Assembly: GCA_029287915.1 (NCBI GenBank)
Contig: JARFQE010000023.1
Coordinates: forward strand, 16,537-80,536
Reading direction: 5' to 3'
DNA from: Arenicellales bacterium
GTDB lineage: Bacteria; Pseudomonadota; Gammaproteobacteria; BMS3Bbin11
DNA: 64,000 bases
Shown one piece after another: positions 1-64,000 of this stretch. The notes beneath the pieces were generated by a model. The model was not told where the DNA came from, ran no database searches, and worked only from the letters and a program-made list of their open reading frames with translations. Within the stretch, counting starts at the first letter, position 1. Each line of letters begins with the position of its first letter. A program made the translations under genes and the position numbers.

Positions 1-217
1 CATTTTGGTTGATATCGAGATCCTGTGCACCGAGGGAGATATCATCACGACCATTCAATGCATCAGCTGCACGAGGAATCAGAATATAGGGGGGACAGAT
101 GAGGACTTCCGCATTGGTCACCTCGGCGCGACCATCAGTAATTCCCTTAACCAGGCTAATAGTGCTCTCCGTATCACCATTCATCTTCCAGTTACCAGCA
201 ACCAGGGGACGACGCAT
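1..217 (-). CDS. tpiA: Triosephosphate isomerase, N-terminal part (truncated by window edge)
   Basis: Reverse translation from ATG at 217 reads MRRPLVAGNWKMNGDTESTISLV..., the TpiA GNWKMNG signature; lies upstream of glmM on the same strand. Confidence 0.9.
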   Translation of the reverse strand, partial: MRRPLVAGNWKMNGDTESTISLVKGITDGRAEVTNAEVLICPPYILIPRAADALNGRDDISLGAQDLDINQN

Positions 218-302
218 TTAAAACTCCTTAATGTAATATTTACCAAAACATAATGGGGGCGCAATGGTACTCGTGAAGCAGTTGAAAAGCAATGTAAATT
301 AG

Positions 303-1646
303 CTATTTCGAGGCTGCAGCATCCCGCACAATTTCTGCAAGTGACTCACACTGGCTTTTCACCTGGGCTGCATCAACACCTTCTATCATTACCCTGATCA
401 GCGGTTCTGTCCCCGACGGACGCAACACGACGCGTCCGCGGTCACCCAGATCGCTTTCAACCGCGGCAACTGCATCCTCAATCATTGCGTTATCTGATAA
501 ATCGAACCCACGTGCGATCTCGACATTGATCATCATCTGAGGACAGGTTTCCATCTCAGCAGCAAGTTCAGCCAGCGGCTTGCCACTATCGTGCATAACT
601 TGAAGCACTTCCAGTGCTGCAACAATGCCATCCCCGGTGGTCGATTTGTCGAGGCAGATGATGTGGCCCGAGGATTCTCCACCAAGTTGCCAGTTATTTT
701 CCTTCATCATTTCCAGTACAAATCGGTCACCCACTGCAGAACGCTTGAAATCTATCTTGTTGGCACGCAGTGCCTGTTCCATGCCAAGGTTACTCATCAC
801 AGTGCCGACCACCCCACCCATCAACTCACCTCGCCGGGCCCTTGCCAGCGCCATGATAAGAATCAGCTTGTCACCGTTTACAATCTCACCTTTATGATCA
901 ACCATAATCAGGCGATCGCCATCGCCATCCAGTGCTATGCCAAGATCTGCACCTTGCTGCAATACTTCAGACTGCAATGCAGCGGTATCTGTAGCGCCAA
1001 ATCCATCATTGATATTAAATCCATCAGGCTCGTCGCCGATCACGTGCAACCTTGCCCCAAGCTCAGACAGCACGCTAGGTGCTGTTTGATAACTCGCTCC
1101 ATTGGCACAATCAAGGACAATACTCAATCCATCAAGAGTGACATGGTTTGCAATAGTCGCCTTACAATATTCTATATAACGCCCAGCAGCATCAGGATAA
1201 CGTGTAGCCTTGCCAAGGTCGCGTGAATCAACCGTCCTGACTGGCTGTTCCATCATTTCCTCGATTGCCTTTTCCGTCTCATCGGGCAACTTCTCGCCAG
1301 CAGGTGAAAAGAACTTAATACCGTTATCATAGTATGGATTATGCGAGGCACTAATGACCACACCGGCCTGAGCTCGCGCTGTTCTGGTAAGGTAGGCAAT
1401 CCCGGGCGTCGGCATTGGTCCTAACAGGCTGACGTTGATGCCTGCAGAGATAAGTCCGGCTTCCATAGCCGACTCAAGTAGGTATCCGGATACACGTGTA
1501 TCCTTACCAATGATTATCTTTCCTCGACTCTCACTATTGTGACCAAGCACATTACCGAGAGCCCATCCGAGCTTCATTACAGTTGATGGTGTAATCGGCT
1601 CTTCACCCATTCGACCGCGTATTCCATCTGTACCAAAAAATTTCAT
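303..1646 (-). CDS. glmM: Phosphoglucosamine mutase
   Basis: MKFFGTDGIRGRMGEEPITP, active-site VVISASHNPYYDNGIKFF, DGDGDRLIMVD. Confidence 0.97.
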   Translation of the reverse strand: MKFFGTDGIRGRMGEEPITPSTVMKLGWALGNVLGHNSESRGKIIIGKDTRVSGYLLESAMEAGLISAGINVSLLGPMPTPGIAYLTRTARAQAGVVISASHNPYYDNGIKFFSPAGEKLPDETEKAIEEMMEQPVRTVDSRDLGKATRYPDAAGRYIEYCKATIANHVTLDGLSIVLDCANGASYQTAPSVLSELGARLHVIGDEPDGFNINDGFGATDTAALQSEVLQQGADLGIALDGDGDRLIMVDHKGEIVNGDKLILIMALARARRGELMGGVVGTVMSNLGMEQALRANKIDFKRSAVGDRFVLEMMKENNWQLGGESSGHIICLDKSTTGDGIVAALEVLQVMHDSGKPLAELAAEMETCPQMMINVEIARGFDLSDNAMIEDAVAAVESDLGDRGRVVLRPSGTEPLIRVMIEGVDAAQVKSQCESLAEIVRDAAASK

Positions 1647-2497
1647 TGACTCTGTATTCCCCCTTTTTTCTCTGTTAAAACAGCTTCCAGCATACGAATC
1701 GCTTGACTGGTTTCTTTAACATCATGCACCCGGACAATATTGGCACCATTCATCACTGCTAACAAGGCCAGTGCAATGCTCGCACAGGTCCTTTCATCTA
1801 CAGCCAGACCCAGTGTCTGCCCTATTACACTTTTGCGAGAAAGCCCGACTAGAATGGGTAAATCATGTTTCCTGATCCTCTCCAGTTCATTCAGAAGTGC
1901 GAAATTCTGCTGCTGGGTTTTACCAAAACCAAAACCAGGGTCGATTATCAGCCTGCTGATGTCTATTCCGGCCTGCGCGCAGGCATCGATACGCTTTGAC
2001 AGAAAACCCCTGACATCAGCAACAACATCATCATATACAGGATTATGCTGCATTGATTTCGGCTGCCCCTGCATATGCATGAGGCAAATGGGGACAGACG
2101 TTTTTGCCGCTACCTGCAGTGCACCTTTGTCAGTTAGCGCCCGTACGTCATTGATCATGCCAGCTCCTGCACAGATAGCTGCCTCCATCACTTTAGCTTT
2201 AGATGTGTCAATCGAGATCATCACATCAAAACGATCAGAGACGGCCTTTATAACAGGTATTACCCGTTGCATTTCTTCGTCTGCTGAAACAGCAGAGGCA
2301 CCGGGTCGTGTTGATTCACCACCAATATCGATGATATCGGCACCTTCAGCGATCATCCTCGCAGCATGATCAATAGACTGGTTGACAGAAAAAAAAAGAC
2401 CCCCGTCCGAAAAGGAATCAGGGGTCACATTAAGAATGCCCATGATAGCTGCTCGACCCGTCTGCACGAGTGCTGAGCCATCTGACTTTCGTATCAT
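1643..2497 (-). CDS. folP: Dihydropteroate synthase
   Basis: IMGILNVTPDSFSDGG, DIGGESTRPGA; overlaps glmM start. Confidence 0.97.
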   Translation of the reverse strand: MIRKSDGSALVQTGRAAIMGILNVTPDSFSDGGLFFSVNQSIDHAARMIAEGADIIDIGGESTRPGASAVSADEEMQRVIPVIKAVSDRFDVMISIDTSKAKVMEAAICAGAGMINDVRALTDKGALQVAAKTSVPICLMHMQGQPKSMQHNPVYDDVVADVRGFLSKRIDACAQAGIDISRLIIDPGFGFGKTQQQNFALLNELERIRKHDLPILVGLSRKSVIGQTLGLAVDERTCASIALALLAVMNGANIVRVHDVKETSQAIRMLEAVLTEKKGGIQSQ

Positions 2498-2505
2498 GTT
2501 ATATC

Positions 2506-4416
2506 TTAGTGCTCGCCAGCAGGTTCATCCATTTTTGCTTCGGGGCCCTTTTTATCACTCTTATCACTGGGTGAATCGTTACCGGTAACATTCTTACCGG
2601 AATAGTCGCTAGGTGGCTTCGGTTCTTTACCATCCATTATGTCATTTATCTGATCTGAATCAATGGTTTCCCATTCAAGCAATGCCTTCGCCATGATATC
2701 CATCTTGTCCTTATTTTCCTCAATAATCTGTCGAGCCCGGGCATATTGTTCATCAATAATTCGGCGAATCTCCTTATCCACTAGTTCAGCTGTGGAATTG
2801 CTGAGGTTTTTATGTGTCGTCACATCTCTGCCAAGAAAGACCTCACTTTCATTTTCACCATAAACACGTGTCCCCATCAGATCACTCATGCCCCAGCGCA
2901 CGACCATATTCCTTGCCAGTTCCGTAGCACGCTCAAAATCATTTGATGCTCCGGTTGTCATCTGGTTCATGAAGAGCTCTTCGCCGATGCGCCCTCCCAT
3001 TAGCACGGCAATAGTAGACAGCAAATAGCTACGCGTGTGGCTGTAACGATCTTCTACCGGTAGCTGCATGGTCACACCGAGAGCCCTGCCTCGAGGAATG
3101 ATAGTTACCTTGTGGACTGGATCAGTTCCGGGCAGAACTTTGGCCACAATTGCATGACCAGCTTCATGGTAGGCGGTATTACGCCTTTCTTCTTCCGGCA
3201 TAATAATAGATCGTCGCTCGACACCCATTATAATCTTGTCTTTAGCCAGCTCGAACTGCTCCATATTTACCGTACGCATGTTCGCCCTGGCAGCAAACAG
3301 GGCAGCCTCATTGATCAGATTGGCCAAATCAGCACCGGAAAAGCCCGGTGTACCACGTGCAATAATGCTGGCATCTACATCATCAGCTACCGGCACCTTG
3401 CGCATGTGAACTTTAAGTATCTGTTCTCTACCGCGAATGTCAGGCAGCGGGACAAAAACCTGGCGATCAAAACGACCGGGCCTAAGTAGTGCCGGATCAA
3501 GCACGTCTGGGCGGTTAGTTGCGGCTATAACAATAACGCCTTCATTTCCTTCAAAACCGTCCATTTCTACCAGTAGCTGGTTCAACGTCTGTTCGCGTTC
3601 ATCATGTCCGCCACCAAGCCCGGCTCCACGATGGCGTCCAACAGCATCTATTTCATCAATAAATATAATGCATGGAGCATGTTTCTTGGCCTGATCGAAC
3701 ATGTCACGTACACGTGAGGCACCGACACCAACAAACATTTCGACAAAATCAGAACCTGAAATGGTAAAGAAGGGAACCTTAGCCTCACCTGCTATTGCTC
3801 TTGCCAACAGGGTTTTACCTGTGCCGGGAGACCCTGTCATCAATACTCCGCGTGGTATTTTGCCACCCAGTTTCTGAAAACGTGACGGGTCGCGCAGGAA
3901 TTCGACAAGTTCTGCTACCTCTTCCTTTGCTTCTTCAACGCCTGCGACATCTTCGAAGGTTACCTTGTTCTTGTCTTCTGTAAGCATACGAGCCTTGCTT
4001 TTGCCAAAGCTCATGGCACCCCGTCCACCACCGCCCTGCATCTGTCGCATGAAGAATATCCATACACCTATCAGCAGTAAGAGTGGGAACCAGCTGATAA
4101 ATATACTCATCAGCAAGGAAGGTTGTTCGGGTTCTTTCGCATCAACGACTACACCGTTTTTGAGCAGATCATTGATCAAATCCGGATCATCCGGGGCATA
4201 GGTTGTGATGGTTGAACCATCCTGACGCGTCGCTGTGATATTGCGGCCGGCGATAACTACTTTACTAACCTGGCCCTGTTTCACATCTGTCAGAAATGAC
4301 GAATATTCAAGCTTCGTAGAGCTACCAAGCTGACGTGGCGCAAAGTTATTAAATATGGTCATTAATACAACAGCAATGACCAGCCACATAACAAGATTTT
4401 TAGAGATATTATTCAA
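2506..4416 (-). CDS. ftsH: ATP-dependent zinc metalloprotease FtsH
   Basis: [21 protein letters not shown] region, HEAGH zinc motif. Confidence 0.98.
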
Positions 4417-4530
4417 ACTACTGCCTCAATATTAAAAATTGTGCTACCAGTTTATTTTGCCCTGCTGCGTACTGGGTTTCAATAACAAAACACCTACAAA
4501 CTACAGGTAACTCATGACATAGGCGGTTTA

Positions 4531-5187
4531 TTAAACCTTGAAACCTCTTGCAAGAAGGTAGACTTCAGCACTGCGGGAGCGCGATGCCCCGGGCTTTCTT
4601 ACTGCGACAGAACGGAACTGTGTTAATAATTCCTGTCGCAACTGATCAAACCCGCTGCCTTGAAAAACTTTCATCAATAATACACCGTCTTCTGCCAGTA
4701 CCGTACGACTCCAGTCTAGTACAATTTCGGCGAGACCAATTGATCTGGCTTGATCTACCGAATCTATACCACTTATATTGGGGGCCATATCAGATAAAAC
4801 AAGATCAACGCTTTTATTGTCAAATAATTCATTGATTCGGTCTCGAATTACCGCATCAGTAAAATCACCCTGAATTATTTCCACTCCATCTATCGCATCA
4901 ATGGGAAGCAGGTCTACAGCGACCAGACGGGATTTTTTACCAAGTCGCGTGCGCGCATACTGACACCAGCCCCCCGGGGCTGCACCAAGGTCGACGACAT
5001 TCAAACCGGGCCGTAGCAGTTTATCCTTTTTATCGATCTGTTCCAGCTTGTAAGCAGACCTTGCGCGATAACCTGCCTTTTTCGCCTTCTTGACATAACT
5101 GTCGTTCAAATGCTCATTCATCCAGTTACGGCCAAAACGATGTTTTTTGTTTTTTCTCATTTTCAGGCCCCTGTTATCAAAGCACAA
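4531..5187 (-). CDS. rlmE: 23S rRNA (uridine-2'-O-) methyltransferase RlmE/FtsJ
   Basis: VVDLGAAPGGWCQYA, LVLSDMAPNISG; next to ftsH. Start may be internal (MRKNKKHRFGRNWMNEH). Confidence 0.95.
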   Translation of the reverse strand: MCFDNRGLKMRKNKKHRFGRNWMNEHLNDSYVKKAKKAGYRARSAYKLEQIDKKDKLLRPGLNVVDLGAAPGGWCQYARTRLGKKSRLVAVDLLPIDAIDGVEIIQGDFTDAVIRDRINELFDNKSVDLVLSDMAPNISGIDSVDQARSIGLAEIVLDWSRTVLAEDGVLLMKVFQGSGFDQLRQELLTQFRSVAVRKPGASRSRSAEVYLLARGFKV

Positions 5188-5271
5188 TAATATTCATCAC
5201 TGATGAGAAAATATGTGCTATTCATTGTACAATCCCTGGCTACGATTCTGGCTATAACATATGGAGTTTAA

Positions 5272-5565
5272 ATGTCTCTGAGCCGCAAACAAACTACATA
5301 TTTGCGTAGCCTTGCGCATCCATTATCTGCGATAGTCACCATTGGCGGATCCGGCCTCACCGAGGCAGTATTGGCCGAACTGGAATCAACGCTTGATCAT
5401 CATGAATTGTTGAAAATCAGAATTTCATCTGACAACAGGGACTTGCGCAATAAGCTAGCTCAGGATATCTGCTCGGCAACAAATGCAGAAGCAGTTCAAC
5501 AGATTGGAAAGGTACTAATTATCTTTCGGCCGAGTGATAAGCAAAAAATCAAGCTTCCTACCTGA
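5272..5565 (+). CDS. yhbY: YhbY-family (CRS1/YhbY) ribosome-associated RNA-binding protein
   Basis: LRSLAHPLSAIVTIGGSGLTEAVLAELESTLDHHELLKIRI; divergent from rlmE. Confidence 0.93.
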   Translation: MSLSRKQTTYLRSLAHPLSAIVTIGGSGLTEAVLAELESTLDHHELLKIRISSDNRDLRNKLAQDICSATNAEAVQQIGKVLIIFRPSDKQKIKLPT

Positions 5566-5580
5566 TAATCAGCCTTTTAG

Positions 5581-5610
5581 ATACTCATAGATACTCATAG
5601 ATACTCATAG
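5581..5610. repeat. Three perfect tandem copies of ATACTCATAG
   Basis: atactcatag atactcatag atactcatag read directly. Confidence 0.95.
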
Positions 5611-5614
5611 ATCC

Positions 5615-6112
5615 TCAGCAAACCTCTTCAGGCTGGCGAATGACCAGTAATAAGCCGAGTAAACTGACCAGCAGATAAAGACCACTGGCAATTCCATGTA
5701 GCAATGCGAATCTGCTATGTAATTCTGTGCCTTCTCGTAAAGCACTCCCTGCCATTTCTCTTAAAGCAGCTATTTCGGGTGTCAGAAAAAATAGATTAAT
5801 TGAAATAAAAACTGTTATTAATAAAAGTACGGCATATCGCCATTTTGCCTGATCAATAAAAAAATAAGTGACCGCGAGTAGCAGCGCGAATATCAGCCCT
5901 AGCCAGCTCAAAAAGATAAATAGCTGTCCTGCCACGTTACCTGCCATTTGATGACTCGGCAGCTGCTGAAACAGTACCGGTACTACAATATAGCCAACAG
6001 TCCAGAGCCCACCAATCCAGAATGTCAGAATAATACGTTGGAGATTGACCAGTACGCGGAAAATGCGTTTACCGCTGAATCTGGAATCATCCACTTCAGA
6101 TGTATTTGACAC
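5615..6112 (-). CDS. DUF4149-like small membrane protein
   Basis: Four hydrophobic segments; overlaps the end of greA as in related gammaproteobacterial loci. Confidence 0.7.
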
Positions 6113-6572
6113 TCAGAATCTCATACGTCGTTACTCCAGCAGGAGTTTGCACATCGACTTCATCGCCCTCTTCCTTGCCAATTAATGCACGTGCGATAGG
6201 AGAACTTACAGATATTCTTGATTTCTCAATATCCGACTCAAGATCACCAACAATCTGATAGGTGACTTCTTCTTCAGTTGAGATATTTAATAATTCTACA
6301 GTGGCGCCGAAAACAATGCGTCCTCCTGTATCGAGACTGGTGGGGTCGATAATCTGTGCCTGGCCCAGAGCGCTATCGAGTTCCTTGATGCGGCCTTCTA
6401 TAAAGCCCTGTTCTTCTCTAGCTGCATGATACTCGGCATTTTCAGACAGGTCACCATGTGCACGTGCCTCAGCAATAGCATCAATTATCCGTGGGCGATC
6501 AACTTTTTTCAGTCGCTTTAGCTCTTCACGTAAACGCTCGGCCCCCTGGCTGGTCAATGGCATACTGATCAT
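6096..6572 (-). CDS. greA: Transcription elongation factor GreA
   Basis: [53 protein letters not shown]. Confidence 0.98.
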
Positions 6573-6619
6573 TTCTCATTCCTTCATTACTGCAATTCAA
6601 ACGTTAGCATACATAAAAG

Positions 6620-9600
6620 CTATTTCAGTGTCTTGTGCAAGTCCTGTAGCTTATAGACGGTAATATCATTACTGGCACGATGCGCCTCGACTGCCGCTTT
6701 GGCGGCAGCAAGCGTTGTGAAGTTAGTTACCTTGTGAAGCAATGCCTCACGGCGAATTGTATACGAGTCTTTCAGGCTTCGCTTACCTTCAGTGGTATTG
6801 ATAACTATGTCTATTTCATCATTTTTAATCATATCAACAATATGTGGTCGACCTTCAAGAACCTTATTGACCTGCCTAACTTTGACGCCTGCTGCTTCGA
6901 TGACTCTTGCAGTGCCACGAGTTGCCAGTATGTCAAAACCATGTCCCGCCAGGTAACGAGCGACTTCTACAACCCTTGCCTGATCCACGTCACGCACGCT
7001 GATAAAGGCCTTGCCATAATCAGGTATATCAGCACCTGCCGCTTTTTGTGCCTTATCGAAGGCCTCGCCAAATGATTTTCCTACACCCATGACTTCTCCG
7101 GTAGATTTCATCTCTGGACCCAAAACGGGATCGACACCCGGGAATTTGATAAAGGGGAAAACAGCCTCTTTAACTGAATAGTATTGCGGAATTATTTCAC
7201 CAGTAATACCCTGATCAGCCAGGCTGATGCCTGTCATACAGCGAGCACCAATTTTAGCCAGAGGGCGCGACGTCGCTTTTGACACAAAAGGAACTGTGCG
7301 TGAGGCACGAGGATTGACCTCAAGCAGATAAATATCATCACCTTTGACTGCAAACTGGATATTCATCAGCCCACGAACACCAACAGCCAGCGCAAGGCTG
7401 GTAGCCTGCTCACGTAAGCGCTGGATAATACTCTCTGGCAAACTAAATGGAGGTAATGAACAGGAGGAATCACCGGAATGCACACCGGCCTCTTCAATGT
7501 GCTCCATGATCCCGCCGATAACAACATCTTTGCCATCACAGACTGCATCGAGATCAACTTCTATAGCATCATTTAGAAAGCGATCCAGCAGCACAGGAGA
7601 ATCATTTGAAACCTCTATAGCTACCGACATATAGTTATCCAGATCCTCTATATTATGCACAATCTCCATTGCCCTGCCGCCAAGCACATAAGACGGTCTT
7701 ACTACCAGAGGAAAGCCAATCTCATCTGCACCGACCAGGGCCTCCTCGCGGCTGCGCGCGGTGCGGTTGGGTGGTTGCAATAAGCCAAGATCTTCAACCA
7801 GCTTTTGAAAGCGCTCTCGATCTTCTGCCAGGTCAATAGAATCTGGAGAGGTGCCAATGATTTTAGCCCCGGCAGCTTCAAGATCTTCGGCCAGCTTCAG
7901 AGGAGTCTGTCCACCATATTGCACAATTACGCCAGTTGGGTTTTCGATATGGATTATTTCCAGCACATCTTCCAGCGTCAGTGGCTCGAAATATAAACGG
8001 TCTGAGGTATCAAAATCTGTTGATACCGTCTCAGGATTACAGTTCACCATAATGGTCTGATAACCATCATCTCGGCAAACCTGTGCTGCATGAACACAAC
8101 AGTAATCGAACTCTATGCCCTGACCGATGCGGTTGGGGCCGCCACCAAGTACCATAATTTTGCTGCAACTGTCAGGATTTGATTCACATTCTTCTTCGTA
8201 GGTTGAATACAGGTACGCCGTTGCACTTGCAAATTCAGCGGCACAGGTATCAACGCGCTTATACACTGGACGGATATTAAAAGAATGACGCAGTGCACGA
8301 AATTCATGCTCACTAATGCCCAGTAGCCTTGCCAAACGTAAATCAGAAAACCCTTTGCGTTTCCATGTTCGTACCTGGTCTGCTTGCAGTTTTTGCTTAT
8401 CAAGCCCACGTATCTGCTGTTCTATCAGAATCAACTGTTCGATCTGGTGCAGAAACCATATGTCTATGCGGGTGAGCTCATGTATTTCATCCAGTGACAT
8501 GCCAGCACGTATTGCTTCGGCCAGATACCAGATACGGTAACTGCCCGGGACACGCAATTCCTTATACAGTGTTGCTTTTAGTTCATCAGGTTCTGTTTCT
8601 GTACAAATTTCATCAAAGCCATCGGTACCAATCTCAAGACCCCGTAGCGCCTTCTGCAATGATTCCTGGAATGTTCTCCCGATCGCCATCACTTCACCTA
8701 CAGATTTCATCTGCGTCGTCAGGGTACTATTTGCTGCCGGGAATTTCTCAAAATCAAAGCGCGGGAATTTGGTCACCACATAGTCGATACTGGGCTCGAA
8801 TGAGGCTGGCATGGCTCCACCGGTGATCTCGTTCTGCAATTCGTCAAGGGTATAGCCAACGGCAAGTTTGGCTGCAACTTTTGCAATTGGGAATCCGGTA
8901 GCTTTCGATGCAAGTGCAGATGAGCGAGAAACGCGTGGATTCATTTCAATGACGATCATGCGTCCATTATCGGGATTAATCGCATACTGTACATTTGACC
9001 CACCGGTATCGACACCAATCTCACGCAACACCGCAATACTGGCATCGCGCATCAGTTGATATTCTTTATCTGTCAATGTTTGCGCAGGCGCAATGGTAAT
9101 GGAATCACCGGTGTGCACGCCCATCGGATCAAAATTTTCAATGGAACAGACAATAATGACGTTGTCCGCGCGATCGCGCACCACCTCCATTTCGAATTCT
9201 TTCCAGCCCAGTATGGACTCCTCAATCAACAGCTCACTGGTAGGTGATGCTTCAAAACCGCGGTCACAAAGATCATAATATTCTTCGCGGTTATAGGCAA
9301 TTCCACCACCGGTCCCGCCCATGGTAAACGATGGACGAATGATGGCAGGAAATCCAACCATGGCCATGATCTGCTCAGCCTCTTCCATATTGTGGACGAT
9401 AGCTCCACGGGCTGTCTCAAGGCCGATAGCCTCCATGGCTTGACGAAAAAGTTCACGATCCTCAGCTTTGTCTATAGCTTCACGTGATGCACCAATCATC
9501 GCGACACCATAGCGATCGAGCACCCCCTGACTGACCAGATCAAGAGCACAGTTCAGTGCAGTCTGACCACCCATAGTCGGCAACAGGGCATCGGGTCTCT

Positions 9601-9841
9601 CGATCTCGATTATTTTTGCAACAGACTCCCACATAATGGGTTCGATGTAGGTCGAATCGGCCATGTCCGGATCAGTCATGATAGTTGCAGGATTCGAGTT
9701 AACGAGAATGACTCGATAACCCTCTTCTTTTAGAGCCTTGCAGGCCTGTGCACCGGAATAATCAAACTCGCAGGCCTGTCCAATGATAATCGGGCCAGCG
9801 CCAATGATCAGGACACTTTTTATATCATCACGGCGTGGCAT
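6620..9841 (-). CDS. carB: Carbamoyl-phosphate synthase large subunit
   Basis: [37 protein letters not shown]; duplicated ATP-grasp halves. Confidence 0.99.
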
Positions 9842-9845
9842 AGTA

Positions 9846-10991
9846 TTATGCTTTTGCCTCGCTTGTTTTACTTTGATTCATGTTGTTGATGAAGCGATCA
9901 AACAATGGGCTGACATCGTGCGGGCCAGGGCTGCCTTCCGGGTGACCCTGGAAAGAAAAAGCGGGATGATCTACGCGTTCAATTCCCTGAATAGTATGAT
10001 CAAACAATGAGCGGTGAGTGACTTTAAGACACTCTGGCAAATTTTCTTCAGCGACAGCAAAGCCATGATTCTGGCTGGTAATCATTACACGTCTGCTGTC
10101 AAGGTCCTGAACAGGATGATTACCGCCATGGTGTCCAAATTTCATTTTTTCAGTCTGCGCACCAGAAGCAAGGGCTAGCAGCTGGTGACCCAGACAGATT
10201 CCAAAGACGGGAATATCTGTAGCGACAATTTGTTCAATCGCGGTGACGGCATAGTCACAGGGCTCAGGATCCCCCGGGCCATTAGACAGGAACACACCAT
10301 CGGGTTTCATTGCCAGCACATCGCTGGCTGCTGTGGTTGCTGGCACTACGGTGACATTGCAGCCGCGATCTGTAAGCATGCGGAGAATGTTACGCTTCAC
10401 ACCAAAGTCATACGCAACCACACGATACTTCTCTCCAGCACCGGCCCGGTAACCTGATTCCAGTTCCCAACCACCTTGATTCCATGCGATAAGCGCTTCT
10501 GTAGTTACCTCGCGCGCAAGGTCCATTCCGCTCAAGCCTGGAAACTCTTTAGCCATACTGACAGCTTTATCAACATCAAGGTTTTCACCCGCAGCAACAC
10601 ATCCAGCCTGTGCACCATTTTCACGCAGTAATCGCGTCAGACGACGAGTATCAATCTCGGCAATGGCAACTAGTTGATGATCTTGAAGAAAAGATTGCAG
10701 TGATTTTTCTGCACGCCAGCTTCTGTGGACATCAGGCAGATCACGAATAATCAGACCAGCTGCATGTACATGGTCAGATTCAAAATCTTCGTTATTTGTG
10801 CCGGTATTGCCTATATGCGGATACGTCAGTGTCACCAGTTGGCGACAGTAGGAAGGGTCAGTTAGAATTTCCTGATAGCCCGTCATTGAAGTATTGAATA
10901 CAACCTCACCTGTAGAATAACCCTTGACGCCCACGGCGCTTCCATGGAACAGGCTACCATCTTCCAGGGCCAGGACTGCAGGGACAGACAA
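9846..10991 (-). CDS. carA: Carbamoyl-phosphate synthase small subunit (TTG start at 10991)
   Basis: [18 protein letters not shown], glutaminase [13 protein letters not shown]; initiation codon reads TTG. Confidence 0.97.
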
Positions 10992-11018
10992 GGTTTTTCT
11001 CCGTTCATTACGTAGAAA

Positions 11019-11047
11019 AACGGGAGTTGCGATTCGCTTCTCCCGTT
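11019..11047 (-). terminator. Terminator-like hairpin with U-tract in the carA leader (possible attenuator)
   Basis: Minus strand AACGGGAG-AAGCGAATCGCAA-CTCCCGTT followed by TTTCT; about 28 nt upstream of the carA start. Confidence 0.65.
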
Positions 11048-11203
11048 AATCAACAGATGTTTGTTACTGTGCAGATTCTAGTCGATTAGTCACTACAAAA
11101 TCAATCGAGCTTTAATCTATTTTCATAGCACTTATCCTGTTTTGCTGTTGTCTCGCATTTTAAGATAAAGTATTGAACAAGCATTATTCAGATACAGGGG
11201 AGT

Positions 11204-11590
11204 ATGACAAACCCGATGAAACTTCATCAACAATTGACGCCGAATATGAACACTATTCGAGCATTTGAACCCGGCAGGATTCGGATTAATAACGAGGAGT
11301 ACTACAACAGCCTGATCGTGACTGCCGAAAAGGTTGAAAAAAACTGGCAGATAAAACACCCAGAACAAATAACCGAGAACCACATAGCTGAATTTTTAAA
11401 ATACAAACCGGAGATAATTTTAATTGGCACTGGGCACCGGCACCATTTTCTAGACCCTGTGATCAGTCTTGCAGCCAATCAGCATGGCCTCGGTATAGAG
11501 ATTATGACAACAGAAGCCGCCTGTCACACTTATAACATTCTGCTGGGAGAGGACCGTGCAGTGCTCGCAGCATTGATTATTGAAAATTAG
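11204..11590 (+). CDS. Mth938-like / DUF498 domain protein
   Basis: YYNSLIVTAEKV...ILIGTGHRHHFLDPVISLAANQHGLGIEIMTTEAACHTYNILLGEDRAVLAALI pattern. Confidence 0.85.
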   Translation: MTNPMKLHQQLTPNMNTIRAFEPGRIRINNEEYYNSLIVTAEKVEKNWQIKHPEQITENHIAEFLKYKPEIILIGTGHRHHFLDPVISLAANQHGLGIEIMTTEAACHTYNILLGEDRAVLAALIIEN

Positions 11591-11670
11591 ATCGGAGCTT
11601 AAACCTGCAGAATATTATCTGCACTAAAACAACTTGATCTAGTAACCCAGTGGAATTTTAATACCTGGTA

Positions 11671-12579
11671 CTAAAGAAGCGTATCCATAGAGTAGCCTTC
11701 CATTTCCAGCGACTTACGTAATTTTTTCAATGCCTCAACCTGAATCTGCCTGACTCGTTCACGTGTAACACCGACTTCCTCACCGACCTGTTCGAGTGTC
11801 GCAACATCATATCCACGAAGACCAAAACGGCGTAGTATTACCTCTCGTTGTTTATCAGGCAGTCCGTCCAGCCAGTTATCCAGATGCTTTTTAACCTGAT
11901 CACTCTGCAACATGGAAGACGGGTCATAAGATGAATCATCAGGAATTGCATCAAGTAGCGTCCTATCACCTTCGCCTTCCACCGGAGTGTCAAAGGAGGT
12001 AATACGCTCCTGCTTATCGAGCATTTTTTTAACGTCACTAACAGGCACATCAAGAAACTCTGCAATTTCATTGGCATTAGGTTCATGGCTAAGTGACTGT
12101 GTCAGTTGTTTGGCTGCTCTCAGGTACACATTAATTTCTTTTAACACGTGTACCGGTAGACGTATCGTCCTGGTCTGGTTCATCAGGGCACGCTCAATCG
12201 TTTGCCTGATCCACCATGTAGCATAAGTAGAAAAGCGAAAACCCCTTTCCGGGTCAAATTTCTCGACTGCCCGAATCAACCCGAGGTTTCCTTCATTGAT
12301 AAGATCCAGCAGCGGAAGACCACGGTTAATGTAGCGACGAGAAATTTTCACCACCAGGCGAAGATTGCTTTCGATCATTCGATTGCGTGCAGCCACATCA
12401 CCTTTTTTGCTCAGACGCCCATAGTGGACTTCTTCTTCAGCAGTAAGAAGCTCAGAAAAGCCAATTTCGCGCAGGTATAAGTGTGTTGCATCGACATCAG
12501 GCGAGCCAGTAAGCCCTGTTTTCGAGGGCGCAGGAGCAGCCTTCTTGTCTAATTTATCCATGCTTTCTGCTTGTTTCAT
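11671..12579 (-). CDS. rpoS: RNA polymerase sigma factor RpoS
   Basis: [27 protein letters not shown], sigma-70 regions 2 to 4; downstream of nlpD. Confidence 0.95.
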
Positions 12580-12636
12580 ATCACATCACTATCGAATAGC
12601 AATTTTCACAGCTATTTTCATGTATCACTACCCAGA

Positions 12637-13410
12637 TCACAGGTAATTAGCGGGATTGACAGGTTTGCCATTCTTTCTGATTTCAAAATGCAGTGTGGCG
12701 CTGCCTTTTCCGCTAATTCCCATCCTCCCAATTTTTTTTCCTGCTTTGATATTCTGTCCTTCTACAACAAGAATACTATCATTATGTGCATAAGCACTAA
12801 GATAAGTTTTATTATGTTTTATGATGATAAGCTTTCCATACCCTCTAAGTCCACTACCAGCATAAACTACCTGGCCATCAGCTGACGCATAAACAGCATC
12901 TCCATACCTGCCCGAAATGTCGATGCCATCCCTGCCTGCTGCTGGGTGGAAGCGGGATACAACCTTACGACTGACTGTTGGCCAGCCCCAGCGTTTAACC
13001 TTGCCCTGCGGTGCCTTACTTTTATAACTCTTGGGTTTGGCTGATTTGTTAACTTTCTGTTTTGTAGAATATGCTGCTTGAGGAGGAGAAGTTCCACTTT
13101 TCTTCGTCGTTTTCTGCGATGGTGGATACATACGCAATCGCTGGCCCGGATGAATCACATATGGCGAGCTGATCCCATTCCACCAGGCTACTTTGCGAAA
13201 ATCCTGCTTTATTGCCCAGGCTATGCTGTACAGAGTATCACCACGCTTAACGGTGTAAACGGTACCATAATTGGCATTTGGCAAGCTTCTGTTGCTGGAA
13301 GAATAATCGTATTTTTTTTGCCTGCTACTGGAGTTGCACGCCGCAACAGACAACAGTAGTAGCGCTAACAGGATAACGCTGAAGAGCTTGGTGATTCTGT
13401 GATGGAACAT
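12637..13410 (-). CDS. nlpD: NlpD-like lipoprotein (LysM + M23 peptidase domain)
   Basis: Lipobox LLSVAAC; LysM YTVKRGDTLYSIAW; M23 HPAAGRDGIDISGRYGDAVYASADGQVVYAGSGLRGYGKLIIIKH. Confidence 0.9.
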   Translation of the reverse strand: MFHHRITKLFSVILLALLLLSVAACNSSSRQKKYDYSSSNRSLPNANYGTVYTVKRGDTLYSIAWAIKQDFRKVAWWNGISSPYVIHPGQRLRMYPPSQKTTKKSGTSPPQAAYSTKQKVNKSAKPKSYKSKAPQGKVKRWGWPTVSRKVVSRFHPAAGRDGIDISGRYGDAVYASADGQVVYAGSGLRGYGKLIIIKHNKTYLSAYAHNDSILVVEGQNIKAGKKIGRMGISGKGSATLHFEIRKNGKPVNPANYL

Positions 13411-13997
13411 TAATTTATAAATTGGTAGATAGTGATCGCCAATACGATAATTACCACAGTAGCCCAGCCTATTTGCTCGACACGCTTTTCAAGCACAGCA
13501 TCTATCTTCTCCCCGCCAGCATAAAGAAGACCGGCAACAAGGAAAAAACGGGCTCCACGTGCCACCAGGGAAGTCAAAATAAACGGCAACAGGGGCATTC
13601 CAGCGACACCAGCCGTAATAGTGAAAATCTTGTAGGGAATAGGTGAAAAACCAGCTATGAAAATTATCCAGATTCCGTATTTATTGAAGAGTTGCTGCAC
13701 ATAGATGAACTTTTCCTGAAAATGATAAAATTCAATAATCGGCTGCGCGACCTGATCAAACAAAAACAGGCCTATATAGTAACCAAAAACAGCACCTGCT
13801 ACAGAAGTCAGTGTAGCCAGTGAGGCATACCACCATGCTTTCTCGCGCTGCGCAAGAACCATAGGCGCAAGCAGCACATCGACTGGCACCGGAAAAAATG
13901 AAGATTCGGCAAAACTTGTTGCAGACAGGTAATAGCTGGCATGGCGATGTTTGGCCCAACTGATTACACGCTTGTAGATACTTCCAAAAATAGCCAT
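13410..13997 (-). CDS. YqaA-like (DedA/SNARE-associated) membrane protein
   Basis: ISWAKHRHASYYLSATSFAESSFFPVPVDVLLAPMVLAQ; located between pcm and nlpD. Confidence 0.85.
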   Translation of the reverse strand: MAIFGSIYKRVISWAKHRHASYYLSATSFAESSFFPVPVDVLLAPMVLAQREKAWWYASLATLTSVAGAVFGYYIGLFLFDQVAQPIIEFYHFQEKFIYVQQLFNKYGIWIIFIAGFSPIPYKIFTITAGVAGMPLLPFILTSLVARGARFFLVAGLLYAGGEKIDAVLEKRVEQIGWATVVIIVLAITIYQFIN

Positions 13998-14659
13998 CAG
14001 TTTTTCCCGATCAGTGGAACAAAACGAACTGATTCGATGCTGGTTTCTGTAAACCCATTACTGGTTCGTTCAATCAAATACAGCTCCTGCGCATTTTCCT
14101 TACCACTAGGAATAAGCATTCGACCTCCCGGTGCGAGCTGTGCATAGAGTTCTTCAGGAATAGTTTGCGGTGCCGCAGTGACTAGTATGCCATCGAAGGG
14201 TCCCGCATCAGGCCAGCCATAAGTACTTCCCTTCGCAAGTTTGTGGTAGATATTACGCAGTCTGAGCCTGTAATGTAAACGTTTGGCCTGTTTCAGCAAT
14301 GGCTCTATCCGCTCTACACTGTAAACAGAGCCGACAAGTTTGGACAGTACCGTTGTCTGGTAACCTGAACCGGTGCCAATTTCCAGCACTTTCGCCGGTT
14401 TTCTGTCATTCAGCATTATCTGTGTCATCAAAGCAACAATATAGGGCTGGGATATTGTCTGTCCATAACCGATTGGCAAAGAACTATTATCATAGGCATG
14501 GGAGGCTATTCCTTCATCAACAAACAAATGCCGAGGTGTATCCATCATCGCTGACAATACTTTTTCATCACTAATGCCCATATCACGCAGGCTATTTATC
14601 AAACGCATACGAGTGCGTAATGATGTCATACCTATACCATCTAGATTCATTGCCTGCAC
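13997..14659 (-). CDS. pcm: Protein-L-isoaspartate O-methyltransferase
   Basis: GYGQTISQPYIVALMTQ, VLEIGTGSGYQTTVLSKL. Confidence 0.96.
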   Translation of the reverse strand: MQAMNLDGIGMTSLRTRMRLINSLRDMGISDEKVLSAMMDTPRHLFVDEGIASHAYDNSSLPIGYGQTISQPYIVALMTQIMLNDRKPAKVLEIGTGSGYQTTVLSKLVGSVYSVERIEPLLKQAKRLHYRLRLRNIYHKLAKGSTYGWPDAGPFDGILVTAAPQTIPEELYAQLAPGGRMLIPSGKENAQELYLIERTSNGFTETSIESVRFVPLIGKN

Positions 14660-15418
14660 TTACACTACGGATTGAGTCTCTTCAAGCCACTGAGCAACCG
14701 TTTCAATTGCCCTGTAGCGTGTCAGATCAATCTCCAATGGCGAGATAGAAACAAAGTTGTTCCTGATTGCATGAAAATCAGTTCCAGGTCCGGCATCCTG
14801 TTCCTGTCCTGCGGGGCCAACCCAGAATATTTCCTGACCATGGGGCGATAGTTGCCTTATTACTGCTTCTGATTTATGCCTCTTGCCAAGGCGAGTTGCC
14901 TGGATTCCCTGAATACTGTCGTAGGGTATATCCGGCACATTGATATTCAGGATGGTATCTGCTGGTAATGTTTGCTCTTCAATTCGGCCGAGCAAGTCAA
15001 CCACCACCTGAGCTGCCGTCTCATAAAACTGAGGTTCATGGCTGGCCATTGAAATTGCCATTGCCGGCAGGCCAAGAAATCGTCCCTCCGTTGCTGCAGC
15101 AACCGTTCCAGAATAGATCACGTCATCACCAAGATTAGCACCATTATTGATACCGGCAATGACCATATCCGGCTCCTTTTCCATCAGGCCTGTAATCGCA
15201 AGATGGACACAATCTGTGGGAGTACCATCCACATAATGAAAACCATCGGCTGATTTCCGAACGCTGAGTGGACGTTGTAAAGTCAGCGAATTGCTTGCTC
15301 CACTATGGTCCCTGTCTGGTGCAACAACTGTAATCTCCTGAGACCCGTGCAGAGCCTCATGGAGGGCCCTTAGTCCCGGTGCAAGGTAGCCGTCATCGTT
15401 GCTTAGTAGTATTCTCAC
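14660..15418 (-). CDS. surE: 5'/3'-nucleotidase SurE
   Basis: [33 protein letters not shown]. Confidence 0.97.
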
Positions 15419-15610
15419 ACTGTATTGTAATAATTGTATAGTTATATCTGCTGAAATAAACGAGCTTCAAAATGGTCAAAATTTGATCGCGCGCAGTATG
15501 CCATGTCAAGATACTGATGGCCACAAAACAATATTGGAAACAGCGTTACCTGGTTTAAATATTGGACACCTGAGATAGCTTTAATCTCAAACAGCTGAAA
15601 GAATAGAGTA

Positions 15611-16114
15611 ATGTCAGAATTAACACATTTTAACCAGAACGGTAATGCACACATGGTTGATGTCGGTGGCAAGGCCGTGACACACCGTTTAGCTATTGCA
15701 GAAGGTATCATCTCGATGCAGGCCAGCACGCTGTCACTGATTCAGCAGGGCGGCCATAAAAAAGGTGATGTGCTGGGTATTGCCCGAACTGCTGGCATCA
15801 TGGCCAGTAAGCATACCGCCGATCTGATCCCCCTGTGCCACCCATTACCACTGACGCATGTTGAAGTTAACTTTGATATAGATGCTGATGCCTGTTGTAT
15901 ACGTTGTCAGGCTAAAACCGAGACTCATGGCCAGACAGGAGTAGAAATGGAAGCACTTACCGCGGTGCAAGTCGCTTTATTAACAATTTACGATATGTGT
16001 AAAGCAGTTGACCGTGGCATGCTGATGACTAACATTGGCCTGCTGCACAAGAGCGGTGGCAAGTCGGGTAGCTGGAGTAAAGCTGGCTCCAGCGATGCTG
16101 GTGAGGAACTTTAA
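15611..16114 (+). CDS. moaC: Cyclic pyranopterin monophosphate synthase MoaC
   Basis: [62 protein letters not shown]. Confidence 0.96.
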
Positions 16115-16206
16115 ACTTGAAAATATTTGTTCCACTATATCCCCTACCGTTTCATTCCTATTCCAAGTAGAATGCGGTGCCCATTTTAAGCATTTTGGCA
16201 AACTTC

Positions 16207-17268
16207 ATGACATCATCCTATTCAACACAAGATCTCAGAATTAAGGAAATCAAAAACGTTGTTCTGCCGACTGAGTTGCATACTGAATTTCCTGCCACTG
16301 AAAAATCACAAAAGCTAACCAGTGAAACACGACTGGCTATTCACAAAATACTGCACGGTGAGGATGATCGTCTTATTGTCATCGTCGGCCCCTGCTCTAT
16401 TCATGATCCAGAGGCTGCCATAGACTATGCCCACAGGTTAAAAGAGATCAGCGATCGCTTGAGTGATCAATTACTGATCATAATGCGTGTCTATTTCGAA
16501 AAGCCGCGCACCACGGTTGGATGGAAAGGCTTAATCAATGATCCTATGCTTGATGGTAGCTTCCATATCAATCAAGGCCTCAGGCTGGCACGAAAACTAC
16601 TGCTTGACCTGACCAATATGGGTATCCCGACAGCAACCGAATTCCTCGACCTTGTTACGCCACAGTATGTCGCTGATTTAATCAGCTGGGGTGCCATTGG
16701 TGCACGAACAACCGAAAGCCAGGTTCATCGTGAACTGGCTTCGGGCCTGTCCTGTCCTGTCGGCTTCAAAAACAGTACCGACGGTACACTGAAAAATGCC
16801 ATGGATGCGATACGCGCCTCATCCTTACCTCATCACTTCCTGTCAATGACCATGGATGGAAAATCCGCTATTTTTTCTACTAGCGGAAATGATGATGGAC
16901 ATATCATTTTACGAGGTGGAACCGTACCCAATTATGATCGTAAGAACGTTCTGCTGGCAGAAGAAAAACTGGAAAAATATGGATTGACACCTAATGTGAT
17001 GATCGACTGTTCACATGCCAATAGTATGAAACAGCCTGAAAAACAGATAGATGTTGCAGCGGATATTGCCGCCCAGATTTCTGCTGGGGATGATCACATC
17101 ATCGGTGTAATGATTGAGAGCCATATTAACGCTGGACGTCAGGATATAGTGCCAGGAAAAGAATTAAAATATGGTGTCAGTATCACCGATGCGTGTATTG
17201 GCTGGGATGATACCGTCAATATGCTGGAGTCACTGGCGCAAGCTGTAACAACCCGCAGAAATAAATAA
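16207..17268 (+). CDS. 3-deoxy-7-phosphoheptulonate synthase (DAHP synthase, class I)
   Basis: VIVGPCSIHDPEAAIDYA, MRVYFEKPRTTVGWKGLINDP; start set to ATG 16207. Confidence 0.95.
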   Translation: MTSSYSTQDLRIKEIKNVVLPTELHTEFPATEKSQKLTSETRLAIHKILHGEDDRLIVIVGPCSIHDPEAAIDYAHRLKEISDRLSDQLLIIMRVYFEKPRTTVGWKGLINDPMLDGSFHINQGLRLARKLLLDLTNMGIPTATEFLDLVTPQYVADLISWGAIGARTTESQVHRELASGLSCPVGFKNSTDGTLKNAMDAIRASSLPHHFLSMTMDGKSAIFSTSGNDDGHIILRGGTVPNYDRKNVLLAEEKLEKYGLTPNVMIDCSHANSMKQPEKQIDVAADIAAQISAGDDHIIGVMIESHINAGRQDIVPGKELKYGVSITDACIGWDDTVNMLESLAQAVTTRRNK

Positions 17269-17318
17269 ACCAGATTTTATCACCAACAATCTGGTTTTAA
17301 TTGCAATAGATTTAAAAA

Positions 17319-17395
<77 letters not shown>

Positions 17396-17544
17396 ATTTA
17401 TTGATTTTCAGGCTAGACTATTTATCGAAGGGTTATCGAATCGATAAACAGTAAAAGATATACGATTTTACAGAGAGACAAAATAGTACTTCCATCGATG
17501 AAGTTTTACTAATTTTATACCTTTTAATTACTACTACTTAGCTA

Positions 17545-17925
17545 TCAATCTCTGAGCATTACGGTCAATTCTTCCAGCTCATTAATTAGGCCACCGATAA
17601 ATTCTTTTGAAACCTTGGGCTTAGCAACTTTTTCCACCGCTGCTTCTGAGATATCTTCATCCGATTCAAGCTTGTGACGGGCTCCGCTAATGGTAAAGCC
17701 TTCCAGATAGAGCAGTGAGCGAATAGTTCGAATCAGTTCAACTTCATGTCTCTGATAATAACGTCTATTACCGCGTCTTTTTACCGGATTGAGTTGTGAA
17801 AACTCCTGTTCCCAGTACCTCAGAACATGCGGTTTGACCTGGCATAGCTCACTAACTTCGCCAATAGTGAAATAACGTTTGGCGGGAATTGCAGGTAATA
17901 CAGAGTTGTCAGCTGGATCGAGCAT
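17545..17925 (-). CDS. MerR-family transcriptional regulator (the one linked to ihfA)
   Basis: KRYFTIGEVSELCQVKPHVLRYWEQEFSQLNPVKRRGNRRYYQRHEVELI. Confidence 0.92.
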   Translation of the reverse strand: MLDPADNSVLPAIPAKRYFTIGEVSELCQVKPHVLRYWEQEFSQLNPVKRRGNRRYYQRHEVELIRTIRSLLYLEGFTISGARHKLESDEDISEAAVEKVAKPKVSKEFIGGLINELEELTVMLRD

Positions 17926-17934
17926 AATCCTCTA

Positions 17935-18252
17935 TTAATCTTCCTGTTGTTCGTTTTGTAGGCTGGCCGTATACTGCGCAACCCGTTCTTTTAGTTTCAG
18001 GCTAGGTCTAAAGGTTACCACGCGACGAGCTGAAATGGGAATTTCTTCTCCAGTTTTTGGATTTCTTCCTGGTCTGGGTGTTTTCTGGCGCAGGTCGAAA
18101 TTTCCAAAACCAGACAATTTGACTGATTCCCCTGATTCCAGAGATTGTCGCATCTTCTCAAAGAATAATTCTACGAATTCCTTAGACTCGCGCTTGTTGA
18201 GTCCTAGTTCTTCATATAGCCGGTCTGCAAGATCTGCTTTGGTTAATGTCAT
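17935..18252 (-). CDS. ihfA: Integration host factor subunit alpha
   Basis: [66 protein letters not shown]. Confidence 0.97.
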
Positions 18253-18274
18253 TCTTATTCCTATTATCTAAGCT

Positions 18275-20653
18275 TTATCTAAGCTGTGCGTCTAGATCAA
18301 CCTGAACCCCTCGAATTACATTTTGCATCAGGTTTTCTGTTTCGCTATCCCTAAGAGTGCGTGAAGAATGCTGTAAGGTCAAGGTAAAAGCGAGACTTTT
18401 TTTACCAAAATCAATATGTTTGCCCTGATATTGATCAAACAACTCCAACTTCACCAGAAGGTTGCCAGCATGTGATTTTATCGACCTGATCACCTCAGAT
18501 GCGGGTATTTTCGATGCAATTACCAGCGCGATATCGCGTTGTACCGAAGGGAATCGGGAAAAATCATCATACGCAGGTATCTGCGATTGCATCAGGTTAT
18601 CAATCCTTATTTCAAATAAATAAACTGCCTGTTCAAGACTTAGGCTGGCTTCAATTGCAGGATGCAGGCGGCCCATTAAACCAATTTGTTCGTTGTTGTC
18701 TACAACAATTGCAGACTGCCCTGGATGCAACACCGGGTGTTCAAATGATTTAAACGAAAAAGCTTTTTTTCTGCCTGTCAGTGAAATTAATGCCTCAACA
18801 TCACCTTTAACATCAAAAAAATCAACTTCCCTCTGCTCATTGGCCCAGCTTCTGTTTTCCGCATTACCGGTGAGGAGACCAGAAATGTATCGATGCTGAA
18901 GCAGGTTTTTCCTCTTTTGGACGAATGCCCTTCCCGTTTCAAAAAGCTTCAGGTCTCTAATCTGACGATTAAAGTTATACTGCATTGTTTTGATTAAACC
19001 TGGCCATAAACTGGCGCGCATCACTGACATATCAGAGGCAATCGGGTTTTCCAGTTCTACTGGACTGGAATCAGGTGAGAATAAATCGTGCATCGCTCGA
19101 TCAATGAAGCTATACGTAATAACCTCCTGATAATTACGATCCGTCATTGTCGCCTGCAGGCGACGCAATGGCAGTGTTTTTTCATCGCCAGCACCGGGCT
19201 GTAGACGAGCTAGAGGAGCACACTCAGGTATTTTTTCATAACCGGTAACACGCGCTACTTCCTCAATCAGGTCTGCCTCAATGCTGATATCGAAACGATA
19301 GCTTGGCGCAGTCACCCTGATGGTGTCTGAATTACCTTTTACCTGCATCGCCAGACGGCGCAGACTTGAGATCATTTGTCGGTTAGTGATGCTCGTACCC
19401 AGTAAACTATTAAGTCGTGTTCTTCTTAAAATAATTGGTTCCTTACGTGGCATTTTCGCCTTGACGGTCTCCTCGATGACCGGTCCACACTGGCCGCCTG
19501 TAATCTCTGTTAGTAGCAGAGATGCACGCTCAAGTGCTTCTCGCTGTAACTCAAAATCTACACCTCTCTCAAAACGATGAGAGGAATCAGAATGAATACC
19601 TCGATCACGTGATGTGACGGCTATAATTTCTGGTGTAAAAAAGGCACTTTCGAGGAAAATATCCCTTGTTTGATCAGAAACGGCTGAACCTGCGCCACCC
19701 ATAATCCCGGCCAGTGCCAAAGGGCCATTCTTGTCAGCAATCAGCAAATCGTTGATTTCAGGTTTGACTGTCGATCCGTCCAGCAACTCAATTTTTTCAT
19801 TACCATTGGCATAACGTACTTCAATATAGGAGTCCAGACAGTCCAGATCAAAGGCATGCATGGGCTGTCCCAGCTCTATCATGACGTAATTGGTTACATC
19901 TACACAGGCGCCAAGACTGCGAATACCAGCACGGCGCAGGCGCTCTTTCATCCACAGAGGTGTTTCTGCACTCAGGTCTATGCCACGGATAACACGTCCC
20001 ACATAGTGAGGACAGCCATCGCTGGCAGTGAGTTTTACAGTTATCCGGTCATGCTGCAGCACTTCCATCTCTACGCCTTTAACTGGTTTTTTCAATCGAC
20101 TACCAGTCAGAGCAGCAACTTCTCGGGCAACACCCCGCATACTTAAACAATCACCACGATTCGGTGTTAATTCAAGATCAATAATATTGTCACCCAGTTG
20201 AAGAACTGTGCTGGCCAGTGCCCCAGGATGGGACTTGTCTGGCAGTTCAATAATTCCGCGTGAAGACTCTTCCAGACCCAGTTCCGAGGCTGAACACAGC
20301 ATGCCGAAGGATGTAACGCCACGTACAGCGGCTTTCCTGATCTTCATACCGGAAGGCAGCTTCGCACCGATTAGTGCAGTAATGGTATACATACCCTGGC
20401 GTGCATTAGCTGCCCCACAAACGATAGTCAGATTTCTAGCGCGACCAACATCGACCTTGCACACTCTCAGTCGGTCAGCATCAGGGTGAGCAGAAATTTC
20501 TGTTATTTTTCCCACCACCAGCCTATCTGGCAATTCACCGGCTACATCGATGCTACCAACCTCCAGACCAGCCATTGTCAACCTGTCAGCAAGCTCTTCG
20601 GTAGTCAATTTTGGCGAGATCCATTCGCGTAACCAGATTTCACTGACCAGCAT
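18275..20653 (-). CDS. pheT: Phenylalanyl-tRNA synthetase beta subunit
   Basis: B1-B8 domain architecture, LTPNRGDCLSMRGVAREVAALTG; downstream of pheS. Confidence 0.98.
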   Translation of the reverse strand: MLVSEIWLREWISPKLTTEELADRLTMAGLEVGSIDVAGELPDRLVVGKITEISAHPDADRLRVCKVDVGRARNLTIVCGAANARQGMYTITALIGAKLPSGMKIRKAAVRGVTSFGMLCSASELGLEESSRGIIELPDKSHPGALASTVLQLGDNIIDLELTPNRGDCLSMRGVAREVAALTGSRLKKPVKGVEMEVLQHDRITVKLTASDGCPHYVGRVIRGIDLSAETPLWMKERLRRAGIRSLGACVDVTNYVMIELGQPMHAFDLDCLDSYIEVRYANGNEKIELLDGSTVKPEINDLLIADKNGPLALAGIMGGAGSAVSDQTRDIFLESAFFTPEIIAVTSRDRGIHSDSSHRFERGVDFELQREALERASLLLTEITGGQCGPVIEETVKAKMPRKEPIILRRTRLNSLLGTSITNRQMISSLRRLAMQVKGNSDTIRVTAPSYRFDISIEADLIEEVARVTGYEKIPECAPLARLQPGAGDEKTLPLRRLQATMTDRNYQEVITYSFIDRAMHDLFSPDSSPVELENPIASDMSVMRASLWPGLIKTMQYNFNRQIRDLKLFETGRAFVQKRKNLLQHRYISGLLTGNAENRSWANEQREVDFFDVKGDVEALISLTGRKKAFSFKSFEHPVLHPGQSAIVVDNNEQIGLMGRLHPAIEASLSLEQAVYLFEIRIDNLMQSQIPAYDDFSRFPSVQRDIALVIASKIPASEVIRSIKSHAGNLLVKLELFDQYQGKHIDFGKKSLAFTLTLQHSSRTLRDSETENLMQNVIRGVQVDLDAQLR

Positions 20654-20701
20654 AATTGGACCGCCACTTAATAATCATTATTGTTAGCATAATTTCGTTC
20701 A

Positions 20702-21754
<1,053 letters not shown>

Positions 21755-21763
21755 TTACACAGC

Positions 21764-21791
21764 CATGATCTATAAAACATGATCTATAAAA
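21764..21791. repeat. Perfect 14-bp tandem duplication CATGATCTATAAAA x2
   Basis: catgatctataaaa catgatctataaaa read directly between the pheS start and a terminator. Confidence 0.95.
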
Positions 21792-21794
21792 AAA

Positions 21795-21816
21795 GGGAAA
21801 GGCGACAACCTTTCCC
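21795..21816 (-). terminator. Intrinsic terminator downstream of rplT / upstream of pheS
   Basis: GGGAAAGG-TTGTCG-CCTTTCCC followed by a T-tract on the minus strand; 8-bp stem. Confidence 0.85.
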
Positions 21817-21865
21817 TCCGGATTTCGATACGAATTTAGAAACGCTAAATTCGCAGACAATACAA

Positions 21866-22225
21866 TCAGGAAGCGAGAGCTGCTCTGGCCTTTTCTGCGA
21901 GTGCGCTAAAGCCGTCACTATCATGCACAGCGATATCAGCCAACACCTTGCGATCCAGATCAATTTCAGCGCGCGACAACCCATTCATGAAGCGGCTGTA
22001 GCTTAAACCATTCAGGCGTGCAGCAGCATTGATTCGTGCAATCCATAATGCGCGGAATTGGCGCTTCTTCTGCCGCCGATCTCGATAGGCATATTGTCCA
22101 GCTTTGGCAACAGCCTGATTAGCAACACGAAAGACATTTTTTCTCGCGCCGCGGTAACCCTTGGCACGGTTGATTACTTTTTTGTGACGAGCATGTGCGG
22201 TAACACCGCGTTTTACGCGTGGCAT
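21866..22225 (-). CDS. rplT: 50S ribosomal protein L20
   Basis: [39 protein letters not shown]. Confidence 0.99.
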
Positions 22226-22241
22226 ATTACTATCCCCCCGG

Positions 22242-22439
22242 TTAACTGAATGGCAACATCTGTTTAACAGATGCTACATCGGCCTTGTTGATAGTCGCTG
22301 CTGCACGCAGATGACGCTTGCGCTTGGTCGACTTCTTGGTAAGGATATGACGGCGATGGCCCTGTGAGCGCTTAAACCCGCCACTCGCTGTCTTTTTGAA
22401 ACGCTTTGCAGCGCCTCGGTTGGTCTTCATTTTAGGCAT
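22242..22439 (-). CDS. rpmI: 50S ribosomal protein L35
   Basis: [45 protein letters not shown]; start at MPKMKT. Confidence 0.98.
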
Positions 22440-22522
22440 TTCTTGCTCCGGTTTTTTATCTAAGTACATATAAAGTACGTTTAACTACATTAATACCCGT
22501 TTACCGTGAACCGTCGACGGCT

Positions 22523-23044
22523 TTACTGGGTTTTCTTAGGCGCCATAACCATTACCATCTGGCGCCCTTCCATTTTTGGATACTGCTCCACTACTGCCAG
22601 TTCTGAAAGGTCTGCCTCAGCACGTTTGAGTAATTCCATACCCAGATGCTGATGCGCCATTTCTCTACCTCGAAAACGCATCGTCAATTTAACCTTGTCG
22701 CCATTTTCAAGGAATTTGATTAGTTTGCCGAGCTTGATGTTATAGTCGCCTACATCAGTGCCTGGACGAAACTTAATCTCTTTAACAGTAATTACTTTCT
22801 GTTTCTTCTTGGCTGCATGCTTGCGTTTGCTATCCTGATACTTGAACTTCCCGTAGTCCATCAATCGACAGACAGGAGGATCTGCATTTGGGGATATTTC
22901 GACCAGATCCAGACCGGCATCAATTGCCATGTTCAACGCTTCATCTGTAGCTACCAGACCTATCTGACCTCCGTCTTCACCGACCAGCCGCACTTTGGGC
23001 ACCCGAATTTGTGAATTCAAACGATACTGCTTTTCTCCAGCGAT
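22523..23044 (-). CDS. infC: Translation initiation factor IF-3, probable non-canonical ATC start at 23044
   Basis: [24 protein letters not shown]...; the in-frame ATC at 23044-23042 is preceded by GGAGGG at 8-nt spacing; the ORF track start (TTG 23020) would remove conserved N-terminal residues. Confidence 0.88.
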
Positions 23045-23048
23045 TGCT

Positions 23049-24980
23049 TTAACCCTCCGAAACAGATTGACTTTTAGCGGAAACCTCGTTGTTCATCAGA
23101 ACGGCAAATTCCTCTACCGTCATAGAACCCAGGTCTTCGCCCTTTTGTGTACGCACAGAAACAGCACTGCCCTGCACCTCGCGGTTTCCCACCACGAGAA
23201 TGTAAGGAATGCGCTGAATCGTGTGCTCGCGGATTTTAAAGCCGATCTTCTCATTTCTCAAGTCTGATTCGACTCTGAAACCCTGTTTTTTCAAGGTTTT
23301 TTCAACTTCATTAACAAATTCGGCCTGCTCGTCGGTAATATTCATTACCACAGCCTGAACCGGCGCTAACCATAATGGTAGCAAACCCGCCGACTCTTCG
23401 ATCAGAATACCAATAAAACGTTCCAGAGATCCAAGAATCGCCCGGTGCAGCATGACAGGTACTTGTTTTACCCCATCATGGTCTATATAACTGGCATCGA
23501 GCCTGCCAGGCATGGAGAAGTCGACCTGTATCGTGCCGCACTGCCAGACACGGCCAATACTGTCTTTCAGTGAAAATTCGATTTTCGGACCATAGAATGC
23601 TCCTTCCCCGGGCTGCAGCTCCCAGGCCAGACCTTTGGTATCAAGTGCCTGCTGCAGTGCAGCTTCGGCACGATCCCAGTCCTCATCCTTACCAACACGT
23701 TTCTCAGGCCTGGTTGACAGCTTGATCATGATGTCTTCGAAACCAAAGTCTCGATATACTTCAAATAACAGGTCAATGAAATCAGAAACTTCATCCTGTA
23801 CCTGCCCTTCGGCACAGAAAATATGCGCATCATCCTGAACAAAGTTGCGCAGCCGCATTATGCCATGCAAGGTGCCAGAAGGCTCATTGCGGTGACATGA
23901 GCCAAACTCTGCAAGCCTCAGCGGTAGATCACGATAACTCTTCAGACCCTGGTTGAATATCTGTATATGTGCAGGACAGTTCATCGGCTTTATCGCGTAA
24001 TCACGATTTTCTGATGATGTGGTGAACATATCATCGTGGAATTTATCCCAATGTCCTGATTTCTCCCACAGTGAACGGTCGATTATTTGCGGGGTATGAA
24101 CTTCCTGGTAATCATTGTCGCGTAATTTACTGCGGATATAATTTTCTACAGCCTGATAAATGCGCCAGCCCTTATCATGCCAGTACACCATGCCAGGCGC
24201 CTGCTCCTGCAGGTGGAACAGGTCCATCTGTTTAGCCAGCTTTCGATGGTCACGTTTTTCCGCTTCTTCAAGCCTGTGTAAATAGGCATTCAGTTCTTTC
24301 TTGTCTGTCCAGGCCGTACCATAGATACGCTGCAGCATCTCATTTTTGGAGTCGCCACGCCAGTAGGCACCAGCAAGCTTCATCAATTTAAAAGCCTTGC
24401 CCAGCTTGCCTGTGCTTGGGAGATGTGGCCCACGACAGACGTCGAACCAGCTGCCCTGACGGTAGATTGAAACCTCTTCTCCTTCAGGTATGATGTCATT
24501 AATAATCTCTACTTTGTAATCTTCTCCCATCTCGGCAAACAGCTTTATCGCCTCTTCTCTGCCCATCACTTCACGCTGGATTTTCAGATCTCGCTTAACA
24601 ATTTCATGCATTTTCTGCTCAATCTTTTTCAGGTCAGCTGGGGTAAAGGCCTCATCACGGGCAAAATCATAGTAGAAACCATCTTCAATGGCTGGCCCGA
24701 TGGTCACCTGAGTGCCGGGAAATAATTCCTGAACTGCCTGAGCCATGACGTGGGCAGCATCATGCCGGAATAACTCCAGTGCATCCGCATCACGAGACGT
24801 TACAATTGCCAGTGAAGCATCATTCTCTATGACAAAACTTGCATCCACCAGCTCACCATCAACGCGGCCAGCCAGGGTTGCTTTAGCAAGCCCAGGGCCA
24901 ATATCTTCAGCTACCTGTAAAACAGATACAGGAGATTCAAAGGATCGACTCGATCCATCTGGAAGGGTAATAACAGGCAT
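23049..24980 (-). CDS. thrS: Threonyl-tRNA synthetase
   Basis: [49 protein letters not shown] and class II motifs. Confidence 0.99.
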
Positions 24981-25061
24981 GTATGTAACCTCGTCTCAGT
25001 GGCGACCCTTACCAGAGGCCGCGTGAAAGGGATGAACTCCCAGAATTGCAATAAAGAAAAA

Positions 25062-25137
25062 TGGTAGGCGCGAGTGGGATCGAACCACCGACCACTACCA
25101 TGTCAAGGTAGTGCTCTACCACTGAGCTACACGCCTA
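25062..25137 (-). tRNA. tRNA-Val (anticodon GAC), CCA encoded
   Basis: Minus strand TAGGCGTGTAGCTCAGTGGTAGAGCACTACCTTGACATGGTAGTGGTCGGTGGTTCGATCCCACTCGCGCCTACCA; loop TTGACAT. Confidence 0.97.
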
Positions 25138-25553
25138 TAAGATAGAATATTATGTTACAAATAACAACGACTTGCAAGACCTGAGAGCGTTGGGAAAGCT
25201 ATATTTCAGATGATTGTGAAATTTTTCCTGTTGCTTGCTATAACAGAGCAAAATCTACTTGAAACATGCATAAAAAAGTCCCGGCTATGGCTGGTCTGAT
25301 GGCAAATTTTTAGTTCTCAACAATAAATTCTTGATTCGAACAAGGAGCACTAGTTCATGTTAATCAGGTCAGTAAAACGAGATATATGCCGAGGAATTCA
25401 TTAGTAGTCGTTAACTACATCATGTAAACCTCTATGATTCGTAATGATTAATGAATATGCCTCATATACCAGTGTATAGATGTATGGTTTTGTAATTTGC
25501 CTGCTATACTTTTATAGACTTAAATCGGCTTATTTATCCCCAGCAGACAATAT

Positions 25554-26678
25554 ATGCAATATAAAGATGTACTTGAGCCACTAAATAGTGAGACGGGTAT
25601 CAGGGAAAAACTGGTTCATTGCCATAAGGTCGTCCAGCAGCACTGCCCTGATATCGCAAGAATTGCTGTCACAATATATGATCCAGCGACAGCTATTCTG
25701 AAAACCTATATTCACAGTAGTGGTGAAGATGATCCACTGTCAAATTACCAGTCATCTATAGATGACGCACCTTCTCTCAAAGCAATCCTGGAGCAAGGTG
25801 AACCAAGGGTCATCAACAACATGCTTACCTTTGAGAATCTTGAGCATGAACATACAAAACGCATTGGAAGACAGGGTTATGCGGCAAGTTACACCCTGCC
25901 AATGTTTTATAATGGAAACTTTTTTGGCTTTATTTTTTATAACTCTTACAAAACAGATATCTTCTCTGAAAAAGTTCGCAATGAGCTGGATGTGTTTGCT
26001 CATCTCATATCACTGATGGTCATTGACGAACTCACCGCCCTGCGCTCGATGACTGCAGCGCTAAGTACAGCAACACATATCACCCATCAACGTGATGCAG
26101 AAACCGGCTCTCACCTGGATCGTATGTCACGATACTCGCAGCTCATTGCCCGTAAACTTGCCAGCAAATACAAGTTGAGTGATGAATACGTAGAACATAT
26201 ATTCATGTTCGCACCGCTGCATGATATCGGCAAGGTGGCAATACCCGATCGCATTCTATTGAAGCCCGGCCCGCTTAACGAAGAAGAACGAAAAATAATG
26301 AACACTCATGCTGAGAAGGGACTGGAAATCATCGATCATATGATTGCCCACTTTAATCTCTCCTCAATTAAACATCTCGATATCCTGCGAAATATCGCAC
26401 GCTATCATCATGAAGCGATTAATGGAGAAGGTTATCCAGCACAGCTCAAGGCTGACAAGATCCCTCTTGAAGCCAGAATTGTAGCTACAGCCGACGTATA
26501 TGATGCGCTGACCAGTAACCGCCCCTATAAAAAAGCATGGGATATCGACAAGGCCTTTAATAAATTAAATGAACTCTCCGGCAAACTACTGGATGCTGAT
26601 TGCGTAAAGGTCATGATTGATCAACGAGTTGAAGTGGAAAAAATCATGCAGCAGTTTGCTGAAAATCTCAACGGCTAG
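25554..26678 (+). CDS. GAF-like sensor with HD-GYP domain (putative c-di-GMP phosphodiesterase)
   Basis: HD motif APLHDIGKVAIPDRILLKPGPLNEEER, YHHEAINGEGYPAQL; N-terminal GAF-like ~170 aa. Confidence 0.9.
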   Translation: MQYKDVLEPLNSETGIREKLVHCHKVVQQHCPDIARIAVTIYDPATAILKTYIHSSGEDDPLSNYQSSIDDAPSLKAILEQGEPRVINNMLTFENLEHEHTKRIGRQGYAASYTLPMFYNGNFFGFIFYNSYKTDIFSEKVRNELDVFAHLISLMVIDELTALRSMTAALSTATHITHQRDAETGSHLDRMSRYSQLIARKLASKYKLSDEYVEHIFMFAPLHDIGKVAIPDRILLKPGPLNEEERKIMNTHAEKGLEIIDHMIAHFNLSSIKHLDILRNIARYHHEAINGEGYPAQLKADKIPLEARIVATADVYDALTSNRPYKKAWDIDKAFNKLNELSGKLLDADCVKVMIDQRVEVEKIMQQFAENLNG

Positions 26679-26736
26679 CATACTGCAGAAAGATGTCGGC
26701 CGAATTCACGCCTGAAGCACGTGAATTTCAGGCAAA

Positions 26737-26770
26737 AAAAAACGGCCCGCAGAAACACGAGCCGTTTTAT
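26737..26770. terminator. Convergent (bidirectional) intrinsic terminator between the HD-GYP and OmpA-family genes
   Basis: AAAACGGC...GCCGTTTT stem with A-tract on one side and T-run on the other. Confidence 0.8.
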
Positions 26771-26789
26771 CAGAACTTGAAAGTATTTC

Positions 26790-27419
26790 TTACTTCTGAA
26801 TTACATCAATTTCTGTGCGACGGTTTTTCGCACGACCTTCACGTGTAGCATTATCAGCGACTGGGCTTGATTCACCCATACCACTGACTTTCATACGCAT
26901 ACGGTCTACGCCAAGAGAGTTGGCCATGTAGTCGGCAACTGCATTTGCGCGTCGTTCAGACAACTTCTGGTTGTAGGCTTCGGGACCTGTAGAGTCTGTG
27001 TGACCAGTTACTGTAATATGAGTCGTTTCATTCCTGATCAGTTCTTTGTATGGTGCCAGTCTGGTAACGGCATCATCAAGTATTGCTTTCGATTGTGCAT
27101 TGAGTTCAGCACTATCGAAGGCGAACTGAATGTTTTCGACAACAACATTCTCCAGAACTGTACCTTTTTCAACTACCGTAACTTCAACCATTTCTGGTGT
27201 TTTCTCTACAATTACTTCCATGCCTTCGTAGCCGCATTCTTCCAGACGTTCTTCTGTCATGTCGTAGCTGCGAACACAATCCTTGTTGCTGTCTCTTACT
27301 ACTGTTCCTTCACTATCTCTGACATAGTTGTGTACTTTTTCTTCGTCAGCTTGTGCAGGCATCGCACTGGCTACCAGAAGACCTAGAGCTGCTGCTATTA
27401 GTGTTTTTGAATGTTTCAT
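26790..27419 (-). CDS. OmpA-family outer membrane/peptidoglycan-associated protein
   Basis: Signal peptide AAALGLLVASAMPAQA; ITVTGHTDSTGPEAYNQKLSERRANAVADYM...RAKNRRTEIDV. Confidence 0.93.
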   Translation of the reverse strand: MKHSKTLIAAALGLLVASAMPAQADEEKVHNYVRDSEGTVVRDSNKDCVRSYDMTEERLEECGYEGMEVIVEKTPEMVEVTVVEKGTVLENVVVENIQFAFDSAELNAQSKAILDDAVTRLAPYKELIRNETTHITVTGHTDSTGPEAYNQKLSERRANAVADYMANSLGVDRMRMKVSGMGESSPVADNATREGRAKNRRTEIDVIQK

Positions 27420-27846
27420 CTGCTTCCCTTGATAATTAATAATGAACGATTAAGGTTTCTTAGTATTATGGTACGTATTTCCATAAATCAAGAAATAACC
27501 AGCTTATAAACTAGCACCATATAGTACTAGTAAAAAGACTCAGAGACCATGAACATTTACTTTTTTCATCTTCTTAAGAGTCATTCAGGTAAACCAAACC
27601 AACCTGTACACGTCTTAATATTGTATTATGAGCGCATAACTGTTGCAATTCTATCATGAAAATAATTGTCATAAAACCACAATTATTAGCATTAGATAGA
27701 TACTCGAACATTCTGATTTATATAAAGATATAAATAAATTGATATCTGGTGATGTGTGGGGAAATAACAGTTTGTGGCGATTTAGTGAATTTTTTTATAT
27801 AGCCAGCACAGACAAGTCTGTCCATCATAGCGAAAAAACAAAAAAA

Positions 27847-27864
27847 ACCGCCCGGGTGGGCGGT
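27847..27864 (-). terminator. Intrinsic terminator downstream of the rhodanese gene
   Basis: ACCGCCC-GGGT-GGGCGGT with A-rich flank (U-tract on minus strand). Confidence 0.85.
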
Positions 27865-27890
27865 AATTTATACAACTGCATGGAGGATAT

Positions 27891-28580
27891 CTATTTCATA
27901 TTATTTTTCATGTAGCTTTCTTTGGTGTTGCTGCCTTCAACAGTATTGAAACCAAGACTGGTCCAGGCCTGCATACCACCCCGGTACCAGAGCATCTTTT
28001 CACCGGGGTAACCCATGCCGAGCAGAGTTTTTATGTTTGCAGGAGACTGGCCACACCAGTATCCATTACAGAAGAAAATTACAAGATGCGCATCGCTGAA
28101 GTCCCAGCTATCATCATTTTTCTGCTTAGCGCCAAGAAACTCCAGGTGTTCACCTTGTGTAATTTCATCAGCACCACCCTTGCTGATACTAACTTCTTTC
28201 CACGGAATGTTGATAGCACCAGGAATAGTGCCACTCTTACCATTAATCCAGTCCGGGGTACGTGAGTCAATCAGCACAGCATCGCGAGCTTTTACATGTT
28301 GCAACAGTTCAATTTCACCAATCGTTTTCACACTTGGATCCAGTGAAATAGGCAGTACACAGAATGGGGGGCAAGGACGTGAAGTCTTTTCGAAATACTT
28401 ACTAATTTTTGCTGAATTGTCCTGATTACGTTGGATTTTTAGTGTTTTACCTAAATGGTTAGTCTCAACAAACATCATATCCTTGGTGATGCCAACGGGT
28501 TTTCCCGCCATTGCTGCGCTAGATGCAAGCAGGGCAAAAGCCATAACACTAGCTGTCAAATTCTGTTTTAAATTCATCAT
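27891..28580 (-). CDS. Secreted rhodanese-like domain protein
   Basis: Signal peptide MMNLKQNLTASVMAFALLASSAAMA; DAVLIDSRTPDWINGKSGTIPGAINIPW; active-site loop FFCNGYWCGQSP; N-terminal CPPFC. Start trimmed from the ORF track to MMNLKQ. Confidence 0.85.
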   Translation of the reverse strand: MMNLKQNLTASVMAFALLASSAAMAGKPVGITKDMMFVETNHLGKTLKIQRNQDNSAKISKYFEKTSRPCPPFCVLPISLDPSVKTIGEIELLQHVKARDAVLIDSRTPDWINGKSGTIPGAINIPWKEVSISKGGADEITQGEHLEFLGAKQKNDDSWDFSDAHLVIFFCNGYWCGQSPANIKTLLGMGYPGEKMLWYRGGMQAWTSLGFNTVEGSNTKESYMKNNMK

Positions 28581-28636
28581 TTCCCCTCCGGGAGTTAGTT
28601 TGGTGTTTAAGTAGTAAAAAACTTCATCGATAAAAA

Positions 28637-28831
28637 TTAGTCGCAATCTGGCTCTTCTTCTTCAGCCTTCTTATCCTTCTTGTCACCTGAGCTTTGTTTG
28701 GTCTTACTGCTTTTAGATCCTGCATCATCAGCAGTTGAGGCTGTTTCTTTTGATTTATCGGGATCGTCGGCAAAAACAATCGGGCTACCTAGCAGTGTTA
28801 CTAATGCAAATAGTGTTACTAATAGTTTCAT
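28637..28831 (-). CDS. Small secreted Lys/Asp/Glu/Ser-rich protein ending in PDCD
   Basis: MKLLVTLFALVTLLGSPIVFA signal peptide, then a low-complexity charged mature chain; same unit as the rhodanese. Confidence 0.65.
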   Translation of the reverse strand: MKLLVTLFALVTLLGSPIVFADDPDKSKETASTADDAGSKSSKTKQSSGDKKDKKAEEEEPDCD

Positions 28832-28932
28832 TTCCATCTCCAATTTAGTGTTTGTCTGCAGCCAGATCGTTATTCTTGCCCCATTAACACGGACGTGCTG
28901 GGTACACTGGTGACTTAGTCTTAAATATTTAA

Positions 28933-28949
28933 AGCAGAATGTGTGCCAA
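28933..28949 (-). promoter_or_regulatory. Sigma-54 (-24/-12) promoter for the small protein-rhodanese unit
   Basis: Minus strand TTGGCACACATTCTGCT, GG-N10-GC; divergent gene encodes a sigma-54 activator. Confidence 0.75.
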
Positions 28950-29069
28950 TTATTAGTGTATGTATTAAAAAAACTCTTGAAAGACCATATAGCAGAGACT
29001 TCACGCTGCTATTAGAATTTTTTTTTACTCAGGAAGAATAAAAAAACTATGCCAAACATGACAAAATCC

Positions 29070-29115
29070 TGACATGCTATGTCATACTATATGCCATGAT
29101 GTCAGAGAATCTGAC
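29070..29115. promoter_or_regulatory. Two dyads, possible activator (UAS) sites
   Basis: TGACAT-GCT-ATGTCA (29070-29084) and GTCAGA-GAA-TCTGAC (29101-29115), centres 31 bp apart, ~130-180 bp upstream of the sigma-54 promoter. Confidence 0.5.
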
Positions 29116-29232
29116 CCGTTGCCGGTCTCATCAGAACAGATCTCTTTTTTGTAAGACACAGCGTAATAATTAAATTAAGTTGGCATTAGCATTAATTAGG
29201 ACGAACTCCCAGGAACGTCCACAAAGGTGGAG

Positions 29233-29248
29233 ACCCGTTTAAACGGGT
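29233..29248. promoter_or_regulatory. Perfect 16-bp palindrome ACCCGTTTAAACGGGT abutting the start of the sigma-54 activator gene
   Basis: Read directly; the 3' arm contains the GGGTGA ribosome-binding-site candidate. Confidence 0.6.
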
Positions 29249-29252
29249 GATA

Positions 29253-30623
29253 ATGTTTATGAATAAAAAAAATTTCGAGGCGCCACATTGCAAGGATATT
29301 ATTGACCTTATTCCTGAGCCATTCGTGGTCATTAATAAAGAATATCAAATTGTAGCTGCTAACAAGCAGTATCGTAATAAATATCAGCATGACAATTTGG
29401 AAATTGTTGGTGATACCTGTTATCACATCTCACACCACTCCGATGTGCCTTGCCATGAAAATGGAGAGCACTGCCCATTAAAGAGTGTTTTTGATACCGG
29501 ACGACCGACAGAAGTCATCCATGTCCACTATAAAAAAGACGGCGAAAAAGAACGCGTTCAATTACGCGCACAACCGATACTTGATGAAAAAGGGAATGTG
29601 AAATACATGGCAGAATCAATGATCTGTCTGGATGACTTCGAACCAGCTGAACATGCATTAATTGGCCGTTCGAGTGCCATGATACGATTAACAAGCCTGC
29701 TGCAGAGAGTGGCTCCAACACGCTCAACCGTTCTTTTGACAGGGGAAAGCGGTGTTGGAAAAGAGAAGGTTTCTGGATATTTGCATCATTTTTCAAATTG
29801 TCATAAGGGGCCTTTTGTCGTTGTTGATTGTTCAACACTTGGTGAGCAACTCATTGAGAGTGAATTATTCGGGCATGAAAAAGGGGCATTTACCGGTGCT
29901 ACGGAGAAAAAGACAGGGCTGATTGAATCTGCCAATACGGGGACCTTGTTCATTGATGAAATATCGGAACTACCACTGCCACTACAGACTAAGCTGCTGC
30001 GCTTTCTTGAAACGGGTACATACAGAACAGTAGGCGGCACCAAATATCGCCAGGTCGATGTACGTGTCATTGCTGCTACCAATAGAAATTTGCGCCAGAT
30101 GGTGGAACAAAACAAGTTCAGAAATGACCTCTACTTCCGCTTGACAGCCTTCCCTGTCGAAATCCCCCCACTGCGGGAACGCCAAGATGATCTGCCGGCA
30201 CTTGCAGAGCACTTCCTGTCGACTATTGAAGGTGGTACAGCGCATGTGCCCTTATCCGAAGAAGTAATAGAAGAGCTGTTCAAATATGATTACCCCGGCA
30301 ATGTACGCGAATTACGCAATATTATGGAAAGAGCCTGCATCCTGGCCAGTCTTGACAAAATGACACCGGAACATCTTGTTTTTGAACAGTTCACCTATAT
30401 CAATTCAAACTCAGAAGTCGTCAATTCAGCAGAGAAAGAAGCAGGGCTAGAATTGAATGACCATCAGTTCCTCAACAGGAGTCAGGGCAGACACCCAAAA
30501 GATAGCATCCTGAATGCACTCCGGCTATGCAACGGCAATCGTTCAAGAGCCGCTCAAATGCTGGGTGTCAGCGAAAGAACCATCTATCGCTATGTAAAAA
30601 AAATGCGCGAAGAAAAACAGTAG
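29253..30623 (+). CDS. PAS-domain sigma-54-dependent transcriptional activator
   Basis: PAS with CYHISHHSDVPCHENGEHCPL; Walker A TGESGVGKE; GAFTGA motif; Fis-type HTH NRSRAAQMLGVSERTIYRYVKKM. Confidence 0.93.
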   Translation: MFMNKKNFEAPHCKDIIDLIPEPFVVINKEYQIVAANKQYRNKYQHDNLEIVGDTCYHISHHSDVPCHENGEHCPLKSVFDTGRPTEVIHVHYKKDGEKERVQLRAQPILDEKGNVKYMAESMICLDDFEPAEHALIGRSSAMIRLTSLLQRVAPTRSTVLLTGESGVGKEKVSGYLHHFSNCHKGPFVVVDCSTLGEQLIESELFGHEKGAFTGATEKKTGLIESANTGTLFIDEISELPLPLQTKLLRFLETGTYRTVGGTKYRQVDVRVIAATNRNLRQMVEQNKFRNDLYFRLTAFPVEIPPLRERQDDLPALAEHFLSTIEGGTAHVPLSEEVIEELFKYDYPGNVRELRNIMERACILASLDKMTPEHLVFEQFTYINSNSEVVNSAEKEAGLELNDHQFLNRSQGRHPKDSILNALRLCNGNRSRAAQMLGVSERTIYRYVKKMREEKQ

Positions 30624-30693
30624 GCCATGAATCCAGGTTTGCTCGGTGGGAGCTAATGCTGGATTCATATCTACTGGTAATTCCATCATAAAG

Positions 30694-31293
30694 TCAGATA
30701 AATAAACTTACATCAGCCCTATGCGCAATAGGGAGAAAACTGGCGGCGCCGATCCAGTCCTGAATTTCCGGAATAAACTCTTTCTGTTCCATGCTGAAAA
30801 GATCCACTGTCATCTGACAGGCAACCAGCTTTACATCAGCCTCAAGACAGATTGAGCGTAATTCTTCGATAGTCGCCACACCCTTGTCGCACATGGTCTT
30901 TTTCATCATGCTACTTGCCATTTTTTCAAAACCAGGCAAATTTGCCATGACGATATTGGGGATGTTCATGTTCATATCACGAAGCCAGTCAGGACCGATC
31001 GGCAATTTCATTGGCATTGCTGGATTGCCAAGCGGACTGATCTCAAGATCCAGATCTTTTTTCAGCAGATTGAGTCCATAAAAAGTAAAGAACACTGAAA
31101 CGTCCCATCCAAGTGCTGCGGCTGTCGAGGCCAGAATAAATGGTGGGTATGCCATGTCCAGTGTTCCCTTCGTCGCAATAATAGTCATCGACGGCACATG
31201 ATCAGCCTCACGCTGCGCCATCCGTTCATCAAACCATTTATTAAATAGATTCCTGTCCATTACAGGGTCTACTTGTGTTGCTGCGTTTCCCAT
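30694..31293 (-). CDS. DsrE/DsrE2-like (DsrE/F/H superfamily) sulfur-trafficking protein
   Basis: MTIIATKGTLDMAYPPFILASTAAALGWDVSVFFTFYGLNLLKK...CLEADVKLVACQMTVDLF; directly downstream of tusA. Confidence 0.85.
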   Translation of the reverse strand: MGNAATQVDPVMDRNLFNKWFDERMAQREADHVPSMTIIATKGTLDMAYPPFILASTAAALGWDVSVFFTFYGLNLLKKDLDLEISPLGNPAMPMKLPIGPDWLRDMNMNIPNIVMANLPGFEKMASSMMKKTMCDKGVATIEELRSICLEADVKLVACQMTVDLFSMEQKEFIPEIQDWIGAASFLPIAHRADVSLFI

Positions 31294-31306
31294 AATATCT
31301 CTCCTG

Positions 31307-31540
31307 TCAACTCTTACGGATTATGAAAGTAAATTCACCACTTTCAGCACTGTTTTGTAGGAGCTCGTTGCCGGTCTGCTTGCAGAAAGCATCAATATCC
31401 TTGACTGAACCAGGATCTGATGAAATCAATTGCAAGGTATCGCCTGATTCTAGGCTGTTAAGCGCCTTCTTTGTTTTGAGTATTGGCAAAGGACAATTCA
31501 GTCCACGTGCATCAAGTATTGTTGTTGTTTCAATATTCAT
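31307..31540 (-). CDS. tusA: TusA-family sulfurtransferase
   Basis: LDARGLNCPLPILKTKKALNSLESGDTLQLISSDPGSVKDIDAFCKQTGNELL; start trimmed to MNIETT. Confidence 0.93.
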   Translation of the reverse strand: MNIETTTILDARGLNCPLPILKTKKALNSLESGDTLQLISSDPGSVKDIDAFCKQTGNELLQNSAESGEFTFIIRKS

Positions 31541-31561
31541 AGCTTTTACCTCATTATTAGA

Positions 31562-31575
31562 TGACCGGTCGGTCA
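31562..31575. promoter_or_regulatory. TetR-type operator upstream of tusA
   Basis: TGACCG-GT-CGGTCA. Confidence 0.75.
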
Positions 31576-31657
31576 ATTTTTAATATAAATAAATGAGCTT
31601 AAACGTTCTCCAGCTCTGATTACCATAATCTTGCCACGACACCCGGTTGAAGAATAA

Positions 31658-31671
31658 TTGACCGGTCAGTT
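31658..31671. promoter_or_regulatory. Partial TetR-type operator between tetR and tusA
   Basis: TTGACCGGTCAGTT, contains the TGACCGGTCA palindrome. Confidence 0.6.
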
Positions 31672-31713
31672 TATATAGTAGACAAGATTTTTACCAAGTA
31701 ATTCATTCCTGTT

Positions 31714-32319
31714 TCAATGCTTATTGAGTTCAATACGGATTTTTTTTAGTGCCGAACCAAGACGGTATATGACTTCGGGGTCATTTTCTGCTTTTGCCAG
31801 CAGAATCAGTCCTTCAAGATAAGCAAGCATTGCCGCAGCTGTGGCATCACTGTCAAGTGGATCGATTATGCCCTGCTCAACCGCCTCATCCAGGGTATCT
31901 CTGAAACGATCCTTCGCTGACGTAAAGACAGCATTGAGCTTGGCGCGAAGAACATCATCCTGGGTACTGATCTCGAGAGCAAGGTTACCAAAAAGACAAC
32001 CTGGAATATGACCATTCAGGTCTTTATTAGATTTTTGCCAATAATATGCAGCATCAATCACATAATCTATTCTGTCCATTGGAGGCAATGCAGGATCAAA
32101 AGCCTCGGCGACAAACCCATTAGCCCAGTCAATGGCAAATTCATCTATGACGGCCACAACGAGATCTCTCTTGGAGGGGAAGAAATGATAAAAACTTCCC
32201 TTCTGGATTGATGCCATATCACAGATTTCCTTGATCCCCACGTCAGCATAACTACGGTTGTGGAAGCGGGTTTTCGCGACCTCTATTATTCGTTGACGGG
32301 TATCTTTGATATTGTTCAT
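31714..32319 (-). CDS. TetR-family transcriptional regulator
   Basis: TRQRIIEVAKTRFHNRSYADVGIKEICDMASIQKGSFYHFFPSKRDLVVAVIDEF. Confidence 0.94.
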   Translation of the reverse strand: MNNIKDTRQRIIEVAKTRFHNRSYADVGIKEICDMASIQKGSFYHFFPSKRDLVVAVIDEFAIDWANGFVAEAFDPALPPMDRIDYVIDAAYYWQKSNKDLNGHIPGCLFGNLALEISTQDDVLRAKLNAVFTSAKDRFRDTLDEAVEQGIIDPLDSDATAAAMLAYLEGLILLAKAENDPEVIYRLGSALKKIRIELNKH

Positions 32320-32332
32320 ATATTAATGATAA

Positions 32333-32348
32333 TTGACCGGCCGGTCAA
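32333..32348. promoter_or_regulatory. Perfect TetR-type operator upstream of tetR
   Basis: TTGACCGGCCGGTCAA, 16-bp perfect palindrome. Confidence 0.8.
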
Positions 32349-32440
32349 ATGCAAGTTTAGTTTATATATGTCTGTACCAGAGGCTGCAGTAAAGGATAAT
32401 TTGCTGCAACTAGCAGTGCGGAAACAAATTCTTTAATTGA

Positions 32441-33265
<825 letters not shown>

Positions 33266-33350
33266 TCAAGCAGCCTGACAAATTGTGTTTTGACCTTTTC
33301 AAGTGTTGGTTGGCAGCCTGTCCAATTATTAGCACAGCACAAAATAAAGC

Positions 33351-35354
33351 TCAATCATCTTTATGGTCGTGCTTATTTTCTTCAGCAAACTGCTGTAATG
33401 ACTGCTGCACCAGAGCATTGAAACTGCCTGCCGGGAATTCATGCCGGTCATCTTCCTGACCAGCTTTCATACCTGTATATAGCTCGATGACGTCATCCAG
33501 TGTGGTTACCGCATGGATGGAAAAGAGACCATCATTAACCGCATTGATAACATCATCATCCAGCATCAAATCTCTCAGATTTGTTTTTGGAATGACAACA
33601 CCGGCATCTACTACCCTGCCATGCAATTGACAAAGATGGTAGAAACCTTCAATTTTTTTATTGATGTCACCGACACAAAGGATCTGTCCACGCTGATCTA
33701 TTGATCCAGTTAGTGCAAGATTCTGTGCCAGTGGTATTTCAGCAACCGCGGACAATATAGCCATTATTTCAGCTGCTGAGGCACTGTCACCATCCACATA
33801 TGCATATGATTGTTCAAATACCAGTGAAGCGATCAGTGACAATGGAGTATGGCGGCTATAGCGGGAAGCCAGCAGACTGGTAAGAATCAACACGCCCTTG
33901 CTATGAATTGAACCGCCAAGATTCACCTCGCGTTCAATATCAACAACAGCGCCATCACCTGGTCGAACTGCTGCGGTAATCCGTGCAGGCTCAAGATATG
34001 ACTGTAAACCTGAGCCAACCATGGTGAGGCCATTGATCTGTCCAATAACCTTTCCCGACAGTTCAACTTGTGTTTCACCGTTTAATATTGCCTGCATGGC
34101 CTCGTGCCGGTCTGCCATAACCCGTTGCCTGCTCTGCTGAATAACTGCTTTAATGTGTTTATCGGTTACAATTTCCTTTGCAGCCGAATTGGCCAGTAAA
34201 CTGGCTTCCCGCAGCATTCTCGAAATCATTGATCGAGAAAGCGTCAGACGATGCTGCGTACCAGTGAATTTAGCCGCCACATCGATCATCGCAGCCATTG
34301 CCTGCTTGTTTAATGGCAGACAGTGGTATTGCCTGACCAGGTCCGAAATAATTCCTGCCACAGCATTAGTGTTCTCATCATTTCTCTCGATGTCAGATTC
34401 AAATTCAGCAATGACAGGAAACAGCTGATCGAGATCTGATTCAAGGGCCTGCAGCTGGTCGAAGGTATCGGGGTCACAAAGCAGCACCACCCGGCAAAGT
34501 AGCCGGATATTTCCATTTAGTGGTTGTCCGCCACAGGCCTGCGATGATGGTGTAGATGGAATCGCATGGAGTGGAATCAGTCCGCTTTTCAGAATGTCAC
34601 GAAAAAGATTCCAATGAAGCGGATCCTCTATCAATCGCCGACCCTCAACAATCAGAAAACCATTACTGGCCTGAATCAGCGTCCCTGCATTTATTACGCT
34701 ACGACCAGTGTCTGGTTCCACACTCTGTACCCCGAGCAAGGAAGGGGCATCGGTAAATGGCTCCCATAGAATCGGCATACCTTGCTGAGAACCCGCGTGC
34801 AGAAATAACGGAATCATCCGCTGTAATTCCCGGTATTCAAACTCGGTGTTTTCACCTGCCATTAACAAGAGACTAAAATTATCCAGCCAATTTATATACT
34901 CTGTTAACAGTGTTATATCTGAAAAACCATCGGTCAGTTCCTGTAGCATCTGTGTGTGCTGTTCTGGATCATGATTAATTGTCGCCATTACCACTTGTTG
35001 ACAGACATTAATCAGGGACCTTGCATGACCGGGCTGGAGTTGTATCTCCTCGTATAGACCTGGCCTGTTGCGCACAGGAAGCAGGACACGATCCTGATCC
35101 ATCGTTGTGGCTGAGGAAGATGCCACACTGTTTAGAACTGAATCGAGACAAGCCTGTCGATTTGTCCCTTCCCTGCCAACTACAATAACATGGTAACCAG
35201 AACCTGGCATGGCTAGCGCTGTACGCAATGCTGCAACAGCACGTTTCTGGCCAGTACAGGGTTTGGCCGGTGCAAACTGATCACTGCTGTTGAAACCGAA
35301 TAAACTGTCATCGGTTGTCAGACGAAGCTGGCTTTGTGTAAGTGTTTCAATCAT
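33351..35354 (-). CDS. Lon-like (YcbZ/LonB type, S16 peptidase) ATPase-protease
   Basis: C-terminal Lon protease YVDGDSASAAEIMAILSAVAEIPLAQNLALTGSIDQRGQILCVGDINKKIEGF with the Ser/Lys dyad. Confidence 0.85.
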   Translation of the reverse strand: MIETLTQSQLRLTTDDSLFGFNSSDQFAPAKPCTGQKRAVAALRTALAMPGSGYHVIVVGREGTNRQACLDSVLNSVASSSATTMDQDRVLLPVRNRPGLYEEIQLQPGHARSLINVCQQVVMATINHDPEQHTQMLQELTDGFSDITLLTEYINWLDNFSLLLMAGENTEFEYRELQRMIPLFLHAGSQQGMPILWEPFTDAPSLLGVQSVEPDTGRSVINAGTLIQASNGFLIVEGRRLIEDPLHWNLFRDILKSGLIPLHAIPSTPSSQACGGQPLNGNIRLLCRVVLLCDPDTFDQLQALESDLDQLFPVIAEFESDIERNDENTNAVAGIISDLVRQYHCLPLNKQAMAAMIDVAAKFTGTQHRLTLSRSMISRMLREASLLANSAAKEIVTDKHIKAVIQQSRQRVMADRHEAMQAILNGETQVELSGKVIGQINGLTMVGSGLQSYLEPARITAAVRPGDGAVVDIEREVNLGGSIHSKGVLILTSLLASRYSRHTPLSLIASLVFEQSYAYVDGDSASAAEIMAILSAVAEIPLAQNLALTGSIDQRGQILCVGDINKKIEGFYHLCQLHGRVVDAGVVIPKTNLRDLMLDDDVINAVNDGLFSIHAVTTLDDVIELYTGMKAGQEDDRHEFPAGSFNALVQQSLQQFAEENKHDHKDD

Positions 35355-35364
35355 TATAACTATC

Positions 35365-37284
35365 TCAATTCATTTCCAGGAACGTAGAAACCTCATTAAA
35401 ATCTCGGGTACGCTTCATTGGAGGAAGGCTCCTGGTAAAGATTTTGCCATAGGATTTGCTTACCAGTCGGACATCGCAAAGGACAAAAACCCCTCGATCA
35501 TCAACAGACCGAATCAGTCGACCAGCACCCTGTCGTAATGCAACAACTGCCTGTGGTAACTGCAGAGTCATAAACGGATTAAGCCCGGCACCTCGCACTG
35601 CTCGGCTACGGGCCTGCAGCACCGGGTCATCCGGTGCAGCGAATGGTAATTTATCAATAATCACTAGAGACAGGGCATCACCTTTAACATCAACTCCCTC
35701 CCAGAAACTACCTGTGCCAAGCAAGACAGCATCGCCAGTACTTCGAAAAAGCTGTAGCAGCTCATGACGGGGTGCTTCACCCTGTACCAGTAGAGGGTAA
35801 TCCAGCCTGTCCTTAAGCAGGCTTGCAGCTTCATTCAGGGCCCGAAAACTGGTGAATAGCAGAAAAGCTCTGCCACGGGAGATCTTAATGAGCTCTTCTG
35901 CCAGTTCAACAATTTTTGTGGTATGAGACTGATCATTGGGTTCGGGTAAATCCTGTGGCAGATAAAATAACGCCTGTTCTGCATAATTGAACGGACCAGC
36001 CCAGACATCAGTACTCGCATTTTCAAGCCCGAGTTGCTGCTGATAGTGGGCAAAACTTCCTGAAACTGCCAGTGTGGCAGAGGTAAAAATAATCGACCGA
36101 TCCTGCTCGCAGACCAGTTCTCTGAATTTGTCAGCAATATTCAATGGCGTGTTATGAAAACGAAAGCCCGTCTTGCTAGTTTCATACCAGAGGATAAACT
36201 CCTCGTTGTTATGACGCTCCATTGAAGCCAGCCTGTCGACTATCACCTGAGTGCGTTGATAACAGTTTTCCAGTAGATCACCCTTTGCTGCAGCGAGCTC
36301 CAGTATTTCAAGAGTCTGCAGCAAGCCCTGCTTTAAGGCCTGCAGTGCATTATTGAAACCGGGTCTTTCTTCGAGTTGCGACCAGCTGCCTTTACTGACA
36401 GATGTGCCCATTGCAAGTCGGCATTCTTTTGCCAGTTTTTCCAGCTCATCGATACGATTCTCTATGCCGCTAACACCACTCTTTTCCGCTATATCTGCCA
36501 GTCTTGTATCGCGACACAGATCCAGCATCTGCCGAAGACTGACACCAGTACTGAAATACATACTGGCGGTATCCGGAATCTGGTGTGCTTCATCAAAAAT
36601 CACCACATCTACATTAGGTAGCAACTGTCCAAAGCCTCCTTCTTTCAGTGCCAGATCAGCAAGAAATAGATGATGATTAACGACCAGGATATCTGCATCC
36701 ATAGCATCCTTCCGAGCACTATTGACAAAACAATCATCATAATGCTCGCATTTGCTACCAATGCAGTTATCGACGGTAGAAGTCACATCAGACCAGACCC
36801 GGGAGTTTTCCGGAACGCCGCTAACTTCAGCGATATCACCATGTAGTGTCGTCAATGACCATTTACTGATAACAGCCAGATCTACCAAAGGAAAGGATCG
36901 ATAGCCGGACTGGTCATTTTCCGCCTGTTCAAGGCGCTGTCGGCATAGATAATTTGAACGACCTTTTAACAGAGCCATCGTGGCAGGAATTTCCAGCGCA
37001 CGCCTGACCAGTGGCAGGTCGTGTTTATAAAGCTGGTCCTGTAGATGACGGGTACCTGTAGAAACCAGCACTTTTTTCCCTGATAACATCGCCGGTATAA
37101 GATAGGCCAGGGTTTTACCGGTACCTGTACCTGATTCAGCAATTAGAATTTCTTTATCTGATATCGCCTGTTCGATACGTGCTGCCATTTGCAGCTGCGA
37201 TTCGCGCACGCGATAGTTATCCAGCAGACTGGCGAAGGGACCGTCTTCTCCAAGCAAAGAGGTTGCGTCTGTAAGAATGGTCAA
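35365..37284 (-). CDS. DinG/YoaA-family ATP-dependent helicase
   Basis: AESGTGTGKTLAYLIPA, Cys cluster CIGSKCEHYDDCF, VIFDEAHQIPD, QGAGRLIRS. Confidence 0.93.
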   Translation of the reverse strand: MTILTDATSLLGEDGPFASLLDNYRVRESQLQMAARIEQAISDKEILIAESGTGTGKTLAYLIPAMLSGKKVLVSTGTRHLQDQLYKHDLPLVRRALEIPATMALLKGRSNYLCRQRLEQAENDQSGYRSFPLVDLAVISKWSLTTLHGDIAEVSGVPENSRVWSDVTSTVDNCIGSKCEHYDDCFVNSARKDAMDADILVVNHHLFLADLALKEGGFGQLLPNVDVVIFDEAHQIPDTASMYFSTGVSLRQMLDLCRDTRLADIAEKSGVSGIENRIDELEKLAKECRLAMGTSVSKGSWSQLEERPGFNNALQALKQGLLQTLEILELAAAKGDLLENCYQRTQVIVDRLASMERHNNEEFILWYETSKTGFRFHNTPLNIADKFRELVCEQDRSIIFTSATLAVSGSFAHYQQQLGLENASTDVWAGPFNYAEQALFYLPQDLPEPNDQSHTTKIVELAEELIKISRGRAFLLFTSFRALNEAASLLKDRLDYPLLVQGEAPRHELLQLFRSTGDAVLLGTGSFWEGVDVKGDALSLVIIDKLPFAAPDDPVLQARSRAVRGAGLNPFMTLQLPQAVVALRQGAGRLIRSVDDRGVFVLCDVRLVSKSYGKIFTRSLPPMKRTRDFNEVSTFLEMN

Positions 37285-37294
37285 GTGTTGTGGT

Positions 37295-38179
37295 CTACTT
37301 ATTCTCCTGCATACACTGGGCTAGTGCATTTTCCCAGGCAGGAAGACGTATACCAAAAGTGTTGAACAACTTGTTATTTGATAGCACTGAATAGGCCGGT
37401 CGTTTAGCAGCAGTAGGATATTCCGCAGTCGTGATTGGAACCACCCTGGTGTCAGAAAATTCAGAAGCAGCAATTATGGCTTTGGCAAAGTCGTACCAGC
37501 TGGCCTCGCCCGCACAGGTCATATGATAGACACCACGGACCGCCGCTGAAAACTCACCGTTTAGCATGAAGTATTGCACCAGCTTCAATGTGGCATCAGA
37601 CAAGGCCGTTGTACTTGTTGGTGCGCCGACCTGATCATCAACTATCGTTAATTCATCTCGCTCTGCAGCGAGTCGCAGCATTGTGCTCAGAAAATTTTGT
37701 CCATGCATGGAGTAAACCCAGCTGGTACGAAGAATCAGTGAGTTTTCACAATGATCCAGTACAACCTTTTCACCATTGAGTTTTGTCAGCCCATAAACCG
37801 ATTCAGGGCTGGTGAGACTCTCTTCGGTGTATGGATGCCTGGCCGTCCCATTAAAGACATAATCTGTAGAATAATGAATCATTCCAGCATTTATTTCTGT
37901 TGCTGCTTTTGCCATCACTTCAGGAGCCGCGCTATTCACCATCGCTGCCAGCTCAGCATCAGACTCTGCCTTGTCAACTGCAGTATAGGCCGCCGCATTG
38001 ATAATCAGATCAGGCCTCTCATGTTTTATAACATCATGCAGACGATCAAAATGGGTCAGGTCCAGGTCCTTGATACCATATGCAGATAGTTCAACATTAT
38101 CAGACAGATTTTCACTTACCAGCGTTTTAGTTAAATCAGTCCCTAACTGACCATCACGCCCAAACAGCAGAATTTTCAT
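37295..38179 (-). CDS. rfbD: dTDP-4-dehydrorhamnose reductase
   Basis: MKILLFGRDGQLGTDL, YSTDYVFNGTARHPYTEE. Confidence 0.94.
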   Translation of the reverse strand: MKILLFGRDGQLGTDLTKTLVSENLSDNVELSAYGIKDLDLTHFDRLHDVIKHERPDLIINAAAYTAVDKAESDAELAAMVNSAAPEVMAKAATEINAGMIHYSTDYVFNGTARHPYTEESLTSPESVYGLTKLNGEKVVLDHCENSLILRTSWVYSMHGQNFLSTMLRLAAERDELTIVDDQVGAPTSTTALSDATLKLVQYFMLNGEFSAAVRGVYHMTCAGEASWYDFAKAIIAASEFSDTRVVPITTAEYPTAAKRPAYSVLSNNKLFNTFGIRLPAWENALAQCMQENK

Positions 38180-38211
38180 TTTGTTATATTCTTCATTTTA
38201 TGAGGCTTTGA

Positions 38212-38754
38212 TTAGCTACTTGTTAGGACAACATTTTTCAACAGCGGGGCGTTTCGGTCTTTTTCCGAAACCAATGGATCACTAATAGGCCAGTCAATAC
38301 CGATATCCGGGTCATCCCAACGAATACCACTATCTTCCGCAGGAATGTACAGTGCAGTGCATTTATAGGTCACATCAACAGTATCACTCAGCACACAAAA
38401 ACCATGTGCATATCCTGGCGGTATGTAGAGCTGATGCTTATTGTCTTCATTTAGTATCACACCATACCATTGCCCAAAGGTAGGTGATTCAGGCCGAATA
38501 TCCACCGCCACATCAAATATCTCGCCCGTCACCACACGCACCAGTTTACCCTGCCAGGTCGGGAACTGATAATGCAAACCACGAAGTACACCAGCCGTTG
38601 AACGAGAATGGTTATCCTGAACAAAATTTACCGGCAGACCATTTTGTTCAAAAACATCCGCATTAAAAGTCTCGAGAAAAAAGCCCCTGTCATCTTCAAA
38701 AATGCGTGGGACAATCAACCTAACACCCTTCAGGTGAGTATCATGAACTTCCAA
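38212..38754 (-). CDS. rfbC: dTDP-4-dehydrorhamnose 3,5-epimerase
   Basis: FEDDRGFFLETFNADVF, VQDNHSRSTAGVLRGLHYQ, IPPGYAHGFCVLSD. Confidence 0.97.
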   Translation of the reverse strand: MEVHDTHLKGVRLIVPRIFEDDRGFFLETFNADVFEQNGLPVNFVQDNHSRSTAGVLRGLHYQFPTWQGKLVRVVTGEIFDVAVDIRPESPTFGQWYGVILNEDNKHQLYIPPGYAHGFCVLSDTVDVTYKCTALYIPAEDSGIRWDDPDIGIDWPISDPLVSEKDRNAPLLKNVVLTSS

Positions 38755-38878
38755 TGAATTCTCCTCGAATTATTCCAGAAAGTAATCACGAACCGATTCG
38801 AAATCAGCTATCTTTCTTAATCAATGAAGTATACCAGCTGCAACGAAGGAGTCTCTAGCTTTGAATTGCTGTTGCCTG

Positions 38879-39670
38879 TCAATCGATCAAGCCGGTTTCT
38901 GGTGAGGAAGCAGATGCATAGGCCTTTTTGGGCATCCGCCCGGCAAGCCAGGCTTCCCGGCCGGCTCGGACCGCCTTATTCATTGCCGCTGCCATCAACA
39001 CAGGTTTGCCAGCTGCAGCAATCGCGGTATTCATCAGTACACCATCGACACCTAGCTCCATTGCTACAGCCGCATCGCTGGCAGTGCCTACTCCTGCATC
39101 GACCAGAATGGGAACTGTCGCTTCCTCGACTATAAAGCGGATATTATGTGGATTGCGAACGCCCAGACCAGAACCAATAGGAGCAGCCAGAGGCATAACA
39201 GCGACACATCCCATTTCAGCCAGTCGTTTGGCCAGGATTGGATCATCATTCATATAGACCATGACCTTAAAACCATCTTTGATCAGAGTCTCTGCAGCTT
39301 CCATTGTTGCCGGCATATCTGGGTAGAGTGTTTTCTCGTCACCCAGCACTTCCAGCTTACACAGTTGATGGCCATCCAGTAGCTCGCGGGCAAGCATACA
39401 CGTTCTGACGGCATCTTTTGCGGTATAACAGCCTGCTGTATTGGGCAGGATAGTATATTTATCGGGAGGTAATACATCGAGAATATTTGGCTCACCCGGA
39501 TTCTGACCAATATTGGTACGGCGTATGGCAATAGTGATAATCTCTGCACCACTGGCCTGTATCGCAGCGCGAGTCTCATCCATATCTTTATATTTGCCGG
39601 TCCCAACCAGAAGCCGGGATCCATATTCAATTCCTGCGATAATCAGCGGATCATTACTGCTTTCTGTCAC
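38879..39670 (-). CDS. thiG: Thiazole synthase
   Basis: [39 protein letters not shown]. Confidence 0.96.
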
Positions 39671-39725
39671 TTATTCACCTTAATATTAATATTAGTTTTG
39701 TAAAATCTTAGCAATCTACGCATCA

Positions 39726-39929
39726 TCAGCCACCTCCGATGGCTCCGACGATTTCTATGTGGTCGCCGTCAGATATTTGCACCCTGGAATGCTGACTTGC
39801 CGGTACAATTTCCCCATTGATTTCGATTGCTATTCGTTTGCCCTGTAAATCCATATCCTGAATTAGCTCTTTGACCGTTACAGATCCGGCTAGAATTCTT
39901 GATTCACCATTAACTATAACGTCTAACAC
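39726..39929 (-). CDS. thiS: Sulfur carrier protein ThiS (probable GTG start)
   Basis: DVIVNGESRILAGSVTVKELIQDMDLQGKRIAIEINGEIVP...EIVGAIGGG (terminal GG). Confidence 0.92.
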   Translation of the reverse strand: MLDVIVNGESRILAGSVTVKELIQDMDLQGKRIAIEINGEIVPASQHSRVQISDGDHIEIVGAIGGG

Positions 39930-40097
39930 TTTGTTTCCTCTTGAATAATAATTGTTATAAGACAAAAATGGTACGCTGCCGTCAAATTAGTAGCAGCCAT
40001 ATTTTTTGATTGGGCATGGTAACATCAGAAGCTTCTCCAAAGCACCAAGAATGCAATTTTCATGTCATTTTGTTCAAAATATCAACGCCTGATTAAT

Positions 40098-40745
40098 TCA
40101 AAGCTTTTGTAGAAAGTCGTCGCAGACAGATCGCAATTCAATCAACTTACCATGGAAAAAATGACTGCATCCGTTAATGATTTCCAGCTGAGGTGGTTTC
40201 TTTAAAGTACGCACCCAGTTGACAACCGAGTTTATATCTACGACTTCATCTTCATCACCCTGAATCAATAACCAGGGGCAATCAATTGATTGCAGACTGG
40301 CAAAATCAAACATTCTTACCGGTGGCGCAATTGTGATCAATGCGGCGGGTTGAAACTTTGCTGCCGCTCGAAGGGCAACGTAAGAGCCAAATGAAAATCC
40401 AGCCAGCACTACTGGTAAATCCGCTTGCTGCTCGCATAACCAGTCGACAACAGCCAATGTATCATCGACCTCACCAATTCCTTCGTCATAGTTGCCATCA
40501 CTAACGCCAACACCTCTAAAGTTAAAACGAACAGCTGTCTGATCATTCGCTGCAAGTGATTTAGCCAGAGTATGAACCACCTTATTCTGCATGGTTCCGC
40601 CATACAGCGGATGAGGATGGCAGATAACTGCATTGCCCCGTGGTTCACCGGATGCGGCACAATCAACCTTTCCTTCAAGCATGCCGGACGGCCCGGGTAT
40701 GCTGACCGGGAATGAAGAAAGTCCTTCAAGGCAGCGATGAAACAT
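40098..40745 (-). CDS. Alpha/beta hydrolase
   Basis: VICHPHPLYGGTMQNKVVHTLAKSL, VLAGFSFGSYVALRAA, GDEDEVVD. Confidence 0.9.
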   Translation of the reverse strand: MFHRCLEGLSSFPVSIPGPSGMLEGKVDCAASGEPRGNAVICHPHPLYGGTMQNKVVHTLAKSLAANDQTAVRFNFRGVGVSDGNYDEGIGEVDDTLAVVDWLCEQQADLPVVLAGFSFGSYVALRAAAKFQPAALITIAPPVRMFDFASLQSIDCPWLLIQGDEDEVVDINSVVNWVRTLKKPPQLEIINGCSHFFHGKLIELRSVCDDFLQKL

Positions 40746-40782
40746 TTGTGCTAGGTATTAGCTAAATGGTAAAAATAAAGGA

Positions 40783-42168
40783 TTATTTCAATCCACCCAA
40801 TGTGAGATTGTAGGGATCAAGAAGACGATCAATCTCTGCTTCTTCCAGATCCGTCATTTCCAGTGCAACCTCTTTAACTGCACGATTCTCCGCATAGGCC
40901 CGTTTGGCAATTTTGGCACCAAGTTCATAACCAATAACAGGATTCAGGGCCGTTACTAATATTGGATTTCGCTGTAATGACTGACTAAGAACCGATTCAT
41001 TGACGATGAAACCATCTATTGCCTTTTTCGCCAGCACATCACAGGCATTTGATAATAAGTTAATACTTGATATCAGGTTGTAGGCCAGTACCGGCAGCAT
41101 TACATTGAGCTGGAAATTTCCTGATTGACCAGCGACCGTGATTGCTGTGTCATTACCCATTACCTGGACACAAACCATTGCTATCGCCTCCGGGATAACT
41201 GGATTTATCTTACCAGGCATAATGCTGCTACCCGGCTGCAATGCTGGCAGGCTAATCTCAGCCAGTCCTGCCAGCGGACCGGAGTTCATCCATCGCAAAT
41301 CATTGGCAATCTTCATCAGGGCAACAGCAAGCGTCTTTAATTGACCACTGAGGGCAACTGCATCGTCCTGGCAGGACAGACCCGAGAAGAAATTGTCGCG
41401 CGCTTTAAAAGCAAGACCGGTCGATGACTGCAAAGCTTTGGCACATTGTTCGCCAAAACCCTGCGGTGTATTTATGCCGGTCCCTACAGCAGTTCCACCC
41501 AATGGCAGATCCAGAAGTGCACCGGCTGCATGCAATATCTGACATTTTGCTCGATGAATCTGATCATGCCAGCCACTAATCTCCTGCCCCATTGTGACAG
41601 GCATGGCATCCATGAGATGTGTACGGCCTGTTTTTACCATATGGTCGAGTTCATTTATCCTGCCTTGCAAACTTGCTTCCAGTGTATCGATAGCAGGCAA
41701 CAGAGTGTCATGCACGAGTAACGAAGCAGCAACATGGATTGCAGCCGGAAAGACATCATTTGAACTCTGACCCATATTGACATGATCATTGGGATGAACC
41801 TGCATTCCTGATACATGTGTTGCCAGTGTTGCAATCACTTCGTTGGCATTCATATTTGTACTGGTACCCGATCCGGTCTGGAAAATATCGATCGGGAACT
41901 GCTTATCATGTTTACCGGACGCAACCTCCGCTGAAGCCAGAGTAATCGCACGTGAGCGGGCTTCATTGAGCAGGCCAAGGTGATGATTACTGACTGCGCA
42001 GGCCTCCTTGATGAGCCCCAGCGCACGGATAATTGCACGCGGCTGAGTAATCCCACTTATTGGAAAATTATCCACAGCACGCTGAGTCTGCGCACCATAG
42101 AGTGCATCTTCCGGTACCTCTACCATACCCATCGAATCTTGCTCGACACGGAATTTGTTATTTGCCAT
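40783..42168 (-). CDS. fumC: Class II fumarate hydratase
   Basis: FRVEQDSMGMVEVPEDALYGAQTQRA, GSSIMPGKINPVIPE; start trimmed to MANNKF. Confidence 0.97.
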   Translation of the reverse strand: MANNKFRVEQDSMGMVEVPEDALYGAQTQRAVDNFPISGITQPRAIIRALGLIKEACAVSNHHLGLLNEARSRAITLASAEVASGKHDKQFPIDIFQTGSGTSTNMNANEVIATLATHVSGMQVHPNDHVNMGQSSNDVFPAAIHVAASLLVHDTLLPAIDTLEASLQGRINELDHMVKTGRTHLMDAMPVTMGQEISGWHDQIHRAKCQILHAAGALLDLPLGGTAVGTGINTPQGFGEQCAKALQSSTGLAFKARDNFFSGLSCQDDAVALSGQLKTLAVALMKIANDLRWMNSGPLAGLAEISLPALQPGSSIMPGKINPVIPEAIAMVCVQVMGNDTAITVAGQSGNFQLNVMLPVLAYNLISSINLLSNACDVLAKKAIDGFIVNESVLSQSLQRNPILVTALNPVIGYELGAKIAKRAYAENRAVKEVALEMTDLEEAEIDRLLDPYNLTLGGLK

Positions 42169-42247
42169 GAAGACCTGCCTGTGAAGTCGTAGCTGTAGCT
42201 GATATGATTCGCAGCTATTATATAGTACCGCACAGCTTCTGTAGACG

Positions 42248-43117
42248 ATGAATCCTGAAACCACAGCAAGATTGCTGATCAGTTGCGATGACAAGCCCGG
42301 CATTGTTGCCACTGTGTCGAACTTTCTCTATCACCATGGCGCCAACATTACGGCTCTTGATCAGCATTCCACAGACCCTGAAAATGGAATATTTCAGATG
42401 CGCCTGGAATTCCAGACTCCGCATCTAAACACTAGCCAGGCTATACTTGAACAATCGTTCGCTGAGAACGTAGCCAGTCCCTATAATATGGACTGGCGAA
42501 TTAGCTATGCAGCACACCGCAAACGTACTGCCATACTGGTATCAAAACAGGACCATGCCTTGCTTGAACTTCTGTGGCGATGGTCACGTGGCCAACTCCC
42601 GATTGATGTCACCCGAGTAATCAGCAATCATCCGGATACCGAAGCTGCGGTAAACTCATTTGGTGTAAGCTTTCACTATGTTCCGGTAACTGCCGAGAAT
42701 AAAGCTTCAGCAGAACAGCAAATACTCGATTTACTGTCGGATGGCACAGATCTGGTTGTACTCGCTCGCTACATGCAAATCCTGTCAGCTGATTTTGTCA
42801 GCCATTTTCCACAGCAAATCATCAATATCCATCACTCCTTTCTGCCTGCCTTCATCGGTGCAGACCCCTACCGACGTGCTGCCGAACGTGGGGTAAAATT
42901 AATCGGAGCCACTGCACATTATGTAACAGAAGACCTCGACGAAGGCCCAATCATCGAACAGGATGTCAAACGCGTATCACACCGTCATGAAGTTGAGGAA
43001 CTGAAAGAATTCGGCCGCGACATCGAACGCAATGTACTGGCACGTGCTGTGCGTTGGCATGCAGAAGACAGAATCCTGCTGCACCAGAATCGTACCGTAG
43101 TGTTTGCGGAATGGTAA
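42248..43117 (+). CDS. purU: Formyltetrahydrofolate deformylase
   Basis: N-terminal ACT domain; INIHHSFLPAFIGADPYRRAAERGVKLIGATAHYVTEDLDEGPIIEQD. Confidence 0.96.
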   Translation: MNPETTARLLISCDDKPGIVATVSNFLYHHGANITALDQHSTDPENGIFQMRLEFQTPHLNTSQAILEQSFAENVASPYNMDWRISYAAHRKRTAILVSKQDHALLELLWRWSRGQLPIDVTRVISNHPDTEAAVNSFGVSFHYVPVTAENKASAEQQILDLLSDGTDLVVLARYMQILSADFVSHFPQQIINIHHSFLPAFIGADPYRRAAERGVKLIGATAHYVTEDLDEGPIIEQDVKRVSHRHEVEELKEFGRDIERNVLARAVRWHAEDRILLHQNRTVVFAEW

Positions 43118-43310
43118 TTAAATGAGAGCAGGATAAGAACATGTTTTCCTGATAGTTCGACGCGCTGTTCAATTCGTATATCTCATTTTACAAAACAAAA
43201 ATGATCACATAAGTTGCTGGCTGGATTTCAACCGACACTTCAACGACCGGTTGAGCCCACTTTATGAACAGAGCCACCTTGAATCATGTTAACTACTATG
43301 TTTTTAATGA

Positions 43311-45047
43311 TCAATGTGTGTCTAAATTGAATATCTGGACTGCATCTTCTTCATTAGCCAGCAGCGATCGCTCCTGCTGGCGCTGCATCCAGTCCTGTAT
43401 CTTAGTCTCATCAATGGATTTAAAACGTAGCACTTCTGCTGCGAGATCTAATCCTCGAGGCACGCTGCGGTTGATGACAGGCCGAATCGCCGTACCATCG
43501 AACCGCGCCTTATCCTTATCCGTGTCCACAGCGGTAAAAAGCGGAAGATCAGGATAGCGATCTTGCATGACCTGAATCAGTGCATCCGCCGGTTCGTCGC
43601 CGTACATAGTAATTACAATGGCTTCTCGCTGTGCGTACTCGAGTGTTTCCATGAGGCGGACATCGCCCGGGTTACCGAGCGCCACGGGGTAACCGTCTGC
43701 GCCCGCGGCGAGAAAGCGGTCATAGTCCCCTTCGATCACATCGTAGGGGATATTATGTGCCTCAAGAGCATCCGCGACCGTGCGGCCTATATCATCCATG
43801 CCGCAGACAACTATGGGAGCTATGGTGGAACCTGGCTGTATTTCACCGCTCGGTACCGGGCTTGTTGTCCCATGTTTGATCTTACGAGCCAGATTGTTTC
43901 CGAAAGTCACAAGCATGGGGGTAAGAACGAGGCTGGCCGCGATAGCTGTGATGATAATGCCAACGATTTCTTCTCCGAGTTCCGTGCGAACCATCGGCAT
44001 AGCAACAATAACAAAAACGAACTCACTGCCCTGTGCTAGCAAAAAGCCGAGCTGCACAGAGCCGGGGGTCGACCAGCCGAATGCACGGGCCGCAGCAGCG
44101 ATAAAGACTGTTTTAATCACGATGAGTGCGACCAGAAAGACGAGGATCTCTATCCAGTGTGCTACCAGAATACTCCAGTCAAGCGACATGCCCACTGTGA
44201 TAAAGAAGAAGCCGAGTAGCAGGTTGCGAAAAGGCTTTGCTTCAGTCTGAATCACATGCCGGTAGGGCGATTCGGAGATCATCATGCCGCCCAGGAAAGC
44301 ACCAAGCGTGAGGGAAAGTCCAGCAACTCCAGTGGCGGTTGCTGTTGCAAGAACCACCAGTAGTGCCATTGCAGTGAAGACCTCTTCATTTCTTGTCAGT
44401 GACAGCAACCGAAACAGTGGCTTGATCGCGTAACGTCCGATAAGCACTGCCGCAAGGAACGCAACGGTGGCCTTAACCAGCGCCAATGAGATCGTGGCAG
44501 CAAGGCCGGATTCAGCAGCCGACGAGCCGCCGCTCTCGAGCGAGGCCGCAAGAATCAGCAGGAATATGGCACACACATCCTGGAAAATCAGTACTGCGAC
44601 GCCTGTCAGTCCGACCGGGCAGTTTTGTTGTCCTCGCTCCACCAGGGTATGGAAGACGACTGCCGTTGAAGATAGCGCAAGTGCACCTCCAAGAATCACT
44701 GCGTATTCTGGGCCAAGGCCAAAGACAAATAAAATACCCCCAAATGCTAGCCCGCAAAGGACAATCTGAAGGGGCCCCAGCCCGAAAATGTCACGACGTG
44801 CTTCCCAGATGCTTGAAAGTGTAAAGTGCAGCCCGATGTCGAACAGAAGGAAGACCACACCAAGTTCCGCAAGCAGGTGCGTGACTTCGTTCTCCTCAAT
44901 CACCCCAAAAGCATGAGGCCCGATAAGAATTCCTGCACATAGATACCCAACGATCGGGCTTAGACCTATCCTGCGCATAATCGTGATGGCCAGGATACCG
45001 ACAAGCAGCAAAGTAATGGCCGGCGTGAGGGCGTGAATATCGCTCAT
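43311..45047 (-). CDS. CPA2 (KefB-type) monovalent cation:proton antiporter with TrkA-N domain
   Basis: LSPIVGYLCAGILIGPHAFGVI, LGVVFLLFDIGLHF, C-terminal IVVCGMDDIGRTVADALEAHNIPYDVIEGD. Confidence 0.93.
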   Translation of the reverse strand: MSDIHALTPAITLLLVGILAITIMRRIGLSPIVGYLCAGILIGPHAFGVIEENEVTHLLAELGVVFLLFDIGLHFTLSSIWEARRDIFGLGPLQIVLCGLAFGGILFVFGLGPEYAVILGGALALSSTAVVFHTLVERGQQNCPVGLTGVAVLIFQDVCAIFLLILAASLESGGSSAAESGLAATISLALVKATVAFLAAVLIGRYAIKPLFRLLSLTRNEEVFTAMALLVVLATATATGVAGLSLTLGAFLGGMMISESPYRHVIQTEAKPFRNLLLGFFFITVGMSLDWSILVAHWIEILVFLVALIVIKTVFIAAAARAFGWSTPGSVQLGFLLAQGSEFVFVIVAMPMVRTELGEEIVGIIITAIAASLVLTPMLVTFGNNLARKIKHGTTSPVPSGEIQPGSTIAPIVVCGMDDIGRTVADALEAHNIPYDVIEGDYDRFLAAGADGYPVALGNPGDVRLMETLEYAQREAIVITMYGDEPADALIQVMQDRYPDLPLFTAVDTDKDKARFDGTAIRPVINRSVPRGLDLAAEVLRFKSIDETKIQDWMQRQQERSLLANEEDAVQIFNLDTH

Positions 45048-45516
45048 TGGCTTCCCTGTTGCGCATTTCTTTTAAATTCATGTATTGTATGCATATTCAT
45101 AATGACCTTTATTTACAGGGGAATAAAGATAGCTTTAAACATAGACAATAGCATTTAGTAAAAATATATCTTAAAAAGCGTATAGATCTGATGAATTCGG
45201 TTGCAATGAAAATCAGTTGGTCATTTATCCATTTCCATGCTCCATCACGATGCGTGCAAAAGAAATAGTAAGCAACAGTTGTAAAAAGAATATTTAGAAT
45301 ATTATAAGTATCGACTCTATACTGCTCTATATGGCGGACTGCGGGCATACAGTTGGAATATTAGAACACGTCTATACATCGACAAAACAACTGCTTGGCC
45401 CACATCTGATAGAACTATATAGTTGTGATAAGAACTGCGTCCATTAGCTATCTTAAACGGTGGCTAAGCAAGAAGTTCGTCAGCGCTATTTTACAGCAAT
45501 GGCGAGGGAGGTTATT

Positions 45517-47742
45517 TTGAACGACCGAGGTGTTATCATTATCATTGATGATGATGTAAGCAGTGTCAACGTTCTACAAGAGCTCCTTATTAACGATGGA
45601 TACGATGTCGAGTGGAAAGCCAGCGGCATGCAGGCACTTGAGTTCATCGCGGTAAATGAACCTAATCTTGTAATGTTGAGTGACCACCTGTCGGATACAG
45701 ATCCGTTCAAACTTCTCGACAGATTAAAGGAAATCAAACAGGCGCGAGATATACCGGTGATCCTGATGGCCACTGGTGACGACGCCGAGACCCGGCTAAA
45801 AGTACTCCAGTCAGGCGATGACCTGATCGTCAAGCCGTTCGACACGCGCGAAGTCCTGGCAAGGATTGAGCGACAGGTCACCGTCTCTAAAGTGCGCATG
45901 GCCCTGCGTGAATCCGAGGCGAAGTTCAGGTCAGTTATGGAGTCGGCGATTGACGCCATCATCTCCAGCGATGCTGAGGGTAATATTCGTTCGTGGAACA
46001 GTGCGGCAATGGCGCTGTTTGGATTCACCGAGGCTGAGGTTATAGGACATCCTATTGATATGATCATTCCTGACCGCTACAAAGAAAGTCATCGGCAGGG
46101 AATAAAAAGGGTGAGTTCAGGAGGTCCCAGCCATGTTATCGGTAAGACTGCCGAGCTCGCCGCTATCCGCAAGGATGGATCAGAGTTTCCTGTCGAGCTG
46201 TCGCTTGCTACGTGGTTCCTCGATGACGAACGTTACTACACCGGCATCATCCGTGATATCAGCGAGAGAAAACAAGCCGAACAGAAGTTCAGGTCAGTCA
46301 CCGAATCCGCAATCGACGCGATCATCTCGGCTGACAACATAGGTAATATCATCAGCTGGAACAAGGCGGCTACACGCATCCTGGGCTATTCCGAAGAAGA
46401 GTCGGTTGGCCAGCGTCTTGAGATGATTATACCGGAGCGCTTTCACGAGGCACATCGCAATGGCATGGCAAGATTTACTGCCACAGGAGAAGGCCACGTC
46501 ATTGGTACCACAGTAGAACTGTTCGCACGCAAGAAAAACGGTGATGAGGTGCCTATAGAGCTCTCGCTGTCCACCTGGACAGTCCGTGATGAACGCTATT
46601 ACACCGGTATCATCCGTGACATCGGTGAACGCAAACGGGCAGAACAAGCCCTTATCCTGAGCGAGCAGACTCTACGTGACAGGACCGAGGAATTACAGAA
46701 GAAAAACAGGGTGCTGAAAAAAACATTAAAGCGGCTAAACGATATGCAAAACCAGTTAATCATCCAGGAAAAAATGGCCTCGTTGGGTAAGCTTAGTGCC
46801 GGCATGGCACATGAGTTGAATAATCCTGCAGCAGCTGCACAGCGTGGTGCTGCACAACTGCAGGCGACATTTGCTAAATGGCAAAGCATCCTGCTGAAAA
46901 TGGGACTTCTGAACCTTGACAAGACACGTGTCGCGAAGATGATAGAACTCGATAGTAAAATTAAGGAACGCGCGCGGAAGCCTGCAGAATTGAACGCCCT
47001 GATGCGCAGTGATCAGGAAGAAGCCATCGAGGAATGGCTGCAGGAGCGAGATATCGATACTGCAGGAGAACTGGCACCTGCGCTTGTCAACCTCGGATAT
47101 GATCAAATAGAGCTGGAGGAACTGACAAAGGTTTTCAATGCAGAGCAGTTTGCCATGGTTATTGAATGCTTGAGTTTCAAACATGAGATCTACAGTCTTG
47201 TGTCCGAAATCGGCCTTGGAACCAATCGTATCGTTGAAATAGTTAAAGCACTAAAAACCTATACCTACATGGACCAGGCGCCGGTTCAGTCAGTAGATGT
47301 ACGAAAAGAACTGGATAACACTTTGATCATTCTTCACAACAAACTGAAGAGAGGTGTCACTGTTGTCAGGGAATATGCCAGTGATCTGCCGGTCATTGAG
47401 GCGTACGCAAGCGAATTGAACCAGGTGTGGACAAATATCATCGACAACGCTATCGACGCCATGGATGGCGAGGGAAAACTGTTCGTCCGCGCACGCCGCG
47501 AGGATCCCTGGCTAGTCGTTGAAATCGAGGATGACGGCCCCGGTATCCCCGAGGAAATACAGTCACAGATATTCGATCCTTTCTTCACCACCAAAGGACC
47601 GGGCGAAGGCACAGGATTGGGTTTGAATATCAGCCGCAACCTGGTGGTGCAGAAACATGGAGGGCAGATTTCGGTTTCATCAAAACCGGGCAGTACCTGC
47701 TTCTCTGTTCGTCTTCCTTTGGAGTTCAGTCCAGCTGAATGA
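45517..47742 (+). CDS. Hybrid sensor kinase: degenerate receiver + 2 PAS + HisKA-like + HATPase
   Basis: Receiver-like VIIIIDDD...VKPFD; two homologous PAS-PAC repeats; GMAHELNNPAAAA H-box; NIIDNAIDAM and GTGLGLNIS. TTG start with GGAGG 6 nt upstream preferred over 45460. Confidence 0.9.
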   Translation: MNDRGVIIIIDDDVSSVNVLQELLINDGYDVEWKASGMQALEFIAVNEPNLVMLSDHLSDTDPFKLLDRLKEIKQARDIPVILMATGDDAETRLKVLQSGDDLIVKPFDTREVLARIERQVTVSKVRMALRESEAKFRSVMESAIDAIISSDAEGNIRSWNSAAMALFGFTEAEVIGHPIDMIIPDRYKESHRQGIKRVSSGGPSHVIGKTAELAAIRKDGSEFPVELSLATWFLDDERYYTGIIRDISERKQAEQKFRSVTESAIDAIISADNIGNIISWNKAATRILGYSEEESVGQRLEMIIPERFHEAHRNGMARFTATGEGHVIGTTVELFARKKNGDEVPIELSLSTWTVRDERYYTGIIRDIGERKRAEQALILSEQTLRDRTEELQKKNRVLKKTLKRLNDMQNQLIIQEKMASLGKLSAGMAHELNNPAAAAQRGAAQLQATFAKWQSILLKMGLLNLDKTRVAKMIELDSKIKERARKPAELNALMRSDQEEAIEEWLQERDIDTAGELAPALVNLGYDQIELEELTKVFNAEQFAMVIECLSFKHEIYSLVSEIGLGTNRIVEIVKALKTYTYMDQAPVQSVDVRKELDNTLIILHNKLKRGVTVVREYASDLPVIEAYASELNQVWTNIIDNAIDAMDGEGKLFVRARREDPWLVVEIEDDGPGIPEEIQSQIFDPFFTTKGPGEGTGLGLNISRNLVVQKHGGQISVSSKPGSTCFSVRLPLEFSPAE

Positions 47743-47767
47743 TCTCTAACTTGCAGGGTATGAAATT

Positions 47768-49429
47768 ATGAGCAAACCTATCATTATGACAATCGACGAT
47801 GAGCCGCATGTGCTAAACGCAATTGCACGAGATTTGAAGGCACATTACCAGAAGGATTATCGAATCGTAAAGGCAAGCTCGGGCGTCGAGGCACTAGAGG
47901 CGGTACAGGAGTTCAAGCGACGGAATGTACCGGTAGCACTGTTGCTGGCGGACCAACGCATGCCTTCCATGAGTGGAACTGAGTTTCTGGAAGAAGCCCT
48001 CAAACTGTATCCGGAAGCTAAAAGAGCACTGCTCACGGCCTATGCCGATACCGCTGCTGCCATTGCCAGCATCAACGACATCGGTCTTGATTACTACCTC
48101 ATGAAACCGTGGGATCCCCCGGAGGAAAACCTCTATCCCGTGCTGGATGACCTGCTCAGTGACTGGCTGGCTAGTGTACCAGTACCCTACGATGGTATCC
48201 GGGTAGCCGGCACCCTGTGGTCGGCAAATTCACACAACGTCAAGGATTTTCTCGCCCGCAGTCAGATACCCTATCAATGGCTCGATATTGAACGAGATTC
48301 AGAAGCGAGAACGATGGTGGAGACTGCCTCCAAAGAACGACCGCAGTTGCCGATGCTATTCTTCCCCGATGGCAGCACGCTGGTAGATCCCGATCTACGC
48401 ACGCTTGCAGACAAGGTCGGTATGTCTACGCTGGCCAAGCAGCCTTATTACGATTTGATTATTGTTGGCGCCGGCCCAACGGGTTTGGCAGGTGCCGTTT
48501 ACGGCGCTTCCGAGGGACTGAAGACCATCGTGATAGAGAAAGGCGCTGCCGGTGGGCAGGCGGGTACCAGTGCACGGATTGAGAATTATCTCGGTTTCCC
48601 GCAGGGTGTAAGTGGTGCAGATTTGACGCGACGAGCGACAACGCAGGCACAACGCCTGGGAGCTGAAATCCTGACCGCCCAGGAAGTCACCAATGTAGAG
48701 GTCGAAGGCCCATACCGTGTTGTGACGCTGGATGATGGTGGTAAGTTGAGCTGCAAGGCGCTTATGATTGCAACCGGTGTCAGGGTTCGCGAGCTCAATG
48801 TGCCTGGTATTGAATCCTTGATCGGTGCCTCGGTGTACTATGGTGCGGCCACCTCAGAAGCAATAAACTACAAAGATGGCAAGGTGTTCGTGATTGGTAG
48901 CGGTAACTCAGCCGGACAGGGTGCGATGTTCCTGTCACGCTTTGCAAGCGAGGTCACCATAATGGTCAGAGGGGACTCGTTGCAAAAAAATATGTCACAA
49001 TACCTGATCGACCAGATAGATGGTGCGGAAAACATCTCAGTGATGATGAATAGCCAGGTGGCATCAATGGAAGGCTCCGACCATCTCGAGACCATCACGA
49101 TAAAGAACAACAAAAGCGGTGATGCCGAGACGGTGATGGCCGATGCTGTATTTATTTTTATTGGTGCTGTTCCACATACTGATTTCGTAAAGGATGTCGT
49201 CCAACTCGACAAGTCGGGATTTATCCTCACCGGACAGGACCTGATACATGAGGGGCGCCGGCCGAAGAACTGGAATCAAAAGCGTGACCCATTCCTGCTG
49301 GAGACCAGCGTGCCGGGAATCTTTGCAGCCGGCGACGTGCGACACGGAGTGGTCAGGCGGGTGGCATCAGCTGTGGGCCAGGGCTCTATCGCGATCAGCA
49401 TGGTGCACAAATATCTCGAGACTGTATGA
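47768..49429 (+). CDS. Fused response regulator / thioredoxin-reductase-like flavoprotein
   Basis: REC (LLADQRMPSMSG...MKPWD), Grx-like middle domain, FAD/NAD(P) motifs IIVGAGPTGLAGAVYGASEGL, VFVIGSGNSAGQGA, GIFAAGDVR. Confidence 0.92.
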   Translation: MSKPIIMTIDDEPHVLNAIARDLKAHYQKDYRIVKASSGVEALEAVQEFKRRNVPVALLLADQRMPSMSGTEFLEEALKLYPEAKRALLTAYADTAAAIASINDIGLDYYLMKPWDPPEENLYPVLDDLLSDWLASVPVPYDGIRVAGTLWSANSHNVKDFLARSQIPYQWLDIERDSEARTMVETASKERPQLPMLFFPDGSTLVDPDLRTLADKVGMSTLAKQPYYDLIIVGAGPTGLAGAVYGASEGLKTIVIEKGAAGGQAGTSARIENYLGFPQGVSGADLTRRATTQAQRLGAEILTAQEVTNVEVEGPYRVVTLDDGGKLSCKALMIATGVRVRELNVPGIESLIGASVYYGAATSEAINYKDGKVFVIGSGNSAGQGAMFLSRFASEVTIMVRGDSLQKNMSQYLIDQIDGAENISVMMNSQVASMEGSDHLETITIKNNKSGDAETVMADAVFIFIGAVPHTDFVKDVVQLDKSGFILTGQDLIHEGRRPKNWNQKRDPFLLETSVPGIFAAGDVRHGVVRRVASAVGQGSIAISMVHKYLETV

Positions 49430-49625
49430 AATAACGTCGCGTTAAAGTACCTCCCTGTTCTGATATGCCACTGCAACGGGTCCAGTCTGCGTAAGAGATC
49501 CTCACAACAGACTGGTCTGTAGTTGTTGTATCCAGTATTTGTAACTGCACCCTGTGTTCTCTAGACAGCTGTCAGATATTAGTCAAAGGAGAGGAAATTC
49601 TATTAATTTAAGTGCAGATTTTTAC

Positions 49626-50705
49626 TTATGGATCATCCTGTTTAAGGTTGTCCTGTTGTCTCGCTGTCGGCTCACAGAACTGACCCAGTTCTCTCAACAC
49701 AGCCGTCGCATAACTGCCTGGTGGTAGAGAGAACCTGAGCTGCAACTGATCTCGCTCAAACCATTCCCAGGATAAATCTGCCACCGATACTCGCATGGCA
49801 CGACGTGCCATTTTCATCCGTGCTTTTTCCAGCCCTTCTTTCCAGTCATCCCAATCACTGAGAGCAGCGCTCTCTATTTCTGCTGCGTTAGCAGTGACCA
49901 TGGCATCTCCCCTGCCCCAAAGTGGTGCAGTAGGGCTGATATCAAATGTCTTCACTCGGTTTATTATCTCATCATCAATGACTTCGGCACTGAAGCAGGA
50001 TCGTGAGCCACTTAGCATCATACTGTCGCCAACTATGGCCCTGTTCCAGTTTTGTCTTCGAATTCTCTCTGCAAGGACTAAATTAAAGAGCCACGAGCGT
50101 GCCGCCGAGAAATAGATGTTTCTGCTAAAACGGTCATTGACTCGCTTACCCATTAATAACATCTGATTTGCATTAAACAGATTATTGGCATTGTGGCCAA
50201 ATCGTTGTGCGGTGAAATAATTTGGTGCTCCCTTTGCCTTTATCAGCAGCAATCTTTGCTCTGTGCTATCTCTATTGCCAGTAAATCTACGAATCCGTAA
50301 ACAAAAATTATTACGACTAAGCGCTCCTCGCTTGAGCTTCCTCTGATGCCTGTTTATCGAAAGGAACTCGAGAGATGGATCAGCCAGTTGCTGCCAGTCG
50401 GGATCCTTTTTAGCTGGCAGATGAACGCTGAAAAACTGCGTCGTAACGGCATTCTTGTCTTTCAGACCCGCATAACTGACTGATTTTCTGGCTATCTCAG
50501 CGTGACATGCAAGAAGGCGTGCAATATCCTCCGTGTTTCTTCCCTTTTTTCTAATCTGCAGGAATACATGCTCACCTTCCCCTGTGGGTGAGAAACCCAA
50601 CTGTTCATCGACAATAAAATCTTCCGCTATGGTTCGTATGTCGCCGCTTATGGCTAAAACAGGATAGGCGTGAGGCAAATCATCGAGTTGATAAGTATGA
50701 TTCAT
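49626..50705 (-). CDS. truD: tRNA pseudouridine synthase D
   Basis: FIVDEQLGFSPTGEGEHVFLQIRKKGRNTEDIAR, YAGLKDKNAVTTQFFSVHLP; start trimmed to MNHTYQ. Confidence 0.95.
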   Translation of the reverse strand: MNHTYQLDDLPHAYPVLAISGDIRTIAEDFIVDEQLGFSPTGEGEHVFLQIRKKGRNTEDIARLLACHAEIARKSVSYAGLKDKNAVTTQFFSVHLPAKKDPDWQQLADPSLEFLSINRHQRKLKRGALSRNNFCLRIRRFTGNRDSTEQRLLLIKAKGAPNYFTAQRFGHNANNLFNANQMLLMGKRVNDRFSRNIYFSAARSWLFNLVLAERIRRQNWNRAIVGDSMMLSGSRSCFSAEVIDDEIINRVKTFDISPTAPLWGRGDAMVTANAAEIESAALSDWDDWKEGLEKARMKMARRAMRVSVADLSWEWFERDQLQLRFSLPPGSYATAVLRELGQFCEPTARQQDNLKQDDP

Positions 50706-50736
50706 ATGATGTTGCAGGATATTCAGGCACAAAAAA

Positions 50737-50758
50737 GCCGCTGTATGCTTACAGCGGC
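50737..50758 (-). terminator. Intrinsic terminator after iscU
   Basis: GCCGCTGTA-TGCT-TACAGCGGC, 9-bp stem, A-run at 50731-50736 giving a minus-strand U-tract. Confidence 0.88.
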
Positions 50759-50783
50759 CAGATTTGTTACAGGTTTCAGATAA

Positions 50784-51182
50784 TCAGGCAGCTTCGTTAT
50801 TTTTAGAAGACTTATCCTTCAAATCTGCAATAGCGGCCGTAATTGCATCTTCTGCCAGCACTGAGCAATGGATTTTAACCGGAGGTAGTGCCAGTTCTTC
50901 AGCAATGGCAGTATTCTTGATCTGACTCGCTTCATCGAGGGTCTTACCTTTCATCCATTCTGTAACCAATGAGCTTGATGCAATGGCTGAGCCGCATCCA
51001 TAGGTCTTGAATTTGGCGTCTTCAATGACACCATTATCATCAACCTGTATCTGCAGACGCATGACATCACCACAGGCAGGAGCACCAACCATTCCAGTAC
51101 CTACGTTTGGAGCGTCCTTATCAAGCGTTCCCACATTTCTCGGGTGCTCATAATGTTCCAGAACTTTTTCACTGTAGGCCAT
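50784..51182 (-). CDS. iscU: Fe-S cluster scaffold protein IscU
   Basis: MAYSEKVLEHYEHPRNVGTLDKDAPNVGTGMVGAPACGDVMRLQIQVD, YGCGSAIASSSLVTEWMKGK, VKIHCSVLAEDAI. Confidence 0.97.
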   Translation of the reverse strand: MAYSEKVLEHYEHPRNVGTLDKDAPNVGTGMVGAPACGDVMRLQIQVDDNGVIEDAKFKTYGCGSAIASSSLVTEWMKGKTLDEASQIKNTAIAEELALPPVKIHCSVLAEDAITAAIADLKDKSSKNNEAA

Positions 51183-51260
51183 AATTCTCTCCGTTTTCTC
51201 TATTATACATACAATCGTTTATAAGATTTTGCTTATTATAACAAGAAATATAAATATTTC

Positions 51261-51749
51261 TCAGCTCGCTTCTCTTAAATCAGCATAATCACCCGGAATT
51301 CCGGAATGCCACAAACGCGCTGGCACGTCGCTGATAGAATCACCATCATGCGCCCGCTCGATGCATTCCTTGAGTGTTATGTTATTCAGAAACTGATAGA
51401 TGCTGCGACTCAGAGAACTCCACATAATCTGACTCAGATAGCGAACATTATCTCCATAATATGGGATCACAGTTTCACGCATCGTATAAGTGCGATCATC
51501 TACTGAAGTAACGATATCAGCCATAGAGATTTTCTCAGCAGGTTTCGCCAGTCGGTAACCACCGCCCGGCCCGCGTACTCCTTCAATGAGGTCACTTTCT
51601 CTTAAATTTGCGAACAACTGCTCCACATAAGATACAGAAATATCCTGGTCTGAAGCGATTTGAGCCGCCGTCATTGCTCGCCCTTTACCATGAATGGCAA
51701 GGAACATCATACCTGAAATTGCAATCTGACCTTTCGATGATAATCTCAT
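51261..51749 (-). CDS. iscR: IscR-like Rrf2-family regulator lacking the canonical Fe-S ligands
   Basis: MRLSSKGQIAISGMMFLAIHGKG, DISVSYVEQLFANLRESDLIEGVRGPGGGYRLAKPAEKISMADIVTSVDD; start trimmed to MRLSSK. Confidence 0.88.
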   Translation of the reverse strand: MRLSSKGQIAISGMMFLAIHGKGRAMTAAQIASDQDISVSYVEQLFANLRESDLIEGVRGPGGGYRLAKPAEKISMADIVTSVDDRTYTMRETVIPYYGDNVRYLSQIMWSSLSRSIYQFLNNITLKECIERAHDGDSISDVPARLWHSGIPGDYADLREAS

Positions 51750-51778
51750 TTTAATCTCCTGAATGCCCACATGGGCCT

Positions 51779-51803
51779 ATTCCTGACTATTTCGGTAGGT
51801 TAT
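51779..51803. promoter_or_regulatory. Type-1-like IscR box upstream of iscR
   Basis: ATTCCTGACTATTTCGGTAGGTTAT, 21/25 by eye to the recalled consensus ATASYYGACTRWWWYAGTCRRSTAT. Confidence 0.65.
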
Positions 51804-52042
51804 TTTATTAGATCCTGCTATTGCTGTCAATTAGACCTTATATGTACGGTATTCATTTGACACCGAAAATCTGTCAAATGGAGGAGATATTGCTTAATTA
51901 TTCATGTGAAACCTGCAGGTAAGTTCAAGGCGAATGTTGAGATTGCACAAGATTGATGATACTGACAATTCGCTGAGGACTAGTGAATAACCCTACGAGA
52001 TCTAGCTTGAAAAAATAACAAACTGACTATAGTTTCTGCATC

Positions 52043-52939
52043 TTAATCTATTGTCTGCTTCATATCCCATCGCTTCAATGCTTTATTAATTTCATCAATC
52101 AGTAACACCGGCTGATCCAGCATAATGTGATGAAATGCTCCAGTAATTTCCACCACCTTGGAAGCGTTGCTGATCTCTGATTGCATTTTATCGGCCGTCT
52201 CTTTATCAAGTATCTTGCTGAATTGGCCACGAATTATTAGCGTCGGGGAAGTGATCTCCCTTAACTTGTCATAGACAGAAGAAGCCTGTAAGTCACGAAA
52301 TGCACTCGGGTCGTATTTCCATGTCCACCCTTCATTACACTGTCTTATTGATTGAGCAGCAATGTAGTCCAGTAGTATTGCATTCTTGCATGGTTGTGGA
52401 GGAATAAGTCGAAAACTGATCTGTGCCTGTTGACGACTTTCATAGATCCTTTTCCTGCCCAACAGGCCATGATTTTTTCGCCCTTTGCCGGCATTGCTGT
52501 TATAGGGCCGAACAGCTGAATCGATAACAATCAAGCCAGGCAGCTTGTTAAGCATTACTGCTGCTGCCCTGAGTGCTATCAGTCCACCCATGCTATGGCC
52601 AATTATGACAGGTATACTTTGAAAACAGGAACGATCGCTAGCCAGCGCCATTACCTCCTCACACCATAGGTCTGGCGTATAGATTGACCTCCTTTCACTA
52701 TCGCCATGCCCACTCAGGTCAACAGCAATACAATGATAATCTGGAAGAAAGAACGGGGCTATAAATCGCCACCAGCTGGCATGCGCAGCGCCGCCATGAA
52801 TAAATAACAGGCCGGGTTTGTCTCGATCACCCCACTCAAGGATATTCAACACTACGCCCGCAAGCTCGACTCGCCTTTGTTTTGCCGGCTTCAGAAGTCC
52901 CTTTTCAAGCAACTCTGTAATAAATAGTGTCGTCTTCAT
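52043..52939 (-). CDS. Alpha/beta hydrolase
   Basis: GLLFIHGGAAHASWWRFIAPFF, VDLSGHGDSERR, VIIGHSMGGLIALRAAA. Confidence 0.92.
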   Translation of the reverse strand: MKTTLFITELLEKGLLKPAKQRRVELAGVVLNILEWGDRDKPGLLFIHGGAAHASWWRFIAPFFLPDYHCIAVDLSGHGDSERRSIYTPDLWCEEVMALASDRSCFQSIPVIIGHSMGGLIALRAAAVMLNKLPGLIVIDSAVRPYNSNAGKGRKNHGLLGRKRIYESRQQAQISFRLIPPQPCKNAILLDYIAAQSIRQCNEGWTWKYDPSAFRDLQASSVYDKLREITSPTLIIRGQFSKILDKETADKMQSEISNASKVVEITGAFHHIMLDQPVLLIDEINKALKRWDMKQTID

Positions 52940-53037
52940 TTCTATTCATATTTTTATAGCGTAAAACGAGCACGTGAGTGAAGCGTTCAATAGGCTATAA
53001 TGGCCACTAATAGTTTTGACATGAAAGCGGATAATAA

Positions 53038-53898
53038 ATGAATTGCTTGATCACTGCTAAGGGCTTGACGAAAAACTATGGCCGTTTTCGCGCCGTAGAT
53101 CATGTTAATTTTCAAATTGCTCCGGGACGTGTCGTCGGTCTTGTCGGACCCAATGGTGCAGGGAAATCAACGACATTAAAGGCAATATTGGGGCTGATCA
53201 AATACCGCGGTGAACTTGAGGTTTTTGGACGTAATCCACGCATTGATCGCGCCGAGATCATGCATGATATGAGCTATATTTCTGATGTCGCTTCATTACC
53301 TGAGTGGATTCGTGTCGATCAGCTGCTTGAGTTGATGGAATCAACTCACCCCTCATATGATTTAAGTAAATCACTGAACTTCCTGGCCCGCACAGAAATC
53401 AGAAAATCTCAACGAGTAAAACAACTATCTAAAGGCATGAAAACACAATTGCATCTAGCCATTGTTATGGGTATCAATGCCCGCATGCTTGTACTTGATG
53501 AACCTACATTAGGGCTGGACATAATTTATCGCACCGAGTTTTATGACCAGTTAATGAATGAATACTTTGACCATCAACGTTCCATTCTCATCACTACACA
53601 CCAGATTGAAGAGATTGAACATATCCTCACGGATATAATGATAATCGACAAAGGGAAGATTGTAATCAACATGCCGATTGATGATATCGGAATTCACTTC
53701 ACTCAGTTAAAGACCGCGAAAGAATCCGCCGAACAGGCAAGAAAATTAAACCCGGTGTTTGAAAAGGACCTGCTGGATCAAGCAGTGATGATCTTTGAGG
53801 ATATTGATGTAGAGCGCCTGAAAGAATTTGGTGAGGTCTCTACTCCACATCTTGCCGAACTGTTTGTCGCTGCCATTAAGGGCACCCACCATGGCTAG
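53038..53898 (+). CDS. ABC transporter ATP-binding protein
   Basis: GLVGPNGAGKSTTLKAILGL, MLVLDEPTLGLD. Confidence 0.95.
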   Translation: MNCLITAKGLTKNYGRFRAVDHVNFQIAPGRVVGLVGPNGAGKSTTLKAILGLIKYRGELEVFGRNPRIDRAEIMHDMSYISDVASLPEWIRVDQLLELMESTHPSYDLSKSLNFLARTEIRKSQRVKQLSKGMKTQLHLAIVMGINARMLVLDEPTLGLDIIYRTEFYDQLMNEYFDHQRSILITTHQIEEIEHILTDIMIIDKGKIVINMPIDDIGIHFTQLKTAKESAEQARKLNPVFEKDLLDQAVMIFEDIDVERLKEFGEVSTPHLAELFVAAIKGTHHG

Positions 53899-54862
53899 CT
53901 TTATCACATTATTGCGTCGTGAATTGTGGGAACATACAAGCCTAAGAGCCATTCCAGTTACACTACTTGTGTTTGTCCTGTTATCCAACCTGGCTTTTAT
54001 TTTTGTTGTTGGTTCTTCTGCAAATGTTATTACAATCAGCACAGGCGATGATGCAATGTCACTAAACAACTATATTGAGTATTTTGCGCAACTTGATGCA
54101 GACAAACAGTCAGTTATCGTTAATGGTACGATGATAACTACCGGAATGATCATCAAATCAATTTTGTTAATTGTGATGTTTTTCTATCTACTTGACAGCC
54201 TGTATGGAGAGAGGAAAGACCGTACTATTCTGTTCTGGAAATCTCTTCCAGTGTCAAATAAACAGACCGTGCTTTCCAAACTCACCATAGCCGTATTCAT
54301 TATTCCTGTTATTATTTTTATCACCACTGGACTGGCTAACCTGATCACGCTGTCATTGCAAAGTTATACCTTTTTGCACAATCAATATTCTGCAGATTTG
54401 CTCTGGCAACAAACCGATATAATAGGAACGACGATGTTTTCTATTTTCCTGCTGATCCAGCAGACCATCTGGTATTTCCCTGTCATGGGCTGGTTGCTCT
54501 TCTGCTCAGCCTGGTGCCGAAAGCCTCCTATCATAGTTGCTGTACTAATACCCGCCATGCTTGTTTTTATTGATAGCAGTTTTGCGCTCGGTACCGGCAT
54601 CTCAGAAGTCTTACTTGAGCGCCTTCCACTGGGAATAATGTCCATGCAGCTCGGAAGCGAGAGCAGCATGATGAGCTACCCCTACAATATGAGCGGACAA
54701 CAGCTGCCTGGTTTCAATATGGTAGCAGGAATCAGCCTGCCGTCTATAGATGACATCCTCAGATTCCTTGGAAATATCAAGGTCTGGATGGGCATCGTTA
54801 TTGGTATCTTCTTTACCGGCATGGCTATTTCACTACGCCGCTGGCGTGATGACAGTTTATGA
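53891..54862 (+). CDS. ABC-2-type transporter permease
   Basis: Overlaps the ATPase stop (ATGGCTAG); multiple TM segments, DSLYGERKDRTILFWKSLPVSN. Confidence 0.88.
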   Translation: MASFITLLRRELWEHTSLRAIPVTLLVFVLLSNLAFIFVVGSSANVITISTGDDAMSLNNYIEYFAQLDADKQSVIVNGTMITTGMIIKSILLIVMFFYLLDSLYGERKDRTILFWKSLPVSNKQTVLSKLTIAVFIIPVIIFITTGLANLITLSLQSYTFLHNQYSADLLWQQTDIIGTTMFSIFLLIQQTIWYFPVMGWLLFCSAWCRKPPIIVAVLIPAMLVFIDSSFALGTGISEVLLERLPLGIMSMQLGSESSMMSYPYNMSGQQLPGFNMVAGISLPSIDDILRFLGNIKVWMGIVIGIFFTGMAISLRRWRDDSL

Positions 54863-54881
54863 TACAAACTAAATATTTTTC

Positions 54882-55823
54882 CTATCCTGCTTTAAAACAA
54901 GCCACCAAGCGGTTATCTAAATTGATCATTGGTGGAACAGATTCAACACAACGGCTATCAGCTAGCGGACACTTATTCCAGTAAACACAAGATGAAGCTG
55001 ACGTAATAACATCACCTGCAGTTGATAGATCTCCATTAATCAGTGCTCTAGTATTACCTGCAACAGGGACACTCCTTAGCAGTTTCTGCGTATATGGGTG
55101 GGCCGGAGTTTCAAGCACCTGCTTGACGGAACCGGTTTCCATTACTCTACCTGCATAGAGTACCATCACTCTGTCAGCAATGACGTTGACTACACTAATA
55201 TCATGCGTGATAAAGAACCATGACGTGCCAAGTTCATCTCTTAGATCCATCATCAGATTAAGGATTTGAGCCTGCACAGAAACATCCAGTGCAGAAACCG
55301 CTTCGTCTGCCACTATGACCCGTGGCTGCAAAACCAATGCCCTGGATATGGCCACACGCTGGCGCTGGCCTCCTGAAAACATATGCGGGTAAAGCTGGGA
55401 CTGATCCCTGTCTAAACCAACCTGTTCAAGGGTCTGATAAATAATATCATCCCTTTCTGATCTGGACAGGTTCTTATAATTTATCAGAGGTTCCTCCAGC
55501 AACTGATAAACTCGTTTGCGCGGGTTTAAAGAAGCAATTGGATTCTGAAAAATCATTCTTATGCGCTGGTGCAAATCGGAGCAAGATGCGTATGGTATTC
55601 CTTCAAGAAACATCTCACCACTATCCGGTTGTTCAAGCATAACGACCTGCCTGGCCAGGGTTGACTTACCTGAACCTGACTCACCGACAACAGCGAGAAT
55701 TTGGCCTGATCCCAGTTTAAAACTGATATCATGGAGGACGCTCGTAACTGCAGTACCCAATAGCCCGGACTTTATCTGATATGCCTTCGATATACTTCTG
55801 GCTTCAAGCAGTTCCGACATCAA
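54882..55823 (-). CDS. Oligo/dipeptide ABC transporter ATP-binding protein (DppF/OppF type)
   Basis: GESGSGKSTLARQVVMLEQPDSG, SGGQRQRVAISRALVLQPRVIVADEAVSALDVSVQAQ. Confidence 0.94.
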   Translation of the reverse strand: MMSELLEARSISKAYQIKSGLLGTAVTSVLHDISFKLGSGQILAVVGESGSGKSTLARQVVMLEQPDSGEMFLEGIPYASCSDLHQRIRMIFQNPIASLNPRKRVYQLLEEPLINYKNLSRSERDDIIYQTLEQVGLDRDQSQLYPHMFSGGQRQRVAISRALVLQPRVIVADEAVSALDVSVQAQILNLMMDLRDELGTSWFFITHDISVVNVIADRVMVLYAGRVMETGSVKQVLETPAHPYTQKLLRSVPVAGNTRALINGDLSTAGDVITSASSCVYWNKCPLADSRCVESVPPMINLDNRLVACFKAG

Positions 55824-56854
55824 ACGGGCCTGTCATTAGAAGTTGACAAAGCTTTCAACGGTCTGAAACAACGCACGGCACGAGAATTAGAATCAGGCTC
55901 GCCAAGCAGATCCGGGGTGCTCTGCCTGCAATCATTTTTGGCATAGTTGCAACGAGAATAAAAACGGCATCCCGACATGCTTTCTACTGTTCCCGGTGGA
56001 GACCCTTTAATGCTGCTTAAGCGTTTATTGGTGTTTGAGTGATACGCCGGTAAGCTCTTCAGCAAGGCCTCCGTATAGGGGTGCCGGGGACACTGAAACA
56101 GATCGTCAACACTGCAGCGTTCTACCACTTGTCCGGCATACATAACAACAACGTTATGAGCAATACTAGATACTACTGATAGATCATGCGTAACAAATAT
56201 CATCCCCATATTATTTTTCTGTTGCAGCCGATGCAGTAAATTAAGTATCTGAGCCTGTACTGTCACGTCGAGAGCAGTTGTTGGTTCATCTGCTATCAAT
56301 AAAGAAGGATTGCACGAAATTGCCATGGCAATCATGACGCGCTGATTCATACCACCCGATAATTGATGCGGCCATGACTGCAAACATTTTTCTGGATCGG
56401 TAATACCTACCTCCCTGATGAGTTCCAGTGCGCGGCTGTAACGCTGTGCGCGAGTCATTTTTCCATGACATTTGAGCGCTTCTGAAATCTGTTGAGCTAT
56501 TGTAAAAGATGGATTCAGGCTGACCGTCGGTTCCTGAAAAATCATTGATATATCCTTGCCCAGATATCTTCGTCGTTGACGTGAGCTCAATGCAAGTAAA
56601 TCCACCCCATTCAGCTTAACCTTGCCTGAGCGCAAAACACCTGGTTTCCTGATCAATCCCATGATGGCCAGAGAAGTTGCACTTTTACCGGAACCCGATT
56701 CACCAACAATAGCTACTGTCTCGCCCGCATGTACATTCAGGTATACCGATTCAGCAGCAGAGTTATTCCTGCCATTTTGCTCGAAATCAACACTTAAATT
56801 CTCAACATTCAATAATGGAGTTCTATAATTATTGGCCGATAATTGAACACTCAT
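55820..56854 (-). CDS. Oligo/dipeptide ABC transporter ATP-binding protein (DppD/OppD type)
   Basis: GESGSGKSATSLAIMGLI, LSGGMNQRVMIAMAISCNPSLLIADEPTTALDVTVQAQ. Confidence 0.94.
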   Translation of the reverse strand: MSVQLSANNYRTPLLNVENLSVDFEQNGRNNSAAESVYLNVHAGETVAIVGESGSGKSATSLAIMGLIRKPGVLRSGKVKLNGVDLLALSSRQRRRYLGKDISMIFQEPTVSLNPSFTIAQQISEALKCHGKMTRAQRYSRALELIREVGITDPEKCLQSWPHQLSGGMNQRVMIAMAISCNPSLLIADEPTTALDVTVQAQILNLLHRLQQKNNMGMIFVTHDLSVVSSIAHNVVVMYAGQVVERCSVDDLFQCPRHPYTEALLKSLPAYHSNTNKRLSSIKGSPPGTVESMSGCRFYSRCNYAKNDCRQSTPDLLGEPDSNSRAVRCFRPLKALSTSNDRPV

Positions 56855-57747
56855 GACTGATCTATCCTGGGGTCAAGAGCGTCTCGCAGACCATCGCCCA
56901 GTAAATTACTGGCAAGAACTGTGATAAGAATCGCCAAACCCGGCAAGGTCACAGTCCACGGAGCAGTCTCAATAAACTCACGCGAAGCGGATAACAATGC
57001 TCCCCATTCTGGTGTTGGTGGCTGCGCACCCAGACCAAGAAACCCGAGAGCGGCTATATCCAGGATGGCATTGGAAAAAGACAACGTGGACTGGACGATT
57101 AATGGCGCTGATATATTTGGCAGCAATACCCGAAAAAAAAGCAGCCACCCTTTACTACCATCCAGTTTTGAGGCCAACACATAATCTTTGCTCATTTCTG
57201 TTATCACTGCTGCACGGGTAATGCGTACAAAATGTGGCAGCAGTACAATACTTACCGCCAGCGCCGCATTAAATAGACTGGCACCGAGTATTGCAACAAT
57301 AACAATGGCAAAAAGAATGGCTGGAATAGCAAGCATGATATCCATCATGCGCAAAATAACCGCCTCTATCACTCCCCGCTTCATACCGGCAATAGCGCCT
57401 ACAGCGACACCGACCAAAAGAGACAGGCAAACAATTACAAAACCAAGAAATAATGAATAACGTGCACCATAGACCAGGCGCGAGAAAATGTCTCGACCAA
57501 GGTCATCGGTACCGAGAATAAAACCCGGCTTACTATCTTCATGCCAGAACGGCGGGGCAAGCAGGATATCTGTATATTGCTCATGCGGGTCATGAAAGAC
57601 TATCAATGGAGCAAATACAGCACCCGTGATTAGAATTATCAGCACTAGAAGACCTGCGACCGCGATATGATTCGTGCTTAATTTGTACCATGTGTCCTGC
57701 CAGGGAGTAATTCCTGGAACACCGGCAGAAGAAGTCATGTATTTCAT
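56851..57747 (-). CDS. Oligo/dipeptide ABC transporter permease (DppC type)
   Basis: FILGTDDLGRDIFSRLVYGARYSLFLG, PEWGALLSASREFI. Confidence 0.94.
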   Translation of the reverse strand: MKYMTSSAGVPGITPWQDTWYKLSTNHIAVAGLLVLIILITGAVFAPLIVFHDPHEQYTDILLAPPFWHEDSKPGFILGTDDLGRDIFSRLVYGARYSLFLGFVIVCLSLLVGVAVGAIAGMKRGVIEAVILRMMDIMLAIPAILFAIVIVAILGASLFNAALAVSIVLLPHFVRITRAAVITEMSKDYVLASKLDGSKGWLLFFRVLLPNISAPLIVQSTLSFSNAILDIAALGFLGLGAQPPTPEWGALLSASREFIETAPWTVTLPGLAILITVLASNLLGDGLRDALDPRIDQS

Positions 57748-58754
57748 TATTTCTGACGCAGAGCAGGATTAATCAGGACATAAAGCAGGTCGACCACCAT
57801 GTTGACCAGGATCACCAGACTGGCAATCAACAATACACCACCCTGAACAACTGGATAATCACGCCGGTAGACGGCTTCGAGTAACCATTTACCTATACCG
57901 GGCCAGGAGAAAATGGTTTCAGTTAGAATTGCGCCAGTCATCAGAATACTGGTCTGCAGCCCGATAACAGTAATCACAGGTATCAGTGCATTTCTCAAGG
58001 CATGTTTGAAGATCACGGAAAACTCCGACAAACCTTTTGCTCTGGCTGTGCGTATATAATCCTGTTTTAACACCTCCAGCATGGATGAGCGTGTCATCCG
58101 CATAATAACAGCTAGAGGTATGGTTGCGAGGACGATCGCGGGTAAGGTCAGGTGATGCAAAGCATCAATAAAGGCTTCCTTGTCATTGGCTAGCAAAGTA
58201 TCTATGAGCATGAACCCGGTAACGGACTCGATGTCATAAATGAAACTGAGCCGCCCCGCAACCGGCAGTATGCCCAGGTTAACTGAAAACAGTAATATTA
58301 GTAGTAGTGCCCACCAGAAAATAGGCATAGAGTAACCAACCAGGGAGATGGCTGTAATGCTGTGATCTATCAGGGTATTACGTTTAACAGCAGCCAGTAC
58401 TCCAGCAGGGATGGCAATCGCAATAGCCACTATCATGGCAATTAATGCAAGCTCAAGAGTAGCGGGAAACAGTTTTCCAAATTCATCCAGTACGGGTGTT
58501 TGTGTTACCACAGACAGGCCAAGGTCTCCATTCAGCACCTGCGATAGATAATCTGCGAACTGAATGAAAAGTGGTTGATCGAACCCGAACTGTTTCTGTA
58601 ATTCTGCATAACGCTCAGCAGAGACGCCATGCTCGCCAGCAATTAACAGTATCGGATCACCTGGAGCCAGGCGAATAAGAAAAAATGTCAGTGCAACAAT
58701 GCCAATAAAGGTCGGGATGACAAGGAGTATTCTACGTAGCAGGAGTTGTGGCAT
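57747..58754 (-). CDS. Oligo/dipeptide ABC transporter permease (DppB type)
   Basis: MPQLLLRRILLVIPTFIGIVALTFFLIRLAPGDP, DYIRTARAKGLSEF. Confidence 0.94.
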   Translation of the reverse strand: MPQLLLRRILLVIPTFIGIVALTFFLIRLAPGDPILLIAGEHGVSAERYAELQKQFGFDQPLFIQFADYLSQVLNGDLGLSVVTQTPVLDEFGKLFPATLELALIAMIVAIAIAIPAGVLAAVKRNTLIDHSITAISLVGYSMPIFWWALLLILLFSVNLGILPVAGRLSFIYDIESVTGFMLIDTLLANDKEAFIDALHHLTLPAIVLATIPLAVIMRMTRSSMLEVLKQDYIRTARAKGLSEFSVIFKHALRNALIPVITVIGLQTSILMTGAILTETIFSWPGIGKWLLEAVYRRDYPVVQGGVLLIASLVILVNMVVDLLYVLINPALRQK

Positions 58755-58770
58755 ACCAGTCTGGGTGTTT

Positions 58771-60372
58771 TTACTTAAGGCTTACTCCGGAAAAATATAT
58801 CCCGCCAAATGGGTCAATTTTGAGCCCCTGTACATTCTTCAAATAAGGTTGGTAACGAACTGAATGAGCGATTGTCAACCATGGTGCATCCTGCTTGAAA
58901 ATGACTTCGGCAAGTCTATACAGTTTTTTTCTTTTTTGCTTATCCAGCTCAATGCGTGCCAGCGATATCAAATCATCAAATCGTTTATTACACCAGAAAG
59001 ATCGGTTGTTGCCAGTCTCTGATGCTGCACAGCTTAACAATGGGGTGAAGAAATTATCTGGATCACCATTGTCTCCAGTCCAGCCCAGCAGTATAGTTTG
59101 ATGTTCTCCCTGGCGGGATTTTTTTAGATATGTCCCCCATTCATAAGTGACGATATTGGCATTGACACCAATTTTCTTTAAGTCTTGCTGCATCAACTCG
59201 GCCATCTTTCTTGCATTCGGGTTATATGGCCGTTGTACAGGCATCGCCCAGATGTCTATTTCAAACCCTTCTGGGTATCCACCGTCAACCAGTAATTTTT
59301 TTGCATGATTGGGATTGTAATCATAATCATTATCTATTCCCTTCCATTCCCAGATAGTGGGAGGGATAAGCGATGATGCTTTTGTACCCGTACCCTGATA
59401 GATGACATCAAGAATAGCCTGGCGATTAATCGCATAGTTCATCGCCTGTCTGACACGCGCCTTGTCAAACGGTGGTTTGCGTACATTAAATGCCCAATAG
59501 GCAGTATTGAGACCTGGCTGCTCGTCCACTGTTATTGCAGGGTTTTTCTTCATCGATAATATGTCAGTCGGTAATGGATACGCCATTACCTGGCATTCAC
59601 CAGTCCGTAATCGCGCATAGCGGACGGATGGATCTACCGTGATGGCAAAAACTAGTTTATCCAGTTTTTCTTTACCTCTCCAGTAAGCCGGGTGTGCCTG
59701 GTAGCGGATAAATGCATCTTTTTCATATTTAACAAACATGAAAGGCCCAGTTCCGACAGGTTTTATATCGAGCATTTCAGGTGATCCTGCTTTCATCATT
59801 ACATCTGCATATTCCTTGGATAATATCGATGCAAAATCCATCGCCATATTAGAAAGGAAGGTACTGTCAGGGCGGTTGAGAATTATCTTTACCATATGCT
59901 CATCTAGCTTGATCACGTCCTTGATCAGATTGCTAAACCCCATATCGTTAAAATATTTATAGACACCACCAGAAACCTTATGCCATGGGTCAGATTTGTT
60001 GCGCTGACGATTTAGGCTAAACAACACATCATCGGCATTAAAATATCTACCCGGTGTGAAATATTCAGTATTGTGGAAGCTGACTTTCTGTCGCAAATGA
60101 AAGGTATATTCCAGACCATCTTTACTGATATCCCAACGAAGTGCCAGACCTGGCACAATCTCAGTTGTCCCGGGTTTGAACTCAACCAGTCTGTTATATA
60201 TCTGCCTTGATGAGGCATCAAAAGTCGTCCCGGAAGTGCTCAGCTGAGGATTAAAAGTCTCCGGACTACCTTCCGAACAATAGACCAGCGTACTGGCAGC
60301 AGCCATATGCATACTATTAGTAAGTATTAAGACCAGCAAAGCTGCTGCAATCGAATGTATTTTTAGACTCAT
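58771..60372 (-). CDS. Peptide ABC transporter substrate-binding protein (SBP_bac_5)
   Basis: Signal peptide; TLVYCSEGSPETFNPQLSTSGTTFDASSRQIYNRLVEFKPGTTEIVPGLALRWDISKDGLEYTFHLR. Confidence 0.94.
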   Translation of the reverse strand: MSLKIHSIAAALLVLILTNSMHMAAASTLVYCSEGSPETFNPQLSTSGTTFDASSRQIYNRLVEFKPGTTEIVPGLALRWDISKDGLEYTFHLRQKVSFHNTEYFTPGRYFNADDVLFSLNRQRNKSDPWHKVSGGVYKYFNDMGFSNLIKDVIKLDEHMVKIILNRPDSTFLSNMAMDFASILSKEYADVMMKAGSPEMLDIKPVGTGPFMFVKYEKDAFIRYQAHPAYWRGKEKLDKLVFAITVDPSVRYARLRTGECQVMAYPLPTDILSMKKNPAITVDEQPGLNTAYWAFNVRKPPFDKARVRQAMNYAINRQAILDVIYQGTGTKASSLIPPTIWEWKGIDNDYDYNPNHAKKLLVDGGYPEGFEIDIWAMPVQRPYNPNARKMAELMQQDLKKIGVNANIVTYEWGTYLKKSRQGEHQTILLGWTGDNGDPDNFFTPLLSCAASETGNNRSFWCNKRFDDLISLARIELDKQKRKKLYRLAEVIFKQDAPWLTIAHSVRYQPYLKNVQGLKIDPFGGIYFSGVSLK

Positions 60373-60550
60373 ATTAATAAAGAATTCCGTGCCACTATTG
60401 TGTTGGAGTTTATGTCAGACTCAGGTGCATATACAGGGTCTTTTCGGCAGAAAATGAAGAATAATATTGTTGAACAATAAAAAGCCCAGTAAAATAATGG
60501 CTCAAAACTAACGGTTCGGGCATTCGGGCACACATATACAGACCCTGGCA

Positions 60551-60757
60551 ATGAAATTTCTTGAACTCTATAGCATCCCCGGTGAAGGGATAATTGCAGC
60601 ATTTGAAGAGCTTGGTGACACATTGCTATTCGACAAACAGGGTCTACAGTCACGCATCATTACCTTGAAGCACCAGGGCAGAGACAGTTCCGAAGAAGAA
60701 CTTGGCCTGTCACGAATGACATCCGTCAGCAAGCACCGACAGGAAAGCCTTTTTTAA
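60551..60757 (+). CDS. Hypothetical small protein (68 aa)
   Basis: Open frame in a gap between two genes, ends at the queD stop; no recognised domain, weak RBS. Confidence 0.35.
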
Positions 60758-61122
60758 CTTTCTTCATCACTACCCCTGTAGATACAGCCGGCAGTACAGG
60801 TTTCCCTAACAATTATTGCAGATAATAGTGGAAGATCAGGTTTTAAGTGTTGCCAGATCCACTTCGCCAGGTTTTCACTGGTTGGATTTCCCAATCCCTC
60901 TACCTCATTTAAATATCGATGATCCAGCTGTTCATAAACTGGCCTAAATATGCGCTTGATATCGGCAAAATCCTGCACCCAGCCATACTCGTTGTCAACC
61001 TCTCCACTGACACGCAGTTCTACCTGGAATGAATGACCGTGGAGGCGTGAACATTTGTGTTCAGGCGGTAAATTTGTCAGCCTGTGGGCTGCTTCAATAC
61101 TAAATTTTTTATAAATTTCCAA
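60754..61122 (-). CDS. queD: 6-carboxytetrahydropterin synthase-like protein (QueD/PTPS family)
   Basis: [64 protein letters not shown]. Confidence 0.93.
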
Positions 61123-61274
61123 AGTAACTCCAGAAAACCAATCGTTAATTCATTACGCATCAGTATATCATGCAGGACCTGTCTAGCTCTGTACATGTCA
61201 CACGGGTATGACACAATGCGACCTGGTAAAATTGAGTAGCCCAGCACACAAAATATCAGCAAACGAAACAGATT

Positions 61275-62318
61275 ATGAAGCTACCAGATATTTTTTCTTC
61301 ACCTGATTCACTACGCAGTTCATTTGAAAATGGCCTGGACCGCCAACTAAAAGAAGATTCACTAGGGACATTCATCCTGGTGCTGGCCAATTCTCTTTTT
61401 GACGAACAGATTTTTTTAAAGTTCTGGGATCGCCTGAAAGAAAATTTTAAACAAAAAAAACAGGCCTATGCCAATAATCTTAGAGCAGGGAAACAGCTGC
61501 ATGGTGCACCCGACGACATACAGGTATTTCAAAAACTTATCAGGATGGGGTTTGATAACCTCAGCACAACAGAATATCGACATACTGAAAACTGGGAACT
61601 ACAGTTTAATCAGCTGCGCTCACTACGACCACGAAGGATATCCAGTGCTACTATCTCTTCCCTGTCACAGGACTTTGAGGAAAGCGCATTCCATTTCAAC
61701 AAGCCGTTTCTGGACAAGGAAATTCTCTGGTCCGGTGTGATTGATGGTGTAGCGGTAAAATTGCTTTATAACAAATTTCCATTTGCTACGCTGCACGGCC
61801 TTCTTGTCCCTGAACCTGATCAAAAAATCCCACAAATACTTGGCGTTGACATGCACAGCTTCATTAGTGCACTCATCAAACAGCTGGGAAATAATATTCC
61901 TGGTATTGCCATTGCCTATAACGGCTATGGTGCAGGCGCATCAATCAATCATCTTCATTTCCAGACATTTACAGTTAATCAACCTTTACCTGTTCTGAAA
62001 CAACATTGGCAACATAACGGTGGAAGTAAAGCCTATCCCGTAACATGCAAAATTTTTGATGACAGTACTAATGCCTGGCATTATATAAATGAACTTCATC
62101 GCAGCAATATCACCTATAACCTGCTTTACCTGCCGGACAAGATTGTTTGCTTACCAAGGGCATTTCAGGGAAGTTATGAAATCCCGGACTGGACAGAAAA
62201 TTTTGCCTGGTATGAGCTCTGCGGTGGAATAATAACTTTTAACCAGAATGAGTTCCTGAAACTTGCAGATGAAAAAATAACAGGCGCCCTGTCAGCATTG
62301 CATTTACCCATAAACTGA
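61275..62318 (+). CDS. HIT/GalT-like superfamily protein (GDP-hexose phosphorylase-like)
   Basis: HGLLVPEPD...AIAYNGYGAGASINHLHFQTF, HxHxQ histidine-triad-like signature. Confidence 0.65.
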   Translation: MKLPDIFSSPDSLRSSFENGLDRQLKEDSLGTFILVLANSLFDEQIFLKFWDRLKENFKQKKQAYANNLRAGKQLHGAPDDIQVFQKLIRMGFDNLSTTEYRHTENWELQFNQLRSLRPRRISSATISSLSQDFEESAFHFNKPFLDKEILWSGVIDGVAVKLLYNKFPFATLHGLLVPEPDQKIPQILGVDMHSFISALIKQLGNNIPGIAIAYNGYGAGASINHLHFQTFTVNQPLPVLKQHWQHNGGSKAYPVTCKIFDDSTNAWHYINELHRSNITYNLLYLPDKIVCLPRAFQGSYEIPDWTENFAWYELCGGIITFNQNEFLKLADEKITGALSALHLPIN

Positions 62319-62422
62319 AATTATTCAGCCATTTACATTAAACAATAGATGACAGTGAATCAGCTTGATAGTATGATTCATTAACAACACTCATACCATT
62401 ATCCATGGAGGGATTAGGAATG

Positions 62423-62866
62423 AGAATAATAACCCTGATCGTATTTCTACTTGCCTGCAAATACTGTTTTTCTGACACAATTCAGAAATGGACTGATGAA
62501 TCAGGACATGTGCATTACGGAGACAGGCCTCCCGCAGCAACACCACATAAAATTGAACGACTGGAAATCGAGAGCAATTTTGATCCTGTTGCCTATGAAC
62601 GTGCAATGAAAAGAAATTCAGAAATTGAAGCTGAAGTTATGCGGATAGAAAGGCGCGAAAAAGAACGGGCAAAGAGAGCTGAAAAGAGACTCGATGATTA
62701 CTTTCGCGATCTCGATAGAAAAAAAGAGATTATGGAACGTGCAAAGGAGAATAAGCGAAAACACCGCGAGTCTGAAAGAAATCGATCTTCCATCAAACTG
62801 AAACGCAGCCAACAATTAACGGAATCTAGCAAAACGAAAACGTCGTCATCTTTCAAAAAGAAATGA
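62423..62866 (+). CDS. DUF4124-type secreted protein with highly charged C-terminus
   Basis: Signal sequence then TIQKWTDESGHVHYGDRPPA; Lys/Arg/Glu-rich coiled tail. Confidence 0.8.
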   Translation, partial: RIITLIVFLLACKYCFSDTIQKWTDESGHVHYGDRPPAATPHKIERLEIESNFDPVAYERAMKRNSEIEAEVMRIERREKERAKRAEKRLDDYFRDLDRKKEIMERAKENKRKHRESERNRSSIKLKRSQQLTESSKTKTSSSFKKK

Positions 62867-62876
62867 TACCATTGAG

Positions 62877-63170
62877 TTAGCTGGACTTCTTTCTGCGCCG
62901 TTTGTTGTTTCTCAGATACCCAGTTCCACTTAATGCTCTCTTGCCGGCACGAGTCCTTCCGCTATTATCGTCAGAAGGCAGGGTATCCCCTTTGCCATTA
63001 CAGGTTTGGCAGACCTTTTTCTCATATACTGTTGTCGACGACTGATTGAACATTCTGTTCTCAACCAGGGTATATTTTCGACCTCTGCACACCTTACATA
63101 CGGCACTGTCTACAATATCTGGTGGTCGCTTACTGTTACGTCCATCTACTGGCCTTGAATATTTGCCCAT
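62877..63170 (-). CDS. Small basic protein with two CxxCxG (DnaJ-type zinc finger-like) motifs
   Basis: AVCKVCRGRKY...KVCQTCNGKGD; C-terminal RNNKRRRKKSS; start trimmed to MGKYSR. Confidence 0.65.
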   Translation of the reverse strand: MGKYSRPVDGRNSKRPPDIVDSAVCKVCRGRKYTLVENRMFNQSSTTVYEKKVCQTCNGKGDTLPSDDNSGRTRAGKRALSGTGYLRNNKRRRKKSS

Positions 63171-63371
63171 TTCGCTGTCTCCAGAACTGTTGTGATTGTT
63201 TTTTCTGAAGACAAAATTATGTCTTAACAAAAGAAGCATTACTTGACAGGACACGCCATTATCTTGTCTTAAACAGTCTACATAATTACGTTACTGTTAG
63301 TGCAAGATAGATTAGTCGGTTCTGTCGGAACATGATCTAAATGTAGTTAAGCTTGTCAGGAAATAGATTGC

Positions 63372-63824
63372 TTACTGGAAGACATTTAAAATTACCAATT
63401 TCGCATACCCATATGCTTCTGCTTTTTCACTGGCTCTTGGCCCCGCAACATTCAATATGGAAATATTATTTTTATCAATAAATCGTTGTATTTTGACTGA
63501 TGCCTGTTCAACAGATAAGCTTTGGGCATCTATCAATAGATAAGGCCTGCTTTCCTTGATACAAAACTCCAGAGTAAGTTGAGTGCCACCAGCTGGATTG
63601 CCGAAAAAAATGATGACTGTTCCATCGACGTCTATTACATTTCTTTTTGTACGCTGCAGATAATCCGCCTTTGCTAGTTCCTTGAGCGGATATTTCTCAG
63701 CGATAGCTCCATCTTCGGCTAACCGCCCTTGTGGACACCATCCTCCTGCTTCGATCCCTAGTTCTAATGCAGCATCAAGAGCCGCCCGATCTACACCTGT
63801 TTGTCCTCCAGAAACGATCTTCAT
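63372..63824 (-). CDS. Putative molybdenum carrier-like (Rossmann/SLOG-type) protein
   Basis: MKIVSGGQTGVDRAALDAALELGIEAGGWCPQGRLAEDG...YPLKEL. Confidence 0.85.
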   Translation of the reverse strand: MKIVSGGQTGVDRAALDAALELGIEAGGWCPQGRLAEDGAIAEKYPLKELAKADYLQRTKRNVIDVDGTVIIFFGNPAGGTQLTLEFCIKESRPYLLIDAQSLSVEQASVKIQRFIDKNNISILNVAGPRASEKAEAYGYAKLVILNVFQ

Positions 63825-64000
63825 TTGTCTTTAACTACCCAGCAGCAGTATTAATATCTCAACGGCAACCAGCTACGCTGTAGACTTTCGATAACAACAG
63901 CGCACCTGCAGTTACTAATTTGCATTAACCCTCGCCCCAGTAGAAGCCTTTTCAATGACACAACATACTAAAAAATGGACATACACGGTGCTTAATAAAC

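Follow-up and report, generated by a model that had tools for sequence, protein, structure and literature searches.

A ligand-less IscR paralogue located before the only iscU gene of a marine Arenicellales bacterium

IscR is the textbook regulator that gauges iron-sulfur status by carrying a cluster itself. Two routes around its usual set of ligands are already known within the Rrf2 family: cluster-free proteins, exemplified by CymR, and the cysteine-poor IscR of Rhodobacter. CymR is a cofactor-free regulator controlled by its partner CysK (cited in PMC9338935). The IscR of R. sphaeroides lacks the three ligand cysteines and binds its cluster through one C-terminal cysteine, Cys142 (PMC4618611). 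The reading of DNA in the cluster-free state has been studied with variants of the protein: IscR(C92A), which is cluster-free, binds type-2 sites (PMC12594620), and Glu43 of Escherichia coli IscR binds C7C8 in type-2 DNA (PMC5411485). Type-1 sites have TT on one side, which explains why apo-IscR does not bind them but E43A does (PMC5411485). A search of the open-licence literature revealed no paper on a ligand-less IscR paralogue that stands beside a canonical IscR and holds the sole iscU.

The DNA analyzed here (the window, 64,000 nucleotides) derives from a marine bacterium and encodes an IscR-lineage regulator, designated IscR2 (Table 1). Its open frame of 162 codons, containing DDRTYTMRETVIPYYGDNVRYLSQIMW, begins on the minus strand with ATG at 51749, preceded by an AGGAG ribosome site, and ends with the stop codon at 51261–51263. 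The protein aligns with E. coli IscR (structure 4hf1) without gaps up to residue 138, and the ligand positions C92, C98, C104, and H107 are occupied by E, Y, Y, and Q, so that the IscR ligand set is lacking, as the first-pass annotation had read from the sequence. The helix-turn-helix (HTH) and wing, which it had described as preserved, are indeed intact: the base-reading residues S38, S40, E43, Q44, R59, and G60 are all kept, including the S40/E43/Q44 set and the R59-G60-P61 wing. The only cysteine of IscR2, C129, is invariant across the genus. The Pfam Rrf2 score of 103 bits exceeds the threshold of 30, and the Rrf2 winged-helix fold is accompanied by an IscR-type dimerisation helix. The score with the NCBIfam IscR family (TIGR02010) is 115.4 bits, below the equivalog cut-off of 207.55, and that with the NCBIfam CymR family is 70.9 bits vs. 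a cut-off of 195.

Table 1. Features of the iscR2-iscU locus, with positions in the window, and other genomes in which a ligand-less IscR is paired with iscU
Feature	Position	Strand	Evidence or remark
-35 element TTGACA	51825..51830	-	invariant in seven genomes
-10 element TAAAAT	51802..51807	-	TANAAT in all seven genomes; 17 nt from the -35 element
IscR-like 25-bp box ATAACCTACCGAAATAGTCAGGAAT	51779..51803	-	over the -10/start of the iscR2 promoter
iscR2 (IscR-lineage Rrf2 regulator, 162 aa)	51261..51749	-	Pfam Rrf2, NCBIfam IscR, alignment, fold
Replaced ligand loop (residues ~84-110)	51420..51500	-	conservation, pN/pS, model
Extended -10 element TGTTATAAT	51235..51243	-	TGYTATAAT in all seven genomes; may serve iscU alone as a second promoter
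Palindrome ATAAG-N6-CTTAT at the iscU promoter	51221..51236	-	conserved in genus
iscU, only copy in the genome	50784..51182	-	NCBIfam TIGR01999, 223 bits, above cut-off
Ligand-less IscR with iscU			f1 (the window's genus); f37 (G043); f53 (G059, G301); f153 (G159, G269, G364)
Ligand-less IscR with iscU, further families			f80 (G210, G086); f101 (G107, G322); f128 (G247)

Six other genomes of the same genus, all of them separately assembled MAGs, encode IscR2 at 78–86% identity. E92, Y98, and Q107 are invariant in all seven, and Y104 is found in six, being replaced by N in one. The first-pass annotation had named a frameshift or an assembly error as refuting its reading; both are ruled out by the agreement of the seven independently assembled genomes. 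In the replaced loop, 19 of 27 residues are invariant, and its pN/pS within the genus (residues 84–110) is 0.093, with 0.060 for the HTH and wing and 0.455 for the tail. In the canonical IscR, pN/pS of the corresponding loop is 0.053. Judged from these sequences, strong purifying selection acts on the replaced loop, which is a maintained replacement rather than an error or decay.

The structure of IscR2 was modeled from ten sequences, with a pLDDT of only 69. The model has the IscR fold, and its best Foldseek matches are apo-IscR structures, the closest being 4hf0 (39% identity, TM 0.91 by target length). At its pLDDT of 69, the model reveals no ordered structure in place of the cluster site, because residues 88–99 are modeled with low confidence and the dimerisation helix starts at residue 100. 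The corresponding loop of apo-IscR was described as disordered (PMC5411485).

The genome contains a second Rrf2 gene (142 bits), the product of which includes DATRCGGEKNCSKDDRCLTHYLW and retains all four cluster ligands; this is the cysteine-containing IscR that the first-pass annotation had proposed to look for. It belongs to a locus of the order cysG-cysE-iscR-iscS-iscA-hscB-hscA-fdx-iscX, in which exactly iscU is missing. The iscU gene is located instead 78 nt behind iscR2, and this pairing is identical in all seven genomes of the genus. Its search gave the sole match in the genome and the sole full-length match in each genome of the genus. The scaffold cysteines of IscU are present in the motifs GAPACGD, YGCGSA, and KIHCS. 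A search for SufB gave no match in the seven genomes, of which four are more than 90% complete, and IscU is therefore probably the only de novo scaffold of the genus. In one genome of a sister genus (G007, same family, 81% complete), no IscR or IscU match was found and a SufB fragment is present, which suggests that the Fe-S assembly system was switched within the family.

All seven genomes carry a sigma70-type layout, TTGACA-N17-TANAAT followed by the 25-bp box, upstream of iscR2. Within the box 14 of 25 columns are invariant, compared with 13 of the 176 columns that precede the -35 element. The box was scored against the E. coli type-1 IscR pattern. It matches at 21 of 25 positions, a score reached by none of 60 first-order shuffles; across the seven genomes the matches range from 19 to 22 of 25, the weakest of these scores being reached by 3 of 60 shuffles. 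The pattern has two matches in the window, one of them the iscR2 box, with 0.66 expected by chance. In front of the canonical iscR, the promoters of the genus have a type-1 box matching at 23–25 of 25 positions, with the sequence ATACTTGACTAAATTAGTCAGGTAT in this genome. The two boxes differ mainly in the left half, which in the iscR2 box reads ATAACC in all seven genomes, where the canonical box has ATACTT. The right half reads CT rather than CC, so the box is not a clean type-2 site, and no convincing classical type-2 site was detected before iscR2, the best candidates not standing out from those in front of other genes. The retention of Glu43 together with the CC in the box would fit a protein able to recognize its site in the cluster-free state. 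The TT of the canonical promoter overlaps the presumed -35 element TTGACT, which may explain why TT is fixed there.

Another promoter-like element is located between iscR2 and iscU. Its ATAAG-N6-CTTAT palindrome is kept in the seven genomes, with one mismatch in two of them. Judging by this element and the extended -10 sequence, iscU probably has its own promoter as well; since the element is conserved, iscU may be partly independent of iscR2. The palindrome was also considered as a regulon-wide operator, and this was rejected: the genome contains the exact motif a single time, and a backward control gives equally many near matches.

A class-wide profile search covered 369 genomes of Gammaproteobacteria, and about 130 IscR-like genes were read. 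No protein close to IscR2 was found outside the genus among the 369 genomes (next best 136 bits vs. 335–341), and a tblastn search of plasmids revealed just distant IscR-like proteins of less than 60% identity. Ligand-less IscR paralogues as such are common in the class: the tree set comprises 54, all with E43, Q44, and R59. Most of them have no isc neighbor within the stretches read, and no uniform neighbor was revealed among those without iscU. A ligand-less IscR gene lies directly before iscU, with no iscS in between, in at least 15 of the 156 sampled iscU-bearing genomes, representing seven families (Table 1); this count is a lower bound, as part of the loci was read. In five of the seven families (f1, f53, f80, f101, and f153) the paired iscU is the only one. 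Both f53 genomes have the order cysE-iscR-iscS-iscA-hscB-hscA-fdx, again with exactly iscU missing. Intermediate arrangements comprise a ligand-less iscR-iscS-iscU (G291), an iscR with one ligand cysteine before iscU (G259), and an iscR with all four ligands immediately before iscU (G360). A plausible path leads through duplication of iscR-iscS-iscU, reciprocal loss, and the loss of ligands in one copy.

Several other observations were made in the course of this survey. The f37 genomes contain two more ligand-less IscR lineages (L080, L082, L084 and L081, L083, L085) besides the iscU-linked one, and no isc genes were found beside these two. The promoters of ligand-less IscR genes without isc neighbors (for example L154, L097, L136, L127) often carry type-1-like boxes, and these genes may be members of the canonical IscR regulon. 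A second IscS-like gene is located between the canonical iscR and iscS in two f53 genomes (L205, 6766–7899; L206, 13290–14441), and the same is observed in L245, L254, and L258 of other families. In other uncultured bacteria with the order cysE-iscR-iscS (L056–L059), IscR-like proteins have three cysteines with a different spacing, and the ligand histidine is replaced by F.

In a tree rooted with SUF regulators as the outgroup, IscR2 lies inside the group of ligand-bearing IscR proteins, with moderate inner supports, and its ligands were therefore lost. The phylogeny for which the first-pass annotation had called thus disfavors an origin in another Rrf2 subfamily that never had these ligands. 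The ligand-less proteins mostly form one cluster of 46 (SH-aLRT 89, not starred), with several separate later losses. In a tree without the ligand columns and without the outgroup, 39 ligand-less proteins lie on one side of a branch with a support of 84; with these columns removed, a single clade of all ligand-less proteins is weakly rejected (p 0.021). L091 branches closest to the window clade (support 96) and has C129 in common with it. The pairing with iscU corresponds to about seven changes on the tree. One origin of the iscU-linked ligand-less IscR proteins covered by the test is weakly rejected (p-AU 0.029, with groups chosen after inspection), and for the unions f1+f53 and f1+f153 there is no rejection (0.27 and 0.37). 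The columns are few and the branches long, which leaves the count of origins uncertain. An origin of IscR2 by recent duplication of the canonical IscR of the genus is disfavored by the trees, on which the two are widely separated. The IscU tree has too few informative sites to separate relocation from transfer of the module.

The stretch covered by the first-pass annotation holds part of the significance of this locus; the rest lies in the neighboring iscU and in the second, canonical IscR. The annotation had missed that this gene is linked to the only iscU, that the isc operon lacks iscU, and that the arrangement recurs in other families. Taken together, the most probable reading, with chances of about even, is that IscR2 regulates itself independently of a cluster and that the supply of IscU is thereby freed from the feedback exerted by [2Fe-2S]-IscR. 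The iscR2 gene would head a two-gene unit, co-transcribed with the only iscU of the cell, and IscR2 would bind the IscR-type box over its own -10/start without a cluster, like apo-IscR or IscR(C92A). Such autoregulation would hold the expression of IscR2 and IscU at a level set by the concentration of IscR2. The remaining isc genes would stay under the canonical [2Fe-2S]-IscR through its perfect type-1 box, and the supply of the scaffold would be uncoupled from the cluster-sensing feedback on iscS, iscA, hscBA, and fdx. Holo-IscR probably competes for the iscR2 box, which would result in partial cross-control. The likening of IscR2 to apo-locked mutants by the first-pass annotation is reasonable with regard to the intact DNA-reading residues; the absence of a cluster is what we infer. 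Several observations count against this reading: a type-1 consensus that would also accommodate holo-IscR at this box, the CT of its right half and the lack of an outstanding type-2 match, the promoter-like element of iscU itself, the one invariant cysteine, and the frequent lack of isc neighbors beside ligand-less paralogues elsewhere.

The loss of the sensing ligands could also indicate a decaying, functionless paralogue. This is extremely improbable: the frame is uninterrupted and conserved in all seven genomes, pN/pS is 0.06 in the HTH and wing and 0.09 in the loop, and the promoter and box are conserved as well. IscR2 might still bind a cluster via unusual ligands, for example C129 of each subunit across the dimer, and act as an Fe-S or iron sensor. 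The R. sphaeroides protein with its Cys142 provides a precedent (PMC4618611), and C129 is not only invariant in the genus but also common to L091, L120, L121, and L170, while cysteine is not among the common residues at this position in 64 ligand-bearing IscR proteins. However, C129 follows the conserved TL by 3 residues, vs. 11 in the Paracoccus homologue, and many ligand-less IscR proteins, including the iscU-linked L047 (f37) and L209 (f153), are cysteine-free in residues 1–150. A cysteine therefore cannot be general to the arrangement, and cluster binding by IscR2 appears rather unlikely.

It is also conceivable that the box and promoter are a target of the canonical holo-IscR only, and that IscR2 regulates other genes and is merely located beside iscU. 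CC is compatible with the type-1 consensus, which has Y at both positions, and thus holo-IscR alone could be the ligand of the iscR2 box. The match to the type-1 pattern at 19–22 of 25 positions in seven genomes agrees with this, as do the type-1-like boxes with a TT half at many iscU-unlinked ligand-less IscR genes, which suggest holo-IscR control. Nevertheless, the iscR2 box has CC where the holo-IscR box of the genome has TT, and a mere bystander would hardly account for a pairing that is found in seven families and needs several changes on the tree; exclusive control by holo-IscR is thus fairly unlikely. A different mode of sensing would be contact of IscR2 with IscU or an IscU complex, DNA binding following the state of IscU in the manner of CymR and CysK. 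The specific, repeated pairing with iscU without iscS in between, the conservation of the replacement loop in the genus, and the existence of a cofactor-free Rrf2 regulator under the control of a partner protein all point in this direction. Against it, the loop differs between families, and gene pairing is weak evidence for contact, which makes this mode quite doubtful. Equally speculative is its extension to several gammaproteobacterial families, in which a recurrent two-gene module of ligand-less IscR and iscU would have taken the essential scaffold from the isc operon, the regulator directly reading free or loaded IscU instead of a bound cluster. If true, the demand for Fe-S clusters would be sensed at the scaffold.

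Since the pairing is found in several families, it looks like recurrent control of Fe-S cluster assembly without the usual cluster sensor. The central assembly scaffold is placed behind a ligand-less IscR in genomes seemingly without a SUF backup. If confirmed, this would be a natural split of the cluster-sensing and DNA-reading functions of IscR into two proteins, and the automatic annotation of isc-adjacent Rrf2 proteins as Fe-S sensors would be questioned.

Among the known systems, RisR of Myxococcus xanthus is likewise an Rrf2 protein that controls isc genes through a wiring different from that of IscR; however, it appears to bind a cluster via three cysteines and does not conserve the base-reading residues of IscR (PMC9973013). 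CymR of Bacillus and Staphylococcus is, like IscR2, an Rrf2 regulator without an Fe-S cluster ligand set, but acts together with CysK in the control of cysteine metabolism. Among PDB entries, 7zpn, the IscR of Dinoroseobacter shibae, gives the best sequence match to the IscR2 profile. The Rhodobacteraceae proteins resemble IscR2 in the absence of the three ligand cysteines and in having one C-terminal cysteine, which in them belongs to a CP motif, whereas C129 of IscR2 lies in LKECIER, 8 residues before the Paracoccus CP position. In addition, the Rhodobacteraceae IscR heads an isc-suf operon (PMC4618611), while no SufB was found in the window's genus. IscR2 has the fold, HTH, wing, and base-reading residues of E. 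coli IscR in common, as well as the place before an isc gene and an IscR-type box in its own promoter. It differs from this Rrf2 regulator, which carries [2Fe-2S] on a Cys3His set, in the replacement of all four ligands, in having only iscU downstream, and in the presence of a canonical IscR in the same genome. Laboratory variants of the IscR(C92A) type lack the cluster ligand set and keep Glu43, as IscR2 does, and cluster-free reading of the site would be expected from both. Unlike these variants, IscR2 is natural and fixed in the genus, its loop is replaced and conserved, and it coexists with a full IscR, which makes it a natural, retained counterpart of the cluster-less laboratory mutants alongside an intact IscR.
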